Source: Deltaproteobacteria bacterium
GTDB lineage: Bacteria > Myxococcota_A > Polyangia > Polyangiales > JADJMO01
Assembly: GCA_022843175.1 (NCBI GenBank)
Contig: JALHOE010000022.1
Location: 1 to 64,000 of the forward strand
Length of the DNA: 64,000 nt
Direction: 5' to 3'
The notes beneath the pieces are model-generated. The model searched no databases. It saw only the letters and a program-made list of their open reading frames with translations, and had not been told where the DNA came from. The position numbers and the translations under genes are program-made. This document shows positions 1 through 64,000 of the stretch, piece by piece. Every line of letters starts with the position of its first letter. Positions within the stretch are counted from its first letter, which is position 1.

Positions 1-71
1 CGACAACTACGAGCACGACGACAACTACGAAGCCGAAGCAGTCAACCAAGGAGACGGATGCTCAGATGTAA

Positions 72-755
72 TTGTCGTTGATGCGAGAATGTAGTTGTCG
101 TCGGCCACGCTTCCGCGTCGAAGTGAAGGCACCGAAGGGAATGGAGACCCCTGTGTCGGGCGTCTGGTCATTCGATGACAAGGACACAATCGCGAAGTGC
201 GTTCGGAAAGCGGCCGACCAACTCCCCGATGACGCCGTCAACGTCGTCGTGATCGCTCCAACATTCGCGACGCCCGTGCACGTCGACCGGTCACAACTCG
301 TCGAAGCATTAATCGGGCAACCGGTCATCACGTGGGAGGTGAGCACAGAGACGGGCGGCCCTGTATCCCCGACGCGTTCCGAGTTTCGGCCGGATGGTCG
401 CTTGATGCGGCGGCGTCGACGTGACGGTCTGTTGGGCGAGCCTGATCACAAGCGCGTCAGCGCTGTCGTGACCATCGAGGAAGGGCTCGCGGAGCGCGCT
501 CCCGTCGCCCCCTTCGACGCGGGGCGTGTCGCGGAGGCACGCGAGCGGGGCGACTTCGAAGCGGTCGAAGCGGAGATCGCGCGCGTGCTGCGCGCCCCTT
601 GGCATCCCGACGCACAGTGCTGGGTCGAGCCGGCGATCCGCGTCGTTCACAACCCGCACGCGAACCGACCGCTCGACGATGACGCCTTCGCACCGTTTGC
701 GCGACTGGTAATGCGTGGCGACGCCGAGATGATCTGGACCGACCGCGGCGAATAG
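72..755 (+). CDS. hypothetical protein (possibly the 3' part of a larger gene; in-frame stop just upstream, TTG start)
   Basis: 227-aa ORF with codon usage typical of real genes here; no family recognised. Confidence 0.4.
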   Translation: MSLMRECSCRRPRFRVEVKAPKGMETPVSGVWSFDDKDTIAKCVRKAADQLPDDAVNVVVIAPTFATPVHVDRSQLVEALIGQPVITWEVSTETGGPVSPTRSEFRPDGRLMRRRRRDGLLGEPDHKRVSAVVTIEEGLAERAPVAPFDAGRVAEARERGDFEAVEAEIARVLRAPWHPDAQCWVEPAIRVVHNPHANRPLDDDAFAPFARLVMRGDAEMIWTDRGE

Positions 756-822
756 TTGCGCCTGGCTCACGTACACGGCCGCCGCTCGAAACGAGAATGC
801 GCGTGGCAGACGAAAGTCATCG

Positions 823-1950
823 TCAGCGCGCGGCACACGCCGACGCCCTGGGTGGGCGGCGTACGTGAATGAACCGCGGCATGTCGGACGGCACCGACCA
901 GGCCAGTCCGCCATCGTCGGATAGGGCCACCTTCGTCATCAGGTCCCGTCCACCGAGTCCCTCTCGCCGTGGCGGATCGATCTTGAAGAGCACGCGTGAC
1001 GTCCGTGTCGAGAAGTCGACGAACACGAGGTCGCTGTCGAGGCACAGGACGGCCCCGTTGCGGCTCGCGGCGAAGCATGAAGCGCCGAGGGGAGTCGTGA
1101 AGATCGTCTCGGCCTTGCCGTCGCGGATCGCTTGAATAGACACGGGGCCGCGTGGGGTCGGGTCGACAACGTGGAGCGAGTCACCCGTGATGGTGAACAG
1201 CGTGCCGTTCGCGTATGCGATTGGACCGGGCGCGGTGCCAGCTCCCGCGTCGAAGACCCGCTCTGGTTTTTCGTCGGGACCGACGCGCATGATCGACTTG
1301 CCGTCGAGGTACCAGGCGCGCACGCCATCGACGACGAAATCCTCGGTGGAATCCTCCGTGATGAAGGCGCTGCCTGCCTTCCTGTGCGGCCCGTCGAAGT
1401 ACACCCCCATCTTGCCAGGTAGCGTCAGGCGATCCTCCCAATAGCCCGTGTGGTAGACACGCCCGTCATCGGTGACACGAAAGGGCCCGCTGATGCGCGC
1501 TTGGGAGGCCTCCAGCGAAACCCCATCGACCCACCGCCGGAGGCCCTTCTCGGTCGTGTAGAGGAGCGCCTTGGGCGTCACGTGCCAGTAGACGCAAGCG
1601 TCCGACCCGCAGTCGATCCGCGTGGTGACTTCGGTGCACAGGTTGCGATGCGAGAGGCGCTCCCCTGCCAAATCCCAGACGAGGTGCTCAGCCGCGAGCG
1701 TGACGCTCTGGGTATACAGCCACGAGAGGTCAGGACCGATGGCGACATCGGCCGTCGGACATTCGGAGCAGACGCCATGCCGACAGCTTTCAAGGCAGGT
1801 AGCAACGGCCGCGCCTGAGTCTGCCTTGTCCAACGTGGGCACATCCTCGGGAGCCGCTTTCGCGATCTCGTGGCGTGACTGGCAGCCCGTTAGGAGCACC
1901 GCTGCGAACGCGAGAAGGGGAAGAGTGGTAGCGCGCACAATGCGGGACAC
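823..1950 (-). CDS. putative lipoprotein with repeated beta-type segments
   Basis: Likely GTG start giving VSRIVRATTLPLLAFAAVLLTGCQS (lipobox LTGC); ORF 823..2082. Confidence 0.65.
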   Translation of the reverse strand: MSRIVRATTLPLLAFAAVLLTGCQSRHEIAKAAPEDVPTLDKADSGAAVATCLESCRHGVCSECPTADVAIGPDLSWLYTQSVTLAAEHLVWDLAGERLSHRNLCTEVTTRIDCGSDACVYWHVTPKALLYTTEKGLRRWVDGVSLEASQARISGPFRVTDDGRVYHTGYWEDRLTLPGKMGVYFDGPHRKAGSAFITEDSTEDFVVDGVRAWYLDGKSIMRVGPDEKPERVFDAGAGTAPGPIAYANGTLFTITGDSLHVVDPTPRGPVSIQAIRDGKAETIFTTPLGASCFAASRNGAVLCLDSDLVFVDFSTRTSRVLFKIDPPRREGLGGRDLMTKVALSDDGGLAWSVPSDMPRFIHVRRPPRASACAAR

Positions 1951-2147
1951 AGCAAGGTTTGTGCGCGTCGAGCAGCTCGCAGAATCCGGTGGTCCGAACC
2001 CCGGGGTAGGTGGGTGCGCGGAGACACGGATGCGTCCAATTCTCCCCGCGGCGTTTCCCCCGGAACCCCCGGCCTGCTTCAATGCCCTGCAGCTCGACGT
2101 TCGCCGATGAACGCCTGCGTTGGAGCTTGGCAGGATCCTCGAAGCAG

Positions 2148-3284
2148 TCAGCCGGGAACGATGGGCGGGGTCGGCACCAGCACGAGCGCGCGGATGAGCG
2201 CCCGACGTTCTTCAACGTCCAGCTTCGGTACCTCGTGGAGAGGGTTGTCGATGACGGCGACGATGCGCCCATACCCGTCGTCAGGATCGACCCCGACGAC
2301 GAGGGAAACGCCATCCTGATCGGAACGAAAGCTTCGAAGCGGTGGACTGTCCTCGTAGACCAAGACCGAGAAGGTTGCGCCCTGCGTCCGCAGTACAAGA
2401 CGCACCTGGTCGAACCAGGACAGGAGTTGGTCCCGGTTCGCGCCAAAGAACGCTTGGCCCGTGCGAACCACCAGAACCTTGACCCCGTCACCGAAGTTCA
2501 ACCGCGGGCCGTAGTCGGGCTCCTCCAAGCGTCCGTTCCGCACATTCGGCTGCAGTTTCTTGACCAGTCGGCATCGATCGCACGGGACCCTTCCCATGAC
2601 GAACATGTGGGAGGACTCGTTGGCCGGAGCCACCCAGCCGAGCGCGGGGATGGTGAGGAGCCCTCCGCGGCCCACGACGTCAGCGATTTGTTCGACGAGA
2701 GCGATGCGTCCCGCCTCAGTGTCGGGAACGTGTGCGATGTCTCCGGCGAGCCCCGGAAGGAGTCTCTTGTCCGTGAGTCGCTGCGAGAAGTCCTCGAAGG
2801 CGGCGTTGTTGGCATGCATCGCCTTCATCTCGATGTAGACCGACCGATCACCTGCTCGCAGAAGGAGGTCCGGGCGCTTCTCCAGTCGGTGCTCTGGAAC
2901 GAGTTCGACCGCATGCCCCTGCCTCACGAGTCCCGACGCCATGGTCAGCGTGCTCTCGGCGGCGAGGTAGTCCGACCAGTTCTTCCGCGCGAGCAGGTCC
3001 CTGACGAGGCGTCCGACTCTTGCTGGCCCGTCGACCGTGCTCTCCTCGACCCTGCGGGCGTGCCGGTAGAGGCGGACCCCTTCGCAGATCCCGGCCGCTT
3101 GGAGAGTCGTGAAGAAGAGGTTGTCGAACGGGAAGCCTTCGACGAATCCGATCCGACCCTTCGCAGCGCGATCCGCGAAGAAGCAGAGCGCCTCCATGAC
3201 CTCGCCGGTGCAGCGAGGGTCGTAGAGCGCATGCTCAAAGGACTTGAGCCCCCCAGTGCGGGGCAAACGAATCGCCATCCCCAT
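2148..3284 (-). CDS. hypothetical protein with PD-(D/E)XK-like nuclease motif
   Basis: 378-aa ORF; EKRPDLLLRAGDRSVYIEMKAM fits PD...(D/E)xK; next to a GIY-YIG-like ORF. Confidence 0.6.
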   Translation of the reverse strand: MGMAIRLPRTGGLKSFEHALYDPRCTGEVMEALCFFADRAAKGRIGFVEGFPFDNLFFTTLQAAGICEGVRLYRHARRVEESTVDGPARVGRLVRDLLARKNWSDYLAAESTLTMASGLVRQGHAVELVPEHRLEKRPDLLLRAGDRSVYIEMKAMHANNAAFEDFSQRLTDKRLLPGLAGDIAHVPDTEAGRIALVEQIADVVGRGGLLTIPALGWVAPANESSHMFVMGRVPCDRCRLVKKLQPNVRNGRLEEPDYGPRLNFGDGVKVLVVRTGQAFFGANRDQLLSWFDQVRLVLRTQGATFSVLVYEDSPPLRSFRSDQDGVSLVVGVDPDDGYGRIVAVIDNPLHEVPKLDVEERRALIRALVLVPTPPIVPG

Positions 3285-3301
3285 CGCCGTTTCTCCTCGG
3301 G

Positions 3302-3919
3302 TCAGCGCCGACGGCGGCTCCGTCCGTCACACCTCACGCCGTCCCAGATCTGCAAAGGTCCCCTCCACACTGCCCCTGAATTGCGCACGATCAGGCCAGG
3401 GCGCGAGATGCGACTCGCTCGCGAGGCAATGTTCGCAACCGGTTGCATCGCGAAGATCAGAAGGCTCTCGACGTCGGCGAGCAGTTCATGGGTGAGCCGT
3501 GCCGCGAACTCGGGCTCGCCCACAACCAGCTGGTGGCGATCGATGCCGAGCCGCTCCAGGTAAGGCCAGACACCATTGAGCTTGTCGGGGGCATCCCATC
3601 GGCTCCGCACGGTCGTCCCCCATGTCTTCCCGACGTAGAGCGGAACCGAGGTCTCTGGGTGGAGGTAGGCGTACAGGACGCGGGACCATCGCCAAGCCTC
3701 GTCGTCGGGGCCACGAATCGAGCGCCGGCGCAGGCCGAGGTCCATCCCCTTGCTTTGGATGCGCAGTCCTGTTCGCGCAACCTCTCCGACATCGGCGCCG
3801 GACAGAGAACGTCCGCTCGACGCTCGTCCGCTGGGCCACGAGCGGCGTCCCCGATTTGACATCGACCTAAGGGCTCGTACAGTGAGCGTCAGTCGGCGCG
3901 GGAACGGCCTGCCACCCAC
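3302..3919 (-). CDS. GIY-YIG nuclease-like protein
   Basis: VLYAYLHPETSVPLYVGKTWGTTVRSRW resembles the GIY-YIG core; start uncertain, probably internal. Confidence 0.5.
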   Translation of the reverse strand: MGGRPFPRRLTLTVRALRSMSNRGRRSWPSGRASSGRSLSGADVGEVARTGLRIQSKGMDLGLRRRSIRGPDDEAWRWSRVLYAYLHPETSVPLYVGKTWGTTVRSRWDAPDKLNGVWPYLERLGIDRHQLVVGEPEFAARLTHELLADVESLLIFAMQPVANIASRASRISRPGLIVRNSGAVWRGPLQIWDGVRCDGRSRRRR

Positions 3920-3951
3920 CCGCCGAGCGACGTTCGTGGCAAGGAGCCCGG

Positions 3952-6267
3952 TTGGGCTTGGGAACGAAGAGACACCTTGCTTGGGGCGATGCCCTGCACG
4001 AGGTCCTCGTGACGAACAAGCAGATCCAGAACCTTGTCGCCGTGATCGGCGGCGAGAGAACCATCATTCGGCTTCTCGAAGCCGACCACCTCAGTATGGA
4101 CGCCGAGTCTTTCGTCCGGCTCCACTTCACCAAGCTCGGGGCCGACACGCTCCTGAGTTGGCTCTCCAAGAGCGTTCCGGTTGGCGCCGACGGAAGGCCG
4201 ACGTCGCGTGTCGTGGACCGGGTGATCGACACCGTGAACCTCGACCTGCCGGGCGTGTTGTTCCTCCCGGCCGCGCTCAAGTCGGTGAACGACGACGATG
4301 CGCGGGACGAGATCATCGAGCGCCTCCAGCCGCAGATGGAGGCATGGCACTGGCTGCGCATCGCGGCCGTCGCCAGCGCCGCAAGCGAGATGTTCGGTCG
4401 CGTGCTCGAACGCGAGGTTCGGATCGTCGACGGGAACGCCTACCCGCCGTCCGAGATCCGGACCGGCGAGACGCTCCCTTTGCTCACGCCGCGGATCTTC
4501 GCGCATCGTCGTGACGACAACGCCCTGCGCGCCGCCCTTCGGCACGCTACGCAAGATCCCGCAACCCGCCTCTACGCGATCTGGATGCTCAGGGAGACGA
4601 AGCTCCTGAGCAGCCTGGGCACGCCGGACGACGTGTTCGGGCAGATCCCGCTCCTGTCGGAGATCCCGGCGACCGAGCACGCGACCACGAAGTACTTCGT
4701 GGACGCCGTCGGCGAGTGGCCCAGTGAGGTATCCAGGTCTTGGCGTGTTCGCCGGATCCTCGACGCTGCTGCGCGTGGCGTTCGCTGGTCGAGCCTCTGG
4801 TGGGAGTGCGACGCATCGATCCGAGACGTGGTGGCGATGATGAGCCTCAACACGCCATCGCCGGCCCCGTGGGCTTTCGAGGTGGTAAGCCGGACCCACA
4901 AGCCGGAGGAGGCATGGCCAATCTTGTTCCGGCTGTTGGACGGAGCGCCGCCGGAAGTGTCGTTCGAGAAGGAGTTCAATGCAGCGCTCCAGCACGCGGC
5001 TCTTCTCGGGCTCAAGCCGGTTGGTGATTCGGTCCAAGAAGCCTTTCAGGCGATCCACCCTCGAAGTTGGACGGGCTGGTTTACGCGAACGAGCCTCCCC
5101 GACAACGCAGACGGCGAGTTCGACGAGCGGTATGCAGCTGCGGCTCGTCGGCTCAAGCTCTCGGCCCCAGACATCGCCAAACGCCTGGCCGCCCTGCCGC
5201 TCTCGAAGCTGCGTGCGCGTCGCATCGTCTCGCTGATGCTCGATTCCGGCGTGTTCTGGGAGATGCCCGACTGCCTTGGACTCGCGAACGCCGCCGGTGA
5301 GGTGGAGTTTGAGGTTCCGCTCCCTGAGTGGCCAACCCAGGAGTCCGTCTCCGCGTTCAAGGTCCTGGCCGGCCCCCGGGCAGACAGCAGGATTTCGGCT
5401 CATCATGCGGCCGTCATCGCCGCGGGCGACCTGCACAAGGCGTTGTCGTGGGTCCACGCTGCCCCTCAGCTGCAGAATGAGCCGACCCGTTCTGCGCTTC
5501 GTACTCTCGCCCAAGCCTTGCCGGTCTCTGGCCTCGTCGAGCTTCGCAGGAGGCACGCCTGGTTGATCGACGATGAGGACGTGACGGCAGCAGCCAGCAA
5601 GGCTCGTGATGCCGCCGATTGGGGCTCGCTGAGTAGCATCCCAGCCTCTCTGTGCCCGTACCTGCGTGCGGCAAGCCTTCGTGCGTCAGACGCGGACGTT
5701 GCAGGGCGCCTCCTCGATAGGCTGGAGGAACTCGGTACGTCTCGTCGTGACGTGCTCCAGCTTGCGCTCGAACGGGTCGACTCGCGCGGTGTCGCATCGG
5801 TGACCGCGACGTGGTGGGCATCGAAGCTCGGCTCCCGATCGCTCTGGGTCGAGGTTGGCGTCGAAGTCGTCACGCGCATCTCGGCCGCCGACAAAGACGC
5901 TGCCTCTCGGCTCGGGGTCGAGTTCTTCTACGCGGCTTGCTCGCGGCCGAACATTCCGCGGATGGGCCCCGTGCTGCACGAGGTCCTCGCTGAAGTCTTG
6001 GTGCGGCGCGCCGGCATTCACTTGACGGACGGGCACCTGCCGCCTGCCGTCCGTGCGCTGAAGGCGCTCGCGCACTTGAACGCCCCGTCGCGCCTGCGGG
6101 CGGAGGTCCTCCGGCTGCGGAAGACGACCGCAGACCCCGATGTGCTCGCCCTCATCGAGGTCAATGCGGATCTGCTGCGCCGAACTGGAAAAGACGAAGC
6201 GGTCTCCTTCGAGGCGCTTCTGGACGCCCTCCGTGCTTACGTGGGGGACGAGGAGCTGGCGAGGTGA
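3952..6267 (+). CDS. large hypothetical protein (771 aa, helix-rich)
   Basis: Long ORF, TTG start, overlaps the next gene by GTGA. Confidence 0.65.
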   Translation: MGLGTKRHLAWGDALHEVLVTNKQIQNLVAVIGGERTIIRLLEADHLSMDAESFVRLHFTKLGADTLLSWLSKSVPVGADGRPTSRVVDRVIDTVNLDLPGVLFLPAALKSVNDDDARDEIIERLQPQMEAWHWLRIAAVASAASEMFGRVLEREVRIVDGNAYPPSEIRTGETLPLLTPRIFAHRRDDNALRAALRHATQDPATRLYAIWMLRETKLLSSLGTPDDVFGQIPLLSEIPATEHATTKYFVDAVGEWPSEVSRSWRVRRILDAAARGVRWSSLWWECDASIRDVVAMMSLNTPSPAPWAFEVVSRTHKPEEAWPILFRLLDGAPPEVSFEKEFNAALQHAALLGLKPVGDSVQEAFQAIHPRSWTGWFTRTSLPDNADGEFDERYAAAARRLKLSAPDIAKRLAALPLSKLRARRIVSLMLDSGVFWEMPDCLGLANAAGEVEFEVPLPEWPTQESVSAFKVLAGPRADSRISAHHAAVIAAGDLHKALSWVHAAPQLQNEPTRSALRTLAQALPVSGLVELRRRHAWLIDDEDVTAAASKARDAADWGSLSSIPASLCPYLRAASLRASDADVAGRLLDRLEELGTSRRDVLQLALERVDSRGVASVTATWWASKLGSRSLWVEVGVEVVTRISAADKDAASRLGVEFFYAACSRPNIPRMGPVLHEVLAEVLVRRAGIHLTDGHLPPAVRALKALAHLNAPSRLRAEVLRLRKTTADPDVLALIEVNADLLRRTGKDEAVSFEALLDALRAYVGDEELAR

Positions 6268-6593
6268 GCGCCAGAACTCCTCGGTCGTGGCGCGAGCTTC
6301 GATCAGATCTTGAAGGGCTCGGCGCGCGGCCGGTTCGGACCAGGGGCTCTCACGAAGTGTGGCGGTTTGACGATGGAGAGACCTTCATCGTTCTCCGAAA
6401 CCACCTCGGAGATGATGTGCCGACAGGCATCGCGGCCAAGTACCGGCGGGTTCGCGCCAAGCGTCGAGAGGGTGCGGGGGATCCCGCACTACGACGCACG
6501 GTGCGGCCCACGGTGGGCCGTACCGCTGCATCGACTTGGAGGATCCGATGTCGAAGGGCAAGCAGTCCGCGAACAACCAGCGCTCGAACGTGA
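6264..6593 (+). CDS. HicA-like (type II toxin / mRNA interferase-like) small protein
   Basis: SWRELRSDLEGLGARPVRTRGSHEVWRFDDGETFIVLRNHLGDDVPTGIAAKYRRVRAKR fits the HicA GSH(E/H) pattern; translationally coupled to the upstream gene. Confidence 0.5.
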   Translation: MSARTPRSWRELRSDLEGLGARPVRTRGSHEVWRFDDGETFIVLRNHLGDDVPTGIAAKYRRVRAKRREGAGDPALRRTVRPTVGRTAASTWRIRCRRASSPRTTSART

Positions 6594-6721
6594 AGAACCC
6601 GAACAACCCGGCCTATGGGGCGGACCGCGCCAACCGCATCCAGCAGGGTCACGGTGACGGGCCCGCGGTTCCGCAGGTCACGCCCCAGCCCGCTGGAGAA
6701 GTAGCGCCCAAGAACGCGTAA
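6548..6721 (+). CDS. small conserved-type protein (MSKGKQSANNQRSNVKNPNNPAYGADRANR...)
   Basis: ATG at 6548; overlaps the 3' end of the preceding ORF in another frame; followed by a hairpin. Confidence 0.5.
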   Translation: MSKGKQSANNQRSNVKNPNNPAYGADRANRIQQGHGDGPAVPQVTPQPAGEVAPKNA

Positions 6722-6730
6722 GGAAGCGGG

Positions 6731-6761
6731 AGGGGCGATCACCGTGAGGGTGATCGCCCTT
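6731..6761 (+). terminator. hairpin, possible terminator
   Basis: GGGCGATCACC...GGTGATCGCCC stem immediately after the stop at 6721. Confidence 0.5.
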
Positions 6762-6945
6762 CCTGCGAGTCGTCGCTCAACCCGGCATGCCTCCTCGGCC
6801 TCCGATGGGCGCGTACGCGAACGAGGATCGGCTTTCTCGACCGCAAGGCGCACCCGAACTGACGATCGTGGCGCCTCGTGCTCCGCAGGCGCGCTCAACC
6901 CGCGGAATACGACCGGCGTGTGCGCGGCGAGAGTACGTTTGCTTC

Positions 6946-7683
6946 ATGTCCGGCCATCTCGTGCAGCCCGTCCAAACTGAGACCGACGTTGGCGACCTCG
7001 CGAACGATCTGCGTGACGCGCATCGCTTCCTAGTCGCCGCGGCACGGAAAACCATACCGCGGCTCATCGACCTCCCGGCGCGTGCCTGGGGCTCGGCATG
7101 CAAACGGGAACACGTCGTGCTGCCGCGCAAGCGACGGCCCTCCCTGGTGTCGGAGAACATCGAGAGACACAGCTTCGCGGAAGTCATGAACCAGTGCGCG
7201 ACGCTAGAGCGCCTGATCGACACTCTCTCATGGGCCCAAGAGCATGCTCCACTCCAGCGCGCCCTCGCCGTACGATGCAACGCCACAACGAGTAGTGCGC
7301 CGCGGAAGAAGGGGCAGGCTCGCGATGACGACGATCACGATCTCGTCCTGAAGGACACCAATGGCGTCCGGTGGAAATTCGAGGTCTCGGATGTCGCCAG
7401 TGAGAAGGACGGCAACGGCAAGGAGCGCAAGGATCTCGTCTCGCTCGGTGTGCTCGCTGCTGGTGACGACGACGTTCCGGGCTGGCCGGATGGGCGAAAC
7501 CACCTCGTCGTCTCGTCCGAGTTCGCAGTGAGGCTCAGTAGCCCGACACGCCACGGTCTCCGCCTCGGGTTGTTCCACTACGTCCAGGTCAAGGATGACG
7601 GGGAGACCAGAATATTTGAGGTCCGCGAGGGCCGCGATCCATCGGCTGCCGCGCGGTCCGCCAACTCGCGACCCAAAGGCTGA
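6946..7683 (+). CDS. hypothetical protein, possible restriction-endonuclease-like C-terminal half
   Basis: ATG 6946; DHDLVLKDTNGVRWKFEVSDVASEKDG resembles a nuclease core; weak. Confidence 0.45.
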   Translation: MSGHLVQPVQTETDVGDLANDLRDAHRFLVAAARKTIPRLIDLPARAWGSACKREHVVLPRKRRPSLVSENIERHSFAEVMNQCATLERLIDTLSWAQEHAPLQRALAVRCNATTSSAPRKKGQARDDDDHDLVLKDTNGVRWKFEVSDVASEKDGNGKERKDLVSLGVLAAGDDDVPGWPDGRNHLVVSSEFAVRLSSPTRHGLRLGLFHYVQVKDDGETRIFEVREGRDPSAAARSANSRPKG

Positions 7684-7992
7684 TCGACACTCTGCCTCCC
7701 GCGGTCCGCAGCCGCCGTTCAGCCCCGAGACAACGGGGGCGTCGACCGCGCCGCCCGAGCCGATGCTCGTCGCGGATTCGTCGTGCGCGTGCGTCCAAGG
7801 AACCGCATGAATGACTTACGTGGTGGTCGCGAACGGGCATACGAGTACACCTCATGCTGCGCCTGGAGATCGCGCCGCCAACGCTCGGCACGACGATACC
7901 CCCCCGGCTGATCGCTTCGCGACCAGGACCTGATCGACCTGGAAATTGTAGGTCGGACTCTCCTTCGGTCAGACGAGCCAAAACCGGGCCGG

Positions 7993-8049
7993 CTACCCGC
8001 GCGACTGCCGAACCGCCGCGACGAACAAGGCCACCTCCTCAGCGACGAG
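7993..8049 (-). pseudogene. 3' fragment of a paralogue of the 9125..9538 gene
   Basis: Minus-strand translation LVAEEVALFVAAVRQSRG* matches LGAEEVALFIAAIRKARG* at the end of 9125..9538. Confidence 0.55.
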
Positions 8050-8404
8050 GTAGGCGAGGGACGAGCGCCGTCCCGCCGTCGCCTCGCTATCGAGCGCGGT
8101 CGTGATCAATCGGAGTACCAAGGCCCACACGCTGCGGAAGGCGTCGTCGGCGATCTCGCGGCGCGCGCTGATCGAGGTGCAGCTCCGGGTCGGCTACTCC
8201 GAGTCGGCGTATCCTGTGCACCGCAATTCGACGCGATCAACGACCTTGGCGCGGCCGTGAAGGTGGCCATCCCGTCTGCCGGGCGCTGGCCGCTCGCTCT
8301 CATTGAGAAGCGCCAGGAGATCCAGGGCACGCGCCTCGACGCCGAGGATCTGAAACGGACCCGCAGTCCGCAGGCGACCAGACTCGCTCGACAGCGCTTT
8401 CCCG

Positions 8405-8878
8405 CTAAGCGTTCACGGCATCTTCTTGGAGAAGGCGCGATGCGCTGCCCTCATCGGAGTCCAGCCACCCATTGACATCGAAACGCTTGTATTTCTTCGC
8501 GACCGCGTCGCCCTCCAGCACGAGGTCAATCGCGATCCACCCACACCACCAGCCACCACCAGGACAGTCCAGCAGGATTCGTGCATGGCGAATTTCCCGA
8601 AGGGTGAAGTTGGCATCCAAGCGGAACGTGTCGGTCTTACCCCGCTCGAAGTTGTTGGCGTCGTTGTCGAGTTCGAAGCGCTGGCCTCCGATTTCCAGGA
8701 AGACGTCGGAATCGGTACCGCCATCCTCTCTGTCCGGTGTGAACACAGTCACCACCAACGCCGAGATACGCTTCTCAGCCGGAACCGCCTGCGTCTCAAT
8801 CTCTGCGCTCACAATTCCTCCTGCGCTGAAAGCCGTCTGAACTGCGGAACCAACCATGGCACCACAAGTCCGGGGCAT
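8405..8878 (-). CDS. PLAT/LH2-like domain protein
   Basis: ALVVTVFTPDREDGGTDSDVFLEIGGQRFELDNDANNFERGKTDTFRLDANF...ILLDCPGGGWWCGWIAIDLVLEG resembles the PLAT/LH2 fold signature. Confidence 0.55.
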   Translation of the reverse strand: MPRTCGAMVGSAVQTAFSAGGIVSAEIETQAVPAEKRISALVVTVFTPDREDGGTDSDVFLEIGGQRFELDNDANNFERGKTDTFRLDANFTLREIRHARILLDCPGGGWWCGWIAIDLVLEGDAVAKKYKRFDVNGWLDSDEGSASRLLQEDAVNA

Positions 8879-9124
8879 ACGTCAAACCACAAGACTCTCC
8901 GTAACCGTACCGACCAGATGACGAACGGCGAAGATGCGCGACTCCGAGTTGCTGTTCCTGTCAAAGACGGGCGGCTTTCGTGCGCGCAGCGTCCTCGACA
9001 AGCCGTTCGGCAGGTGTGCGCGGCCTCTGGGATCAAAAGGTGCCTCACGCCCCGTATCGGTCCAGTCGCACGAGCAAGGACCTTTTGGGAATCTCCCTCG
9101 GTCCGAGTGGCAATATCCGGTCGC

Positions 9125-9538
9125 TCACCCTCGTGCCTTGCGGATCGCCGCGATGAACAGGGCCACCTCCTCGGCACCGAGCCCGTCAGCTTCCGCTTCC
9201 CAGTGCCCTAAGTGCAGCCACCGGCGCGCATCGGGCAAACGGCCGACGCGCGCGGCGCAGGCAGCCACGAGATACGCCACGAATGCGCGCGTTCCGGGGA
9301 GTTCCTCATGGGGCGCCGGGCTGTCGAACGCCGCCTCGATAAGATCCCCGTACCAGGTTCGCGCGAGCCGGAATGCCTCCGCGGCTTCGCCCCGCGCAGC
9401 GGTGATCGCCCGAACGCGCGCGGGGTCGAGCTGAACCGCGGGTGTCGTCACACCAAGCCGGCGCACCACCTGCTCCACCTCCGCCATGTGCTCGTCGTCG
9501 GCGAGTAGATCGAGCAGCGTGATGAGCGTGACGTCCAT
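9125..9538 (-). CDS. hypothetical protein (MDVTLITLLDLLADDEHM...)
   Basis: ATG at 9538 overlaps the stop of the upstream gene (TGATG). Confidence 0.6.
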   Translation of the reverse strand: MDVTLITLLDLLADDEHMAEVEQVVRRLGVTTPAVQLDPARVRAITAARGEAAEAFRLARTWYGDLIEAAFDSPAPHEELPGTRAFVAYLVAACAARVGRLPDARRWLHLGHWEAEADGLGAEEVALFIAAIRKARG

Positions 9539-10041
9539 CACCACTCTCTCGGGTGGATCCTGATCTCCGCGTGCATCGTCGCGCTCTCGCCCTCGACACG
9601 GAGATCGATCGCGACCGTGCCGTGGAGCGCGGGCACGCCGTCGCGCATGCCCACGAAGTTGGCCTGACCCGGCCACGAGCCCGGCTCCAGGTGTACCGCG
9701 TCGGCCTCGATGCCGTGGGCACGAAGCAGGCCGCGAACGTCCGACGGCGTGATGCTCGGGGCGTTCACCTGGAAGTGGATCACCTTGCCGGCACTGATGA
9801 ACCGAGCAGCTACCCGCTCGGGGATCGGCTTGTCCTCGCGAACATCGTCCTCCGTGCGGCCATGGAACCCATGGAAGAGTGAGATCGGGGGGCCATCGCG
9901 CAGCGGTGCGTGCGCGGAGGGAAGATCGCGGGTGCGGGCCACGCTTGACCCGGCCGACAAGAGCTTCTGCTGCCGACCAGGGATGTCCGCGGATTGGCTG
10001 GGCGAGACGCGCCGCCGCGCTCGACGACGTTTGCGGCTCAT
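9538..10041 (-). CDS. hypothetical protein
   Basis: ORF coupled to 9125..9538. Confidence 0.55.
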   Translation of the reverse strand: MSRKRRRARRRVSPSQSADIPGRQQKLLSAGSSVARTRDLPSAHAPLRDGPPISLFHGFHGRTEDDVREDKPIPERVAARFISAGKVIHFQVNAPSITPSDVRGLLRAHGIEADAVHLEPGSWPGQANFVGMRDGVPALHGTVAIDLRVEGESATMHAEIRIHPREW

Positions 10042-10102
10042 GCCTCGGTCCTCGGTTTGCCGGCGGGCGTCCTGACCTCGACGTTCAGCAGGATGATGAG
10101 AG

Positions 10103-10429
10103 TCATTCCTGGTCTATGCCGGGAGTCGGTTGTCGATCCACCTGGGGTCCGTCAGAGCCGTCGACTCGTCCCGCGTCGTGCGTGATCCCCGCCGCGACCA
10201 ACTCCTCGCGGGTGACTCGCCTCCCCTCGGGGTGACGTCCGCGATCGAGGATCTCCTCGATGAGGAACTGGATTTCGACCGTCGCCAGCGCATCGACATC
10301 GTCCGTGACCTGCCGCATGATCGCCAGCACGTCACGGGCGCCCAGGCGGCGACGCCGGCCGAGCCGCGGGACCAGTCGGGCGTGCAGTGCGCGTGCGGTG
10401 GCGAGTTCGCGAGCGAGGTCCGCGTTCAT
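10103..10429 (-). CDS. hypothetical protein
   Basis: ATG at 10429 (MNADLARELATARALHARLVPRLG...). Confidence 0.5.
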   Translation of the reverse strand: MNADLARELATARALHARLVPRLGRRRRLGARDVLAIMRQVTDDVDALATVEIQFLIEEILDRGRHPEGRRVTREELVAAGITHDAGRVDGSDGPQVDRQPTPGIDQE

Positions 10430-10782
10430 GCCGTCGCTATGCCGCGTGCCGGGCATCGATCCATGTGTGCGCGTCCTCGATGCGGGTGTTGCACGAGCTT
10501 TCACAGCGCGCTGCTCCGGGGGATGATTCCTCGCGGATGCGCAGCTACGTCGGCACGTATGTGCTCAATGGCCGACGCCGACCAGAGGTGCACCGTGTTC
10601 TCGTACGTTGCGTCGTGAGCTGACGGTGCATGGCCTGATCTCTGGTGATGCGAGGCAGCTCCCCGCTGTCGTCGGCGACCGGAATCGCTCGCGGACTTCT
10701 CCGCGAGCGACCCCCATCGAGTTCAACGTTGTGCGCTTGGCTGCGAAGCACGTCGTGGCACTTGAACCGGACCGCCGTTCGC

Positions 10783-11166
10783 TCAGCGGCAGGCGAGGAA
10801 CGCCGAGTGCTCCTCAACGATCTCCTGACGACGCTCCTCGGAGGGCGGGGTTACCTGGTACCCACGCTCTTCCAGCAGTGCCATCGCCGCCGCTTCCGCC
10901 GCGGAGTTGTCGTGGCTGTCGAGAGCGTCGAAGAGGGCCTGCGGGAGCCCGCGCGACCAGTACACGCTCTTGCTAGACGGATCGAAGCCCGTCACGCGCA
11001 GCCACTCGTGCGCGCAGCGCTCGATGCACTCGTTCCGCGCCTCCTCGGCGGCGTACAGCTCCGCCGCCTCGGACCGGCGGAAGTGCATCTTCACGGGGCG
11101 GACCGCCCTCCCGACGATCGGCGTGCTGGACCGCTCCTCGATCATCCTCTTCGCTTGGTCTGACAT
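10783..11166 (-). CDS. hypothetical protein
   Basis: ATG at 11166 (MSDQAKRMIEERSSTPIVGRAV...). Confidence 0.5.
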   Translation of the reverse strand: MSDQAKRMIEERSSTPIVGRAVRPVKMHFRRSEAAELYAAEEARNECIERCAHEWLRVTGFDPSSKSVYWSRGLPQALFDALDSHDNSAAEAAAMALLEERGYQVTPPSEERRQEIVEEHSAFLACR

Positions 11167-11381
11167 GTCACTCGTCTCCATTGCCTGCACAGCAGGTGGG
11201 TTGCCGGCGACGACACTCGGTCGTCGAGATGACGGCGGCACGCCGGATGAGCCCGACGTGCCGCCGCCATCTGACGGCGCGAAGACGAAGGTCGAGGGTT
11301 CGGTTCAACATCTCAGTTCTCCTTTACACCGGCACTGGGGCTTCGCCGGCCCCGGTGCTGCCAAATGATCTCCGCGCGCCT

Positions 11382-12383
11382 TCACGTGCCGCAGCGACGA
11401 CGGATCTCGGCGAGGAGATCGTCCGTCGACGCGGCGGAGAGATCCGGCCGCGTGAACGCAGGCGGCCGAGGCACAGGCTCTGTCGACGCCAGGTGCAGGC
11501 GACGGAGGACGCGGGGCTCCGCGAAGGCGGCGACCACGGGAAACCGGATGGACTCTGGGATCTCCCGCACACGAAGATCGTCCGGCCACGCGGTCCAGTC
11601 GCCTCCGTGGCGATCCTTCAGCTTGAGCGCGCGACCGCCGTCCAGAGGACGGGCACCCAACTGCTTCAGGAAGTAGGCGACCCCGCCCTCGCGGCACCGG
11701 TCACGAAGGGCGCGCGCCCACGCCAGGTCGAAGGGGCGGGACTTGCCGCCGGACTCGCCGCCCTGGATGACCCAATCGAACCGCGGCAGCAGGTCACCGA
11801 ACTCGACGCGCTCGACCTGGGGCTCCACCGAGAGGAAGCGAGTGGTCGTGTCGTCCCCCACCTTGAGCAGCGAGCGCGCACGCGGGAGCGAGGTCTCCGC
11901 CGTGATGCTCGTCCCCGGCCACACGTTCGCGGGCCACTCGACGCAGCGCTCGGCAAGCCAGCCCGAGAACTCCTTCATCCTCAGGGGCCGCTTCGTCAGC
12001 CACAACCAGACATGCCGGCTGCCCAGGGTCGTAGAGGCGACGTCGATGATCTCCTGCTTGAGGTACTCGAACGGGATCGCCGCCGAGAGCGCGTCACCCA
12101 TGTCGCTCACGAAGATCAGACGCGGAGCCCCGTCGAGCCACGGCTTGTCGAGACGACGCTGACCGCGCAGGTCGCTCCAGCGCGACGCCTTCGCCATGCG
12201 GCCGGGGAACTCCTTCACCTGCTCGAAGGTCGGCGCGAATCCCTTGTTCGTCCGCCCGCGCATGGCGTGCAGCAGGCCGGCGTAACAGGTGCGCCGTGCG
12301 TCGTCCCACAGCTCGCAACCGTCGCACCCCATGACGGGATTGATCGTGTCGTCGCACCACTGGATCTTCGTGCTCTCGGCCAT
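11382..12383 (-). CDS. DUF5131 / phage Gp37Gp68-family protein
   Basis: N-terminus MAESTKIQWCDDTINPVMGCDGCELWDDARRTCYAGLLHAMRG and WLWLTKRP, SITAE, SVEPQ, VIQGGESG motifs. Confidence 0.85.
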   Translation of the reverse strand: MAESTKIQWCDDTINPVMGCDGCELWDDARRTCYAGLLHAMRGRTNKGFAPTFEQVKEFPGRMAKASRWSDLRGQRRLDKPWLDGAPRLIFVSDMGDALSAAIPFEYLKQEIIDVASTTLGSRHVWLWLTKRPLRMKEFSGWLAERCVEWPANVWPGTSITAETSLPRARSLLKVGDDTTTRFLSVEPQVERVEFGDLLPRFDWVIQGGESGGKSRPFDLAWARALRDRCREGGVAYFLKQLGARPLDGGRALKLKDRHGGDWTAWPDDLRVREIPESIRFPVVAAFAEPRVLRRLHLASTEPVPRPPAFTRPDLSAASTDDLLAEIRRRCGT

Positions 12384-12386
12384 CGA

Positions 12387-13103
12387 TCAGCCCTCCTCAT
12401 CGTCGACGACGGTCAGCGCGTTGCCGCATAGCGGACACAGTAGGTTCAGCCCCTCCTTGCCCCAGGCGGCCTGGCCGCACAGACACACGTGCTTCCGTTT
12501 CGAACGGTCGACCTTGTGCTTGCGGTCGACCTTCCCTCGCGCGCTCTCCCCGGCCGGCGTGAACGGCACGATCCAGTCGGCGCCGAGCGCAGCGAAGGCG
12601 ACGTCGAATGCGCCGCCCTCCAGGACGTAGTGGGTCATGCGCTGGCCCATCCGCTTTCCGCCAGGCACGCCGGTATCGGAGGCGACGAGGCCAACGTGCT
12701 CCATCTCGGTCGCGAACTCCGCGTTGTGGTAGCCGCGGCGGGACGGCTTGCCGAACACGTGCTGCCAGAGGTGGACCATCTCGTGGAGGAGCGTCGACGC
12801 CGAGTCCCGCGCGTCGCGGTGGAGGGAGTCGGGGCAGATGGAGATCTCGCCCAGTCGAACCCCGTCCGATCTTCGGCCCCACCGGGCGCCGATGAAGTAA
12901 CCGGCCGCCTTTCGGTGCTGCGCGAGCGTGAGGAGCACCGGCGGCAGCCGCCCCTCGAAGAGCTGGTGGTTGAAGTGGTCGAACGCGGCCAGGAGCGCGG
13001 CGTACTGCTCCGGGGTCGGTGCGGCGCCGTTTGGATCGTACGATCCAAAGGTCGTCTCGGATGACGACGATACTCCTGTGGGCGCGCTGTCGGTGGCGTT
13101 CAT
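12387..13103 (-). CDS. SprT-like metallopeptidase-fold protein
   Basis: LLHEMVHLWQHVFGKPSRRGYHNAEFATEMEHVGL (HExxH...H) plus C-terminal CxC...CPLC zinc ribbon. Confidence 0.85.
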   Translation of the reverse strand: MNATDSAPTGVSSSSETTFGSYDPNGAAPTPEQYAALLAAFDHFNHQLFEGRLPPVLLTLAQHRKAAGYFIGARWGRRSDGVRLGEISICPDSLHRDARDSASTLLHEMVHLWQHVFGKPSRRGYHNAEFATEMEHVGLVASDTGVPGGKRMGQRMTHYVLEGGAFDVAFAALGADWIVPFTPAGESARGKVDRKHKVDRSKRKHVCLCGQAAWGKEGLNLLCPLCGNALTVVDDEEG

Positions 13104-13738
13104 CTGGGTTCGATCTCCGATCTGCCTATGCCGGTCGCGAGGAGGCGATCCACGTCGCGTTCCAATGGCGAGTGATCTGCCTGTGGCCGCGGGCGACGGG
13201 AGCCCCGTCGTCTTCTTCCTTCAAGTACACCGGTGCGGGGAAACACCGAGGCCTCTAACGGAGCGTCTGTGTCGGTCATGCCGCTGTGTCGACGTGACAG
13301 CTCTCGACCTCGCCGGACGCTCCATCGCGCACCGCTATGGGAGGCATTTTTCGTGTCCCTACCGGCCCGTAATCCTCCTGGCCGGCAGATCCCGCGAGGG
13401 CCGGGTCGCCGATCCGGGCAGATGGGGACCTTGGACGAAGTTTGCGAGCACCTCGCGGCTGTACCTCGCGCCGTCCTCCGTTGGGTCCGTGTCGATCAGT
13501 TGGCGTCGGGCTCGCTGCGCGAACCGTCGACACCGCGCTCAGCGTCCTCGTCCGGATAGGCGGCGTGCACGTCCTCCTGATCGACGCACCATCCGCAGAC
13601 CTCTGATCGCCACCCTTCCGAGGCTGGGGCGGTGCATCGAGTGCTCACTTGGCCCCCTTCGTCGCGTTTGCGAACAGCGCGCGGACGACCGCAGCGCCCC
13701 GCCGCCCCCCGGGCTGCTCCGCGGGCGCCATGAGGTAT

Positions 13739-14923
13739 TTACGCGTTCACGACCGTGGCTTCGCATCCTGCCTTCGCGAGCAGCTTCAGCGCATACTTCA
13801 CCGCGTTCTGGCGGCTGACGTTGGCCTCGATGTGGTAGGTGGTACCGGTTCTCCCGGTGACCTGGGCCGGGCTGATGAAGTCGTTACCCGCCGGATGTTT
13901 GGGTTCCTCCGCGACAAGGTACCGCTTCGTCCCCGTGCTGAAGGGAACGAGCGGCGCCAGCTTCCCGAGCTTGTCGAGGAAGAGAGCAGTGTTCTTGAAC
14001 AAGTCCGAGCCCGATGTTCCCGTGATGGTCTTTCCGCCGACCTTCAAGAGGATGGGCTGTTTCTCGGCATTCCGAGAGGCCTCCACCAACGCTTGCAGTT
14101 GGGGGTTGTCCTTTGCCTCGGCCAGCACCTCGAAGAGAGCCTCGAAAGTGGTCTGGTGCCGCTTGTAGAGGTCGTTCGCGAGGTCCTTCTCTTCCTGGCT
14201 CACGGCAAGCTTGGTTCCGTTCATGGGGATCCTCAGTGCATCGACATACTGTTCGATCAGCGGCCGTACTACGTCGTCCAGGTCAGGATGCTCCAGCGCG
14301 GGCACGAGCACGTCGTCGTGGAGGCTTTGGTAGTCGAGGACAAACCAGCCATCGTCGTCGACGAGCCGTTCTTCGGGGTCGATAACGGGTGCGAGCAGGA
14401 TCCGGATGTGGATCTTCCCAGCGTGCTCGGCATCGAGCCACGCGGAGTACAGGTTGCACTGCTCTGTTTCGGCGACTGCGAAGACCTTCTGCTCAAGGGC
14501 GAGCACGGCCTCCCGGTCGTTCTTGCCACTCACCCTGATGCCCGAAACGAACACGTCGAGTCGCCCGCCCCTGTCCCCGACCTTGATCTGCATCTCCTTG
14601 GGATTGCGCTCGTTCGGGGTGACCACGGCCTCGCCGAACTCGCCGAACACCGCCACGTTCATCGCAACAGCACGCCCGCCCTCAGGAGCGAAGGAACTTC
14701 CATCGGCGGCCGCCAAGAGAAGCCTTTGGAGGGCGAAGCCCCCAAGGCCGTGGCTTCCCTTGGGGTCAAGGAGCCACCCCAACAACATCGAGTGCCAAGT
14801 CTCGGTGTGCGTCCGCCCGACGATTCGGAAGAAGTTCGGTCTCTTCGCGAGCCGTTCAAACGCGGCGAACTGAGGGTCGAGTACGAGCCTCATCAAGCCT
14901 GCGCTGAAGTCCATGGGCATCAT
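13739..14923 (-). CDS. PD-(D/E)XK nuclease family protein (PDDEXK_4-like)
   Basis: RTHTETWHSMLLGWLLDPKGSHGLGGFALQRLL; RLDVFVSG...AVLALEQKVFAVAETEQCNLYSAW. Confidence 0.75.
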   Translation of the reverse strand: MMPMDFSAGLMRLVLDPQFAAFERLAKRPNFFRIVGRTHTETWHSMLLGWLLDPKGSHGLGGFALQRLLLAAADGSSFAPEGGRAVAMNVAVFGEFGEAVVTPNERNPKEMQIKVGDRGGRLDVFVSGIRVSGKNDREAVLALEQKVFAVAETEQCNLYSAWLDAEHAGKIHIRILLAPVIDPEERLVDDDGWFVLDYQSLHDDVLVPALEHPDLDDVVRPLIEQYVDALRIPMNGTKLAVSQEEKDLANDLYKRHQTTFEALFEVLAEAKDNPQLQALVEASRNAEKQPILLKVGGKTITGTSGSDLFKNTALFLDKLGKLAPLVPFSTGTKRYLVAEEPKHPAGNDFISPAQVTGRTGTTYHIEANVSRQNAVKYALKLLAKAGCEATVVNA

Positions 14924-15066
14924 GTCGATGGTTCCTGGTCGAATCGTCGGCGTCTTCTCACAACAGTTCAACGGGGAACGTCGTCGCGGGTCTGCGTACG
15001 GAGAGTCCAACCAGCCGCGCTCCCGTCGCCTGGCAGCCGGCGTGGGCAACGCCTACGTTCGTGTAG

Positions 15067-15912
15067 ATGAGCGACGAGCTTGCCGCCCCCGAAGTGGTCA
15101 TGCCCGCGTCTGCCGAAGCGCCGGATCCGCAGGTCGCGCTGTCGGCGTACATGAGCGGCCCTGGCAACTCGAAGTACGCGCGCTTCGTCCTCGCGATCAT
15201 GGGCAGCATCCCTTGGATCGGCAGCGTCATCGCCGCGTCGGCTGCGCTACACGCGGAGCAGGAGCAGGGGAAGGTGAACCTGCTGATGTACCAGTGGCTT
15301 GAGCAGCATGAGACGACCTACCGGCGTCTGGAGCAGACGGTCGCGAAGATGGTTGGCCGCATCGAAGAGATCGGGGAAGTGGCTCAAGCACGTGCGAACG
15401 AGGAGTCGTACCTCGGCCTGGTTCGACGCGGGTTTCGCGTGTGGGATGAGGCCTCGACGGACGAAAAGCGCGACTACGTTCGACGAACCCTGACGAATGC
15501 ATCGGGAACGAGACTCTGCTCGGACGACGTGGTTCGGCTCTTCATCCTATGGATCGAGCAGTACGACGAGCTGCACTTTCGGACGATCAGGGTCATCTAT
15601 CGCCACCCTGGCTCCACGCGCGCGGAAATTTGGGCTGCGCTTCACGGCGAATCGGTACGCGAGGACTCCGCCGAGGCCGATCTCTTCAAGTTGATCATCC
15701 GAGACCTGAGCACGGGAAGCGTGATCCGTCAGCAGCGCGAAACCACCTACGACGGTCGGTTCGTTGCCCAGGGAAGGCCGCGCGTGCGTCGGCAAGCCAG
15801 CGGCGTCCTCGCGTCGGCCTTCGACGACGACAAGCCCTACGTGCTCACCGATCTGGGAAGCCAGTTCGTTCACTACGCGCTCGACGAGCCTGTTCCTCGC
15901 CTTGAGACTTGA
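15067..15912 (+). CDS. hypothetical protein with N-terminal membrane-type segment and winged-helix-like C-terminus
   Basis: 281-aa ORF, ATG 15067; divergent from the PD-(D/E)XK gene. Confidence 0.6.
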   Translation: MSDELAAPEVVMPASAEAPDPQVALSAYMSGPGNSKYARFVLAIMGSIPWIGSVIAASAALHAEQEQGKVNLLMYQWLEQHETTYRRLEQTVAKMVGRIEEIGEVAQARANEESYLGLVRRGFRVWDEASTDEKRDYVRRTLTNASGTRLCSDDVVRLFILWIEQYDELHFRTIRVIYRHPGSTRAEIWAALHGESVREDSAEADLFKLIIRDLSTGSVIRQQRETTYDGRFVAQGRPRVRRQASGVLASAFDDDKPYVLTDLGSQFVHYALDEPVPRLET

Positions 15913-16342
15913 GCGAGCCGCGCGAGCCTGGTGGTCTGTTGCCACCTGGGGAGGTGGCCGGTACGACGCCGTGACGCGGCTCGCCGCATCGTCCGCTACG
16001 ACACCGGCGACCGCATGGCGTCGCGCTCAGTCGTCCTCGGCACGGAGCGCTCGCCATCCCGCCGAGCCTCTTCACGGCGATCGATCAGGGCGCAGCGACA
16101 TTTCGAGTCGCGAACCTGCCCTGCGCTTTCGGCGCAATCCTAACTGGTCCGCTCGACTTGACGTTCAGGATGCGAGCTGCTGATCTTGTCGCTGGCCGCG
16201 ACCTCGGCCTCACCCCGCACGGAGGCGCCCCCCGCCCCCACCAACGCGAGGCGACGCGGGTAACACCGCAAGGTCGGGCGATCAGTCGACTCGCCACGGT
16301 TCGTGCAGGGGGGCTGCGCCGCCGTGGCTGGAGACGACGATC

Positions 16343-16696
16343 ATGCCGAGCAAGAAGAAACGAGAGATCCGCGAACGCCGTCAGAAGACTGGCGAGAGTT
16401 ATCAGGCCGCGCAACGTCAGTGGAAGCAGGCGAACACGCCTTTGCAGCCGCATACCCCCGAGTGGCTCGACAAGCTCACCGCCGTCAACGAGGGGCAGGC
16501 CGAGCACAGCAAGCTCATCTTCGAGCTTTCTGATTCAACCGACGTGTGCGCTGTATGCGGCGACACGCCGACGACGCTCTACCGTTCGACCGAGGCTGCC
16601 GTGGCCGTATCGCTCGTGTTGTTGTGCGACGACTGCTTCGTGATCCAGACGACCCGGATGGGCGCGAAGCTCGTGCTCGCCGGGGGGAGCAAGTGA
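16343..16696 (+). CDS. small CxxC-containing (zinc-binding-type) protein
   Basis: VCAVCGDTPTTLY...LLCDDCFV; stop overlaps next ATG. Confidence 0.6.
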   Translation: MPSKKKREIRERRQKTGESYQAAQRQWKQANTPLQPHTPEWLDKLTAVNEGQAEHSKLIFELSDSTDVCAVCGDTPTTLYRSTEAAVAVSLVLLCDDCFVIQTTRMGAKLVLAGGSK

Positions 16697-17154
16697 TGTT
16701 CGGCAACAGCTCTACGCGCACGCTTTCGTGCGCGAAGTGTGACAAGACGTACGTGTACGAGGTCACGATCCAGCGCGGATTCTCCGATCACTGCGACGTA
16801 TCGTGCCCGAACTGCAAAGCTCACTTGGGCGAAGTCCGCTGCGACATGGGATCGCCCACGCTAATGCAGACCATCGCCGGCCAGCGTGAAGCGATTGCTG
16901 TCATCCCCATGGAGGGAGGGGTGATCCAGGTCGTTCCCGGCGCACCCAAGGCCAAGGCCAAGGCGACCAAGGCCAAGCCCACCAAGGCCAAGCCCAAGGC
17001 CAAGGCCAAGGCGACCAAGGCCAAGCCCACCAAGGCCAAGCCCAAGGCCACGCCCACCAAGGCCAAGGCCACGCCCACCAAGGCCAAGGCCACGCCCACC
17101 AAGGCCAAGGCGAGGCCGAACACCACCTCACGTTCCTCGCAGCCGAAGCGCTGA
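16696..17154 (+). CDS. zinc-ribbon protein with Lys/Ala/Pro/Thr-rich histone-H1-like tail
   Basis: CAKCDKTYVYEV...CDVSCPNCKAHLGEV then KAKATKAKPTKAKPKAKAKATKAKPTKAK... Confidence 0.65.
   Translation: MFGNSSTRTLSCAKCDKTYVYEVTIQRGFSDHCDVSCPNCKAHLGEVRCDMGSPTLMQTIAGQREAIAVIPMEGGVIQVVPGAPKAKAKATKAKPTKAKPKAKAKATKAKPTKAKPKATPTKAKATPTKAKATPTKAKARPNTTSRSSQPKR
16948..17112 (+). repeat. in-frame degenerate tandem repeat (AAGGCCAAG[GCG/CCC]ACC-type units) coding KAKxTKAKP
   Basis: Read directly. Confidence 0.9.
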
Positions 17155-17178
17155 CGGAAGACGCGGAGGACGAAGTGC

Positions 17179-17211
17179 GGGTAGACGCCAACGCTACATG
17201 AGCGTCTACCC
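17179..17211 (+). terminator. hairpin, possible terminator
   Basis: GGGTAGACGC...GCGTCTACCC 25 bp after the stop at 17154. Confidence 0.5.
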
Positions 17212-17265
17212 AGCATGTTCCAGAGTGGCGCCGCGTCGTCGCGGTGATTTCCTGACGGAATTCCC

Positions 17266-17289
17266 CTACCTGACCGAAGGGTCAGGTAG
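17266..17289. terminator. hairpin between convergent genes
   Basis: CTACCTGACC-GAAG-GGTCAGGTAG. Confidence 0.5.
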
Positions 17290-17295
17290 CCTTAA

Positions 17296-18126
17296 TTAGA
17301 CAGGAATTCGGCCGAGAAGGTCCTGAACGACGCCCCAAGCATCGGCTTCGGCATTCTCGTCGCGAGCGTCGAAGAGGAACTCCGAGGTCCGACGGGGACC
17401 GGTGCTCTCTTCCGTCTCGAAGTCCTCTCGCAGGTAGCCGATCGCCTCGCGCACCTCGGGTTCGTCCTTGATTGGCGCAAGCCGTCTCGCGACCTCCTCG
17501 ACGCCCGGACCGAACCGAAGCGAATACGTCAGGTCGTACGCGTCCTTGTTCTCGCCCCGAAGGCGAAACGCGAGAGCCTTCATGACGACGAACGCGGCTG
17601 GCCCGCAGACCCACACCTCGCGCCGCGCCAGCTCCCCCCGGATCGTCTGGCCGTTCAGCTTGATCCGCTCACGGTCGAGAAAGGCGATACGTATGCCGGG
17701 CGCGATGATCGCCGCGAAGTCCGACTCGATGTTCTTGAGGCGCCCCGGCTTCTCGTCTGGCCTGGTAGGGCCGATCAGGAAGTCCACGGTGACCTTCGGC
17801 GGTCCGTCGATCTGCCAGCGCTGTCGGGTAGGCTGCCCCTTCTCGTTAGTGTCCGGCCCGAAGCCCGCTTGGCGAAGACGCTCGGTGAGCGCCTGGTAGC
17901 GGTCGTGGTCGAACACGGCGACCGACAACCCGAGGTCGAGATCCGCCGTCCCCACGTGAAGCTCACGCGTCGCGCCTTGGTCGATCAGCAGGCTCGGAAC
18001 GAGTCCACCGACGACAATGATGTCGTCGGTGAGATCGCCGAGCTTGGTCGCCACATAGAGGCACGTCGCCTGCACCCGTGCTGCCTGCGACGCGTCGTAC
18101 CCACTGGCCGTTCGAGGCTTCGGCAT
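17296..18126 (-). CDS. AbiEii-like nucleotidyltransferase (type IV TA toxin-like)
   Basis: DIIVVGGLVPSLLIDQ...HVGTADLDLGLSV nucleotidyltransferase motif; ATGA-type overlap with upstream gene. Confidence 0.75.
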   Translation of the reverse strand: MPKPRTASGYDASQAARVQATCLYVATKLGDLTDDIIVVGGLVPSLLIDQGATRELHVGTADLDLGLSVAVFDHDRYQALTERLRQAGFGPDTNEKGQPTRQRWQIDGPPKVTVDFLIGPTRPDEKPGRLKNIESDFAAIIAPGIRIAFLDRERIKLNGQTIRGELARREVWVCGPAAFVVMKALAFRLRGENKDAYDLTYSLRFGPGVEEVARRLAPIKDEPEVREAIGYLREDFETEESTGPRRTSEFLFDARDENAEADAWGVVQDLLGRIPV

Positions 18127-19187
18127 CAGCGCCCCCACCTCAGCATTCGCGTCCGCAGCTCCTCCGCCGCCTCCTTCGCGCGCTCGGGATGCGCGCCGAG
18201 ATCGAGGTACGCCTGGACGGGGTGAACGCAAGCCACGCCGTCGGCGTCGGCGGCGCCGTCGAAGACACCTTCGTCGTTCGGCACGACGAACCAGACGTTC
18301 GAGCCCTTGGGCTGCTCGCGGTAGCCGACCTCACGGAGCAAGCTTTCCTCGGGGGCGCTCGCCACGAAGACGCTTGCGAGGCGGAATGAGGCGAAGTGCG
18401 TGTGGAGCCAAGCCGCCGCCAGCCCCGTCGCCGCGTGACGGAGACCAACGCGCGCAAGCACCTCACCGAGCTTGGTGAGTAGCTCTTCCCCGCCCCGCGC
18501 CGTGACGTGCCCCCGCAAGATCGTGTGCTTCTTGAAGTCGTACGCTTCCGACCAGGCATCGAGGAGCAGGTTGGCGTCGCGGACGTGCAGAGCACCTTTC
18601 GCATCCCGATCGAGCAGCCCGTCGGACACCAGGCGGTGGACGATGCGGCTCGTGAATCCGTCGTCGAGGCCCGTCTCGCGCGCGAGATCCTGCTGCCGCA
18701 ACGCTCGTTTCGGGTCGAGGAGAAGGTGGCGGGCGATCCGGGCGCTCTTCGGCGCGAAGGCCGTGGAAGGCCGACCTCGACGGACGAAGAGGTTTGGCTT
18801 TCCGTCGATGATGATCCGCAGCCCAGGCGCCAAGATGCGTGCGTTGCCCGAGAGATCGAACCACGACACGCCCGCCTCGTCGCAGAGACCCCTGCCCACG
18901 TCCCCCATGAAGGGGACCGCGATCACGGGAATCGCGGACCGGCTGATCGCAGCCGCGTATTGCTTCGCTTGAGAAATTGCGTTTCCGACGACCGCGGCGC
19001 CGGCGGATCCCTTGACCTCGACCACTAGACGTCGCGTGCCGTAGTTCACCAGCAGGTCGACCCCAGCGTCCCTCGTGCTCGTGCTGGCCGTCGGAGAGTC
19101 CCCGAGCCACTCCTCCAATAGGCGGCGTGCGCGAGCGAGCGCGTCACGTTCCCGTAGAGCATGGGTGGGATCGAGGTCGCGGCGCAC
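18126..19187 (-). CDS. AbiEi-like antitoxin/regulator with N-terminal restriction-endonuclease-like segment
   Basis: VDLLVNYGTRRLVVEVKGSAG; winged-helix-like middle; C-term VQAYLDLGAHPERAKEAAEELR typical of AbiEi-type proteins. Confidence 0.65.
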   Translation of the reverse strand: MRRDLDPTHALRERDALARARRLLEEWLGDSPTASTSTRDAGVDLLVNYGTRRLVVEVKGSAGAAVVGNAISQAKQYAAAISRSAIPVIAVPFMGDVGRGLCDEAGVSWFDLSGNARILAPGLRIIIDGKPNLFVRRGRPSTAFAPKSARIARHLLLDPKRALRQQDLARETGLDDGFTSRIVHRLVSDGLLDRDAKGALHVRDANLLLDAWSEAYDFKKHTILRGHVTARGGEELLTKLGEVLARVGLRHAATGLAAAWLHTHFASFRLASVFVASAPEESLLREVGYREQPKGSNVWFVVPNDEGVFDGAADADGVACVHPVQAYLDLGAHPERAKEAAEELRTRMLRWGR

Positions 19188-19420
19188 CTGACTATAATGC
19201 TCATCCTGACCGCGTGGTCAACCCGGCGTGTTTACGCAGGTCAGCGGCGGCGTCTCCTCGTCAGCGGAGGCAGCAATCATCCCTACTCAAGCTGTCGACC
19301 CACCCTCCTCCAGGTTGAGGGGCTCTTCCGTCCGTCGGGCGGACGCGGCGCGATCCTTCGGACCGGCACTGTCCAGCCGGTATAGAGCGTGGGGATCGCC
19401 CCCGCGCAACCAACGAAACA

Positions 19421-19451
19421 AACGGGATCGTGCACAACGCACGGTCCCGTT
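19421..19451 (+). terminator. hairpin followed by TTCC
   Basis: AACGGGATCGTGC-ACAAC-GCACGGTCCCGTT (one G.U). Confidence 0.5.
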
Positions 19452-19742
19452 TTCCGTTTGGGGCGAGCGTTCGGGCAACCGTGACGCGTTCCTTGTCGGA
19501 GGCTGGCGTTCCCGGAAGAGAGCGCCCCGCTTTTGCGGGGGCGGTGGGTCTTGGTCCGCGGGAAGGTCGCGGTCGAGACGATGCCGTACAATCACCACGG
19601 GAAGTGGCGTGTGCGCTGGGTAGACGAACCACCTCACGCTCCTGATCGCGATGCTCAACTTCGCGCGAGACCGACTGCGCACGTGCGCGGCGCGGACGCC
19701 AGTCGTCGTTGCGGCACGTCGTCGCGCGGGCGATAGTGACAT

Positions 19743-22313
19743 GTGAGCGCTTCCGAGCACGCGCCGGCCATTGCGTCCAATTCCAGCCCGACGGCGTTAC
19801 GCCCGCGGCGGCTCGTGGGCAGGGACAGCGAGATCCGAGACGTCAGCGAGAGCGTCACCTCGGCGCCGGTCACGACCCTTCTTGGACCTGGAGGCGTGGG
19901 CAAGACCGCGCTCGCGATCACGGTCGCGGCGGCTTGTTCACGGGACTTCCCCGGCGGTGTGACCATCGTCTGGCTCGGCTCGTTGCGATCCGCAGATCTC
20001 GTTGCCGCCGAGGTGGCCGTCCAGCTCGGGTTGCCGAGGTCGGGGGGGCAGTCCTACGAGGATGCGCTCACCCGCTGGCTCTCCGAACGCGATGTGCTCC
20101 TCGTGATCGACAACTGCGAGCACGTCGTGTCCGCCGTCGCCGATCTCGCCTCCGCGTTGACGTCCCGACTCCCCCGTCTTCGAGTTCTCGCGACGAGTCG
20201 CGAGCCATTGTGGATCGACGGCGAGGTGACCTACCGACTCGCCCCGCTGGCCGTGGCTGGTCCGGACGCGAGCCCCGAGGAGGTCGCGGCGAGCACGGCG
20301 GTTCAGTTGTTCCGAGAGCGCGCCGGTGCGCGTGCGCGCGGAGCGCTCGACACCGAGCGCGCGTGCCGCCTCTTCGGAGAGATCTGCCGCCGCGTCGACG
20401 GGCTCCCACTCGCGATCGAGCTCGCCGCAGCCCGCGTGGCCGGTCTCGATCCGGCGGACATCGCCACGCATCTCGATGATCTCTTCACGCTGCTTCCGCA
20501 ACCGGCACGGCGCGCCGATGGAGCCCAGCGATCCCTCCGCGCGACGGTGGAATGGAGCGATGCGCTCCTCGCCGAGGAGGAGCGGCGCCTGCTCCGCCGC
20601 ATGGGCGTTTTCGCCGGTAGGTTCGACCTTGGCGCGATCAAGGAAGTCTGCGCAATGGACGGCCAGACGGCCGCGCGAATCGCTGACCTCACCGCGAGGC
20701 TCGTCGAGAAGTCACTTCTCCTGAAGCTCGACGACAACGGCGGGTATCAGATGCTCGAGACCATCCGGCAGTACTCCGTCGAGCAGGTCACCGCTGCCGG
20801 GGAAAGCGACGCCGTCCGTGAACGTCACGCGCGCTTTTATCTCGGCGTCGCCCTTCAGGCATGCGCCGGCCTGATGACCGGGGCGGAGCGGCCGCACCTC
20901 GACGTTATCGAGCGCATCGACGACAACCTGCGCGTCGCGCTCGCGCGCCTGCTGCTGATCGATCCTCGCGCAGCATTGGAGCTCTCCGCTGCGCTACTGG
21001 GCGCTTGGTGGATTCGAGGCAGGCTCCGCGAAGGCATCGGCTGGATCGAGCAAGCGCTCGCCGCTGCGCCGGACGCGCCGCCCGAGCTCCGCGCGACGGC
21101 GCATTTCGCGCATGGGTTCCTCATCGCGCAGGACGCCGACGACTGGGGGGGCGCCGCGAGGTCGATCGACCGCGGTATCGCTCTCCTCGCGGACGCGAGC
21201 GAGCCGCCGCCGGTCCTCGGAATGCTCATGTGCCTCCGAGGCGAGTGCGACGTCTTCAGCGGAGACGTGAAGTCGGCATCGGCGCGCGCCGAGGCGGGGC
21301 TCGCGATCGTCCGCCGTCACCCGGAGGCTCTCGATGGGTGGCCCGGGATGTTCTGCACGTGGCACGTCGCGAACGGGAAGCGCGCCAACGGGGATGCGGA
21401 CGCCGCCATCGCGATCTTCACCGAGTGCGCCGAGATCGCGCGCCGCTCTGGCCTCCGCGTCGGGGAGATGGTCGCGTGCAACGCTGTGGGCGAGATCTTG
21501 GAGGAGCGCGGGGTCCTCGACGGAGCCCGCCGATTCTGGGAACGCACGCTGCGATGTCGGCGCGAGATCGACGCGGTCGATGTGGGCCACCTCCACGGCT
21601 CGATGCCGCTCAACCTGCTCGCGATCGCACGCGTGGCTGCAAAGCAAGGCGACCTCGCGACGGCCTCGACGCTTTTGCGAGAGGCGCTGCCGATCGCGCA
21701 GGAGATCCGCGACGAGGGGACCGCTCGGGAGATCGCGGAGCTCCTCTCGCAGACGTCGCGCGTCGAGCCCACGCAGACCGCGACGCTCCGGCCGGAGGGT
21801 GGCGTCTGGCACATCGCCTTCAACGGCACGAGCGTTCACGTGCCCGACATGAAGGGGCTCTGGCACCTCCGCGAGCTCGTCTCTCGGGCGCACGAGGCGG
21901 TGCCCGCCCTCTCGCTCATCGCCGCACCGACAGAGGATCCGGTTCCGGTCGGCGACGCCGGGCCCATGCTCGATCGCGAGGCCCTGCGGCAGTACAGAAA
22001 GCGACTTGCCGAGCTGGACGAAGAGCTCGACGACGCGGAGGCGAAGCACGATGCAGCGAGGCACGCGAAGCGAAGCGCCGAGCGCGAGGCCCTCCTCAAG
22101 GAGGTCGCGCGAGCGACGGGCCTCGGCGGCAAGCCACGGCGGAGCGGGTCGCCGACCGAGAAGGCACGCCTCAACGTGACGCGGACCATCCGCCACGCCA
22201 TCACGTACCTCGCGACCCCTCTTCCCGAGCTCGCCGCGCATCTGGACGAGGCGCTCGTGACGGGCGTCTCGTGCTGCTACGAGCCGCGGACCAACATCGA
22301 CTGGACGACCTGA
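19743..22313 (+). CDS. NB-ARC-type ATPase/TPR transcriptional regulator-like protein
   Basis: Walker A GPGGVGKTAL; LLVIDNCEHV; ATSREPL; GLPLAIELAAAR; C-term YRKRLAELDEEL..ARLNVTRTIRHAI domain. Confidence 0.85.
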   Translation: MSASEHAPAIASNSSPTALRPRRLVGRDSEIRDVSESVTSAPVTTLLGPGGVGKTALAITVAAACSRDFPGGVTIVWLGSLRSADLVAAEVAVQLGLPRSGGQSYEDALTRWLSERDVLLVIDNCEHVVSAVADLASALTSRLPRLRVLATSREPLWIDGEVTYRLAPLAVAGPDASPEEVAASTAVQLFRERAGARARGALDTERACRLFGEICRRVDGLPLAIELAAARVAGLDPADIATHLDDLFTLLPQPARRADGAQRSLRATVEWSDALLAEEERRLLRRMGVFAGRFDLGAIKEVCAMDGQTAARIADLTARLVEKSLLLKLDDNGGYQMLETIRQYSVEQVTAAGESDAVRERHARFYLGVALQACAGLMTGAERPHLDVIERIDDNLRVALARLLLIDPRAALELSAALLGAWWIRGRLREGIGWIEQALAAAPDAPPELRATAHFAHGFLIAQDADDWGGAARSIDRGIALLADASEPPPVLGMLMCLRGECDVFSGDVKSASARAEAGLAIVRRHPEALDGWPGMFCTWHVANGKRANGDADAAIAIFTECAEIARRSGLRVGEMVACNAVGEILEERGVLDGARRFWERTLRCRREIDAVDVGHLHGSMPLNLLAIARVAAKQGDLATASTLLREALPIAQEIRDEGTAREIAELLSQTSRVEPTQTATLRPEGGVWHIAFNGTSVHVPDMKGLWHLRELVSRAHEAVPALSLIAAPTEDPVPVGDAGPMLDREALRQYRKRLAELDEELDDAEAKHDAARHAKRSAEREALLKEVARATGLGGKPRRSGSPTEKARLNVTRTIRHAITYLATPLPELAAHLDEALVTGVSCCYEPRTNIDWTT

Positions 22314-22396
22314 GCGGACGTGATCGGGGAGCGGTTCGTTCTCAACGAACCGCGCAGGAGCGACGAACGAACGCCTCACTCGTGGAGGCTGAGATA

Positions 22397-23380
22397 ATGA
22401 AGCATACAGCGACAGAAACCCGAGCAAAGACGCATGCATTCGCCAATGGCGACCAGATGCCCCTCATCGGGCTCGGGACGTGGAAATCGGACCCCGGCGA
22501 CGCCTACGAGGCGGTGAGGGAGGCGATGCGAGTCGGTTACCGGCACATCGACTGCGCATCCCTCTACGGCAACGAGGCCGAGATTGGCCGGGCGCTCCAC
22601 GACGCGTTTCGCGACGGTGACGTGACGCGCAAGGATCTGTGGATCACCTCGAAGCTGTGGAGCAACGCGCACGGGCGAGGGAACGTGGAGCCGGCGCTCC
22701 GGAAGACGCTGACGGATCTCGGCCTCGACTACCTCGACCTCTACATGATCCATTGGCCCATCCCGCTGAAGCCGAGCGCAGTCCTCCCCAGCAAGGCAGC
22801 CGACTTCATGTTGCCGGCGGAGGCTCCGATCCACGCGACGTGGGCGGGGATGGAAGCTGCGGCCGACGCCGGGCTGACGCGTCATCTCGGCGTCTCGAAC
22901 TTCTCGGTCATGAAGATCCGCGAGCTCCTCCCGCACTGCAGGATCAAGCCCGAGGTCAATCAGGTGGAGCTGCACCCGCTGCTCCAGCAGAACGATCTGC
23001 TCGCCTACTGCGCCTCGGAGCACATTCACGTCACGGCGTACGCGCCGCTCGGCTCCGGCGATCGGCCCGCATTCCTCAAAGCACCCGACGCGCCGGTGTT
23101 GCTCGACAACCCGGTCATCCGGTCAATCGCCGACGTGCACGGCCGTACGCCCGCCCAGGTGCTCATCGCATGGCAGGTCCAACGTGGGATCTCGACGATT
23201 CCGAAATCGATTACCCCGTCGAGGCTTCGTGAGAATCTCGCGGCGGCACAGGTCGAGCTGACGAAGACCGAGCTCGAACGCATCGCGGGCCTCGACCAAG
23301 CCTGTCGCCTGATCGCGGGCGGATTCTGGGCGGTCGAAGGCGGGCCATGGACGCTCGAGACGATTTGGGACGGGCCTTGA
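22397..23380 (+). CDS. aldo/keto reductase
   Basis: MPLIGLGTWKS, GYRHIDCASLYGNE, LDYLDLYMIHWP, GVSNFSVMKI, PKSITPSRLREN. Confidence 0.95.
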   Translation: MKHTATETRAKTHAFANGDQMPLIGLGTWKSDPGDAYEAVREAMRVGYRHIDCASLYGNEAEIGRALHDAFRDGDVTRKDLWITSKLWSNAHGRGNVEPALRKTLTDLGLDYLDLYMIHWPIPLKPSAVLPSKAADFMLPAEAPIHATWAGMEAAADAGLTRHLGVSNFSVMKIRELLPHCRIKPEVNQVELHPLLQQNDLLAYCASEHIHVTAYAPLGSGDRPAFLKAPDAPVLLDNPVIRSIADVHGRTPAQVLIAWQVQRGISTIPKSITPSRLRENLAAAQVELTKTELERIAGLDQACRLIAGGFWAVEGGPWTLETIWDGP

Positions 23381-23453
23381 CCGTCCCGCCGCGGACAACG
23401 AGCGGGACACGCATCGTGGTCCCGCGAGCGTAGCGGTCCCGCGCAACCAAGTC

Positions 23454-23487
23454 GAAGCGGAATCGAGGAAGACCTCGGTTCCGCTTC
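23454..23487 (+). terminator. hairpin, possible terminator downstream of aldo/keto reductase
   Basis: GAAGCGGAATCGAGG-AAGA-CCTCGGTTCCGCTTC. Confidence 0.55.
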
Positions 23488-23762
23488 TGAGTTTTGCGCC
23501 GTCGAGCGCGCGTTACAGGCCTCGGCCACCGTAAGCGAAGTGCCGTCGTCACTCCGCGCGAGCGCCCAGATGTCGCCACCGAACAGACCGACCCATGCGG
23601 TCGGATCCGGAGTGGGGCCTCGCTTGGAGCCCACCTCGCACGGGGCCGCATCGCTCACCGCGTCCGCGCCGGTCGGCGGGGGCGCGACGTCGTCGGGACC
23701 CGTGCGGGCGCAGCTGCAGACTGTCACTGCAAGCGCCGCCGCAGCCATCGTCCTCGTCGCGA

Positions 23763-24020
23763 TCATCTCACCAACTGCCGGCGTACATCACCGGAACCGA
23801 ACGTGATGATCTGCTCGTAGAGTGCGCGCAGCTCGGCGGTGGCGCCCACTCCTTCGTCCGTGCGAACCCCGTCCACCCGAACCTCGGTCAGGGTCAACGT
23901 CCATGTGTCGCCGGCGAGTTCGCACGCATTCGCGCTCAGCGGCGAGCACACGCCGAGCATCGACAAGCTTGCGAGCAACCCGATTGCCGACAGCCGGAAC
24001 AGTCTTTCAGCGTTTGCCAT
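23763..24020 (-). CDS. small secreted/lipoprotein-like protein
   Basis: ATG at 24020, MANAERLFRLSAIGLLASLSMLGVCSPLSANACELAGDTWTLTLTEVRVDG; overlaps upstream ORF end. Confidence 0.45.
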   Translation of the reverse strand: MANAERLFRLSAIGLLASLSMLGVCSPLSANACELAGDTWTLTLTEVRVDGVRTDEGVGATAELRALYEQIITFGSGDVRRQLVR

Positions 24021-24270
24021 TGATCTTCCATGTCTCGACGATGACCTGCGCCCCACGTCGGTACTCAACGCGGACAACGCCGGCCGCGAAGTTGACTTGA
24101 ACATCGAGCGGCGCGCCCGTCTTGTACGACGGCGCACTCGCCGTTGCGGCCGGCACGGCCTCGCCCTGGTACCGTCCGGCGCTCACCGGCAAGGTTCCGC
24201 ACGTCTCGCTCGGCGATGAACAGCCGAGCGAGGCGGTGGTGACGGCGATGATGATCGCTCGCAGAAGCAT
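24007..24270 (-). CDS. small lipoprotein
   Basis: MLLRAIIIAVTTASLGCSSPSETCG lipobox. Confidence 0.5.
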   Translation of the reverse strand: MLLRAIIIAVTTASLGCSSPSETCGTLPVSAGRYQGEAVPAATASAPSYKTGAPLDVQVNFAAGVVRVEYRRGAQVIVETWKINGKR

Positions 24271-24290
24271 GGATTCACCCTACAACGCGG

Positions 24291-24470
24291 TCAGAAGACC
24301 GAGAAACCATACCGACCCGTCGCCCCGTCGAAGACTTTGAGGAAGAACGTGCGGGCGGGCCGCGAGAGCTGGATCGACTCGGTGTTCGACGTGCCCTGCG
24401 ATATCGCAAGCATCGACCCGGACGAATTCAGCAGTTGGATGTCGACGTCGCCTCGAGCGAGCGGGCCAGC
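24291..24470 (-). pseudogene. fragment resembling a bacterial pre-peptidase C-terminal (PPC) domain
   Basis: RGDVDIQLLNSSGSMLAISQGTSNTESIQLSRPARTFFLKVFDGATGRYGFSVF*; no intact upstream ORF in frame. Confidence 0.45.
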
Positions 24471-24587
24471 ACCAGACGAAGACACGGCGAACCACGGGCG
24501 TGCTCGGCGGGTTCGTCGGCGCGCGCTCGGGCTCACTGGTTCGCCGGAGCCGCACCGCTCATCGAGACAAGCCGGCGGGTTTGCCCG

Positions 24588-25064
24588 TCACAACCACGGA
24601 ACCAGGACGCGCTTCCGGTACGCGTCGTACGCGCGCCCGAACTGCGCGGTGAGCTCGCGCTCCTCGTTCGGCGAGAAGCGGCGCGACCAGGCATAGAGCG
24701 CGATGCCGATCGCGAAGCCGACCCACGAGCCGAGGGCGAGGCCGAGCCCCGGCACGACGAGCAACGCCACCGACGTGTAGAGGGGATGGCGCATGATCGC
24801 GAAGGGGCCGTTGGTGATGAGCCTTCCCTTCGGGACGTGGACGAGCACCTGCACGGCCGAGGCGATCCAGAGGGGAACGCCGATGGCGAGGAAGCAGGCT
24901 CCGAGAATCGGCCCCCACGATCCGACCCGGAAGACCGAGGGCCAGAGCATGTTCGCCGCGAGGCCCGCGATCGCCGCGGGGAGGGTGCGCACCATGATGC
25001 GATCGCCCTCACCGACGAGGGCCTTGAGCGTCGTAGCGAAGGGCGGACGCAGGACGGAGGCCAT
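24588..25064 (-). CDS. isoprenylcysteine carboxyl methyltransferase (ICMT)-like membrane protein
   Basis: LITNGPFAIMRHPLYTSVALLVVPGLGL...ERELTAQFGRAYDAYRKRV. Confidence 0.75.
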   Translation of the reverse strand: MASVLRPPFATTLKALVGEGDRIMVRTLPAAIAGLAANMLWPSVFRVGSWGPILGACFLAIGVPLWIASAVQVLVHVPKGRLITNGPFAIMRHPLYTSVALLVVPGLGLALGSWVGFAIGIALYAWSRRFSPNEERELTAQFGRAYDAYRKRVLVPWL

Positions 25065-25174
25065 GCGCGTGGAGCGTGCATCGCGCGTTCCCAGCAAGAC
25101 CCGCGCATTCCGCGCTCCCCAACGCGCAGGGCGCGCGCTGGGCTCGCATCGGTTGCGCCGACGACGCGCTGAGC

Positions 25175-27109
25175 TTACCGGCGGCGGCGGCGCAGGAGCA
25201 TCGGAAGCAGCGCGAGGCCGACGAGCGCGAAGCTCGCGCCGCCGCGCTTGGCGGGGACGTCGCACGAGCAGCCGCCGCCCTCGACGGTGGCGACCTCGGG
25301 CAAGGCGGAGGCGTCTGCGCCGGTGTCGTCGACGGTCGAGTCGACGACCGAGCTGTCGGCCGTCGCGCCCGTGTCGTCGACGGAGGTGTCGGTCAGGACG
25401 GTGGTGTCCGCGACGGTGCCGTCGCCGATCGCCGTGTCCGCGACGGTGCCGTCGCCCATCGCGGTGTCACCGATCGCGGTGTCACCGATCGCGGTGTCGG
25501 CCGCCCCGTCGGGCGTCGCGTCGACGCCGCCGTCGGCCGCCGAGATGCAGACGCCGCGCGTGACGTCGCAGAGCGGCGCGGCGGCCGTGCAGTTGAGGCT
25601 CGGCGAGACGCTCGGGAGCGCTGCGTTGCGCCACGTGGCCTTCTCGGCGGTGTCGGGGGCGCAGTCGTTGTCGCTGTCGAGATCGAGCGCGTCGATCGTG
25701 CCGTCGAGATCGGTGTCGATCTTCGCGTAGGGCCCGGTGGTGGAGCCGGTGGGCGAGAGCTCGATGTTGTCGTTGATGCCGTCGCCGTCGCTGTCGGCCT
25801 TGGTCGGGTCGGTGCCGAGCGAGGTCTCGATCGCGTCGGGGACGCCGTCCATGTCGGTGTCCATCGGCGCGGAGCAGGTGCCGACCGCGGAGGTGGTGGA
25901 GCTGCAGACCGAGCCCGCCGGACAGCCGTTGCCGCCGGTGCCGCGACAGCCGCTGACGCACGCCGCGGCGTTGCACACGACGCCGGAGGTGGCGGAGCCG
26001 CACTCGGCGTCGGTGGTGCACCCGGCGACGCACGTGCCGCTCGCGACGTTGCACACCGGCGTGGCCGCGGGACAGTTGGCGCTCGGGAGCGCGCTCGGCT
26101 TGGTGGCGTCGCGCCAGGTGGCCTTCTCGGCGGTGTCGAGCAGGCAGTCGTTGTCGCTGTCGAGATCGAGCGCGTCGATCGTGGTGTCGCCGTCGGAGTT
26201 GATCGCGCCGTAGGGGCCGGTGGTGGAGCCGGTGGGCGAGAGCTCGATGTTGTCGTTGATGCCGTCGCCGTCGCTGTCGACCTTGGTCGGGTCGGTCCCG
26301 AGCGCGGTCTCGGTCGCGTCGGAGACGCCGTCGCCGTCGCGATCGGCCGAGCAGCCGGTGGGGCCGCAGGTGATCGGATCGCTGAGGATGTCCGACCACA
26401 GCGTGGAGCCCTTGGCGAGCGGATCGGCGTTGAGCCGCTGCGCGTTGTTCGAGCTGCCGCACGCGAAGCGCAGCGTGGACGTGGACGGGATGCCGGGCGC
26501 CTGCGGGACCGTGACCGGCGGCGCGCGCATGGTGCTGAGCGGGATCGCGAACTCGAGGAACCAGTCCTGATCGCCGCCGAGGCTCGAGTCGGCCATGATC
26601 GCGCGCGCGTAGCCGGCGGGCTGAGCCGCGGGGAAGGTGGCGACGGTGACCTCGGCGATGTCGCTCGATGAGGCGGCCACCGGCGTGGGGTTGTAGTCGT
26701 ACTCGACCTGATCGGGGTTGCCGTCGGGGCCCATGTTGGTGATCCCGTTGACCATCGCGATGAACTCGATGGTCGCGGCGTTCTTGTCGCTGTCGATCGC
26801 GCAGCCCCAGCCGAACGGCGAGAACGTGCCGTCGGCCTTGAGCGGCGACCTGTCGAGCCGGAGGCGGAAGTAGAAGTTCGTCGCGTCCTGATAGATGTAC
26901 GCCGAGGGGTGGGTCGCGTCGCCGACGATGTCGCGCTCGTTGACGCCGTCGCCGAGGACGTCGAAGTACGGCGCGCCGCCCTGGGTGAGCGGGATCCACG
27001 CCGTTGCGGCGGGGAAGGTGATCGCCCGGGCCGCCTTGGGCGCGGCGAGGAGGGAGAGCGCGATTGCCGCGCCGGCGAGGAGACGTGAACCGAATCGCGA
27101 CTTGATCAT
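25175..27109 (-). CDS. secreted thrombospondin-type-3-repeat protein with MYXO-CTERM-like sorting tail
   Basis: Start MIKSRFGSRLLAGAAIALSLLAAPKAARA; DxDxDGxxD repeats; C-term GGGCSCDVPAKRGGASFALVGLALLPMLLRRRRR. Confidence 0.85.
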   Translation of the reverse strand: MIKSRFGSRLLAGAAIALSLLAAPKAARAITFPAATAWIPLTQGGAPYFDVLGDGVNERDIVGDATHPSAYIYQDATNFYFRLRLDRSPLKADGTFSPFGWGCAIDSDKNAATIEFIAMVNGITNMGPDGNPDQVEYDYNPTPVAASSSDIAEVTVATFPAAQPAGYARAIMADSSLGGDQDWFLEFAIPLSTMRAPPVTVPQAPGIPSTSTLRFACGSSNNAQRLNADPLAKGSTLWSDILSDPITCGPTGCSADRDGDGVSDATETALGTDPTKVDSDGDGINDNIELSPTGSTTGPYGAINSDGDTTIDALDLDSDNDCLLDTAEKATWRDATKPSALPSANCPAATPVCNVASGTCVAGCTTDAECGSATSGVVCNAAACVSGCRGTGGNGCPAGSVCSSTTSAVGTCSAPMDTDMDGVPDAIETSLGTDPTKADSDGDGINDNIELSPTGSTTGPYAKIDTDLDGTIDALDLDSDNDCAPDTAEKATWRNAALPSVSPSLNCTAAAPLCDVTRGVCISAADGGVDATPDGAADTAIGDTAIGDTAMGDGTVADTAIGDGTVADTTVLTDTSVDDTGATADSSVVDSTVDDTGADASALPEVATVEGGGCSCDVPAKRGGASFALVGLALLPMLLRRRRR

Positions 27110-28866
27110 CACTTCTTCTCCTCGGTCTTGATCTTGTTCGTGGTGCCGCCCTTGTCGTCGACGATGTGGAACTCGACGCGGCGGTTGTTCTGGCGTCCGG
27201 CCTCGGTGTCGTTGCTGTCGATCGGCTTCTCGTCGCCGAACCCCGCGCTCTCGAAGCGCTTGGCGTCGAGCCCGCCCTTCTTCACGAGCCAGGTGACGAC
27301 CGACGCCGCGCGACGCTTGCTGAGGTCCTTGTTGTGGGCCTTGCCGCCCTTGTTGTCGGTGTGGCCCTCGACGCGGATCTTCTTGAGCTCGGGGTGGTCC
27401 TTGAGGATCTTCGCCACGTTGGTGAGCAGCTCGTCGCTCTCCTTGAGGATGTCGGCGGAGTTGGTCTTGAACTTCACCTGCTCGAGGATCTTGATCTGCT
27501 CGCCGACGATCGCGACCGCGGGGCAGCCGTTCTTCTTCGGGTCGGCGTTCTTCGGGCCGGCCGCGTCGGGGCAGGCGTCGTCGGCGTCGAGCACCGAGTC
27601 GCCGTCGCGGTCGGGCGGGCAGCCGTTCTTCTTCGGATCCTCGCTGGCGACGCCGGCGACGTCGGGGCACGCGTCCTTGTCGTCGACGATGCCGTCGCCG
27701 TCCTTGTCGGGCGGGCAGCCGTTCTTCTTCGGATCCTCGTTGGCGACGCCGGCGACGTCGGGGCACGCGTCCTTGTCGTCGACGATGCCGTCGCCGTCCT
27801 TGTCGGACGGGCAGCCGTTCTTCTTCGGATCGTCGCTGGCGACGCCGGCCACGGTCGGGCACGCGTCCTTGTCGTCGACGATGCCGTCGCCGTCGGAGTC
27901 CTTGGGCGGCGGGGGCGCCTCGACGGGCTCGACCTTCTTCGGCTCCTCGAACGCTGGCGCCCACTCGAGCGAGAGCAGCGCGCGCACGACCGGCGAACCG
28001 AAGCCGCGCGTGAGGCCGGGACCGGCGCCCGCGCCGATGCGGAAATCGCCGGCGGTGTAGTGCAGACCGAACAGCACCTCGAGCGGCGTGGCCCGGCGCT
28101 CGAACGCCTGGCCCTCGACGACGACCGTGGAGCCGTAGAGCTCGGGCCCGATGAGCAGCTTACGCTCGAGCGCGCGCACGCCCGCCGACGCGCCGAACGT
28201 GAGCTCGGTGCCGACGTGGGAGCCGGCGAACGGCTCGCTCAGCGCGCGGTACACGACGCCGATGCGCGCGGCGTACGCGAACGCGCCGATGTCGCCCGCG
28301 GCCTGCAGGCGCGGCGTGACGCGGACCTTGCCGTCGCCCATGTACTGCTCGCGGCTGCCGGTCGGGAGGAACACCTGCGCGCCGAGAGCGAGCGTGAACG
28401 CTTCGCCGTAGCGACCGAGGAGGCGCACGTCCGCGGCGAGGCGCAGATCGCCGACCGCGGCCTTGTCGGCCGGCTTGAACGACACCGGCGCGCTCGTCTC
28501 GTCCAAGCGCACCGTGGCCGCTTCGCCCGCCTGATACGCGGCGACCGGGAGGTTGAACGCGAGGCGCAGCCGATCGGCGACGACCACCGACGCGCCGGGA
28601 TGGAGCACGAGCTGATGACGAACGAGCGGCGTGAGCCCCGAGCCATCGGCGCGGTAAGTGACGAGCGGCTTGTAGCCCCAGGAGCCGACCACGCCGACCG
28701 CCGGGCGGAACGAGCCGCGCAGATCGAGCGTGTCCTGCGCGAACCACTCGCTGCCACGCTCGGACGGCTCGAACCGATCGAGCGCGAAGCCACTATTCTG
28801 GGCTGTCGCGGTGTTGGACGAGAGGAGGAGACCGACGGCGAGGGAACCAAGCAGGAAGCGTCGCAT
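27109..28866 (-). CDS. OmpA-family outer membrane protein with thrombospondin type 3 repeats
   Basis: Repeats DKDGDGIVDDKDACPDVAGVAxEDPKKNGCP; OmpA C-term IRVEGHTDNKGGKAHNKDLSKRRAASVVTWL. Confidence 0.93.
   Translation of the reverse strand: MRRFLLGSLAVGLLLSSNTATAQNSGFALDRFEPSERGSEWFAQDTLDLRGSFRPAVGVVGSWGYKPLVTYRADGSGLTPLVRHQLVLHPGASVVVADRLRLAFNLPVAAYQAGEAATVRLDETSAPVSFKPADKAAVGDLRLAADVRLLGRYGEAFTLALGAQVFLPTGSREQYMGDGKVRVTPRLQAAGDIGAFAYAARIGVVYRALSEPFAGSHVGTELTFGASAGVRALERKLLIGPELYGSTVVVEGQAFERRATPLEVLFGLHYTAGDFRIGAGAGPGLTRGFGSPVVRALLSLEWAPAFEEPKKVEPVEAPPPPKDSDGDGIVDDKDACPTVAGVASDDPKKNGCPSDKDGDGIVDDKDACPDVAGVANEDPKKNGCPPDKDGDGIVDDKDACPDVAGVASEDPKKNGCPPDRDGDSVLDADDACPDAAGPKNADPKKNGCPAVAIVGEQIKILEQVKFKTNSADILKESDELLTNVAKILKDHPELKKIRVEGHTDNKGGKAHNKDLSKRRAASVVTWLVKKGGLDAKRFESAGFGDEKPIDSNDTEAGRQNNRRVEFHIVDDKGGTTNKIKTEEKK
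27530..27905 (-). repeat. tandem near-identical TSP3 coding repeats
   Basis: Repeated ggcagccgttcttcttcggatcctcg..gacgccggcgacgtcggggcacgcgtccttgtcgtcgacgatgccgtcgccgtccttgtc. Confidence 0.85.
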
Positions 28867-28938
28867 TGATGCGCAGCAAGCTTGCAGCGCGTGTTTGTAG
28901 ACGCAAGTCAGATCTTCCCCGCCGCAAAAGATGCATCG

Positions 28939-30186
28939 CTACGAGGCTCGTGCCGCCCTCCGTATCAACGCGCGATAGATCGCGTCCCGCAGCGGCTTCT
29001 CCCGCGGATCGTTGATCAGGTGGTAGCCGAGCTTGTTCATCACGTACGCGTATCCGAGCCGAGCGTCCGGATCTGCGAACGCGAACGAGCCGCCTGCGCC
29101 GGGTGCGCCGAGCGCGCGCTCGCTCGAGCCGAAGTCGAGGTCGGGCCCCGGGCGGAGGAAGCCGAGGGAGAAGTGGCTCGGCACCCCGAGCACGACGTCG
29201 TCGGTGACACGGCCAACGGGCTCGGTGAGCCGCGCGAACGTCTCCTTGGTGATGCCGAGCTCGGCGCCGCCCTCGGCGAGCGCCGAGTAGGCCCTCGCCA
29301 TCCCGCGCGCGGTGCCGATTCCGCTGCCCGCGGGCAGCTCGACCTCGCGCGTCGCGCGGTCGTTGAACTTCTGCCCCGACGGGATCATCAACGACCTCCG
29401 CAGCATCGACCACGGCCAGAGGATCTTCTTGATCACGTCGGGCGGCGTGTTGCGCAGCGCCGCGAGCGCGCCCGCGGGCGAGAGCGGCACCTGCTTCGCG
29501 ATGCGCTCGTCGGGGATCTCGTGGGGGAGCACGATGTGGAAGTCGACGTTCAGTGGGACGGCGACCTCGTCGTGGAAGAACTGGGCGATCGTGCGGTGCG
29601 CGGGGTCGACCCGACGCATGATCTCCTGCATGTACATCCCGATCGTGATCGCGTGATACCCGTGGCGCGTCCCCGGCTCCCACGAGGGCTTCTGTCGCGC
29701 GAGCACGCGCGCGACGTCGTCGAGATCGCTCATCCGCGCGATCGGCAGGTCCTCGTCGAGCAACACCAGCCCGGCCTCGTGCGCGAGGATCTGCCGGACG
29801 GTGATCGACTGCTTTCCGTTCTGCGCGAACTCGGGCCAGTAGCGCGCGACGGGCGCCTCGTAGTCGAGCCACCCGCGGGCGTTGGCCATCGCGAGGGTCA
29901 TGGCCGAGAAGCCCTTGGTGCACGAGGCGACGTTGACCAGCGTGTCCTCGTTCCACGGCGCGTCGCGCTCGGGCGTGCGATGGCCGCCCCATAGGTCCAC
30001 GACCTTCTCGCCGCGGAAGTACGCCGCCACTGCCGCGCCGATCTCGCCGCGCTCGGTGAAGTTGCGCTCGAACTCGGCGCGGACCTCCTCGAACCCTGGC
30101 GCGACCGTGCCGCTGACCCGAGCGGGCGCAGCACCTGCGCGGGCGGAGCGCTTCCTTGCGTGGGTATCGATGGCTGTGCGTTGCAT
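28939..30186 (-). CDS. serine hydrolase / class C beta-lactamase-like protein
   Basis: MQRTAIDTH start; VNVASCTKGFSAMTLA (SxxK), PGTRHGYHAITIGMYMQEI, GAPGAGGSFAFADPDARLGYAYVMNKLG. Confidence 0.9.
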   Translation of the reverse strand: MQRTAIDTHARKRSARAGAAPARVSGTVAPGFEEVRAEFERNFTERGEIGAAVAAYFRGEKVVDLWGGHRTPERDAPWNEDTLVNVASCTKGFSAMTLAMANARGWLDYEAPVARYWPEFAQNGKQSITVRQILAHEAGLVLLDEDLPIARMSDLDDVARVLARQKPSWEPGTRHGYHAITIGMYMQEIMRRVDPAHRTIAQFFHDEVAVPLNVDFHIVLPHEIPDERIAKQVPLSPAGALAALRNTPPDVIKKILWPWSMLRRSLMIPSGQKFNDRATREVELPAGSGIGTARGMARAYSALAEGGAELGITKETFARLTEPVGRVTDDVVLGVPSHFSLGFLRPGPDLDFGSSERALGAPGAGGSFAFADPDARLGYAYVMNKLGYHLINDPREKPLRDAIYRALIRRAARAS

Positions 30187-30330
30187 GGGCCCCTCCCGGT
30201 TTGGGTGCCGTCGAGGAGCACGCATCATGCGTGCCCGGGGCAGCTCAACGCTCGATTCGAAAGAGGGACGCGAGCCTGTCGATCCACGCCGGCCTCGTTC
30301 GTCGTCCAGGAGAACCCGCGCGCGAGGCCC

Positions 30331-30557
30331 ATGCAAACCACGACCGAGACTCAACACCGCCGAAGCACCGTGAAATCCTCGAACTGGGTCACCTCCAGAG
30401 ACGGCACCGCCATCGCCTTCGAGCGGCTCGGCAGCGGGCCCGCGCTCATCCTCGTGGATGGGGCGCTGTGCAGTCGCGCCTTCGGCCCCATGTCCAAGCT
30501 CGCTCGGCGTTCGTCGCGGGGCTCTCGTCGGGTGGGGCGCTCGCGCTCGTGAGTTGA
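30331..30557 (+). pseudogene. alpha/beta hydrolase remnant with internal deletion
   Basis: Frame 1 SRDGTAIAFERLGSGPALILVDGALCSRAFGPMSKLA then a different frame SAFVAGLSSGGALALVS*. Confidence 0.7.
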
Positions 30558-30573
30558 GCGCTCGACGAGGCGA

Positions 30574-31521
30574 TCAACGTCCGCTGCGCGCGAAGGCTCG
30601 ACTCACTGCGTCTCGGACGGTGGAGGCCAGCGACGCGAAGGGATCGCTGCCGCGGTCGACCCGCGCCGGTGAGCCTCGCTTCTTCGCCTTGCTCGGCTTG
30701 CTCGCCGTTGGCGTTTTGGCCGGGCGCGTCTTCGGCGCCGCGCGCACCACCGACTGCGGAGGCGGCGTCGGCTCGGCGTCGATGGCGATCCCGAAGATCG
30801 TCTCGAGCGAGTCGCCATCGAGGAGCTTCGCGCCGACCGGCGTCGAGGTGGCGTCGGCGACCGCCGCGGCGGCGGCCTGCGCTACGAGCGCGTGATGGTC
30901 GCGGCCGCGAAGCACGAAGAGGAGCTCCGGCCTCGTGTCGAGCCGTGCGCCGACGCCGTAGAGCGTCGCCGCGACGTGCTTGCACATCGAGGCGTAGTCG
31001 GGGCAGCTGCACGCGAAGCTGATCTCGCGCGGCGCGGGGAACATTCCGTTGGCGCGATCGGCGATCACGCGAAGGACCGAAGGGGGGAGAGCCCCCGAGA
31101 GCAACGCGTCGAGCGAGGTGACGTCGCCGCGGGACGCCTCGACGAGCGCGTTCCACCGCGAGACACCGAGCGGCTTGATCGCGATCGAGACCTCGTAGAG
31201 CGACGAGCCCTGCACCTTGGCGACTACGCGCCCCTCGGAGATGGCGAGGTGGAGCACCGCGCCGCTGCGCACGTAGCTTCGCCCGCGGGGGAGGCGGTTC
31301 GAGAAGTCGCAGTACGACTCGAGGTTCTTGCACCACGACTTGCCCCAGAAGGCGTGGGCGATCGCGCCCTTGAGGCTCGGCACCGGGTCGAGCTCCTCGC
31401 CGAGCGCGCGGAGCCGCTGCCCGGCTCGGGTCGCTCGCGCGCGTTGCTCGGCGGCGGTGGGCTGCGTGAAGAATCGGTCTCGAGCAGCAGCGGACCTACG
31501 ACGCGACCAGATCCAAATCAT
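30574..31521 (-). CDS. SWIM zinc finger protein
   Basis: ISFACSCPDYASMCKHVAATLYGVGARLD (CxC...CxH); overlaps the SNF2 stop (ATGA). Confidence 0.88.
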   Translation of the reverse strand: MIWIWSRRRSAAARDRFFTQPTAAEQRARATRAGQRLRALGEELDPVPSLKGAIAHAFWGKSWCKNLESYCDFSNRLPRGRSYVRSGAVLHLAISEGRVVAKVQGSSLYEVSIAIKPLGVSRWNALVEASRGDVTSLDALLSGALPPSVLRVIADRANGMFPAPREISFACSCPDYASMCKHVAATLYGVGARLDTRPELLFVLRGRDHHALVAQAAAAAVADATSTPVGAKLLDGDSLETIFGIAIDAEPTPPPQSVVRAAPKTRPAKTPTASKPSKAKKRGSPARVDRGSDPFASLASTVRDAVSRAFARSGR

Positions 31522-34160
31522 GTGGTCGCATCTTCCATGAGCGCCGATCCGATGTCGAGCGCGACGACCCGCATGAGCTCTTCGCGCGAGAGCGCCGCGA
31601 GGTCGAGCTCCTCTCCGCCGGCGAGCACCGCGTTCGCCGTCGAGCGCTTGTCGCGGAGCATCGCGTCGATGCGCTCCTCGATCGTGCCGCGGCACACCAT
31701 CTTGTGAACAAGCACGTTGCGCTTCTGCCCGATGCGATAGGCCCGGTCGGTCGCCTGGTCCTCGACGGCCGGGTTCCACCAGCGATCGAAATGAATCACG
31801 TGCGTTGCGGCGGTGAGGTTGAGACCGGCGCCGCCGGCCTTGAGCGAGAGGACGAAGAACGGCGCCCCGCCGTCTCGCTGGAACTCGTCGACGAGCGCCA
31901 TTCGCTTCTTCGGCGCCGTCTCTCCGTGGAGCGCCACGCCGGGCCGCCCGAAGACCGACGCGAGCTGAAGGGCGAGCGGCTCGACCATCGTCTTGAATTG
32001 CGAGAAGACCAGCACCTTCTCCTGCCGCGCGGCGATCTCCTCGCATAGCTCGGTGAGGCGGAGCATCTTGCCGCTCTTGCGGGCGCCGAAGTCCCCATCG
32101 CCGAGCCACTGCGACGGGTGGTTGCAGATCTGCTTGAGGCGCAGGAGATAGGAGAGGATGAGCCCGCGCCGCTCGAACGCCGACTTGCCCCGGGACTCGT
32201 CGAGCGCGCGCGCGAGCGACTGAACCGAGTCCTGATAGAGCGCGGCTTGGAGCTTGGTGAGGCCCGTCTCGACGCGCAGCTCGGTCTTGTCGGGGAGGTC
32301 GTCGACGATGCGCTTGTCGCTCTTCAACCGGCGGAGGAGGTAAGGCTGCAAGAGCGCGCGGAGCGGCGCGAAACCCCGCCGATCGCTCTCGAGCTTCTTC
32401 GCCAGCGTCGAAAATGCTTTCGCGCTCCCGAGCAGGCCCGGCGCGGCGAAATCGAAGATGGACCACAGGTCGCCGAGCCGGTTCTCGACCGGGGTCCCCG
32501 TGAGCGCGAAGCGCGCGCGGCTCTTCAGCTTCTTCGCCGCGCGCGTCTGTTGGGCGCTCGGGTTCTTGATGGCCTGCGCCTCGTCGAGCGTCACCGTGTG
32601 GAAGTCACACTCCGCGAGCCACTCCTCGCGGGGGAGCATCGCGTAGGTGACGATCGCCACGTCGTGATCGTCGAGGGCGCCGCGCTCGGTCCGTCCGTCG
32701 ATCGCGAGCACCCGCAGCGAGGGCGCGAAGCGGGCGAGCTCGCGCTGCCAGTTGCCGACGAGCGACGCGGGGACCACGAGCAGGTGCGGTCCGCGTTCGA
32801 GGAGGGTGAGCAGCGCGATGAGCTGCAGCGTCTTGCCGAGCCCCATGTCGTCGGCGAGACAGCCGCCGAGCCCGAGCGATGCGAGGAGGTACAGCCAGCG
32901 AACGCCGGATTGCTGGTAGCCCCGCAGCGTCGCGCGAACACGCGCAGCGGGCGCGACACCCATCGTCGGATCGCGCAAACGAGCGAGCACGTCGTCGAGC
33001 CATGGGCCCGCCGTGACCACGCTCCAGCCTGCGGCGCTGTCCTCGTCGATCGACGCGAGCGGACCCTCGGACGCTCCCGCGAGGAGACGCATCGCCTCCG
33101 CGAACGTCATCCCGCCCTTCTTCACCGCGCGCTCGGCGGTCTTCCAGTGCGCGAGCACCTCGTTCAAGCGGTCGCGATCGACCTCGATCCACTTGCCGCG
33201 GAGCATCACCAGCGTTGCCGACGCCGCGAGCAACGATGTGCGCTCTTCGTTGGTAAGCGGGGTGCCGTCGAGTGTCAGCACCGCGGAGACGTCGAGAATC
33301 GCGTCGGTGCCGAGCGTGGTCGCGGGCTTGCTCCCGATTGTCACCGATAGCTGCGGTCGCGCGGGGCGCGCCGGGTTCCACCAATTCGGAACCCGCACGA
33401 CGACGCCCGCGGCCTCGAGCGCGGGGAGCTCGCGAAGGAACTGATGCGCCTGCTCTGCGGTCCATGCGAGCGGGTGAAAGAGCGTCCGATCGGCGAGCAG
33501 TGTGCGCGCGAGCGGACTCTCCGCGGCGGCGCGACGCACCGGCCCGAGCAGCGCCTCGAGCACCGCGTGATCCCGGGCCGCGGCGTATTCACGGAGCGCC
33601 TCGCCCAGCGGGCGGTGCCGTACGCGCGCGGTCTCGCCGCTCTCGGCGGAGATGCCGGACGCATAGGTCGCGAGGAACGCGAAGGGATGCTCGGGGTCCC
33701 GCTTGTTCTCCGCGAGGTGGAAGCACACGCGCCCGACGACCGAGAGGTGTGGCGCCGTGCGCGCGAGGAACGCCTCCAGCGTCGTGCCGTGCGTGGCCGC
33801 GCGGAGCGCTCGTTCCGTGTGCTTGACGAGCGCGAGGAGCGCGTCGCCGCTCGCGTACTCCGCGCCGGGCATCGGCGGCACGCGCGCCGACAACGCGTCG
33901 ATCGCCGCGCAGTCGTGAACGAGCGGATCGCCGCGATCCCACGCCGCGGGATGCGCCCGCGCGACGTCGACGACGACGCGGCCGACTGCGCGCGCGAACG
34001 ACACCGACGGCTCGTGCACGTCGTCGGCGAGCAGCGCGAGGTTCACGAGCGCGGCGCCATCGTCGCCGCGTTCGAGGGGTTCGAGCGAGCGTCGGAGGGC
34101 GGCCGTACACGCCGTGTCGTCGTTGACGAGCAGGCGACCATGGGGCGAGAGCGCGAGCAC
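31518..34160 (-). CDS. SNF2-family DEAD/DEAH helicase
   Basis: LADDMGLGKTLQLIALL, TLDEAQAIKNP, ALTGTPVENRLGDLWSIFDF, SLKAGGAGLNLTAATHVIHFDRWWNPAVEDQATDRAYRIGQ. Confidence 0.95.
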   Translation of the reverse strand: MLALSPHGRLLVNDDTACTAALRRSLEPLERGDDGAALVNLALLADDVHEPSVSFARAVGRVVVDVARAHPAAWDRGDPLVHDCAAIDALSARVPPMPGAEYASGDALLALVKHTERALRAATHGTTLEAFLARTAPHLSVVGRVCFHLAENKRDPEHPFAFLATYASGISAESGETARVRHRPLGEALREYAAARDHAVLEALLGPVRRAAAESPLARTLLADRTLFHPLAWTAEQAHQFLRELPALEAAGVVVRVPNWWNPARPARPQLSVTIGSKPATTLGTDAILDVSAVLTLDGTPLTNEERTSLLAASATLVMLRGKWIEVDRDRLNEVLAHWKTAERAVKKGGMTFAEAMRLLAGASEGPLASIDEDSAAGWSVVTAGPWLDDVLARLRDPTMGVAPAARVRATLRGYQQSGVRWLYLLASLGLGGCLADDMGLGKTLQLIALLTLLERGPHLLVVPASLVGNWQRELARFAPSLRVLAIDGRTERGALDDHDVAIVTYAMLPREEWLAECDFHTVTLDEAQAIKNPSAQQTRAAKKLKSRARFALTGTPVENRLGDLWSIFDFAAPGLLGSAKAFSTLAKKLESDRRGFAPLRALLQPYLLRRLKSDKRIVDDLPDKTELRVETGLTKLQAALYQDSVQSLARALDESRGKSAFERRGLILSYLLRLKQICNHPSQWLGDGDFGARKSGKMLRLTELCEEIAARQEKVLVFSQFKTMVEPLALQLASVFGRPGVALHGETAPKKRMALVDEFQRDGGAPFFVLSLKAGGAGLNLTAATHVIHFDRWWNPAVEDQATDRAYRIGQKRNVLVHKMVCRGTIEERIDAMLRDKRSTANAVLAGGEELDLAALSREELMRVVALDIGSALMEDATT

Positions 34161-34344
34161 GAGCGGAGAGGCTCCGTACTGCGAGGTGCGCGCTGGCTCA
34201 AGAGACCTCCGTCAAGGAAGACGCGAGCCCACGCAATAAATGCGAGCGGTCGCTCGGTATTGTACGCGCGCCGCTGAATTTGCTGCGCAACGGCGATCGC
34301 GAAAGCGAGTGGAGCGGCGGGCGCGCGCGACCCATCTTCTCTTC

Positions 34345-34932
34345 ATGCCGCGCGTCGCCATCGCACTCGAAGTCCTCTTCCTCCTCCTCGCGTTCGGGGT
34401 CCGCAGCGCGCTCCACTACCGCCGCACGGGCAGCACCGGGTTTCGCGGGCTGTCCGGGGAGCCGCTCTCGGCGGAGTGGTGGGGCGGCGTCGCGTTCGCG
34501 CTCGCGCTGGTGTTCGCCGCGATCGCGCCGGTGCGCGCGGAGCCCGCGCCGTTCGAGCCGGCGCGGGTGGTGCTCTTCGTGGTCGGCCTCCTCGGCACCC
34601 TGCACGCGCAGCGCGCGATGGGGACGTCGTGGCGGATCGGCGTCGACGACCGCGAGCAGACGGCCCTCGTCGACCGCGGTCCGTTCCGCTGGGTGCGCAA
34701 CCCGATCTTCACGTGGATGGCCGTCGCGCTCGTGGGGCTCGTGGTGATGCTCCCGAACGCGTGGTCCCTGGCCGCGCTGCTCGCGATGGTCGTCGCGATC
34801 GAGCTGCAGGTCCGGCTCGTCGAGGAGCCCTACCTGCTGCGTACGCACGGCGCGCGCTACGCGCAGTACGCGGCGCGCACGGGCCGGTTTCTGCCGCTCG
34901 TCGGCCGGCTGCGTGGAACGCCGCTCCGTTAA
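34345..34932 (+). CDS. isoprenylcysteine carboxyl methyltransferase-like protein
   Basis: TALVDRGPFRWVRNPIFTWMAVALVGL...EPYLLRTHGARYAQYAARTGRFLP. Confidence 0.8.
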   Translation: MPRVAIALEVLFLLLAFGVRSALHYRRTGSTGFRGLSGEPLSAEWWGGVAFALALVFAAIAPVRAEPAPFEPARVVLFVVGLLGTLHAQRAMGTSWRIGVDDREQTALVDRGPFRWVRNPIFTWMAVALVGLVVMLPNAWSLAALLAMVVAIELQVRLVEEPYLLRTHGARYAQYAARTGRFLPLVGRLRGTPLR

Positions 34933-34949
34933 GATGGATTGGGGCTGGG

Positions 34950-35999
34950 TCAGCTCGGCAGCCCGAGCTCCCGCCAACGCACCATTCCGCCCGCCAGGTT
35001 CGCCGTGTCGGCGACGCCGGCCTTCTTGAGGATCAGCGCGCCCATCGCCGAGCGCTTGCCGGTCTGACAGACCACCACCACCGGTTTGTCGGTCTTCACC
35101 TCGGCGACGCGCGCGCGCAGCTCGTCGAGCGGGATGAGCTGCGCGCCCGCGAGGTGGCCGAGCTCGCCGTCGAACTCGGGGGCGCTGCGCACGTCGAGCA
35201 CGTAGACGGCGTCGCGGTGCTGCGCGACCCAATCGGGCGCGATCTCGGGGAAGCCGGCGTACGTGGTGACGACCGGACCCCACGACTGTCCATGCGCGAC
35301 CTCGCCCTCGGGTTGTCCGCCGCGCATGTTCGCCGGCAGCGCGACGGCGAGCTGCTTGGGGTGCGGGAGCGCGAGGTTCCGCATGTACCCGACGAAGTCC
35401 TCTTCGCGCGCGCCGCCGCCGATCCGCGGGTTGTGCGCGCGCTCCTCGCCGATGGTGCTCGAGGTGCGTCCCTCGTAGTCGTGGCCCGGGTAGACGATGC
35501 AGTCCTCGGGCAGGGTGAACAGCTGCTCGCGGATGGAGCGAAAGAGGAGCCCGGCGTTGCCCTGCTGGAAGTCGGTGCGACCTGCGCCGCGGACGAGCAG
35601 CGCGTCGCCGGTGAAGACCATGCTCTTGTCTGCCGTGACGAAGGAGAGGCAACCGGCGGTGTGTCCTGGCGTCGCGCGGACCTCGAGCGCGTGCGAGCCG
35701 AACGTCACCACGTCCCCGTGGCTGAGCGGCAGGTCGACGTTGGTGGCGCCGTACTCCTTCGAGAGCCCCTCCATGCTCCCGAGCTCCGCCTTCATCAGGT
35801 AGGCGCCGGTGACGTGGTCCGCATGGCAGTGCGTGTCGAGCGTGCAGAGCAGCTTGAGCCCGAGCTCGCGGATGAGCGCTGCGTCGCGCGCGTGCTGCTC
35901 GAACACCGGGTCGATGAGGACCGCCTCGCGCGTCTCTTCGTCGGCGAGGAGATAGGTGTACGTGCTGGACACCTGATCGAAGAGCTGTCGGAAGATCAT
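34950..35999 (-). CDS. MBL-fold hydrolase-rhodanese fusion (persulfide dioxygenase-like)
   Basis: TLDTHCHADHVTGA, ATPGHTAGCLSFV, FTGDALLVRGAGRTDFQQG; rhodanese VVVVCQTGKRSAMGA. Confidence 0.9.
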   Translation of the reverse strand: MIFRQLFDQVSSTYTYLLADEETREAVLIDPVFEQHARDAALIRELGLKLLCTLDTHCHADHVTGAYLMKAELGSMEGLSKEYGATNVDLPLSHGDVVTFGSHALEVRATPGHTAGCLSFVTADKSMVFTGDALLVRGAGRTDFQQGNAGLLFRSIREQLFTLPEDCIVYPGHDYEGRTSSTIGEERAHNPRIGGGAREEDFVGYMRNLALPHPKQLAVALPANMRGGQPEGEVAHGQSWGPVVTTYAGFPEIAPDWVAQHRDAVYVLDVRSAPEFDGELGHLAGAQLIPLDELRARVAEVKTDKPVVVVCQTGKRSAMGALILKKAGVADTANLAGGMVRWRELGLPS

Positions 36000-36018
36000 C
36001 GCTCCAGAGCCTAGCCGG

Positions 36019-36675
36019 TCAGTGCGTCGACAGCAGCTCCTCGGTCGGCGTGTCGATGTGCATGCGCTTCACGAGCAGCTCGCCGCTCTTGATCTTCGCC
36101 GCGATGACCGGCCGCGCGAGGAGCTCCTGCACCCGCTTCTCGCGCTCGTCGATCGCGGCCGCGAGCGCGGGGTAGAGCTTGCGCTTCTCCGGATCCTTCG
36201 CGATCTTCTCGGCCGCGCAGTCGGAGTGCGTGGTGAGCACGACGACCTTCACGCCGTTGGCCACGGCCAGCTCGAGCATCTCTTCCTCGTGGTCGCTCAT
36301 CACCGAGCCGGCGGTGCGCACCACGTAGTAGTACTTGCGCGTGTCACCCGCGAGCTCGATGGTGTCGACGCGCGAGTCCATGCACACCACGATCGCGACG
36401 AGCGGGTGCGGCGTGCTCCGCGGGAACTGCTTGCGCACCAGCGAGGCGAGGTGGTTCTGGGCGAGGAACTCCTTCCACACCTCCTCGGGCTTGAGGCCCT
36501 CGTGGTGGTGGAACTCGTAGTCGTGAATGCCGTCCTGCAAGCCGTAGCCGGCGTTCACCATCGCGCCGCCGAGCATGAACCGCGCGCGAGGGCTGATCGT
36601 GATCGTCCCGCCGATCACCACCGCGAGGGCGAGCAACGCGAGGAGGAACCCGGACTTAACCAGGCGACGAGACAT
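36019..36675 (-). CDS. beta-carbonic-anhydrase-like protein with N-terminal membrane anchor
   Basis: [31 protein letters not shown]...[15 protein letters not shown]. Confidence 0.75.
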
Positions 36676-36797
36676 GGTGCGCTACAGCAGTGCAACGGCC
36701 GCACCACCCGAGATTTGTGGTGGATCAGCGACGGCGAACGCAGCCCGTGCGCGAACCGTTTGCGTCGGCTCTAGCCGGGGAAGTGCGGGGGAGAGGA

Positions 36798-37466
36798 TCA
36801 TGGGGCCTCGGCGCGGCGTCGTCGCCAGAACGACACGGCGCCGATCGTGATGACGACGGCGCCGATCGCGATCCACCCGGTTGGGGGCACCTTTCGCAGA
36901 GCGTCGACCGTGCGCTCGCCGAAGTAGCTCACGAGCAGGAGCGGCACGAGGTAGCCGACGAACGAGCCGCTCACGTGCGTCCAGAAGCGGACCCGCGACA
37001 CCCCGAAGAACGCGTGGAGCAGGGGCGGCATCCAGAAGATGAAGCGGAGGAGCACCACGGTGGTGAACCCGCGGTGCTCGAGGCGCTCCTCGTATTTGCG
37101 GAAGCGGGCGGGGATGATCCGCGAGACCCAATCGCGCGCGACGAAGCGCGCGAACGAGAAGCCGACCACGCTCGCCGCCATGGTGCCGGTCATCGAGAGC
37201 GCGAAGGCGATCGGCCACGGCCAGATCAACGGCGCCGCGAAGATGAACACGGTGCCCGGCACCCCGAACGGCTGGAGCAGGGCGTAGGCGCCGACGAACG
37301 CGAGGTAACCCCACGGACCGAGCTCGACCATCGTGCGCTGCAGGCGCGCGGGCTCGCCGAACTGGCGGAACACGCCGAGCTGCTGGGCGGCCAGGATCAT
37401 CGCCAGCACGGTGACGACCGCGGCGATGCGAGCGATCCGAAGCGCGCGCGGCGAGAGCGGGGTCAA
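36798..37466 (-). CDS. TVP38/TMEM64 family (VTT/SNARE-associated domain) membrane protein
   Basis: FGVPGTVFIFAAPLIWPWPIAFALSMTGTMAASVVGFSFARFVARDWV...RFIFWMPPLLHAFFGVSRV; TTG start at 37466. Confidence 0.8.
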   Translation of the reverse strand: MTPLSPRALRIARIAAVVTVLAMILAAQQLGVFRQFGEPARLQRTMVELGPWGYLAFVGAYALLQPFGVPGTVFIFAAPLIWPWPIAFALSMTGTMAASVVGFSFARFVARDWVSRIIPARFRKYEERLEHRGFTTVVLLRFIFWMPPLLHAFFGVSRVRFWTHVSGSFVGYLVPLLLVSYFGERTVDALRKVPPTGWIAIGAVVITIGAVSFWRRRRAEAP

Positions 37467-37500
37467 CCGCGGGGTCGTAGCACCGATTATGCTGCGCGCG

Positions 37501-40500
37501 ATGCAGTGGACGGCCGAGGACCTGCGCTGGCTCGCCGCGATCGCGGCCGAGGGGTCGCTGCCGCGCGTCGTGCTCACGCGGCTCGGCGCGCCTCCGTCGT
37601 TCGGCGAGGGCTTGCTCCTCCCCGGCGCCGAGCTGTCGGTCCCCCCCGAGCACGAGCAGCCGATCCTGCGCGCCGCCTCCGAGCAGGGGATCCTCACCGA
37701 GATCGCGGACGCGACGCGCGCGATTCTCGAGACGCGGTCGGTCGCCCATGTGGCGGTCGCGCTGCAGTGCGGCGATCTCTCCGAGTTCCTCCGGCAAGCG
37801 GCGCTCCGCCGGCTGCCGCGCGCCGCGCCCTATCCAACCGCGGCCGAGTGGCTCCGGGCCAGCGTGTGCGCGCCGTTCAACGCGGAGTGGCTGGAGCGGA
37901 CGTGGGGCACCCGCGCCGACGAGATCGCGACGCGCGTGCTCCGCGAAGCGCTCGACGGCGCGCACCCGTGCGACGGGCCGTACGCGTGGCTCCGCGATCG
38001 CCGCGACGCCATCGCCGACGACGAGCTCGAGCAGGTGCTCGCCGAGCACGCGTTCCTCCGCGGCGAGCTCGTGCTCCTCGACGAGCTCGCGCGCACCCGT
38101 CAGGGCTATCGCGCGGCGGCGCGCTACCTCGACGGCGATCTGGTCTCGGCCAACAAGCTCCTCGACCGCACGATCGGTCGCGGCAAGCGCGACGTGATCG
38201 ACGCCTACGGCACGGTGGCGCCGCTGCTCGCGCTCCTGCTCGTCGCGCGCGGCGACGAGGCCTCGATCGCCAACGCCAAGCGGCTGCTCGCCACCGGCGC
38301 GAGCGACGGCGAACGGGGCGCGGCGCGCGCGTTCAAGGCGCTCCTTCGCTACCTCGCGCAGCCGGGCAGCGAGCACCGGCGGATCGACGTGCACCAGCTC
38401 GATCCCGGCGCCGGCGTATGGGAGCTCTTGCTCACCGCGTTCAACGTGGAGCTGCACCTCGAGCAGCCGTGGGTGCGGGCGAGCTTCGCGCAGCACCTCG
38501 CGAGCCGGGCGCTCGCGTGGGGCGCCGCGGGGTACTCGTGGCTCGGCAAGCAGGGGCTGCTCCTCGCCGACGCGCTCGACGGCGCGTACTGCGCGAGGGC
38601 CGGCGTCGACGCGGAGATGCTCCGTTGTCGCCCGCGCGAGCTCCGGGTGTGGGATCTGATCTCGCCCAAGCCCGACTGGCGCAAGACGCTCGAGGCGCTC
38701 GCGCGCGTGTCGGAGGCGGTGTTCGAGCAGGGCGAGCTCACCCGCCGCGTCGCGTGGTACCTCGACATGTCCGACGGGAGCTTCGCGCGCCCCGCGCTGC
38801 AGGAGCACCGCGACGGGCAGGGGTTCTCGCAGGGCCAGCGCTGCTCGATCGGCGAGCTCTACGCGCTGCGCCACGAGCTGCCCGGGGAGGACCAGCGCGT
38901 GCTCGAGTGCACCCGCGAGGCGCGCGACGGGCGCCGCGAGCTCACGCCCGAGGCGCACGAGATGCTGATCGGTCACCCGCGCGTGTTCAACGGCGCGCGG
39001 GGAAACCAGCCGGTCGAGGTCGCCCGCGGGAGCTGCCGCATCGAGACCGAGGACGAGGACGGCCACATCCGGGTGGTGGTCGAGCCGGCGGGCGCCACGC
39101 TCGGCGTCAACGTGATCCCCGAGAGCGAGACGCGGCTCGTCGTGTATCGGGTCAACGCGATCATGCAGCGGGTGATCGAAGCGCTCCCGCACGGCGTGCG
39201 CATCCCGCGCGCGCACGAGCCGGAGATTCATCGCATCCTCGGGCGGCTGTCGGAGAGCGTCGAGGTGCGGAGCGCGGAGCTCGCCGCCGTGCGCGCCGTC
39301 GATCCCGACGGCACCCCGTGCGTGAGGATCGCGCCGCGGGCCGGCGCGTGGATGGTGCAGGTCGGCGTCCGTCCGTTCGCGAGCGAGGGGCGGTTCTTCG
39401 TCGCGGGGCTCGGCCGCGCGGGCATCGTCCTCGAGCGCGACGGCGAGCGCCTCCGCTGCGTGCGCGACCTCGCCGGCGAGCGCGCGCGCGCCGACGCGCT
39501 GATCGCCGAGTGCCCGTCGCTGAACGGGGACACGAGAGATCGCGACGACGCGTTCTTCCTCGACGAGGCCGGGGTGCTCGCGCTCCTCTCCGAGCTCCGC
39601 GTCGCGACGTCCGCGCACACCGTCGAGTGGCCGGAGACGCCGCTCCGCCTCGCCGGCTCCGTCTCGAGCAAGTCGCTTCACGCGCGGCTCCGCAGCGACA
39701 AGGGCTGGTACCTCGCGACGGGCGGCGTGCGTCTGAAGGATCTCGGCGAGATCGCCCTCGAGCAGCTGGTGCGCGCGCCCACCGTTGGCAACGGCCGCTT
39801 CGTTCGCCTGCCCAACGGCGATTACCTCGAGATCGAGGAGCGCGTGCGCGCGGTGCTGGCCGCGCTCCGGAGCACGGGCACGCGCCTCCGCCCGGCCGCG
39901 CTGTCCGCGCTCCGTGAGCTGTCGGAGCTCGCAGATCCCGACGCGGCCGCGTTCCTCGAGCGCGCCGACGCCCTCGCGGCGAAGCACTATCCGATCCCCG
40001 CCGCGTTGAACGCCGAGCTGCGGCCGTATCAGGTCGTCGGCTTTCAGTGGCTGGCGCGGCTCGCCGAGCTGGGGGTCGGCGCGTGCCTCGCCGACGACAT
40101 GGGCCTCGGCAAGACGCTGCAGCTGACCGCGCTGCTCCTCGCGCGCGCCGAGGAGGGCCCCGCGCTCGTCGTGGCGCCGACCTCGGTGTGCGGCAACTGG
40201 GCGCGCGAGCTGGCGCGGTTCGCGCCGTCGCTGAAGGTCGTCGAATACGACCGCGCGCGCTCGCTCGATGCGCTCGCCAAGGGGCACGTGCTGATCTGCA
40301 GCTACGCCCTCTTGCAGCAGAACGAGCTCCCGATCGACTTCGCCACCGCCATCCTCGACGAGGCGCAGTTCATCAAGAACGCCGAGTCCCTCCGCGCGCG
40401 CGCCGCGTTTCGCATCTCGGCGAGGGTGCGCGTCGTGTCGACGGGCACGCCGGTCGAGAACCACTACGGCGATCTGTGGAGCCTCTTCGAGTTCATCAAC

Positions 40501-41373
40501 CCCGGCCTGCTCGGCGACTGGCCCGCGTTCAAGCGTCGCTTCGTCACGCCCAAGGAGACGGGCAGCAGCGACGGCGACGGCCCGCCCGAGGTCGCGCTAC
40601 GCCGGTTGGTGCAGCCGTACGTGCTCCGCCGCCGCAAGGAGGACGTGCTCAAGGAGCTCCCGCCCCTCACCGTCCTCGATCACGAGGTGCACCTCTCCGA
40701 GCAGGACACCCTCCGCTACGGCGTGCTCCGCAAGCAGATCCACGAGAAGCTGTTCACCCCGCACGGCAAGCGCCACAACAAGCTGGAGATCCTCGCCGAG
40801 ATCGGCAGGCTGCGTCGCTTCTGCTGTCACCCGCGCCTGGTGTTCCCCGACGCGCCGGGCGAGTCCGCGAAGATCGACACGCTGCTCGAGCTCGTCGACG
40901 AGCTGCGCGCCAACGGCCACCGCGCGCTGGTGTTCAGTCAGTACGTCGACTTCCTCGGGCTGGTCCGCGAGCAGCTCGAGGAGCGCGCGATCCGCTACGA
41001 GTACCTCGACGGCGGGACCCCGGCGGCGCAGCGGCAGGCGCGGGTCGACGCGTTTCAACAGGGCGACGCGTCGCTCTTCCTCATCAGCCTCAAGGCCGGC
41101 GGCTTCGGGCTCAACCTCACCGCGGCCGACTACGTGGTGCACCTCGACCCGTGGTGGAACCCGGCGGTGCAGGCGCAGGCCACCGACCGCGCGCACCGCA
41201 TCGGTCAGACCGAGCGCGTCACCGTGTATCGGCTCGTCACCAAGAACACGATCGAGGAGCAGATCCTCGCGCTCCACGCGAACAAGCAGCGGCTCGCGCG
41301 GGCGCTCCTCGACGACGAGCCGCTCGTGCCCGCGGTCGAGGAGCTCGAGACCCTGCTCAGCGAATCCGGGTGA
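37501..41373 (+). CDS. SNF2-family DEAD/DEAH helicase (about 1290 aa)
   Basis: ACLADDMGLGKTLQLTALL, ILDEAQFIKN, VSTGTPVENHYGDLWSLFEF, SLKAGGFGLNLTAADYVVHLDPWWNPAVQAQATDRAHRIGQ. Confidence 0.95.
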   Translation: MQWTAEDLRWLAAIAAEGSLPRVVLTRLGAPPSFGEGLLLPGAELSVPPEHEQPILRAASEQGILTEIADATRAILETRSVAHVAVALQCGDLSEFLRQAALRRLPRAAPYPTAAEWLRASVCAPFNAEWLERTWGTRADEIATRVLREALDGAHPCDGPYAWLRDRRDAIADDELEQVLAEHAFLRGELVLLDELARTRQGYRAAARYLDGDLVSANKLLDRTIGRGKRDVIDAYGTVAPLLALLLVARGDEASIANAKRLLATGASDGERGAARAFKALLRYLAQPGSEHRRIDVHQLDPGAGVWELLLTAFNVELHLEQPWVRASFAQHLASRALAWGAAGYSWLGKQGLLLADALDGAYCARAGVDAEMLRCRPRELRVWDLISPKPDWRKTLEALARVSEAVFEQGELTRRVAWYLDMSDGSFARPALQEHRDGQGFSQGQRCSIGELYALRHELPGEDQRVLECTREARDGRRELTPEAHEMLIGHPRVFNGARGNQPVEVARGSCRIETEDEDGHIRVVVEPAGATLGVNVIPESETRLVVYRVNAIMQRVIEALPHGVRIPRAHEPEIHRILGRLSESVEVRSAELAAVRAVDPDGTPCVRIAPRAGAWMVQVGVRPFASEGRFFVAGLGRAGIVLERDGERLRCVRDLAGERARADALIAECPSLNGDTRDRDDAFFLDEAGVLALLSELRVATSAHTVEWPETPLRLAGSVSSKSLHARLRSDKGWYLATGGVRLKDLGEIALEQLVRAPTVGNGRFVRLPNGDYLEIEERVRAVLAALRSTGTRLRPAALSALRELSELADPDAAAFLERADALAAKHYPIPAALNAELRPYQVVGFQWLARLAELGVGACLADDMGLGKTLQLTALLLARAEEGPALVVAPTSVCGNWARELARFAPSLKVVEYDRARSLDALAKGHVLICSYALLQQNELPIDFATAILDEAQFIKNAESLRARAAFRISARVRVVSTGTPVENHYGDLWSLFEFINPGLLGDWPAFKRRFVTPKETGSSDGDGPPEVALRRLVQPYVLRRRKEDVLKELPPLTVLDHEVHLSEQDTLRYGVLRKQIHEKLFTPHGKRHNKLEILAEIGRLRRFCCHPRLVFPDAPGESAKIDTLLELVDELRANGHRALVFSQYVDFLGLVREQLEERAIRYEYLDGGTPAAQRQARVDAFQQGDASLFLISLKAGGFGLNLTAADYVVHLDPWWNPAVQAQATDRAHRIGQTERVTVYRLVTKNTIEEQILALHANKQRLARALLDDEPLVPAVEELETLLSESG

Positions 41374-41752
41374 ACGTCATCGGGGCGGCGCCGCCGGTGA
41401 ACGCGCAGGTCATCGTGTTGCAGTCGGTGCCGACGTTGCAGCGGTAGATCGGGTTGGTGACCGAGGTGTCGACCGGGACTCCGCCGGCCGTCTGCACCGT
41501 GGCGACGCCGATGCCTGCGCCGTTGCGCACGCGCACATCGAACACGCCGGCCTTGGGGGTGGCGGCGATGTCGATCTCTTGCGGCGTGAACGCCTGCGTC
41601 GCCTTCCAGCTTCCGACCACGTCGCACGGGGGCGGGGGCGGCGGCGGGGGCATGGGCTGCGGGGGCGGCGGCTCTGCCGCGCGGTGACGGCGGCACGCGG
41701 GCGCCGCGAGCGAAAGCAAGGAAAACGCGGTGAAAATGAGTGCGCGATGCAT
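41357..41752 (-). CDS. small secreted Pro-rich protein
   Basis: MHRALIFTAFSLLSLAAPACRRHRAAEPPPPQPMPPPPPPPPCDVVGSWKATQ. Confidence 0.65.
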   Translation of the reverse strand: MHRALIFTAFSLLSLAAPACRRHRAAEPPPPQPMPPPPPPPPCDVVGSWKATQAFTPQEIDIAATPKAGVFDVRVRNGAGIGVATVQTAGGVPVDTSVTNPIYRCNVGTDCNTMTCAFTGGAAPMTFTRIR

Positions 41753-41950
41753 GTTCCCTCTTAGACGCGCACCGACGTTCGATGACGCGCAGCTCAACCG
41801 GTAGAAAGCAGCCGGGCCGAGCTTGAGTCGGCACCGGCACGAACGCAACTGGGGCCGCATCTCTGCAAGCAACGATCCGTGCCCTCTCCGGGCCGGCTCG
41901 TTCAGCCGTGGTCTCGGATCGGCGCAAAGAATTCGTGGCGTGCACTCCGC

Positions 41951-42898
41951 TCAGCTGCGGAAGCGATCGAAGGTCTCCACGACCAACCCGGCGCGTTCGA
42001 ACGCGGCGTCGACCGCTTCGACGAAGGGCGCGGGGTCGATCGGCACGAGCGCGGCGAGGGTGTCGGGGCGCTCGAGCAGCCGGTCGATGTCGTCGATCGT
42101 GAACGCGTCGGGGCTCGCGTCGTCGAGCTCCTCCCACGCGAGCGGCGTCGCCACCGTCGCCCGCGGCTTCGCGCGCAACGAATAGGGCGCGACGACCGTG
42201 GCGCCGGGGTTGTTGCGCAGCCAATCGACGAACACCCGCTCGCCGCGCTGGGCCACGCGGAACGTGGTGGTCAGGAGCTCGGGGTGGCGCGACGAGAGGA
42301 GCGTCGCGAGCTTGTGCGTGGTGACCGCGACGACGTCGCCCGCGATCGACGGCTCGATCGCGGCCACGACGTGGTAGCCCTTCGAGCCGGTCGCGATCGG
42401 GATCGTCGGGAGGCCGAGCTCGCCGAGCGCGTCGCGCACGACGACGGCCGCGCGCCGCACGAGGTCCGTCGCGTTCGGCGGAGGATCGAGATCGATCACC
42501 AGCCGGTCGGGCCGGAAGCCGTGGCTCACCCGCGCGGTCGGGATGTGCAGCTCGATGGCGCCCTGATTGGCGACGTACGGCAGGTGCGCGCGCTCGCGAA
42601 GCACGGGGAACACGGTGACGTCCTGCTCGCGCGCCCCGGGATCGCGATGCTTCTTCGACGCCTCGCGGCTGCGCGGAACTGCGTACCGACCGATCGACGC
42701 GGGGTAGTGCGCGGGGACGTTCTTCTGGAAGAAGCCCGGTCCGCTCAGGCCCTTGGGGTAGCGGCGCATCGAGAGCGGGCGGTCGAGCAGGTGAGGGAGC
42801 GCGCGGTCGGCGATGCGCTCGTAGTACGCGACCACGTCGCCCTTGGTGCGCGCGATCTCGGGGAACACGACGCGATCGGCGTTGGAGACCTCGAGCAC
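41951..42898 (-). CDS. LigD-type DNA polymerase/primase domain protein (NHEJ)
   Basis: MLEVSNADRVVFPE, LDRPLSMRRYPKGLSGPGFFQKNVP, LVIDLDPPP, GSKGYHVV, RVFVDWLRNNPGATVVAPYSLRAKPRATVATPLAWEEL. Confidence 0.93.
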   Translation of the reverse strand: MLEVSNADRVVFPEIARTKGDVVAYYERIADRALPHLLDRPLSMRRYPKGLSGPGFFQKNVPAHYPASIGRYAVPRSREASKKHRDPGAREQDVTVFPVLRERAHLPYVANQGAIELHIPTARVSHGFRPDRLVIDLDPPPNATDLVRRAAVVVRDALGELGLPTIPIATGSKGYHVVAAIEPSIAGDVVAVTTHKLATLLSSRHPELLTTTFRVAQRGERVFVDWLRNNPGATVVAPYSLRAKPRATVATPLAWEELDDASPDAFTIDDIDRLLERPDTLAALVPIDPAPFVEAVDAAFERAGLVVETFDRFRS

Positions 42899-42980
42899 GC
42901 GCGCAGCGTACCGCGAAGCCCTCTACGCGTGACCGCGCGGCGCCGAGCGCTGCGGCAAATTGCCCGGGCCGTTTCGCTGA

Positions 42981-43015
42981 GCACGGGCACGGGCACGGGC
43001 ACGGGCACGGGCACG
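42981..43015. repeat. GGGCAC hexanucleotide short tandem repeat
   Basis: gcacgggcacgggcacgggcacgggcacgggcacg read directly. Confidence 0.9.
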
Positions 43016-43072
43016 CTGGGCAGGGAGGATCCACCGCGTGTGGGTATGCTCATTGCTGTGCCCCGCGCGTCG

Positions 43073-43642
43073 ATGTGGAAGGTCTTGCTCTCGGCCGCGC
43101 TCCTCACGGGTTGTCGCTACTCGTTCGAGCGACCGTTCGCGCGCGTTCACCACGGTCCGGCCCACCGCCACGGCATCGATCCGGTCGCCGCGCTCCCCCC
43201 GCAGTGCAGCGACGCGGCGAGCCACCGGTGCACTCCCCAGTTCGAGCGCGCGCTCGCGAGCCTCACGCGCATGGGCCTCGAGCTCGCCGGCCACAACGTC
43301 GTCGATACGGAGCTGCTCAACGCCGAGACGCTGCGGCGCGCCGAGAACGTCGAGGGCGCGGCGAAGGTGAAGTTCACCGAGCTACCGCTCCACGAGCAGC
43401 AGGCGCTCCTCGGCGCGCTCGGCATCCAGGGCGTCGTGCGCACGACGCTGTCGATCGGGGCGCTGAAATCGGCGGCGCACCGCGACCGCGACATCACGGT
43501 CTCGATCGCCGTCCACCGCGTCGAGGACGACGCGCTCGCGTGGCGGGCGTCGTGCACCACCGTCGGCGGCGAGGGCGATCGATTCGGCGCGGCGATCGAC
43601 GAGGCCACGCGCTGTGCGCTCGAGGCCAAGGAGCTATGGTGA
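43073..43642 (+). CDS. lipoprotein, tandem family member 1
   Basis: MWKVLLSAALLTGCRYSF; MGLELAGHNVVDTELLN. Confidence 0.75.
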   Translation: MWKVLLSAALLTGCRYSFERPFARVHHGPAHRHGIDPVAALPPQCSDAASHRCTPQFERALASLTRMGLELAGHNVVDTELLNAETLRRAENVEGAAKVKFTELPLHEQQALLGALGIQGVVRTTLSIGALKSAAHRDRDITVSIAVHRVEDDALAWRASCTTVGGEGDRFGAAIDEATRCALEAKELW

Positions 43643-44268
43643 CGCGCGCGCTCGCCCTCTTCGTCGCGCTCGTCGGGTGCACGTCCGCCGAGCTCGCCCC
43701 GCCGGTCTACACCGCGCGCAAGGGCCCCGCGGCCGAGCGCGTCGCGCGCCGGGTGGTGGCGCTCCCGGCCACCTGCGGCTCGCTCGTCGTGTGGCGCGGG
43801 CCGAGCAACCAGGCGAGCACGATGCCGGATGCCTGCCGGCCGTCGTACCTCCAGGCGACCGATCAGGTGGTGCGCGCGCAGCTCGACTTCCTCGGTCTGC
43901 AGGTGATCGACGCCGAGAAGATCAACGCCGTCACCGCGACGCGCAAGGAGATCATCACCCGGCGCGGCCTCTACGAGACGAGCTCGGTCGAGCTGCACAA
44001 GTGGCTCTTCGAGGACGCGACCCCGATGGAGCAGGCGGACATCCTCCGCGAGCTCGGGGCCGACGCCGTGCTCAACACGCGCGTCTTCATCGGTCACAGC
44101 ACCGGCCTCGGCGCCCGACGGCGCGTCGTGGTGCAGGTGCGCCTGCGTGCCGCGGACGACGGAGCGCTGATCTGGGCGCATCGCTGCGAGGTCGAGATCG
44201 GCGGCATCGAGATGGACGTCGACGGCATCCAGGCTGCTGCGCGGTGCGCGATGGGGAGGGGCCCGTGA
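43636..44268 (+). CDS. lipoprotein, tandem family member 2
   Basis: MVTRALALFVALVGCTSAELAPP; PATCGS...LDFLGLQVIDAEKIN. Confidence 0.78.
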   Translation: MVTRALALFVALVGCTSAELAPPVYTARKGPAAERVARRVVALPATCGSLVVWRGPSNQASTMPDACRPSYLQATDQVVRAQLDFLGLQVIDAEKINAVTATRKEIITRRGLYETSSVELHKWLFEDATPMEQADILRELGADAVLNTRVFIGHSTGLGARRRVVVQVRLRAADDGALIWAHRCEVEIGGIEMDVDGIQAAARCAMGRGP

Positions 44269-44885
44269 GCCGCTGCGTGCTGCTCCTCGCCCTCGCCTCG
44301 GCGGGCTGCACGAGCCTGGGGTTCGGCAGCGCCTACGTCGGCCAGTGGCGCGCGCGCGATGAGGTCGCGCTCCGCGCCTGTCGCGAGGACGAGTCCGGGC
44401 GGTGCATGGAGCACAAGGAGATCGTGCGCCACGTCCCCGAGCGCTCGTTCGGCGGGGTCATCTTTCCCTACGCGGCGATGGGCGCGTCGTTCGTCACTCA
44501 CGAGGGGAGGACGATCCCTCGCTTTCGCATCGAGCCCTCGCTCGAGATCCTTCGCGGACGCGGGCGCTTCGCGTGGGGCGTTCGCTCCGGGCTCGTGGTC
44601 GACGTCCGCGGGGCCGCGTCCGTCCCCGCGATGGCGGTCGTTCACTATTCGCTCCTCGAGCGTATCGGCGTGTACGGCGCAGCGGGCGTCGTCCCCTATG
44701 CGCGCCGCGCGTCGGAGACGGCCCTGCTCGGCGGCCGCGGGCTTCTGGGCCTGCAGTGGGCGATCTCTCGCCCCGACCTCGAGACGTACTGGGTGCTCAC
44801 CGTCGAGGCGGACACCCAGTGGCTGCAGTTCGCCGATCCGTATCGCTCGACCGGCATCACCGGTCACATCGGCGTGTTCTTCTAG
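44265..44885 (+). CDS. lipoprotein with beta-barrel-like C-terminal part
   Basis: GTG start MSRCVLLLALASAGCTSLGFGSAYVG; overlaps upstream stop. Confidence 0.7.
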   Translation: MSRCVLLLALASAGCTSLGFGSAYVGQWRARDEVALRACREDESGRCMEHKEIVRHVPERSFGGVIFPYAAMGASFVTHEGRTIPRFRIEPSLEILRGRGRFAWGVRSGLVVDVRGAASVPAMAVVHYSLLERIGVYGAAGVVPYARRASETALLGGRGLLGLQWAISRPDLETYWVLTVEADTQWLQFADPYRSTGITGHIGVFF

Positions 44886-44893
44886 GAGTTGCG

Positions 44894-45586
44894 ATGAAGG
44901 TCCTTGCGCTCGTCGTCCTGTCGTTGGCTGCCGCGTGTACCCCCACCCGGCTCCCCGCCCTGCAGCCGCAGGTGAACTACGGCCCCGCCGCGTCGGTGAA
45001 GCCGAAGCGGGTGCTCGTGCTGCAGGCCACCTGCGGCTCGGTCGAGGGGGTGTGTCCGCCGCAGTACCAGACCGCCGTCGCCACCATCGTGATGAGCGGC
45101 CTCGAGTTCGCGGGCTACGGCGTCGTCGACAGCACCACCCTCCGCCTCGCCGCGCGCAAACGCCACGAGGAGCACACGACCACCGAGACCAAGACCACGA
45201 CCGCGAGCGAGACCGAGATCGTGCGGCCGCTCGTGATCTTCGACCAGACCACGGCCAACGCCACCACGACCGAGTCCAAGACCGACGTCACCTACGTGGT
45301 GCTCGACGGCGCCAACTTCGAGGATCTCTCGGTCGACGAGCGCCATCAGGTGATCGAGAAGTCCGGCACCGACTCGGTCGCCACCGTGCGCATCGTCATC
45401 GGCGGCAAGGTTGGCGCGTGGGTGCCGAACCAGAACGTCGAGGTGATGGTGAAGCTCGGAGTTCATCGAGGAGACGAGATGGCGTGGGCCTCGCGCTGTG
45501 TCGCGAGCTCCAACGACTTCACCACCGCGACCGCGGCCCTCGAGCACGCCGCCCGCTGCGCCATGCACGGCGCGACGGCGAAGTAG
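44894..45586 (+). CDS. lipoprotein, tandem family member 3
   Basis: MKVLALVVLSLAAACTPTRLPA; QATCGSVEGVCPPQYQTAVATIVMSGLEFAGYGVVDSTTLR. Confidence 0.78.
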   Translation: MKVLALVVLSLAAACTPTRLPALQPQVNYGPAASVKPKRVLVLQATCGSVEGVCPPQYQTAVATIVMSGLEFAGYGVVDSTTLRLAARKRHEEHTTTETKTTTASETEIVRPLVIFDQTTANATTTESKTDVTYVVLDGANFEDLSVDERHQVIEKSGTDSVATVRIVIGGKVGAWVPNQNVEVMVKLGVHRGDEMAWASRCVASSNDFTTATAALEHAARCAMHGATAK

Positions 45587-45599
45587 CCGCTTACCAAAG

Positions 45600-45834
45600 G
45601 CAATGCTGTTCGGTTAACGCCGCGCGACGACAACCGGGCGCCAGGGAGAAGAGCCTCACGCCAAGAACGTTCGCGAGCGAAGCCGTCTGCCGATGCTCGC
45701 CGAGACATCGTTGCCGCAAACTGCAGCGGACCCGTCGATGCGCACCCCATGGGCTGACGCCCTGGAAATCTCGGGCGGCCTTGGCGTGAGGCTCTTCTCC
45801 CTGGCGCCCGGTCCTCTTATCCGAACGGCATTGC
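45600..45834. mobile_element. MITE-like / long inverted-repeat element (about 235 bp)
   Basis: 33-bp perfect inverted repeat 45633-45665 vs 45780-45812 plus outer imperfect 18-bp arms 45600-45617 and 45817-45834. Confidence 0.55.
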
Positions 45835-46310
45835 GCCCAACCCCGCCCAACCCCCCCCAACCCGCAATAGGAGGCTCTAGGAGAACCTCCGTCTTCGCGC
45901 ACAGCTGCACGGAGAGGTCGACCATCGGGGAGCGCGAGCAGAACGTGAAGCGAACCCCGCCCGCTTCGGCCGCCGGCTCCGGCGTTGTCTGCACCCGACA
46001 CCCGACGCCGGACGTCCGACGCCGCGCGCGACGACGTTTCTTTGGCGCGTTCAGGCGCTCGCTTACGCGCGCGCCTATGCGGACCGAGCGCACAAAGGAA
46101 CGGAGAACTCTCGCTGCATAGCGGACGAGGGCGGGTGCGAGCTCTCCGGACGCCGTAGCGAGGCTTTGCGAGCGGGAGGCGAGGCGTCGCGGAGGTGTTG
46201 AGACGCGTAAGATCGAGGGGGCCGAGGGGAAATGAGCGGCGGTGGAGCACGAGGCTTGTCGATCCGGAGCCGCGCCGGTCCGGAGAGGTCGCGCCCGACC
46301 GCGGCCGCGA

Positions 46311-46703
46311 TCACGAAGGGCGGAGTGAGACGCGCGTTTCTGCGGGCGCGGGACGGAAGAGCGTGAGCGGCCGGATCTCGAAGGAGCCGTTGGAGCTGCT
46401 CGCGAGGCCGAGCTGCTGGGCCGCCTCGACGGCTTCGTCCATCGACGCGCAGTCCACGAGGAAGAAGCCGAGCAGCTGCTCCTTGGTCTCGGCGAACGGC
46501 CCGTCGACGAGGAGCATCTCGCGCCCCTTTTTGAGGGTGATCGCCTTCTTGGTCGGCGCGAGGCGCGCGACCGGGCCGAGCTTGCCCTCGCTCGCGAGCT
46601 TCTCTTGCACGACGTCGAGCTTGGCGATCGCGGCGTCGTCCTCTTCCTTCGTCCACGCGCCCACCGTGGCTTCGGAGTCGTAGCAGAGGATCGCGTACAT
46701 CAT
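46311..46703 (-). CDS. YCII-related / DGPF-domain protein
   Basis: MMYAILCYDSEATVGAWTKEEDDA...LLVDGPFAETKEQLLGFFLVDC. Confidence 0.9.
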   Translation of the reverse strand: MMYAILCYDSEATVGAWTKEEDDAAIAKLDVVQEKLASEGKLGPVARLAPTKKAITLKKGREMLLVDGPFAETKEQLLGFFLVDCASMDEAVEAAQQLGLASSSNGSFEIRPLTLFRPAPAETRVSLRPS

Positions 46704-46729
46704 GGGCGGTGGCCTTCCGGGTTGAGGGT

Positions 46730-47992
46730 CTACGACTGCTGCAGCTTGCGTGCGCACTCGGCCGCGCGCTCGAGGAGGATGTCGCGCTCGCGCGCGTTGC
46801 GGGTGAGCGCCGCCGCGCGATCGAGCTCGGCGCGCGCCTCCTGGTACCGGCCGAGCTTCATGAGGAAGTCGGCGCGCACGCCGGGGAGCAGGTGGTAGCT
46901 CTTGAGCGCGGGCTCCTCGCGCAACGGCTCGACGACGCGGAGCCCGGCCTCGGGCCCCTCGGCCATCGCGACCGCGACCGCTCGATTGAGCTCGACCACG
47001 GGCGAGCCGGTGAGCTGCGACAGCTCGGCGTAGAGCTCGGCGATGCGCCGCCAGTCCGTCTCCTCGGGCGTTCGCGCGCGGGCGTGACACGCGGCGATCG
47101 CCGCCTGCAGCGCGTAGGGGCCGCGCGTGGGCGAGAGCTCCTCGGCGCGAACGAGCGCGGCGAGGCCGCGGCGGATGAGGAGCTGATCCCACAGACCGCG
47201 GTTCTGCTCGTTGAGGAGCACCGGCTCGCCGGTCGGCCCGGTGCGCGCGCGCAGCCGCGAGGCCTGGAGCTCCATCAGCGCGACGAGCCCGTGCACCTCG
47301 GGCTCGCTCGGCGCGAGCCCCACGAGGATGCGACCGAGTCGGAGCGCGTCTTCGCACAGCCCCGGGCGCGTCCAGTCGTCGCCGGCGGTCGCCGAGTATC
47401 CCTCGTTGAAGATCAGGTAGATGACGCCGAGCACGGACGCGAGGCGCGACACCAGCTCCTCGCCGCGCGGCACCTCGAACGGCACCTTCGCGTCGGTGAG
47501 CGTGCGCTTCGCGCGGACGATCCGCTGCGCCACCGTGGGCTCGGGGACGAGGAACGCGCGCGCGATCTCCTCGGTGGTGAGGCCGCCGAGCAGGCGGAGG
47601 GTGAGCGCGACGCGCGCCTCGGTCGACAGGACCGGGTGACACGAGGTGAACACCAGGCGAAGCAGATCGTCGCCGATGTGGTCGTCCATCGCAGCCTCGA
47701 TATCCGGCTCGGTTGCCTCGTCGAGCTCGTGCGCGAGCTGCTCGTGCTTGCGGTCGAGGAGCTTGCGCCTCCGAAACAAATCGATCGCGCGATGACGCGC
47801 CGCCGCCATGAGCCAGGCGCCCGGCTTGTCCGGGATGCCCGACACCGGCCATTGCTCGAGCGCCGCGACGAGCGCGTCCTGCGCGAGCTCCTCGGCGAGT
47901 CCGACGTCGCGCACGACGCGCGCGAGGCCGGCGATCACCCTCGCCGACTCGATCCTCCACACCGCGTCGATCGCTCCGCGGACGTCTGTCAC
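46730..47992 (-). CDS. ECF RNA polymerase sigma factor (ECF42-like, long C-terminal extension)
   Basis: Sigma-70 region 2 GLAEELAQDALVAALEQWP...KPGAWLMAAARHRAIDLFRR; IYLIFNEGYSA; adjacent to DGPF protein. Confidence 0.92.
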   Translation of the reverse strand: MTDVRGAIDAVWRIESARVIAGLARVVRDVGLAEELAQDALVAALEQWPVSGIPDKPGAWLMAAARHRAIDLFRRRKLLDRKHEQLAHELDEATEPDIEAAMDDHIGDDLLRLVFTSCHPVLSTEARVALTLRLLGGLTTEEIARAFLVPEPTVAQRIVRAKRTLTDAKVPFEVPRGEELVSRLASVLGVIYLIFNEGYSATAGDDWTRPGLCEDALRLGRILVGLAPSEPEVHGLVALMELQASRLRARTGPTGEPVLLNEQNRGLWDQLLIRRGLAALVRAEELSPTRGPYALQAAIAACHARARTPEETDWRRIAELYAELSQLTGSPVVELNRAVAVAMAEGPEAGLRVVEPLREEPALKSYHLLPGVRADFLMKLGRYQEARAELDRAAALTRNARERDILLERAAECARKLQQS

Positions 47993-48144
47993 GGCCGCCG
48001 AGGATAGCGTGCGCGGCGGCTACCAGTTCATCGTGAAGCGTCTGATTGGCTGCATCGCATCGTCTCCTTGTTCACGCGTCGAGCGAGCGGTCCGCGGATC
48101 GACATCCGCGCGCTACTTTTTCCGCGGCACCCAACTGGGCGGAA

Positions 48145-49323
48145 TCACAGCCGGCCGCGGAGCAGCCACACGTTGCTGCTGTCGCCCGGCCGAAAGGTGC
48201 TGTTCACGATCGCGATCGCCCCAGCGGAGTTGACCGCGAGCTTGTTGGCGAGGAGGCCCTGCTGACTGCCGTTGTAGCCGAGCTTCGCGCTCGCGATGTG
48301 CGGGAGGAGCGAGGGCGGGCCGAAGTGCGCGCCTGCGTCGAGCGACGCGGCGAACCCGAGCCCGCGCGGGTGCTCGTCGAGCGCCAAGTACTCCTCCCAC
48401 AGGACGTAGACGCGATCGCTCCCGTCGACCCGCAGCGCCGGGAAGCGCGCGGCAACCTTGGCCTGGTCGAGGCGTCGCGCCGGCTCGAAGGTCTTGCCGC
48501 TCGCGCGCTGGTAGAAGACCGCCGTTCGCGTGGCGTACGCGAGGTGGAGCGTGCCCTTGCTGTCGACGGCGAGCTTGGGCGCGTCGCCGTGGGCGAGCGT
48601 GCGGGGCGCGTCGAAGGTGCGTCCGCCGTCGCGCGAGGTCGCGAGCTGGATCGACTCGCCCTCGACCGACCACGCGAGATTCACCAGGTCGCCGAAGACC
48701 GCGAGCGAAGGTGCGCGCGCCGACGAAGACACCGCGACCGCCGCGCCGAACGTCTTGCCGTGATCGCTCGAACGCCGGAGCCACAGCGTGCCCTCGTACT
48801 CGGTCCACGCCGCGTAGACCGCGCTGCCCGAGTGCACGAGATCGAGGCTGCCGTTGTCCCAGAGCTGCTCGCTCAACCGCCCCTTGCCGTCGCCGGCCCT
48901 GCTGTTCGAGAGGTTCACCGGCGCGCCGAAGGTGCGGCCGCCGTCGCTCGAACGGGCGAAGTAGATCTCGCCGCCGTGTGTCCCGCCCGAGAAGACGATC
49001 TCCTGCCAGAGCAGCGAGACCTCCTGCCCCGCGACCGCCACGCGCGGCAGCCAGGTGAAGGTCTTCGGGCTCTGCGAGACGTTGACGGGCTTCGCGAGGA
49101 GCGGCTGATTCTTCTCGTTGTACCGCTGGAAGAAGACGTCCTTGGTCGCCTGGTCGACCCACGCCACCGCGGCCTCGCCGTTCGCGTCGAGCGCGACGGT
49201 CGGATCGTCGACCCAGCGGTAGTCGGACTCGTTCATCGCCCAGGCGCCGCGGTGGGCCGGCCCCGAGGCGACCTCGACCGGCGATTGCCACACAACTGCG
49301 AGCAGGGCGACGACGCGGAACAT
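48145..49323 (-). CDS. secreted sialidase/BNR-repeat-like protein
   Basis: Repeated RSSDGGRTFGAPV / RSSDHGKTFGAAV / TSRDGGRTFDAPR Asp-box type motifs. Confidence 0.8.
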   Translation of the reverse strand: MFRVVALLAVVWQSPVEVASGPAHRGAWAMNESDYRWVDDPTVALDANGEAAVAWVDQATKDVFFQRYNEKNQPLLAKPVNVSQSPKTFTWLPRVAVAGQEVSLLWQEIVFSGGTHGGEIYFARSSDGGRTFGAPVNLSNSRAGDGKGRLSEQLWDNGSLDLVHSGSAVYAAWTEYEGTLWLRRSSDHGKTFGAAVAVSSSARAPSLAVFGDLVNLAWSVEGESIQLATSRDGGRTFDAPRTLAHGDAPKLAVDSKGTLHLAYATRTAVFYQRASGKTFEPARRLDQAKVAARFPALRVDGSDRVYVLWEEYLALDEHPRGLGFAASLDAGAHFGPPSLLPHIASAKLGYNGSQQGLLANKLAVNSAGAIAIVNSTFRPGDSSNVWLLRGRL

Positions 49324-49386
49324 GGCTCGAAAGCCTTCAAATCGCGCGCCATTTCGTGAAGATTGCGAGTGGTTGCTATCTATGTT

Positions 49387-51153
49387 ATGACTCCTGTCAT
49401 GTCGTACGACGCGATCATCAAGAACGGGCTGCACTTCGACGGCACCGGCGCGCCCGGCGCGCTCCGCAACCTCGGCATTCGCGACGGCAAGGTGGTGGTC
49501 GCGAGCGAGAGCGCGCTCGACGAGGCCGGCTGCCCGCGGGTGATCGACGCGCACGGCAAGTGGGTCGTCCCCGGTTTCGTCGACGTGCACACGCACTACG
49601 ACGCCGAGGTGATCGCGTCGCCCTCGCTCTCGGAGTCGGTGCGGCACGGCGTCACCACGGTGACGATCGGCAGCTGCTCGATCAGCGCGGTCCTCTCGGA
49701 CGCGGAGGACTGCTCCGATCTCTTCACCCGCGTCGAGTCGGTGCCGCGCGAGTACGTGCTCCCGCTCCTGCGCAAGAAGAAGACGTGGACGAGCGCCGGC
49801 GGGTACGTCGAGTTCCTCGAGCGCCACCCGCTCGGTCCCAACGTCGTGTCGTTCCTCGGCCACTCCGATCTGCGCACACGGGTGATGGGGCTCGCGCGCG
49901 CGGTCGATCCCCGCGCGCGCCCGACCGAGGACGAGATGAAGGAGATGGAGCGCCTCCTCGAGGACGCGCTCGATCACGGGTTCCTCGGCATGTCCTCGAT
50001 GACCAACCCGTGGGACAAGCTCGACGGCGAGCGCTTCCGCTCCGCGCAGCTGCCCTCCACGTACGCGACGTGGAAGGAGTATCGCCGCCTGCACGGCGTG
50101 CTCCGTCGGCGCGGCCGCATCCTCCAGTCGGCGCCGAGCCTCGTCACCAAGGTCAACGCGCTCCTGTTCATGATCGAGAGCGCGGGCTGGTTCTTCCGCC
50201 GCACGCTCAAGACCACGCTGATCACGCTCGCCGACGCCAAGTCGTCGCGCGGCCTCCACCACGTGCTCGGCCGCGTCACCCGCTTCGTCAATCGAGTGCT
50301 CGGCGGCGACATGCGCTGGCAGACCCTGCCGGTGCCGTTCGAGGTCTACGCCGACGGGATCGATCTCGTCGTGTTCGAGGAGTTCGGCGCCGGCCAGGCC
50401 GCGCTCCACCTCGCCGACGAGGTCGCGCGCAACAAGCTCATGGGCGAGGAGTCCTACCGTCGCAAGTTCCGCAAGGACTACGACGCGAAGTGGACGGCGC
50501 GCGTGTGGCAGCGCGACTTCCACGACGCGTTCATCGTCGCCTGCCCGGACGCGAGCGTGGTCGGCAAGTCGTTCGGCGACGTGGCCGAGGCCCGCGGGAT
50601 CCACGCGGTCGACGCGTTCCTCGATCTGGTCGTCGAGCACGGCAAGAAGCTCCGCTGGCGCACCACCATCGCCAACGATCGCCCGGCCGAGATCGCCACG
50701 CTCATGAACGAGCCGTCGGCGCTCATCGGCTTCGCCGACTCCGGCGCCCACATCCGCAACATGGCGTTCTACAGCTTCCCGCTCCGCATGCTGCGCTATG
50801 TCCGCGACACGGGCGCGATGACGCTCGAGCGCGCCGTCCACCGCCTCACCGGCGAAATCGCCGACTGGCTCGGTGTCGACGCCGGGCACCTCCGCGTCGG
50901 CGATCGCGCCGACCTGGTGGTGATCGACCCGAGCGCGCTCGACGCGCGGCTCGACGAGTATCACGAGGCGGTGATGGAGGGCTTCGGCGATCTCCAGCGA
51001 ATGGTCAATCGCAGCGACGGCGCCGTGTCGGCCGTGTTCATCAACGGCCACCTCGCGTTCGACGGCCAGCTGCGCGACGTCGGCCACGGTCGCTTCCTGC
51101 CCGCCGAGGGCAAGCCCAGCGAGCGGCCCGCGCTCGCCGAACAAGCCGCATGA
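49387..51153 (+). CDS. amidohydrolase family protein (N-acyl-D-amino-acid deacylase-like)
   Basis: DAIIKNGLHFDGTGAPG, VPGFVDVHTHYDAEV, GVTTVTIGSCSIS, GFADSGAHIRNMAFY, LRVGDRADLVVIDP. Confidence 0.9.
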   Translation: MTPVMSYDAIIKNGLHFDGTGAPGALRNLGIRDGKVVVASESALDEAGCPRVIDAHGKWVVPGFVDVHTHYDAEVIASPSLSESVRHGVTTVTIGSCSISAVLSDAEDCSDLFTRVESVPREYVLPLLRKKKTWTSAGGYVEFLERHPLGPNVVSFLGHSDLRTRVMGLARAVDPRARPTEDEMKEMERLLEDALDHGFLGMSSMTNPWDKLDGERFRSAQLPSTYATWKEYRRLHGVLRRRGRILQSAPSLVTKVNALLFMIESAGWFFRRTLKTTLITLADAKSSRGLHHVLGRVTRFVNRVLGGDMRWQTLPVPFEVYADGIDLVVFEEFGAGQAALHLADEVARNKLMGEESYRRKFRKDYDAKWTARVWQRDFHDAFIVACPDASVVGKSFGDVAEARGIHAVDAFLDLVVEHGKKLRWRTTIANDRPAEIATLMNEPSALIGFADSGAHIRNMAFYSFPLRMLRYVRDTGAMTLERAVHRLTGEIADWLGVDAGHLRVGDRADLVVIDPSALDARLDEYHEAVMEGFGDLQRMVNRSDGAVSAVFINGHLAFDGQLRDVGHGRFLPAEGKPSERPALAEQAA

Positions 51154-51758
51154 TGATCCAACGACGTACGCAGGCGGAGCGACGCGAGGGCACGATCCGC
51201 AAGCTCCTCGACGCCGCGACCGAGACGCTCATCGACGTGGGCTACGCCGAGGCGAGCGTGCAGCGCATCTGCGCGCGCGCCGAGGTGTCGCAGGGCGCGC
51301 TGTTCCGCCACTTCCCCACCCGCGAGGCGCTGATGGTCGCGGTCGGTGAGGACATCGGCGCGCAGCTGCTCGAGCGATACCGCGAGCGCTTCGAGGATAT
51401 ACCGCGCGGCGACGACGATCTGGTCCACGCGATGCGCCTCGTGCGCGACACCTGCCGCTCGCGCCTCAACCAGGCCTGGTACGAGCTCTCGATGGCCGCG
51501 CGCACGCACGAGCACCTGCGCAACGGTCTGAGGCCGGTCGGTCGCCGCTACCACGACGACATCGCCACGCTCGCCCGCAAGCTGCTCCCCGACGCCGCCG
51601 CGCGCCTCGGCCCCACGTTCGACGTGCTGGTCGGGACGATCATCGCCGTGTTCGACGGCGAGGTCGTGCACCGGTTCGTGCTCGAGAGCCCCGAAGAAGA
51701 CGACGCGCGGCTCGAGATCCTGACGGGCGCGGTGCGGATGCTCGCGCGCCCGACCTGA
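51150..51758 (+). CDS. TetR-family transcriptional regulator
   Basis: RREGTIRKLLDAATETLIDVGYAEASVQRICARAEVSQGALFRHFPTREALMVAV. Confidence 0.93.
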   Translation: MMIQRRTQAERREGTIRKLLDAATETLIDVGYAEASVQRICARAEVSQGALFRHFPTREALMVAVGEDIGAQLLERYRERFEDIPRGDDDLVHAMRLVRDTCRSRLNQAWYELSMAARTHEHLRNGLRPVGRRYHDDIATLARKLLPDAAARLGPTFDVLVGTIIAVFDGEVVHRFVLESPEEDDARLEILTGAVRMLARPT

Positions 51759-51759
51759 A

Positions 51760-53298
51760 TCAGTTGCCGATGACCAGGCGGTACTTCGTGCAGGTCGCGG
51801 CCGCGGTGCCGGCCTTGTAGGTGACCTTCACGTAGACGACCGCGTTCTGGGTGCTGCCGAGGAGGATGGGCGTCCAGTTCGCGTCGCCGTACTTGCCCTT
51901 GGTGAGGACGAGGCCGTCGTAGTAGCGGTCCCAGTCCTGACGGCCGATCGCCGTGCCGCCCGCGCCGCAGCTCGGCGCCGCGCCGGAGCCGCACACGTTC
52001 TGCATCACCTGGAACTCGAGCGGCGGCGTGGTGCCGTCGACCATCTCGAGCTTGATGCGCGGGTGCGCGGTGACGTTGCTGCGCGCGTCGACGAAGGTGA
52101 TCTTGTACCAGTGCTCGCCGGTGAGCGAGGGCAGGTTGTTCTCCTCGTTGCGCGAGACGCCGACCGCGAAGGTGAAGAGGTCCTTGCCGGGGCAGGCGTT
52201 GGCGACCGCGGACGCGGCGCACTCGCAGCCGTTGGACGGGTCGCCGTCGGTGTCGGCGTAGCCGACCGCGCAGTTCTTGATCTTGCAGAGGCCGCCGGCG
52301 CACTCGGTGGTGCTCACGTTGGTGCCGGGGGGGCACATCGCGGCGGGCGCGCCGTTGTCGGGCGTGCCGTCGCAGTCGTCGTCGCGGCCGTTGCAGCTCT
52401 CGACGCCGGCCGGCTTCGGAGCGCAGGTCTGCGGGACGCCGCCGATGCACTTGGACACGAAGTTGATGCACTCGCCGACGCCGCACGCCTCGATGCCGAG
52501 GTCCTTCGGGATGCAGACGCCCGGCGCGCCGCTGACGCAGCCCGGCGCCGTGTTGGCGCAGACGCCGCTGCCGCAGGTGACGTCGGCGATGCCGTCGTCG
52601 ACCGTGCCGTCGCAGTCGTCGTCCTTGCCGTTGCAGATCTCGGTGGTGGGCATCTTCGGCGTGCAGACGCCCGGCATGCCGCCCGAGCACGCGCTCACGG
52701 TGACCTTGCACTCGCCGACGCCGCAGGTGTCGGTGGGGAAGCCGTTGTCGATGTTGCCGTCGCAGTCGTTGTCCTTGCCGTCGCAGACCTCGACCCCGGG
52801 GGCCTTGGGCGTACACGTCTTCGGTGAGCCGTCGACGCAGTTCTTCTGCTTGACGGTGCACTCGCCCTTGCCGCACTCGGTCTCGCCGAGGTCTTCGTCG
52901 ATCGTGCCGTCGCAGTCGTCGTCCTTGCCGTTGCAGACCTCGACGCCCGGATCCTTCGGCTTGCAGGTGTTGGGCACGCCCGCGTCGCTGCACGCGGGCA
53001 TGGTGACCGTGCACTCGCCGACGCCGCAGGAGATGGTGAGGCCCTTGGCGGGATCGCAGCCGCCGCCATCGCCGCCGCTCGAATCGCCCGCCATGCCGGT
53101 GTCGGTCACCGTGCTGTCGACGGACGTGTCCGAGCCGCCGCCGGTGTCGGCGCCCGTCTCGTCGACGACGACGGCACCCGTGTCGATGCCGTCGAGCGGC
53201 GGAACGTTTGCGTTTTCGGACGCGCCCTCGGCGCAGCCAACCCCCGTCACCGCGAGGATCGCGAGAACGCCGGAGAACCGATACGAACGACCCGCCAT
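51760..53298 (-). CDS. secreted MopE-like (putative metal-binding repeat) protein
   Basis: Multiple EVCNGKDDDCDGTIDE / EVCDGKDNDCDGNIDNG motifs; lipobox-like AVTGVGCAEG. Confidence 0.85.
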   Translation of the reverse strand: MAGRSYRFSGVLAILAVTGVGCAEGASENANVPPLDGIDTGAVVVDETGADTGGGSDTSVDSTVTDTGMAGDSSGGDGGGCDPAKGLTISCGVGECTVTMPACSDAGVPNTCKPKDPGVEVCNGKDDDCDGTIDEDLGETECGKGECTVKQKNCVDGSPKTCTPKAPGVEVCDGKDNDCDGNIDNGFPTDTCGVGECKVTVSACSGGMPGVCTPKMPTTEICNGKDDDCDGTVDDGIADVTCGSGVCANTAPGCVSGAPGVCIPKDLGIEACGVGECINFVSKCIGGVPQTCAPKPAGVESCNGRDDDCDGTPDNGAPAAMCPPGTNVSTTECAGGLCKIKNCAVGYADTDGDPSNGCECAASAVANACPGKDLFTFAVGVSRNEENNLPSLTGEHWYKITFVDARSNVTAHPRIKLEMVDGTTPPLEFQVMQNVCGSGAAPSCGAGGTAIGRQDWDRYYDGLVLTKGKYGDANWTPILLGSTQNAVVYVKVTYKAGTAAATCTKYRLVIGN

Positions 53299-53508
53299 CA
53301 GAGGCCTCCCGCGCGCGACGAGATCACAAGTCCGAACCGAGCGGACCACGCGTTAGGGTACCAGACGCGCGGCCGTGGAGGTCGAGGGACTCGAAAGATC
53401 GGTAGCAGGTTCGGCGCGCTCGTCCAGCAATGTGCGCAAGGGCAGGGAGATGGCTTGTGCCTCCGAAGTCCATTACAGTACCCGTCAGTGCCCGTCCGCG
53501 GAGGCCCG

Positions 53509-54024
53509 ATGTCCAGCGACGCGTCCCGACGTGAAGTCCTCAAAGTGGTCGGCGCTGGCGCGTCCGGCCTTGCCCTCGCCACCGTGGTTTCGCGACAGCC
53601 GGCCGAGTTGCCGGTCGCTGCGCGCGCAGCCGCTGTCGAACCGGCCGTCGCGCCGCCGGCGCCGTTCCTCGCGGATCTGGTCGGAAAGCACCTCGGCTCC
53701 TATCGCGTGCACGCCGTCGGCGCGCTCGAGCGCGGTGGAATCCCCGTGGTCCTCGCCACCGCAGCGGGTCAGCACTTCCGCGTCGACGTCCTGCGCGTCG
53801 ATCCGTCGGACGGCACGGCTGGCATCGGGGTAGCGGGAGCCGTCTCGGTGTACCTGCGCAACGGCGGCGACGGCAACACGGCGACCGACGAAGAGCAGGG
53901 TCTCGGCGCAATGGCGCTCGCAGAGGAGCTCCTCCGCCGCGATCGCGAGGGTCGCAAGCCGCCCTCCGCGCTGCTGACGCGCGGCGAGCGCCGAGCGCTC
54001 GACGCAGTGCTCGAGACGTCCTGA
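53509..54024 (+). CDS. Tat-signal-type small exported protein
   Basis: MSSDASRREVLKVVGAGASGLALATVVS (SRRxVLK + hydrophobic); stop 6 nt before the next gene. Confidence 0.7.
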   Translation: MSSDASRREVLKVVGAGASGLALATVVSRQPAELPVAARAAAVEPAVAPPAPFLADLVGKHLGSYRVHAVGALERGGIPVVLATAAGQHFRVDVLRVDPSDGTAGIGVAGAVSVYLRNGGDGNTATDEEQGLGAMALAEELLRRDREGRKPPSALLTRGERRALDAVLETS

Positions 54025-54030
54025 GGCCAC

Positions 54031-55092
54031 GTGAGCGCAGTCCAACGCGCGACCGTTCGTCTCGGGCTCGCGTGTGACAACGAGTGCGTCTTCTGCGGCC
54101 AGTCGGGCGTGGAGGGCGACCGCGAGCCCGCGCCGATGGACGTCGTGCAGCGCGCGCTCGAGGCAGCGCGCGTGGGCCACGACGAGGTCACGTTGGTGGG
54201 CGGCGAGCCCACGCTGCACCCCGAGCTTCCCGCGGTCATCGAGCACGCGCGCGCGCTCGGCTTTCGCGCCATTGGGCTCCAGACGAACGGACGGCGCCTC
54301 GCACCCTCCGCCGTTGAGCTCCTGCAGCGCGCAGGGCTGACCGACGTCCACCTGTCCATCCACGGCGGCAGCGCCGCGGCCCACGATTATCACACCGGCG
54401 TGCCGGGCAGCTTCGTCTCCGTGGCCCTCGCCCTCGCGGCCGCCCGCGCGGCACGCCTGCCGGTCGTCGTCACCACGGTGCTCACCCGCTCGAACGCGCG
54501 CGGGCTGACCGAGGTCGCCCGCTGGCTCGCTGCGCGCGGCGCGAACGCGTGGTGCATCGCGGTCCCGCGCACGCGCGGCCGCGCCGCCGAGCTCTTCGAT
54601 CGGGTCGTGCCGCGCCTCGGCGTCGCGATGCCGTTCGCCCTGCACGCGGTCCAGACCGCGGAGTCGTTGCGGCTGCCCACGTTCGTGCGTGGCGCTCCGC
54701 TGTGCGTGCTCGGGCCCTTCGCGCGCGTTGCGATCGCCGACGACTCGCGCGCCCACGGCGAGGCCTGCAACGCGTGCCCCGCGCGCGCCGCGTGCCCGGG
54801 CGTCGAGCCCGAATACCTCGCGCGGTTCGCGGGCGACGAGCTCTCGCCGCGTGAGCCGATCGCGGCGAGCCCCGATGCGCGGCTCGTGCGGATGTTCGTC
54901 GGCTCGGGCGAGGTCGCGCCGCCACGCTCGTCGCCGATCGCGGAGTCGCCCGCGCGCGCGCGCGTCGCGCTGCCGATGGCGGGGAAGGTCCGGCCGGCGC
55001 ACGCCGAGGTGCCGCGGGCCGTCGAGAAGAAGACCGGCGCCGCCCTGCGCGAGCTGTTCAAGGACCTCTACAACGACGAGCCGAGGGACTGA
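54031..55092 (+). CDS. radical SAM protein (putative peptide maturase) with C-terminal Cys cluster
   Basis: RLGLACDNECVFCGQSG (CxxxCxxC), VTLVGGEPTLHPE, C-term CNACPARAACPG. Confidence 0.85.
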   Translation: MSAVQRATVRLGLACDNECVFCGQSGVEGDREPAPMDVVQRALEAARVGHDEVTLVGGEPTLHPELPAVIEHARALGFRAIGLQTNGRRLAPSAVELLQRAGLTDVHLSIHGGSAAAHDYHTGVPGSFVSVALALAAARAARLPVVVTTVLTRSNARGLTEVARWLAARGANAWCIAVPRTRGRAAELFDRVVPRLGVAMPFALHAVQTAESLRLPTFVRGAPLCVLGPFARVAIADDSRAHGEACNACPARAACPGVEPEYLARFAGDELSPREPIAASPDARLVRMFVGSGEVAPPRSSPIAESPARARVALPMAGKVRPAHAEVPRAVEKKTGAALRELFKDLYNDEPRD

Positions 55093-56030
55093 TGGCGAAC
55101 ATCGGGTACATGCAGATCGTCCGTCACTGCAATCAGTACTGCCGGTTCTGCTCGAACCCGTCGTCGGGCTACATGCTCGACCTCGACACCGCGAAGCGCG
55201 AGATCGACGACTTCGCGGCCCGCGGCTACTTCGGCGTCATCCTCACGGGGGGCGAGCCGTCGCTGTCGGATCTCATCCCCGAGATCACGCGCTACGCCGT
55301 CGCCAACGGGCTTCACGTGCGGATGATCACCAACGGCTCGCGGCTGGGCACCGACCCCGAGCTCGCGCAGCAATACGCCGACGCGGGGCTTCGCCACTTC
55401 CACGTGAGCATCCACTCCTGCCGCGAGGAGCTCGAGGACTTCCTCACCGGCGTGAAGGGCAGCCACACCCTCGCCATGCTCGCGCTCGAGAAGCTCGGCG
55501 CCGCGGGCGTCACGGTGAATATCAACACGGTGATCAACAAGTTCAACGCGGACCACCTCGACGAGAACGTGAAGGTGTTCACGACGCGGTTCCCGTTCCT
55601 CCGCCACTTCGTGTGGAACAACCTCGATCCGTCGATGGGCCGCGCCGAGACCAACCGCGACACCGCGCATCGCCTCGCGGACTTCGAGCTCTCGTTGGCG
55701 CGCGCAATGCGCTACCTGAGCAAGACGGGCCGCACCTTCCGCGTGGAGCGCGTGCCGCTCTGCTACATGACCGAGTTCGCGCACTGCTCCACCGAGACGC
55801 GCAAAATCGTCAAGGGCGAGGAGCGCATCGTGCACTTCCTCGACGAGAAGGGCACCGTGCGACAGACCGACTTCCGCCACCCCAAGGCGGAGAGCTGCAA
55901 GCACTGCTCGCTCAACGACGTGTGCGGCGGGCTCTTCGAGCTCGGCGAGCACTACGACCTCGGCGAGCTGCACCCGGTCTTCGTCTCGAAGGACGATATC
56001 GTGCGCAAGGTGCTGGCCGAGGCCGACTAG
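55092..56030 (+). CDS. radical SAM protein (putative peptide maturase) with C-terminal Cys cluster
   Basis: IVRHCNQYCRFCSNPSSG (CxxxCxxC), VILTGGEPSLSD, C-term ESCKHCSLNDVCGGLF; TGATG overlap with upstream. Confidence 0.87.
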   Translation: MANIGYMQIVRHCNQYCRFCSNPSSGYMLDLDTAKREIDDFAARGYFGVILTGGEPSLSDLIPEITRYAVANGLHVRMITNGSRLGTDPELAQQYADAGLRHFHVSIHSCREELEDFLTGVKGSHTLAMLALEKLGAAGVTVNINTVINKFNADHLDENVKVFTTRFPFLRHFVWNNLDPSMGRAETNRDTAHRLADFELSLARAMRYLSKTGRTFRVERVPLCYMTEFAHCSTETRKIVKGEERIVHFLDEKGTVRQTDFRHPKAESCKHCSLNDVCGGLFELGEHYDLGELHPVFVSKDDIVRKVLAEAD

Positions 56031-56039
56031 GCCGGTTCG

Positions 56040-56354
56040 TTACCAGCTGCCGTGGCTGCCGTGCGAGCCGTGGCTGCCGTGCGAGCCGTGGCTGCCGTGC
56101 GAGCCGTGGCTACCGTGCGAGCCGTGGCTGCCGTGCGAGCCGTGGCTGCCGTGCGAGCCGTGGCTGCCGTGCGAGCCGTGGCTGCCGTGCGAGCAGTGCT
56201 GCCCGAAGAACTTCGCATCGCTCCCCGGACCAGTGCCGGCGCGGGCAGACGCGTCGAGCGCGTCCTTCGAGATGCGACGCTCGGTCCTCGACAGCATGCC
56301 CTCTGCGTCACGCTTGAAGGTCGGCAGGTCGTCGTCCCGCTCTTCCTCGGCCAT
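56040..56354 (-). CDS. His-Xaa-Ser repeat RiPP precursor: 52-aa leader then HCS-(HGS)16-W
   Basis: 104-aa ORF MAEEERDDDLPTFKRDAEGMLSRTERRISKDALDASARAGTGPGSDAKFFGQ-HCS(HGS)16W; directly downstream of and same strand as HxsB/HxsD-like genes. Confidence 0.88.
   Translation of the reverse strand: MAEEERDDDLPTFKRDAEGMLSRTERRISKDALDASARAGTGPGSDAKFFGQHCSHGSHGSHGSHGSHGSHGSHGSHGSHGSHGSHGSHGSHGSHGSHGSHGSW
56046..56198 (-). repeat. 17 x 9-bp HxS triplet repeat, mostly an 18-bp unit alternating AGC and TCG serine codons
   Basis: Read directly from the sequence. Confidence 0.97.
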
Positions 56355-56432
56355 CGTCGTCCTCCAACCCCAGCTACCTGCCGGCCCGAGGCAGCATACC
56401 TCGAACCAGGCGAACCGTCTCGTCCGCGCGGG

Positions 56433-57923
56433 CTAGACCGCGCAAGACTGTAGGAAGTGTGTGCGATCTCGGACCGTCGTCCACTTTTTGAAGGTCTCCA
56501 GGGTGGCCGGGTCGCCCTCGCCGAGCTTCTCGAACAGGAAATCCTGGATGCCCTTGTGGACTGCGCACAATGTGCTTTCGCGCATTCGGCCGAAAATCGT
56601 GCCCTGGCTCTTGTGATTATGAACCGGGCACACACCGCAATACGGCTGGTAGGTGCAGTTCACGCAGTCGGGCTGGGCCTCGAGGTTCGAGGCGATGGCC
56701 AGGGCGCGGACGGTCTCGTGGCCCATCAGGTCGCGGTACGAGGTGGTCTCGACGTCGCCGATGAGGAACGTGCTGTCCCCCATCTCGTGGAGCATGCGGC
56801 CCTCGTCGCAGGTGAAGACCTTGCCGTCGTAGTTGTAGGCGATCTGGCCGATGCCCGCGCCGCACGGGTTGCGGATGTCGAGGAAGTTCGGGTCCTCGCC
56901 GCCGAGGATCTTCGTGAGGAAGATCGCCGCGAAGCGCTCGAGGATCTGCACGCCCTGCTTGTTCAGCTCGAGCATGTACTCGACCGCGCTCGTGTAGAAG
57001 TGCATGTACTCCTTGCGCGGGTACTCGATGCGATGACCGGTCTTGTCGGCGAAGCCGAACGGATCGACGGGGCGTAGGAACAACGCCTTGCAGCCGAGGC
57101 TCACGTAGGTGTCGACGATGGCCTTCCACTGGGGGAGCGCCTCGCGCGTCGTCGTGAGCAGCGCCTCGACGTGATAGAGCGTCGGGTCGAGGCCGATCCG
57201 CTCGTATTCCTGGTTGATTCGCTTGATCCAGTAGGTCGCCTTCTGGTGCGCCGACGCCTGCGGCAGCTTGCGCTGCTTGTCGTGGATGTGCTCCGGGCCG
57301 TCGATGCTGGTGCAGATCTGCACCTTGTTCTTCACGAGGTACTCGAGCTTCTCGTCGTCCATCAGCGAGAGGTTCGACACCATGGTGAACTCGAGCTGTT
57401 TGCCGACCTTCTTGTTGGCCTCGAGCGCGTACTCGATGATGTGCTTGACCACCCCGAAGTTCACCAGCGGCTCGCCGCCCTGGAACTCGATGGTGACGTT
57501 GGGGTTGGTCGTCGCCAGGATCTTGTCGACCGTCTTCTCGGCGAGCTCCTTGGTGAGGTCGGTGTGCACCGCGTCCATGTTGGCGCGCGACGCGTGGCAG
57601 TAGACGCAGGTCTCGTTGCAGCGCAGCGTGACGACGATGATGTGCAGGTTCGGCCCGTACGAGAGGAAGCTCTTGCGGGCTTGGATGCGCTCCACCATGC
57701 GCTCCTGGTTCTCGGCGCCGCGCACGAAGTTGCGCTCCGCGAGACGCTTGTAGAGCTCGGACTCGCGCCCGATGGAGCCCTCGGCGAAGGCGCGGAACTC
57801 GTCGGGCTGGAGGAGCAGGAAGTTGCCCTCGGTGTTGGTGATGAGCACGCGCTTGCCCACGGTGCGGTGCTTGAACGGAAGCGCGAACGAGGTACTCGGC
57901 TTGCGGATTTGCAGGAGGTTCAT
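56433..57923 (-). CDS. hxsB: His-Xaa-Ser system radical SAM maturase HxsB-like
   Basis: N-term LPFKHRTVGKRVLITNTEGNFLLLQPDEFRAF; GPNLHIIVVTLRCNETCVYCHASR; VTIEFQGGEPLVNF; SPASM-like C-term DCVNCTYQPYCGVCPVHNH. Confidence 0.88.
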   Translation of the reverse strand: MNLLQIRKPSTSFALPFKHRTVGKRVLITNTEGNFLLLQPDEFRAFAEGSIGRESELYKRLAERNFVRGAENQERMVERIQARKSFLSYGPNLHIIVVTLRCNETCVYCHASRANMDAVHTDLTKELAEKTVDKILATTNPNVTIEFQGGEPLVNFGVVKHIIEYALEANKKVGKQLEFTMVSNLSLMDDEKLEYLVKNKVQICTSIDGPEHIHDKQRKLPQASAHQKATYWIKRINQEYERIGLDPTLYHVEALLTTTREALPQWKAIVDTYVSLGCKALFLRPVDPFGFADKTGHRIEYPRKEYMHFYTSAVEYMLELNKQGVQILERFAAIFLTKILGGEDPNFLDIRNPCGAGIGQIAYNYDGKVFTCDEGRMLHEMGDSTFLIGDVETTSYRDLMGHETVRALAIASNLEAQPDCVNCTYQPYCGVCPVHNHKSQGTIFGRMRESTLCAVHKGIQDFLFEKLGEGDPATLETFKKWTTVRDRTHFLQSCAV

Positions 57924-58144
57924 GACGACATCGCTCCGCCGGCCTTGATGGTGAGGCCCAGGGCAAAGTTGGCGAGCTCGTGGGCGATCCGCTGCTCGCG
58001 GTCCGCGTCACGGCCCGAGATTCGGACGACCAAGTGGGTGGGCTCTGCGGCGCGCTCGAACGACGCGTGGCGCGTGAAGGTCTCGACCGCCTCGTCGACG
58101 GCCTTCTCGGCGTAGAGCGCGCGGTGGAAACGGAGCTCGATCAC
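57920..58144 (-). CDS. small HxsD-like protein (74 aa)
   Basis: VIELRFHRALYAEKAVDEAVETFTRHASFERAAEPTHLVVRISGRDADREQRIAHELANFALGLTIKAGG; 4-bp overlaps on both sides. Confidence 0.7.
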   Translation of the reverse strand: MIELRFHRALYAEKAVDEAVETFTRHASFERAAEPTHLVVRISGRDADREQRIAHELANFALGLTIKAGGAMSS

Positions 58145-58653
58145 TTGGCTGCCCCGCCGTCGGCCTTGGCTGGCTCCTCGGCGGGCGCCGCGCCCTCTTT
58201 CTTCTTCTTGGCGTACTTCTCCTCCCACGACATCGCGATGCCGAGCGGGTCGTCGAAGGCCTCTTCGGAGAAGTCGAACGCCTCGAGCTCGTCGAGCGAG
58301 GGGGCTCCGCGGGCGCCCGAGAGCGCGCGGGCCGTGACGGATTCGATGGTGGCGCGGCTGTCGCGCGCGATCTGGGCGCGCCAGGCGCAGGACAAGAGCT
58401 CGTTGGCGAACTCGCCGACGGTCTCGCGCGCGAGATCGCCCTCGAGCTTGGCCTTCTTGCCCGAGAGCGTGACTCGGATACGGCCCTCGCTCGGCTTGTC
58501 GAGGAAGACATAACAGCGATCGATGAAGACGTACGCCGCGGCGTACACCGCCTCGAGGGGGTAGAGCGTCTCGTCGACTTGCAGCGACATCGCGCCGCGG
58601 TCGAGCTCCACCTCGACGAGGTCACCGGGAATACCGTCGAAGGTTACGGGCAT
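58141..58653 (-). CDS. hxsD: His-Xaa-Ser system protein HxsD-like
   Basis: LQVDETLYPLEAVYAAAYVFIDRCYVFLDKPSEGRIRVTLSGKK...VGEFANELLSCAWRAQIARDSRATIESVTARAL (position of the HxsD LLNDYxLRE-type motif). Confidence 0.8.
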   Translation of the reverse strand: MPVTFDGIPGDLVEVELDRGAMSLQVDETLYPLEAVYAAAYVFIDRCYVFLDKPSEGRIRVTLSGKKAKLEGDLARETVGEFANELLSCAWRAQIARDSRATIESVTARALSGARGAPSLDELEAFDFSEEAFDDPLGIAMSWEEKYAKKKKEGAAPAEEPAKADGGAAK

Positions 58654-58725
58654 GTTGGCCCGTGAACGCTACGGCACCGATGGGGGGGCGCGCAATGTGC
58701 CGAGCGCACGTCGTGAGCAGGATGT

Positions 58726-59928
58726 ATGCTGAAAACCGTGGTCGGGACCGCCGCGGTGCAATCGCCCGACGACATCACGCTCCCTCGATCGGGCTCCACC
58801 ACGGCCCGTTCGGTACTGTCGAGAGCGATCGGTCGACTGCTGTCCGATCTCCGTCTCGTCCTCGGCAGGCCGACCGCCGACCCGGTGCTGCGGCGCGCGG
58901 TGGGGTCGCTCGCCGCCGCGCTCTCCGCGACACCCGATCGTCAGGCGGCCCTCACGAGCGCGCTGCGGCGTCCCAACGTCTCGGCGCTGCTTCGCTGCGC
59001 GCGGGGCGACGCCGATCCGCGGCTGGTCGTCGAGCTCGTGGCGACGCTCGCCGTCGAGCTCGCCGTGCTCGGCGCACTCCGCGCGGTCGTGCGGATCGAC
59101 CAGCCACCGGCGCGGGTGGTGTCGTTGAGCGGCCGGTTCGTCGTCGAGCTCGCCGACGCGACCGCGCTCCTCGTCGGGCCGGACTTCCTCGAGATCGAGC
59201 GTCCGACCGGGCGAGACCGCACCGCCCTCCCGCCGACCGGCGCGTTCGTGCGCACGCCGTTTCACCCGATCCGCGGCTCGATCGTCCTCGCGCTCGAGGA
59301 CAACAACCCGCTCTCGATGTACGAGGCGCACCCCAAGAAGGCCGGCAACCGCATCGATCTCGGCGGCCAACCGGAGTCTGCGTGGTGCGACTCGCTCGGC
59401 GACGCCCTCGACCGCATCGAGCGCTACCTGCCCGAGCTGCGTGCCGAGCACGACCTGTTCGTGCAGCAGTTCGTGCCGGTGGGCTACGACGCCGAGGCGC
59501 ACCTCTCCGCGTCGTATCGCGAGGCGATCGGCACCATCTACCTCACCCTTCATCCGCAGGCGATGACGATGACCGAGGCCGTGGTCCACGAGTTCTCGCA
59601 CAACAAGATCAACGCGCTGTTCGAGATCGACGACGTGCTCCACAACGCCTACTCGCCGCTCTACAAATCGCCGGTGCGCCCCGATCCGCGGCCGCTGCAC
59701 GGCATCCTGCTCGCCGTGCACGCGTTCGTGCCGGTCGCGCGGCTCTACGAGGCGATGCTCGCGGCGGACGATCCGCTCACGCGGCACCCGAGCTTTCGCG
59801 GGCGGTTCGCGCAGATCGTCGAGGGCAACCGCGAGGGGACGGCGGTGCTGCTCGAGCACGCGCAGCCCACGGCGATCGGGCGCGGGGTGCTCGACGAGCT
59901 CGCGCGCTGGGACGCGCACTTCCGCTGA
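58726..59928 (+). CDS. HExxH motif-containing putative peptide modification protein
   Basis: MTMTEAVVHEFSHNKINALFEIDDVLHNAYSPLYKSPVRPDPRPLHGILLAVHAFVPVARLYEAM; divergent from hxsD-like gene. Confidence 0.85.
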   Translation: MLKTVVGTAAVQSPDDITLPRSGSTTARSVLSRAIGRLLSDLRLVLGRPTADPVLRRAVGSLAAALSATPDRQAALTSALRRPNVSALLRCARGDADPRLVVELVATLAVELAVLGALRAVVRIDQPPARVVSLSGRFVVELADATALLVGPDFLEIERPTGRDRTALPPTGAFVRTPFHPIRGSIVLALEDNNPLSMYEAHPKKAGNRIDLGGQPESAWCDSLGDALDRIERYLPELRAEHDLFVQQFVPVGYDAEAHLSASYREAIGTIYLTLHPQAMTMTEAVVHEFSHNKINALFEIDDVLHNAYSPLYKSPVRPDPRPLHGILLAVHAFVPVARLYEAMLAADDPLTRHPSFRGRFAQIVEGNREGTAVLLEHAQPTAIGRGVLDELARWDAHFR

Positions 59929-59929
59929 C

Positions 59930-61528
59930 TCAACCTCGCACGGCGGACATCGCCGCGCGGACGCCCTCGACGAGCGTGGCGGGGGCGTTGGTGAGCTCGC
60001 GGTCGAGGCGGTAGCCGCCGCGGACCCGGTCTCGGTCGAGGCCGAGCGTGAGCGTGACGCCGACGCCGTCGTCGTGACGGAGCGCGATCGCCGCGTCGCG
60101 GCCGCCTGCGCCGATGGTCACGCCCTCCCACGACAGCGCCGTGTACGGTGCGCTGCCGCGCAGACGCTCGAGACAGCGGCCGATCCGCCAGTCGACGCCG
60201 TGCCGGAGCGGCCCGTGGAACGCCGCGTCGTCGCCGATGCCATGGTGAACGCGCGCGTTCGAGACCGCGCAGAGCTCTGCGAACAGGTGACGGAGCAGCT
60301 CGATCGTGGCGGCGTCGACCGTCGTCGCGCCGACGAGGTGGAGCGAGAACAGGTCGGTGCTCGCGGCGCCCGCGCCGGGGCGCGCGAGCTCGACGTCGGC
60401 CGAGCCGCCGCCCTCGCGCGCGAAGCGGACCGCGACCCGCTCGTCCCGAGTGTCGACGTGGACGTTCGCGACCGCGAACGGCGGCGGGGCCGCGTAGGCG
60501 CGGAGCGCGGCGATCAGCGGCTCGACGTGGAGGGTGAAGAGGCGCAGCTCGGGATCGACGACGCGGAGGCGCTTGGGCGTGATCGGCACGAGCTCGTCGG
60601 TGCCGTAGAACCGCTGGTAGGTGTCGAAGACGCCGCTGCAACGGCTGTCGAACACGCACTCGCGGCACGACTCGATTTTGAGCTTGTCGCGTCGCTTGAC
60701 CGCGTATTTGTCCCACGCCTCGCTGAGGTCTGCGCGCTGGTCCACCGCAACGGTGAGGGTGGTCTCGCCGTCGTGGTGGATGACCGGCGCGAGCTTCGGC
60801 GCGATGCAGTAGGGCAGGTTGCCGATGTTGACGTCGAAGCCAGCCGGGAAGCCCGCGACCATGGCCTCGAGGTGGGGGACCATGTCGCTGTAGCGCGGCA
60901 GCATCGCGCGCATCTCTTCTTCGGTGCGCACGCCGGCATCGAGCGGGCGGATCATGTCGAGGTGGAGCTGGCTCGCGCCGTAGGGGAGCAGGAGCGCGGG
61001 GAACTCGGCGACCGACTCGTAGTTCGAGCGCACGACGCACATGTTGACCGTGATGCGCTGGTTGCGCGCCCGGAGGTTCTTCATCGTTTCGACCAGTCGG
61101 TCGAACGAGCCGAGCTTCTTGGTGGTGCGGTTGTGCGCGCGGCTGTTGGCCCCCTGGAACGAGAGCCGGAAGGTGAAGTTGCCGCCGGTCTCGAGGATCT
61201 CGTCGACGAAGGAGCCGCGGGCGGTCTTCACGCCGTTGGTGAAGATCACGATCTCGTCGAACCCGAGCCCCACCGCGCCGCGCACGATGCGGAGGAACTC
61301 CGGCTGGATGGTTGGCTCGCCGCCGAGCAGCGTGACCTTGCGGATGCCGTCCCGGCGGGCGCCCTCGAGCCGCTCGAGGACCGGATCGCCCGGCACGGGG
61401 AACGCCTCGCGCTCCTCGGTGCGCTGGCCGCTGACGCAGAACACGCAACGGTTGTTGCACATGTGACCGAGCTGGATCTCGAGCTGTCGGTCGGGTTCCA
61501 CGGCGGCTTCAGTGTAGCGGAACCCCAA
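59930..61528 (-). CDS. radical SAM protein with C-terminal Cys cluster and extra about 200-aa C-terminal domain
   Basis: IQLGHMCNNRCVFCVSGQRTEE (CxxxCxxC), VTLLGGEPTIQPE, ESCRECVFDSRCSGVF; start TTG 61528 or GTG 61501. Confidence 0.87.
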   Translation of the reverse strand: MGFRYTEAAVEPDRQLEIQLGHMCNNRCVFCVSGQRTEEREAFPVPGDPVLERLEGARRDGIRKVTLLGGEPTIQPEFLRIVRGAVGLGFDEIVIFTNGVKTARGSFVDEILETGGNFTFRLSFQGANSRAHNRTTKKLGSFDRLVETMKNLRARNQRITVNMCVVRSNYESVAEFPALLLPYGASQLHLDMIRPLDAGVRTEEEMRAMLPRYSDMVPHLEAMVAGFPAGFDVNIGNLPYCIAPKLAPVIHHDGETTLTVAVDQRADLSEAWDKYAVKRRDKLKIESCRECVFDSRCSGVFDTYQRFYGTDELVPITPKRLRVVDPELRLFTLHVEPLIAALRAYAAPPPFAVANVHVDTRDERVAVRFAREGGGSADVELARPGAGAASTDLFSLHLVGATTVDAATIELLRHLFAELCAVSNARVHHGIGDDAAFHGPLRHGVDWRIGRCLERLRGSAPYTALSWEGVTIGAGGRDAAIALRHDDGVGVTLTLGLDRDRVRGGYRLDRELTNAPATLVEGVRAAMSAVRG

Positions 61529-61550
61529 CGAAAAGCCGGTCGGCTACACT
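61511..61550. promoter_or_regulatory. 8-bp inverted repeat AGTGTAGC-N24-GCTACACT in the divergent upstream region
   Basis: Read directly; sits between divergent genes if the GTG 61501 start is used. Confidence 0.5.
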
Positions 61551-61558
61551 CTCGGGCG

Positions 61559-61900
61559 ATGACTCCCGAGGAATCCGACGCCCTCGCCGGGACGCTGACC
61601 GAGGTGATCACGCCCGCGCTCGCCGAGATCCTGCCCGACGGCTGGCAGTTCGAGAACGTGAAGACGCGCTCGTTGATGATGACGCACCTGCCGGTGCTCT
61701 CGCTCAAGCACGGCGCCGAGACGCTCTGCTTCATCATCAGCCCAACCGACCCGGCGTCGCCCGCCTTCAAGCGGAGCAAGCACTACGACCTCACCTACTT
61801 CTCCGAGGACGTCCCCGACGCGAAGCAGGGGCAGATCTATCGGCGCGATCGCGAGGTCATCGAGCGCGTGGCGGCCTGGCTGCGCCGGTGGGACGTGTAA
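61559..61900 (+). CDS. hypothetical protein, 113 aa, coupled to the oxygenase gene
   Basis: ATG 61559; stop TAA overlaps next ATG (TAATG at 61898-61902). Confidence 0.75.
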   Translation: MTPEESDALAGTLTEVITPALAEILPDGWQFENVKTRSLMMTHLPVLSLKHGAETLCFIISPTDPASPAFKRSKHYDLTYFSEDVPDAKQGQIYRRDREVIERVAAWLRRWDV

Positions 61901-63090
61901 TGCGCTCGGTCGAGGGCTTCCTCCGCGAGTTCGGCCTCGCGCCGGGCACCACGTTCTCGGGGTTCGCGGTCAAGAGCGGCACGCTGCGCCAGGGCCGGCT
62001 CGAGCTCGAGCTCGCCGATCCGAACGGCGGGGTGATCTCGGCGCAGATCAGCCAACGCGATCCGAACGCAGAGGCCTTTCTGCGCACCGCGAGCTTCGAT
62101 CTCGCGCACGGCGCCGTCCCCGATCAGCGGATGCCGGCTGTGCTCGCCATGCTCGCGGAGCTGGGACGGGTGCTCGGCGAGCACGATCGCGGTGACGCCG
62201 CGCTGCCGCGGGAGTGGAGCGGCGAGCCGACGGCGCGGGACGTTCGCGACTTCGTCTTCGTCGACGTCGATGCCTCCGACCTCGAGGCGTACTCCGACGC
62301 GATGCACGCGATGTTCGAACGCCGGCTCGACGTGATGATCATTCGCAACGTGTTCTCTCCCGAGCAGATGGCGAGGGTCACCGCATCGCTCGAGGCGTCA
62401 TCCGGTCGGTTCGCGTTCCGTGACAACACGCAGACCGACACGCGCGATCACGCGCAGCCGTACAACCTCGGGATGGTGCTCATCCCCACCCGTGAGCACC
62501 CGAACGGCGCTCCCCTCGACGAGTATTTCGCTACGGCGCGGAGCTTTCGCGAGACCTCGCGGGAGCTGTTTGCGAGCGCGGGCGACCGTGATTTCGAGAC
62601 TCGCGTGAGCGAGGTGCTCCGCGGGGTCGCAGGCGGTCGTCCGGTCGGAGTGCCCGCCGGCCCGGCCGGCGAGAGCTACACGCCAGCGACGATTCGCGCG
62701 ATCCCGCCGGGCGCGGAGCTCGCGGTCCACGTGGGCAACTACTTCAAGGACTGCGACGCCTACCGTCACCTGATGACCCTGGTCGATACGTCCGACCAGC
62801 TGAGTTACTTCATCCCGCTCGCGACCCCGGAGGCCGGCGGCGAGATCGAGGTGTACTCGCTGGAGTGGTTCCACCGGCCGCTCACGAAAGCCGGTGCGCT
62901 CGACGTCGAGCTCATCGCGAAGCAGGCGCCCTCGGTGAAATACCGGCCCGGCGCCGGCGACATGTTCCTCTTCGACGGCGGCTACTGGTATCACCGCGTC
63001 TGCCCGGTCGTCGGCGCGCGCAATCGCTGGACGATCGGCGGCTTCGTCACGATCGCGAAGGATCACCGCCAGTTCTACTACTGGAGCTAG
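61900..63090 (+). CDS. 2-oxoglutarate/Fe(II)-dependent oxygenase-like protein
   Basis: AVHVGNYFKDCDAYRHLMTLVD...LSYFIPLATPEAGGEIEVYSLEW...PGAGDMFLFDGGYWYHRVCPVVGARNRWTIGGFVT (H-x-E...H...R pattern). Confidence 0.72.
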   Translation: MRSVEGFLREFGLAPGTTFSGFAVKSGTLRQGRLELELADPNGGVISAQISQRDPNAEAFLRTASFDLAHGAVPDQRMPAVLAMLAELGRVLGEHDRGDAALPREWSGEPTARDVRDFVFVDVDASDLEAYSDAMHAMFERRLDVMIIRNVFSPEQMARVTASLEASSGRFAFRDNTQTDTRDHAQPYNLGMVLIPTREHPNGAPLDEYFATARSFRETSRELFASAGDRDFETRVSEVLRGVAGGRPVGVPAGPAGESYTPATIRAIPPGAELAVHVGNYFKDCDAYRHLMTLVDTSDQLSYFIPLATPEAGGEIEVYSLEWFHRPLTKAGALDVELIAKQAPSVKYRPGAGDMFLFDGGYWYHRVCPVVGARNRWTIGGFVTIAKDHRQFYYWS

Positions 63091-63998
63091 TCGAGCGCGC
63101 GCAGCGCCGCGATGGCTCGAATCGCCAGCCGGCACCACACCACCGACGGGGGCAGCTCGCCGATGCGCTGGTACTGACGCGCGACCGGCTCCGCGGACCC
63201 CACCGGTCGCACGTCGAGCGCGAGCCGTTCGACGGTGTCGATCAGGCGCTGCGCGTCGGCGGTGGACACGCCGCCGGACACGTCGAGATCGATCGCCCCG
63301 TCGCGGGCGAGCTCGGCGAGTCGATCGGCGATCTCCGGCGTTGCCTTGATCGAGACGCGGTCTCCGACCGGCGGGGGCTTCGGCGCGTCGAGCTCCGCGT
63401 CGCTCAGGTAGCAGAGCAGCTCGGTCGCCGACGCGCCGGTCGCCGCGAGGCGGTCGCCCGTGACGCGCACGAGCGCGTTCGCGGACAGCGCGGCGAGCTC
63501 GGCGCCGAAGACCTGCGAGAGCTTCGCGCCGAACACCCGCTCGAACTCGTCGGCGTCGAGCTGTCCGCGCGCCGCGCGATCGGCCACGAAGAAGGCCTGC
63601 TCGAACCGCAGGCTCGCGTCCCAGGCGAGCACCGGCGGCGCTTCGTCGCGGCTCGTCGCGGCGATCCACTCGCGGAGAGGCGCGCCGGCGATCGCGTAGG
63701 CGCCCCCGTGCAGATGGCTCATGCCGCCGTGGCCGACCGCGAGGGTGGACGCCGGGCCGATCATGTCCTCCTGGAAGTAGCGGCGTGCGCCGCCGGTCGC
63801 GTCCCACACGTATTGCGTGCCGAACGACGGACGCTCCACGGGCTCGCCGGGGAACGTCGGCGGCTTGGACCTTCGGATGAGGCGGTCGGCGTCGACGAGC
63901 ATCCGGCCGACCTGCTCGTGCTCGAGGCCCGCGGGATCGGACGCCGCGCCGAACGCGCCGAGCGGCGAGCCCTCGGCGAGGAAGCGGTTGACGCTCAT
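63087..63998 (-). CDS. HemN/HemW-like (radical SAM coproporphyrinogen oxidase-like) C-terminal part, truncated by window end
   Basis: RRYFQEDMIGPASTLAVGHGGMSHLHGGAYAIAG...FERVFGAKLSQVFGAELAALSANALVRVTGDRLAATGASATELLCYL resembles HemN C-terminal region. Confidence 0.5.
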   Translation of the reverse strand: MSVNRFLAEGSPLGAFGAASDPAGLEHEQVGRMLVDADRLIRRSKPPTFPGEPVERPSFGTQYVWDATGGARRYFQEDMIGPASTLAVGHGGMSHLHGGAYAIAGAPLREWIAATSRDEAPPVLAWDASLRFEQAFFVADRAARGQLDADEFERVFGAKLSQVFGAELAALSANALVRVTGDRLAATGASATELLCYLSDAELDAPKPPPVGDRVSIKATPEIADRLAELARDGAIDLDVSGGVSTADAQRLIDTVERLALDVRPVGSAEPVARQYQRIGELPPSVVWCRLAIRAIAALRALD

Positions 63999-64000
63999 CG

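Follow-up and report, generated by a model that had tools for sequence, protein, structure and literature searches.

PMC9062424 cites Haft and Basu as having proposed the Hxs system, which is named in that paper as a putative pathway, and no report of an Hxs product was found in the literature searched. HxsA4, the precursor, is a known bacterial peptide family with unexplored chemistry, and the Hxs pathway, a radical SAM system, is widespread and chemically blank. In the known three-residue cyclophanes an aromatic residue at position i is bonded to the C-beta of residue i+2, and the pairs joined are Phe-Ser by MscB, His-Ala by HaaB and His-Arg by YhhB, the last two via His C2 (PMC11002830). 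In the Chl pathway, which is made of ChlB and ChlH, ChlBH places hydroxyl groups on the C-beta of His and Asp and needs a preinstalled cyclophane, and a run of Gln is hydroxylated by PflC (PMC12636437). The TVG poly-cyclopropylglycine peptide (TvgA/TvgB/TvgC) has a short repeat core, on which a radical SAM enzyme acts once per repeat, and an aKG-dependent partner (PMC9062424, PMC11002830). Bufferin precursors carry signal peptides, and bufferins and oxazolins have signal-peptide RiPP precursors acting in the periplasm (PMC12452194).

The window, which is the whole stretch of 64,000 nucleotides analysed, encodes a precursor, HxsB, HxsD and an HxsD-like protein that score over the curated NCBIfam cut-offs and are encoded in the same order in relatives. 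It has three divergent HxsC/HxsC4-like enzymes, none of them over the HxsC cut-off, and a HExxH hydroxylase and a Tat protein are proposed here, from co-occurrence, as extra partners. The triceptide systems (XncB, OscB, MscB, HaaB and YhhB) share with this locus the radical SAM enzymes and the aromatic-x-residue spacing, with precedents for Ser at i+2 (MscB) and for His at i (HaaB), but the window enzymes are outside those families by score and the core is made of 17 tandem motifs. The Chl pathway also combines a radical SAM enzyme with an aKG-HExxH beta-hydroxylase, and the HExxH and R-D-RP regions are conserved with respect to 8s5f, whereas the Hxs HExxH protein is encoded by a separate and often unlinked gene and the precursor is different. 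The TVG system, alike in the features given above, has the repeat Thr-Val-Gly-Gly and another maturase, and TvgC belongs to another family (IPR018724). The precursors of bufferins and oxazolins can be compared with the signal-type HxsA4 leaders of relatives of the window, but they are processed by MNIO enzymes with Cys chemistry, and the window leader has no signal.

NCBIfam already contains the family with its core partners, and the present analysis adds, with no claim to priority, the constraint on His, Ser and Trp, the conserved enzyme C_b, and the HExxH and TatX partners. HxsA4 is, as a whole, probably a RiPP that is modified triplet by triplet and exported. Its HGS run is very probably altered by the neighbouring radical SAM enzymes, and the evidence suggests that an enzyme often adds oxygen to it as well, before its delivery to the cell envelope.

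The hxsA4 gene and the variation of its core

The hxsA4 gene (56040..56354, minus strand) starts with an ATG at 56354, has a stop codon that ends at 56040 and encodes 104 amino acids. The leader, MAEEERDDDLPTFKRDAEGMLSRTERRISKDALDASARAGTGPGSDAKFFGQ, comprises residues 1-52, of which 12 are acidic and 9 basic, and is followed by a core of one HCS triplet, 16 HGS triplets and a terminal Trp. The sequence, coordinates, strand, 52-residue leader and HCS-(HGS)16-W core given in the preliminary description were all confirmed. A Shine-Dalgarno-like GGAGG is found 6 bases 5' of the start codon (TTGGAGGACGACG-ATG). The gene is located immediately downstream of hxsD, the hxsD-like gene and hxsB, with a gap of 78 bp between the hxsB stop and its own start on the same strand, and 9 bp separate its 3' end from the HxsC-like gene C_b, which is convergent with it. 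The core-coding array (56040..56198, minus strand), formed by 17 His-x-Ser triplets, the Trp codon and the stop, has an 18-bp repeat unit with the Ser codons AGC and TCG in turn, which are more than one base apart. The whole protein scores 90.3 bits against NCBIfam NF038313, exceeding the cut-off of 55, and has the family pattern of a His-Xaa-Ser triplet core, a non-repetitive leader and a Trp end; a profile search of the source genome gave no second HxsA4 match. Judged by these features, the hxsA4 ORF is a real gene and a member of the HxsA4 family, not an orphan novelty.

Among the 379 Myxococcota genomes surveyed, HxsA4 is over the cut-off in 115 and HxsB in 127, and many of the 80 named HxsB loci encode an H[C/A/G/M]S-(HGS)n-W peptide. 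The phylum was assigned from the named relatives, all of them myxobacteria; Plesiocystis pacifica SIR-1, which can be cultivated in the laboratory, is one carrier of the system (locus L068). Core variation was read from 35 arrays, those of the window and its relatives, which were picked by the H.S pattern and in which breaks of His or Ser are visible only as interruptions. The middle residue of their 524 triplets is Gly in 480, Cys in 30, Ala in 11, Ser in two and Met in one. Few arrays are interrupted at His or Ser (by RGS in L077 and by LGS and QGS in L139), the last triplet is HGQ in some lineages, and the Trp end is present in all arrays but a few, which run on or meet the contig end. Inside the arrays 418 codon differences are synonymous, whereas random single changes would be expected to give about 112 of this kind; of the 44 non-synonymous differences, about 30 are at the first-triplet Cys codon. 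Cys is common in the first triplet, yet Ala, Gly or Met takes its place in relatives; this weakens the earlier suggestion that the lone Cys is an anchor or a metal ligand, and an essential anchor role was rejected.

Because the middle residue is tolerant, the His and Ser interruptions are rare and the Trp end is kept, His, Ser and Trp are the constrained parts of the core, while the first-triplet Cys is dispensable. The same observations, with the synonymous codon changes, support the division of the peptide into leader and core. This points to the His/Ser pair within each triplet as the likely substrate; neither the Cys nor the middle residue is essential. A precursor with a recognition leader and a homogeneous core beside HxsB, as first described, has homologues in more than 100 genomes. 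That description had also made its reading depend on HxS-type homologues next to HxsB, and HxsA4 does lie beside HxsB in relatives. While its precursor reading stands, it missed the NCBIfam identity of HxsA4, the frequency of the family in Myxococcota, the conserved Trp, and the three additional radical SAM genes and the peptide hydroxylase.

The variation among relatives also bears on two explanations without modification chemistry. The (Gly-Ser-His)n run scores 37 bits against the collagen model of Pfam (PF01391, cut-off 27.2) and could be read as an unmodified, collagen-like structural repeat, but this is very improbable, since Gly is replaced in 44 of the 524 triplets of relatives whereas His and Ser stay, which is the reverse of collagen. 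In addition, proline is absent, the link with HxsB is strict and the HxsA4 profile score is far higher. The collagen-like structure was rejected on this pattern, in which Gly is not kept at every third position. A spurious ORF produced by repeat DNA would agree with the further open frames across the array, but we give it almost no credit in view of the synonymous pattern in the HGS frame, the use of both AGC and TCG for Ser, the start site, and the conserved leader and Trp end; the synonymous pattern and the conservation across species led to its rejection.

Array length ranges from 7 to about 42 triplets (L127, L086, L023 and L139). The triplets of L139 (G181) are degenerate, with LGS, HRS and QGS, and perhaps belong to a decaying array. 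Two HxsA4 genes, between a few hundred bases and about 1 kb apart, are found in L020 (G376:C99), L028 (G188:C2) and L023 (G280:C119). Roughly half of the 80 HxsB loci (L063, L065-L067, L069, L070, L090-L107, L110-L116 and others) lack an HxS array in the stretch examined, and several of these array-less loci retain HxsD, HxsB and C_b at about 50-62% identity. A comparison of shared small ORFs, aimed at the precursors of these loci, was swamped by antisense and frame-shifted ORFs. L116 and L118 have two HxsB-type genes less than 10 kb apart, one of those in L116, at the edge of the stretch, matching only partially.

Enzymes of the locus and candidate triplet chemistry

The radical SAM/SPASM maturase HxsB (56433..57923, minus strand) scores 567.5 bits against TIGR03978, which has a cut-off of 370. 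The small HxsD-like protein (57920..58228, minus strand) scores 69 bits against NF038315 (cut-off 41), and the shorter form that starts at 58144 is better by codon use. HxsD (58141..58653, minus strand) scores 57.8 bits against TIGR03976 (cut-off 50), and the order of hxsD, the hxsD-like gene, hxsB and hxsA4 is the same in relatives. The AF2 model of HxsD, with a pLDDT of 77, has a predicted alpha/beta fold (beta-alpha-beta-beta-alpha), whose best PDB match is the RNA polymerase subunit K with an E-value of 8e-3; Foldseek gives a weak likeness to this subunit and to Pcc1. A role of HxsD as a PqqD-type winged helix-turn-helix recognition element is not supported by the predicted fold, which is alpha/beta instead, and no other function can be named from the Foldseek matches, which are too weak. 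In the proposed pathway the leader would dock on HxsB/HxsD, a step that is only assumed, since HxsD is not predicted to be a winged helix.

Three HxsC-like radical SAM enzymes are encoded around this core. C_b (55092..56030, plus strand) has the best score against HxsC (TIGR03977) among the ten neighbouring genes tested, 85.5 bits, and none of them is over the cut-off of 267.9. C_a (54031..55092, plus strand), which is HxsC/HxsC4-like and stays beside the TatX gene in relatives, scores 116.6 bits against NF038332, under its cut-off of 500. The HxsC4-like C_c (59930..61528, minus strand), which has a long C-terminal extension and a start at 61501 by codon use, scores 87 bits against the same model, also under the cut-off; its relatives are near full length with 55-65% identity in L045, L046 and L077 and partial with 70% identity at the end of L087. 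In five loci or genomes, the identity of C_b to the window protein is 90, 82, 79, 79 and 81%, and that of HxsB is 85, 66, 72, 66 and 63%. C_b is, by these identities, conserved more strongly than any other protein of the locus, from which we infer that it touches the constrained core, and it is the first enzyme to probe.

The aKG-HExxH-type peptide beta-hydroxylase (58726..59928, plus strand) scores 84.3 bits against TIGR04267 (cut-off 40), and its residues H288, E289 and H292 are invariant in the alignment. It matches 22nu and ChlH (8s5f) in the PDB, with the HExxH motif and the R-D-RP stretch kept. Multiple hydroxylation of the His run is chemically reasonable by analogy, because ChlBH acts on His and Asp and PflC on a run of Gln. 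A WelO5-like 2OG-Fe(II) carrier-independent halogenase/hydroxylase (61900-63090, plus strand; PF22814, 249.7 bits) adjoins the locus. None of the 80 HxsB loci has a relative of it at the threshold of the search, and its membership of the pathway is not supported; it may be independent or a lineage-specific tailoring enzyme.

In the proposed pathway, HxsB and the HxsC-like radical SAM enzymes would modify the His/Ser pair of every triplet once; the simplest chemistry would be bonding of His(i) to Ser(i+2), oxidation or epimerisation. The HExxH enzyme would next hydroxylate the His (or the Ser) along the run. A His-x-Ser ring would be a cross of the Phe-Ser and the His-Ala/His-Arg types, and His-Ser i/i+2 cyclophanes are plausible by this analogy. 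In its full form, the cyclophane explanation has the His ring carbon joined to the Ser C-beta in every triplet, giving 16-17 rings, with the His beta-hydroxylated by the HExxH enzyme. The i/i+2 spacing fits it, as do the Phe-Ser C-beta bond of MscB and the His C2-C-beta bonds of HaaB and YhhB (PMC11002830), the dependence of ChlBH hydroxylation on a preinstalled cyclophane (PMC12636437), the PDB search match of HxsB to the ChlB radical SAM domain (9gm3), and the tolerance of the middle residue where His and Ser hardly vary.

This full form is nevertheless doubtful. Among the best 25 families per protein, HxsB is far under the cut-off of the YhhB cyclophane maturase model (57.8 bits against 445), and neither HxsB nor the HxsC-like enzymes are over the cut-off of a characterised cyclophane family. 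The closest solved relatives of HxsB are 5wgg, which we take to be CteB, a thioether former, and anSME (4k37), so that they include enzymes that form a thioether and a formylglycine, and the presence of three HxsC-like enzymes hints at more than a single reaction. The i/i+2 cyclophane proposed at first thus keeps its precedents for His at i and Ser at i+2 and the ChlH-related HExxH protein alongside, but it is not matched by the family scores of HxsB and the HxsC-like enzymes.

Epimerisation and oxidation have to be weighed for the same reasons, as no enzyme passes as a member of a cyclophane family and HxsB is nearer to CteB and anSME. The radical SAM enzymes would then form D-Ser or D-His, or oxidise Ser to the aldehyde, as happens in anaerobic sulfatase maturation, with no cross-links, and the His run would be a plain metal-binding stretch. 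The alignment of HxsB to anSME from the radical SAM domain through the SPASM region, the weak match of C_b to the known peptide epimerase YydG and the His-dense core agree with this explanation, which is possible, if somewhat unlikely. Matches to anSME and YydG are common to many SPASM/Twitch enzymes and do not discriminate, and metal binding alone leaves the constrained Ser of each triplet unexplained.

Often unlinked candidate partners, leader types and proposed export

Triplet-wise modification of HxsA4 involves, in the proposed pathway, proteins whose genes are often scattered over the genome. Among the 113 HxsA4 genomes listed, counted with no regard to kinship, 110 have HxsB (38.5 expected, P 7.6e-71), 106 have C_b (profile A2; 37 expected) and 85 have a member of the HExxH subfamily (profile A3; 30 expected). 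C_b is present in 97 of the 100 genomes that have the HExxH protein. TatX (53509..54024, plus strand), a small protein with a conserved domain and an invariant twin-arginine pair in the alignments (A5/A6), has no fold match among solved structures, the best E-value being 0.59; it occurs in 67 genomes, 65 of which have HxsB and 58 HxsA4 (20 expected). After collapse to families, which were tallied by hand from the tables and number at least 60, HxsA4 is paired with HxsB in 24 families (11.7 expected), with C_b in 23 (11.2 expected) and with the HExxH protein in 17 (7.9 expected, P 3e-7).

The distance between HxsA4 and HxsB is at most 3 kb in 56 of the 59 cases on the same contig. In G341, which has two contigs, the precursor and HxsB are at 13.01 Mb, the HExxH gene is at 12.64 Mb and C_b is at 0.53 Mb. 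The Hxs pathway thus appears to be wider than the operon, with C_b, HExxH and TatX as often unlinked partners, and HExxH and TatX are often missed from an operon view because they are unlinked in many genomes. The HExxH enzyme is missing in 28 of the 113 HxsA4 genomes, where the core is unchanged, so hydroxylation seems unneeded for core conservation.

Two types of HxsA4 leader precede the same core. The majority, including that of the window, are soluble, and leaders with a signal-like segment were found in 18 sampled genomes from six families, for example ITRGQAAAIGSFLLMAGTSGHALA, and TRRDFVETSASLLLLGAGASLLGG in L143. The two classes were separated by a pattern picked after viewing the leaders, which replaced a hydropathy threshold that separated them poorly. 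TatX is present in none of the 18 signal-type genomes and in 40 of the 52 soluble-leader genomes, a contrast between related lineages with post hoc classes, which alone was not selected for directly. The HExxH protein is present in none of the 18 and in 48 of the 52, in a chosen sample for which 20 leaders were fetched as HExxH-less. These contrasts are a lead, given the post hoc pattern and the shared ancestry.

The simplest reading of the signal-like segments and the Tat motif is that the product reaches the envelope by one of two routes. Delivery would depend on the signal-like segment of the leader in other lineages, or on the help of a separate Tat protein in the lineage of the window, and the modified poly-His rod could bind metal in the envelope. 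None of the genes was assigned as a transporter or a peptidase. In the most elaborate version of the pathway, which as a whole is improbable, the product would be a poly-cyclophane metal-binding polymer common in Myxococcota: about 17 His-Ser three-residue rings in tandem would form a rod, the aKG-HExxH enzyme would beta-hydroxylate the His, a dedicated Tat protein would take the product to the envelope, and the genes would be spread over unlinked loci. The chemistry and the destination of the Hxs product are made directly testable by these candidate substrates and partners.

A Cys-rich protein with repeated VCNGKDDDCDG-type motifs is also encoded beside the locus (51760-53298, minus strand). 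Similar proteins, which may be merely common in myxobacteria, are found near the Hxs loci L040, L043, L050 and L057.
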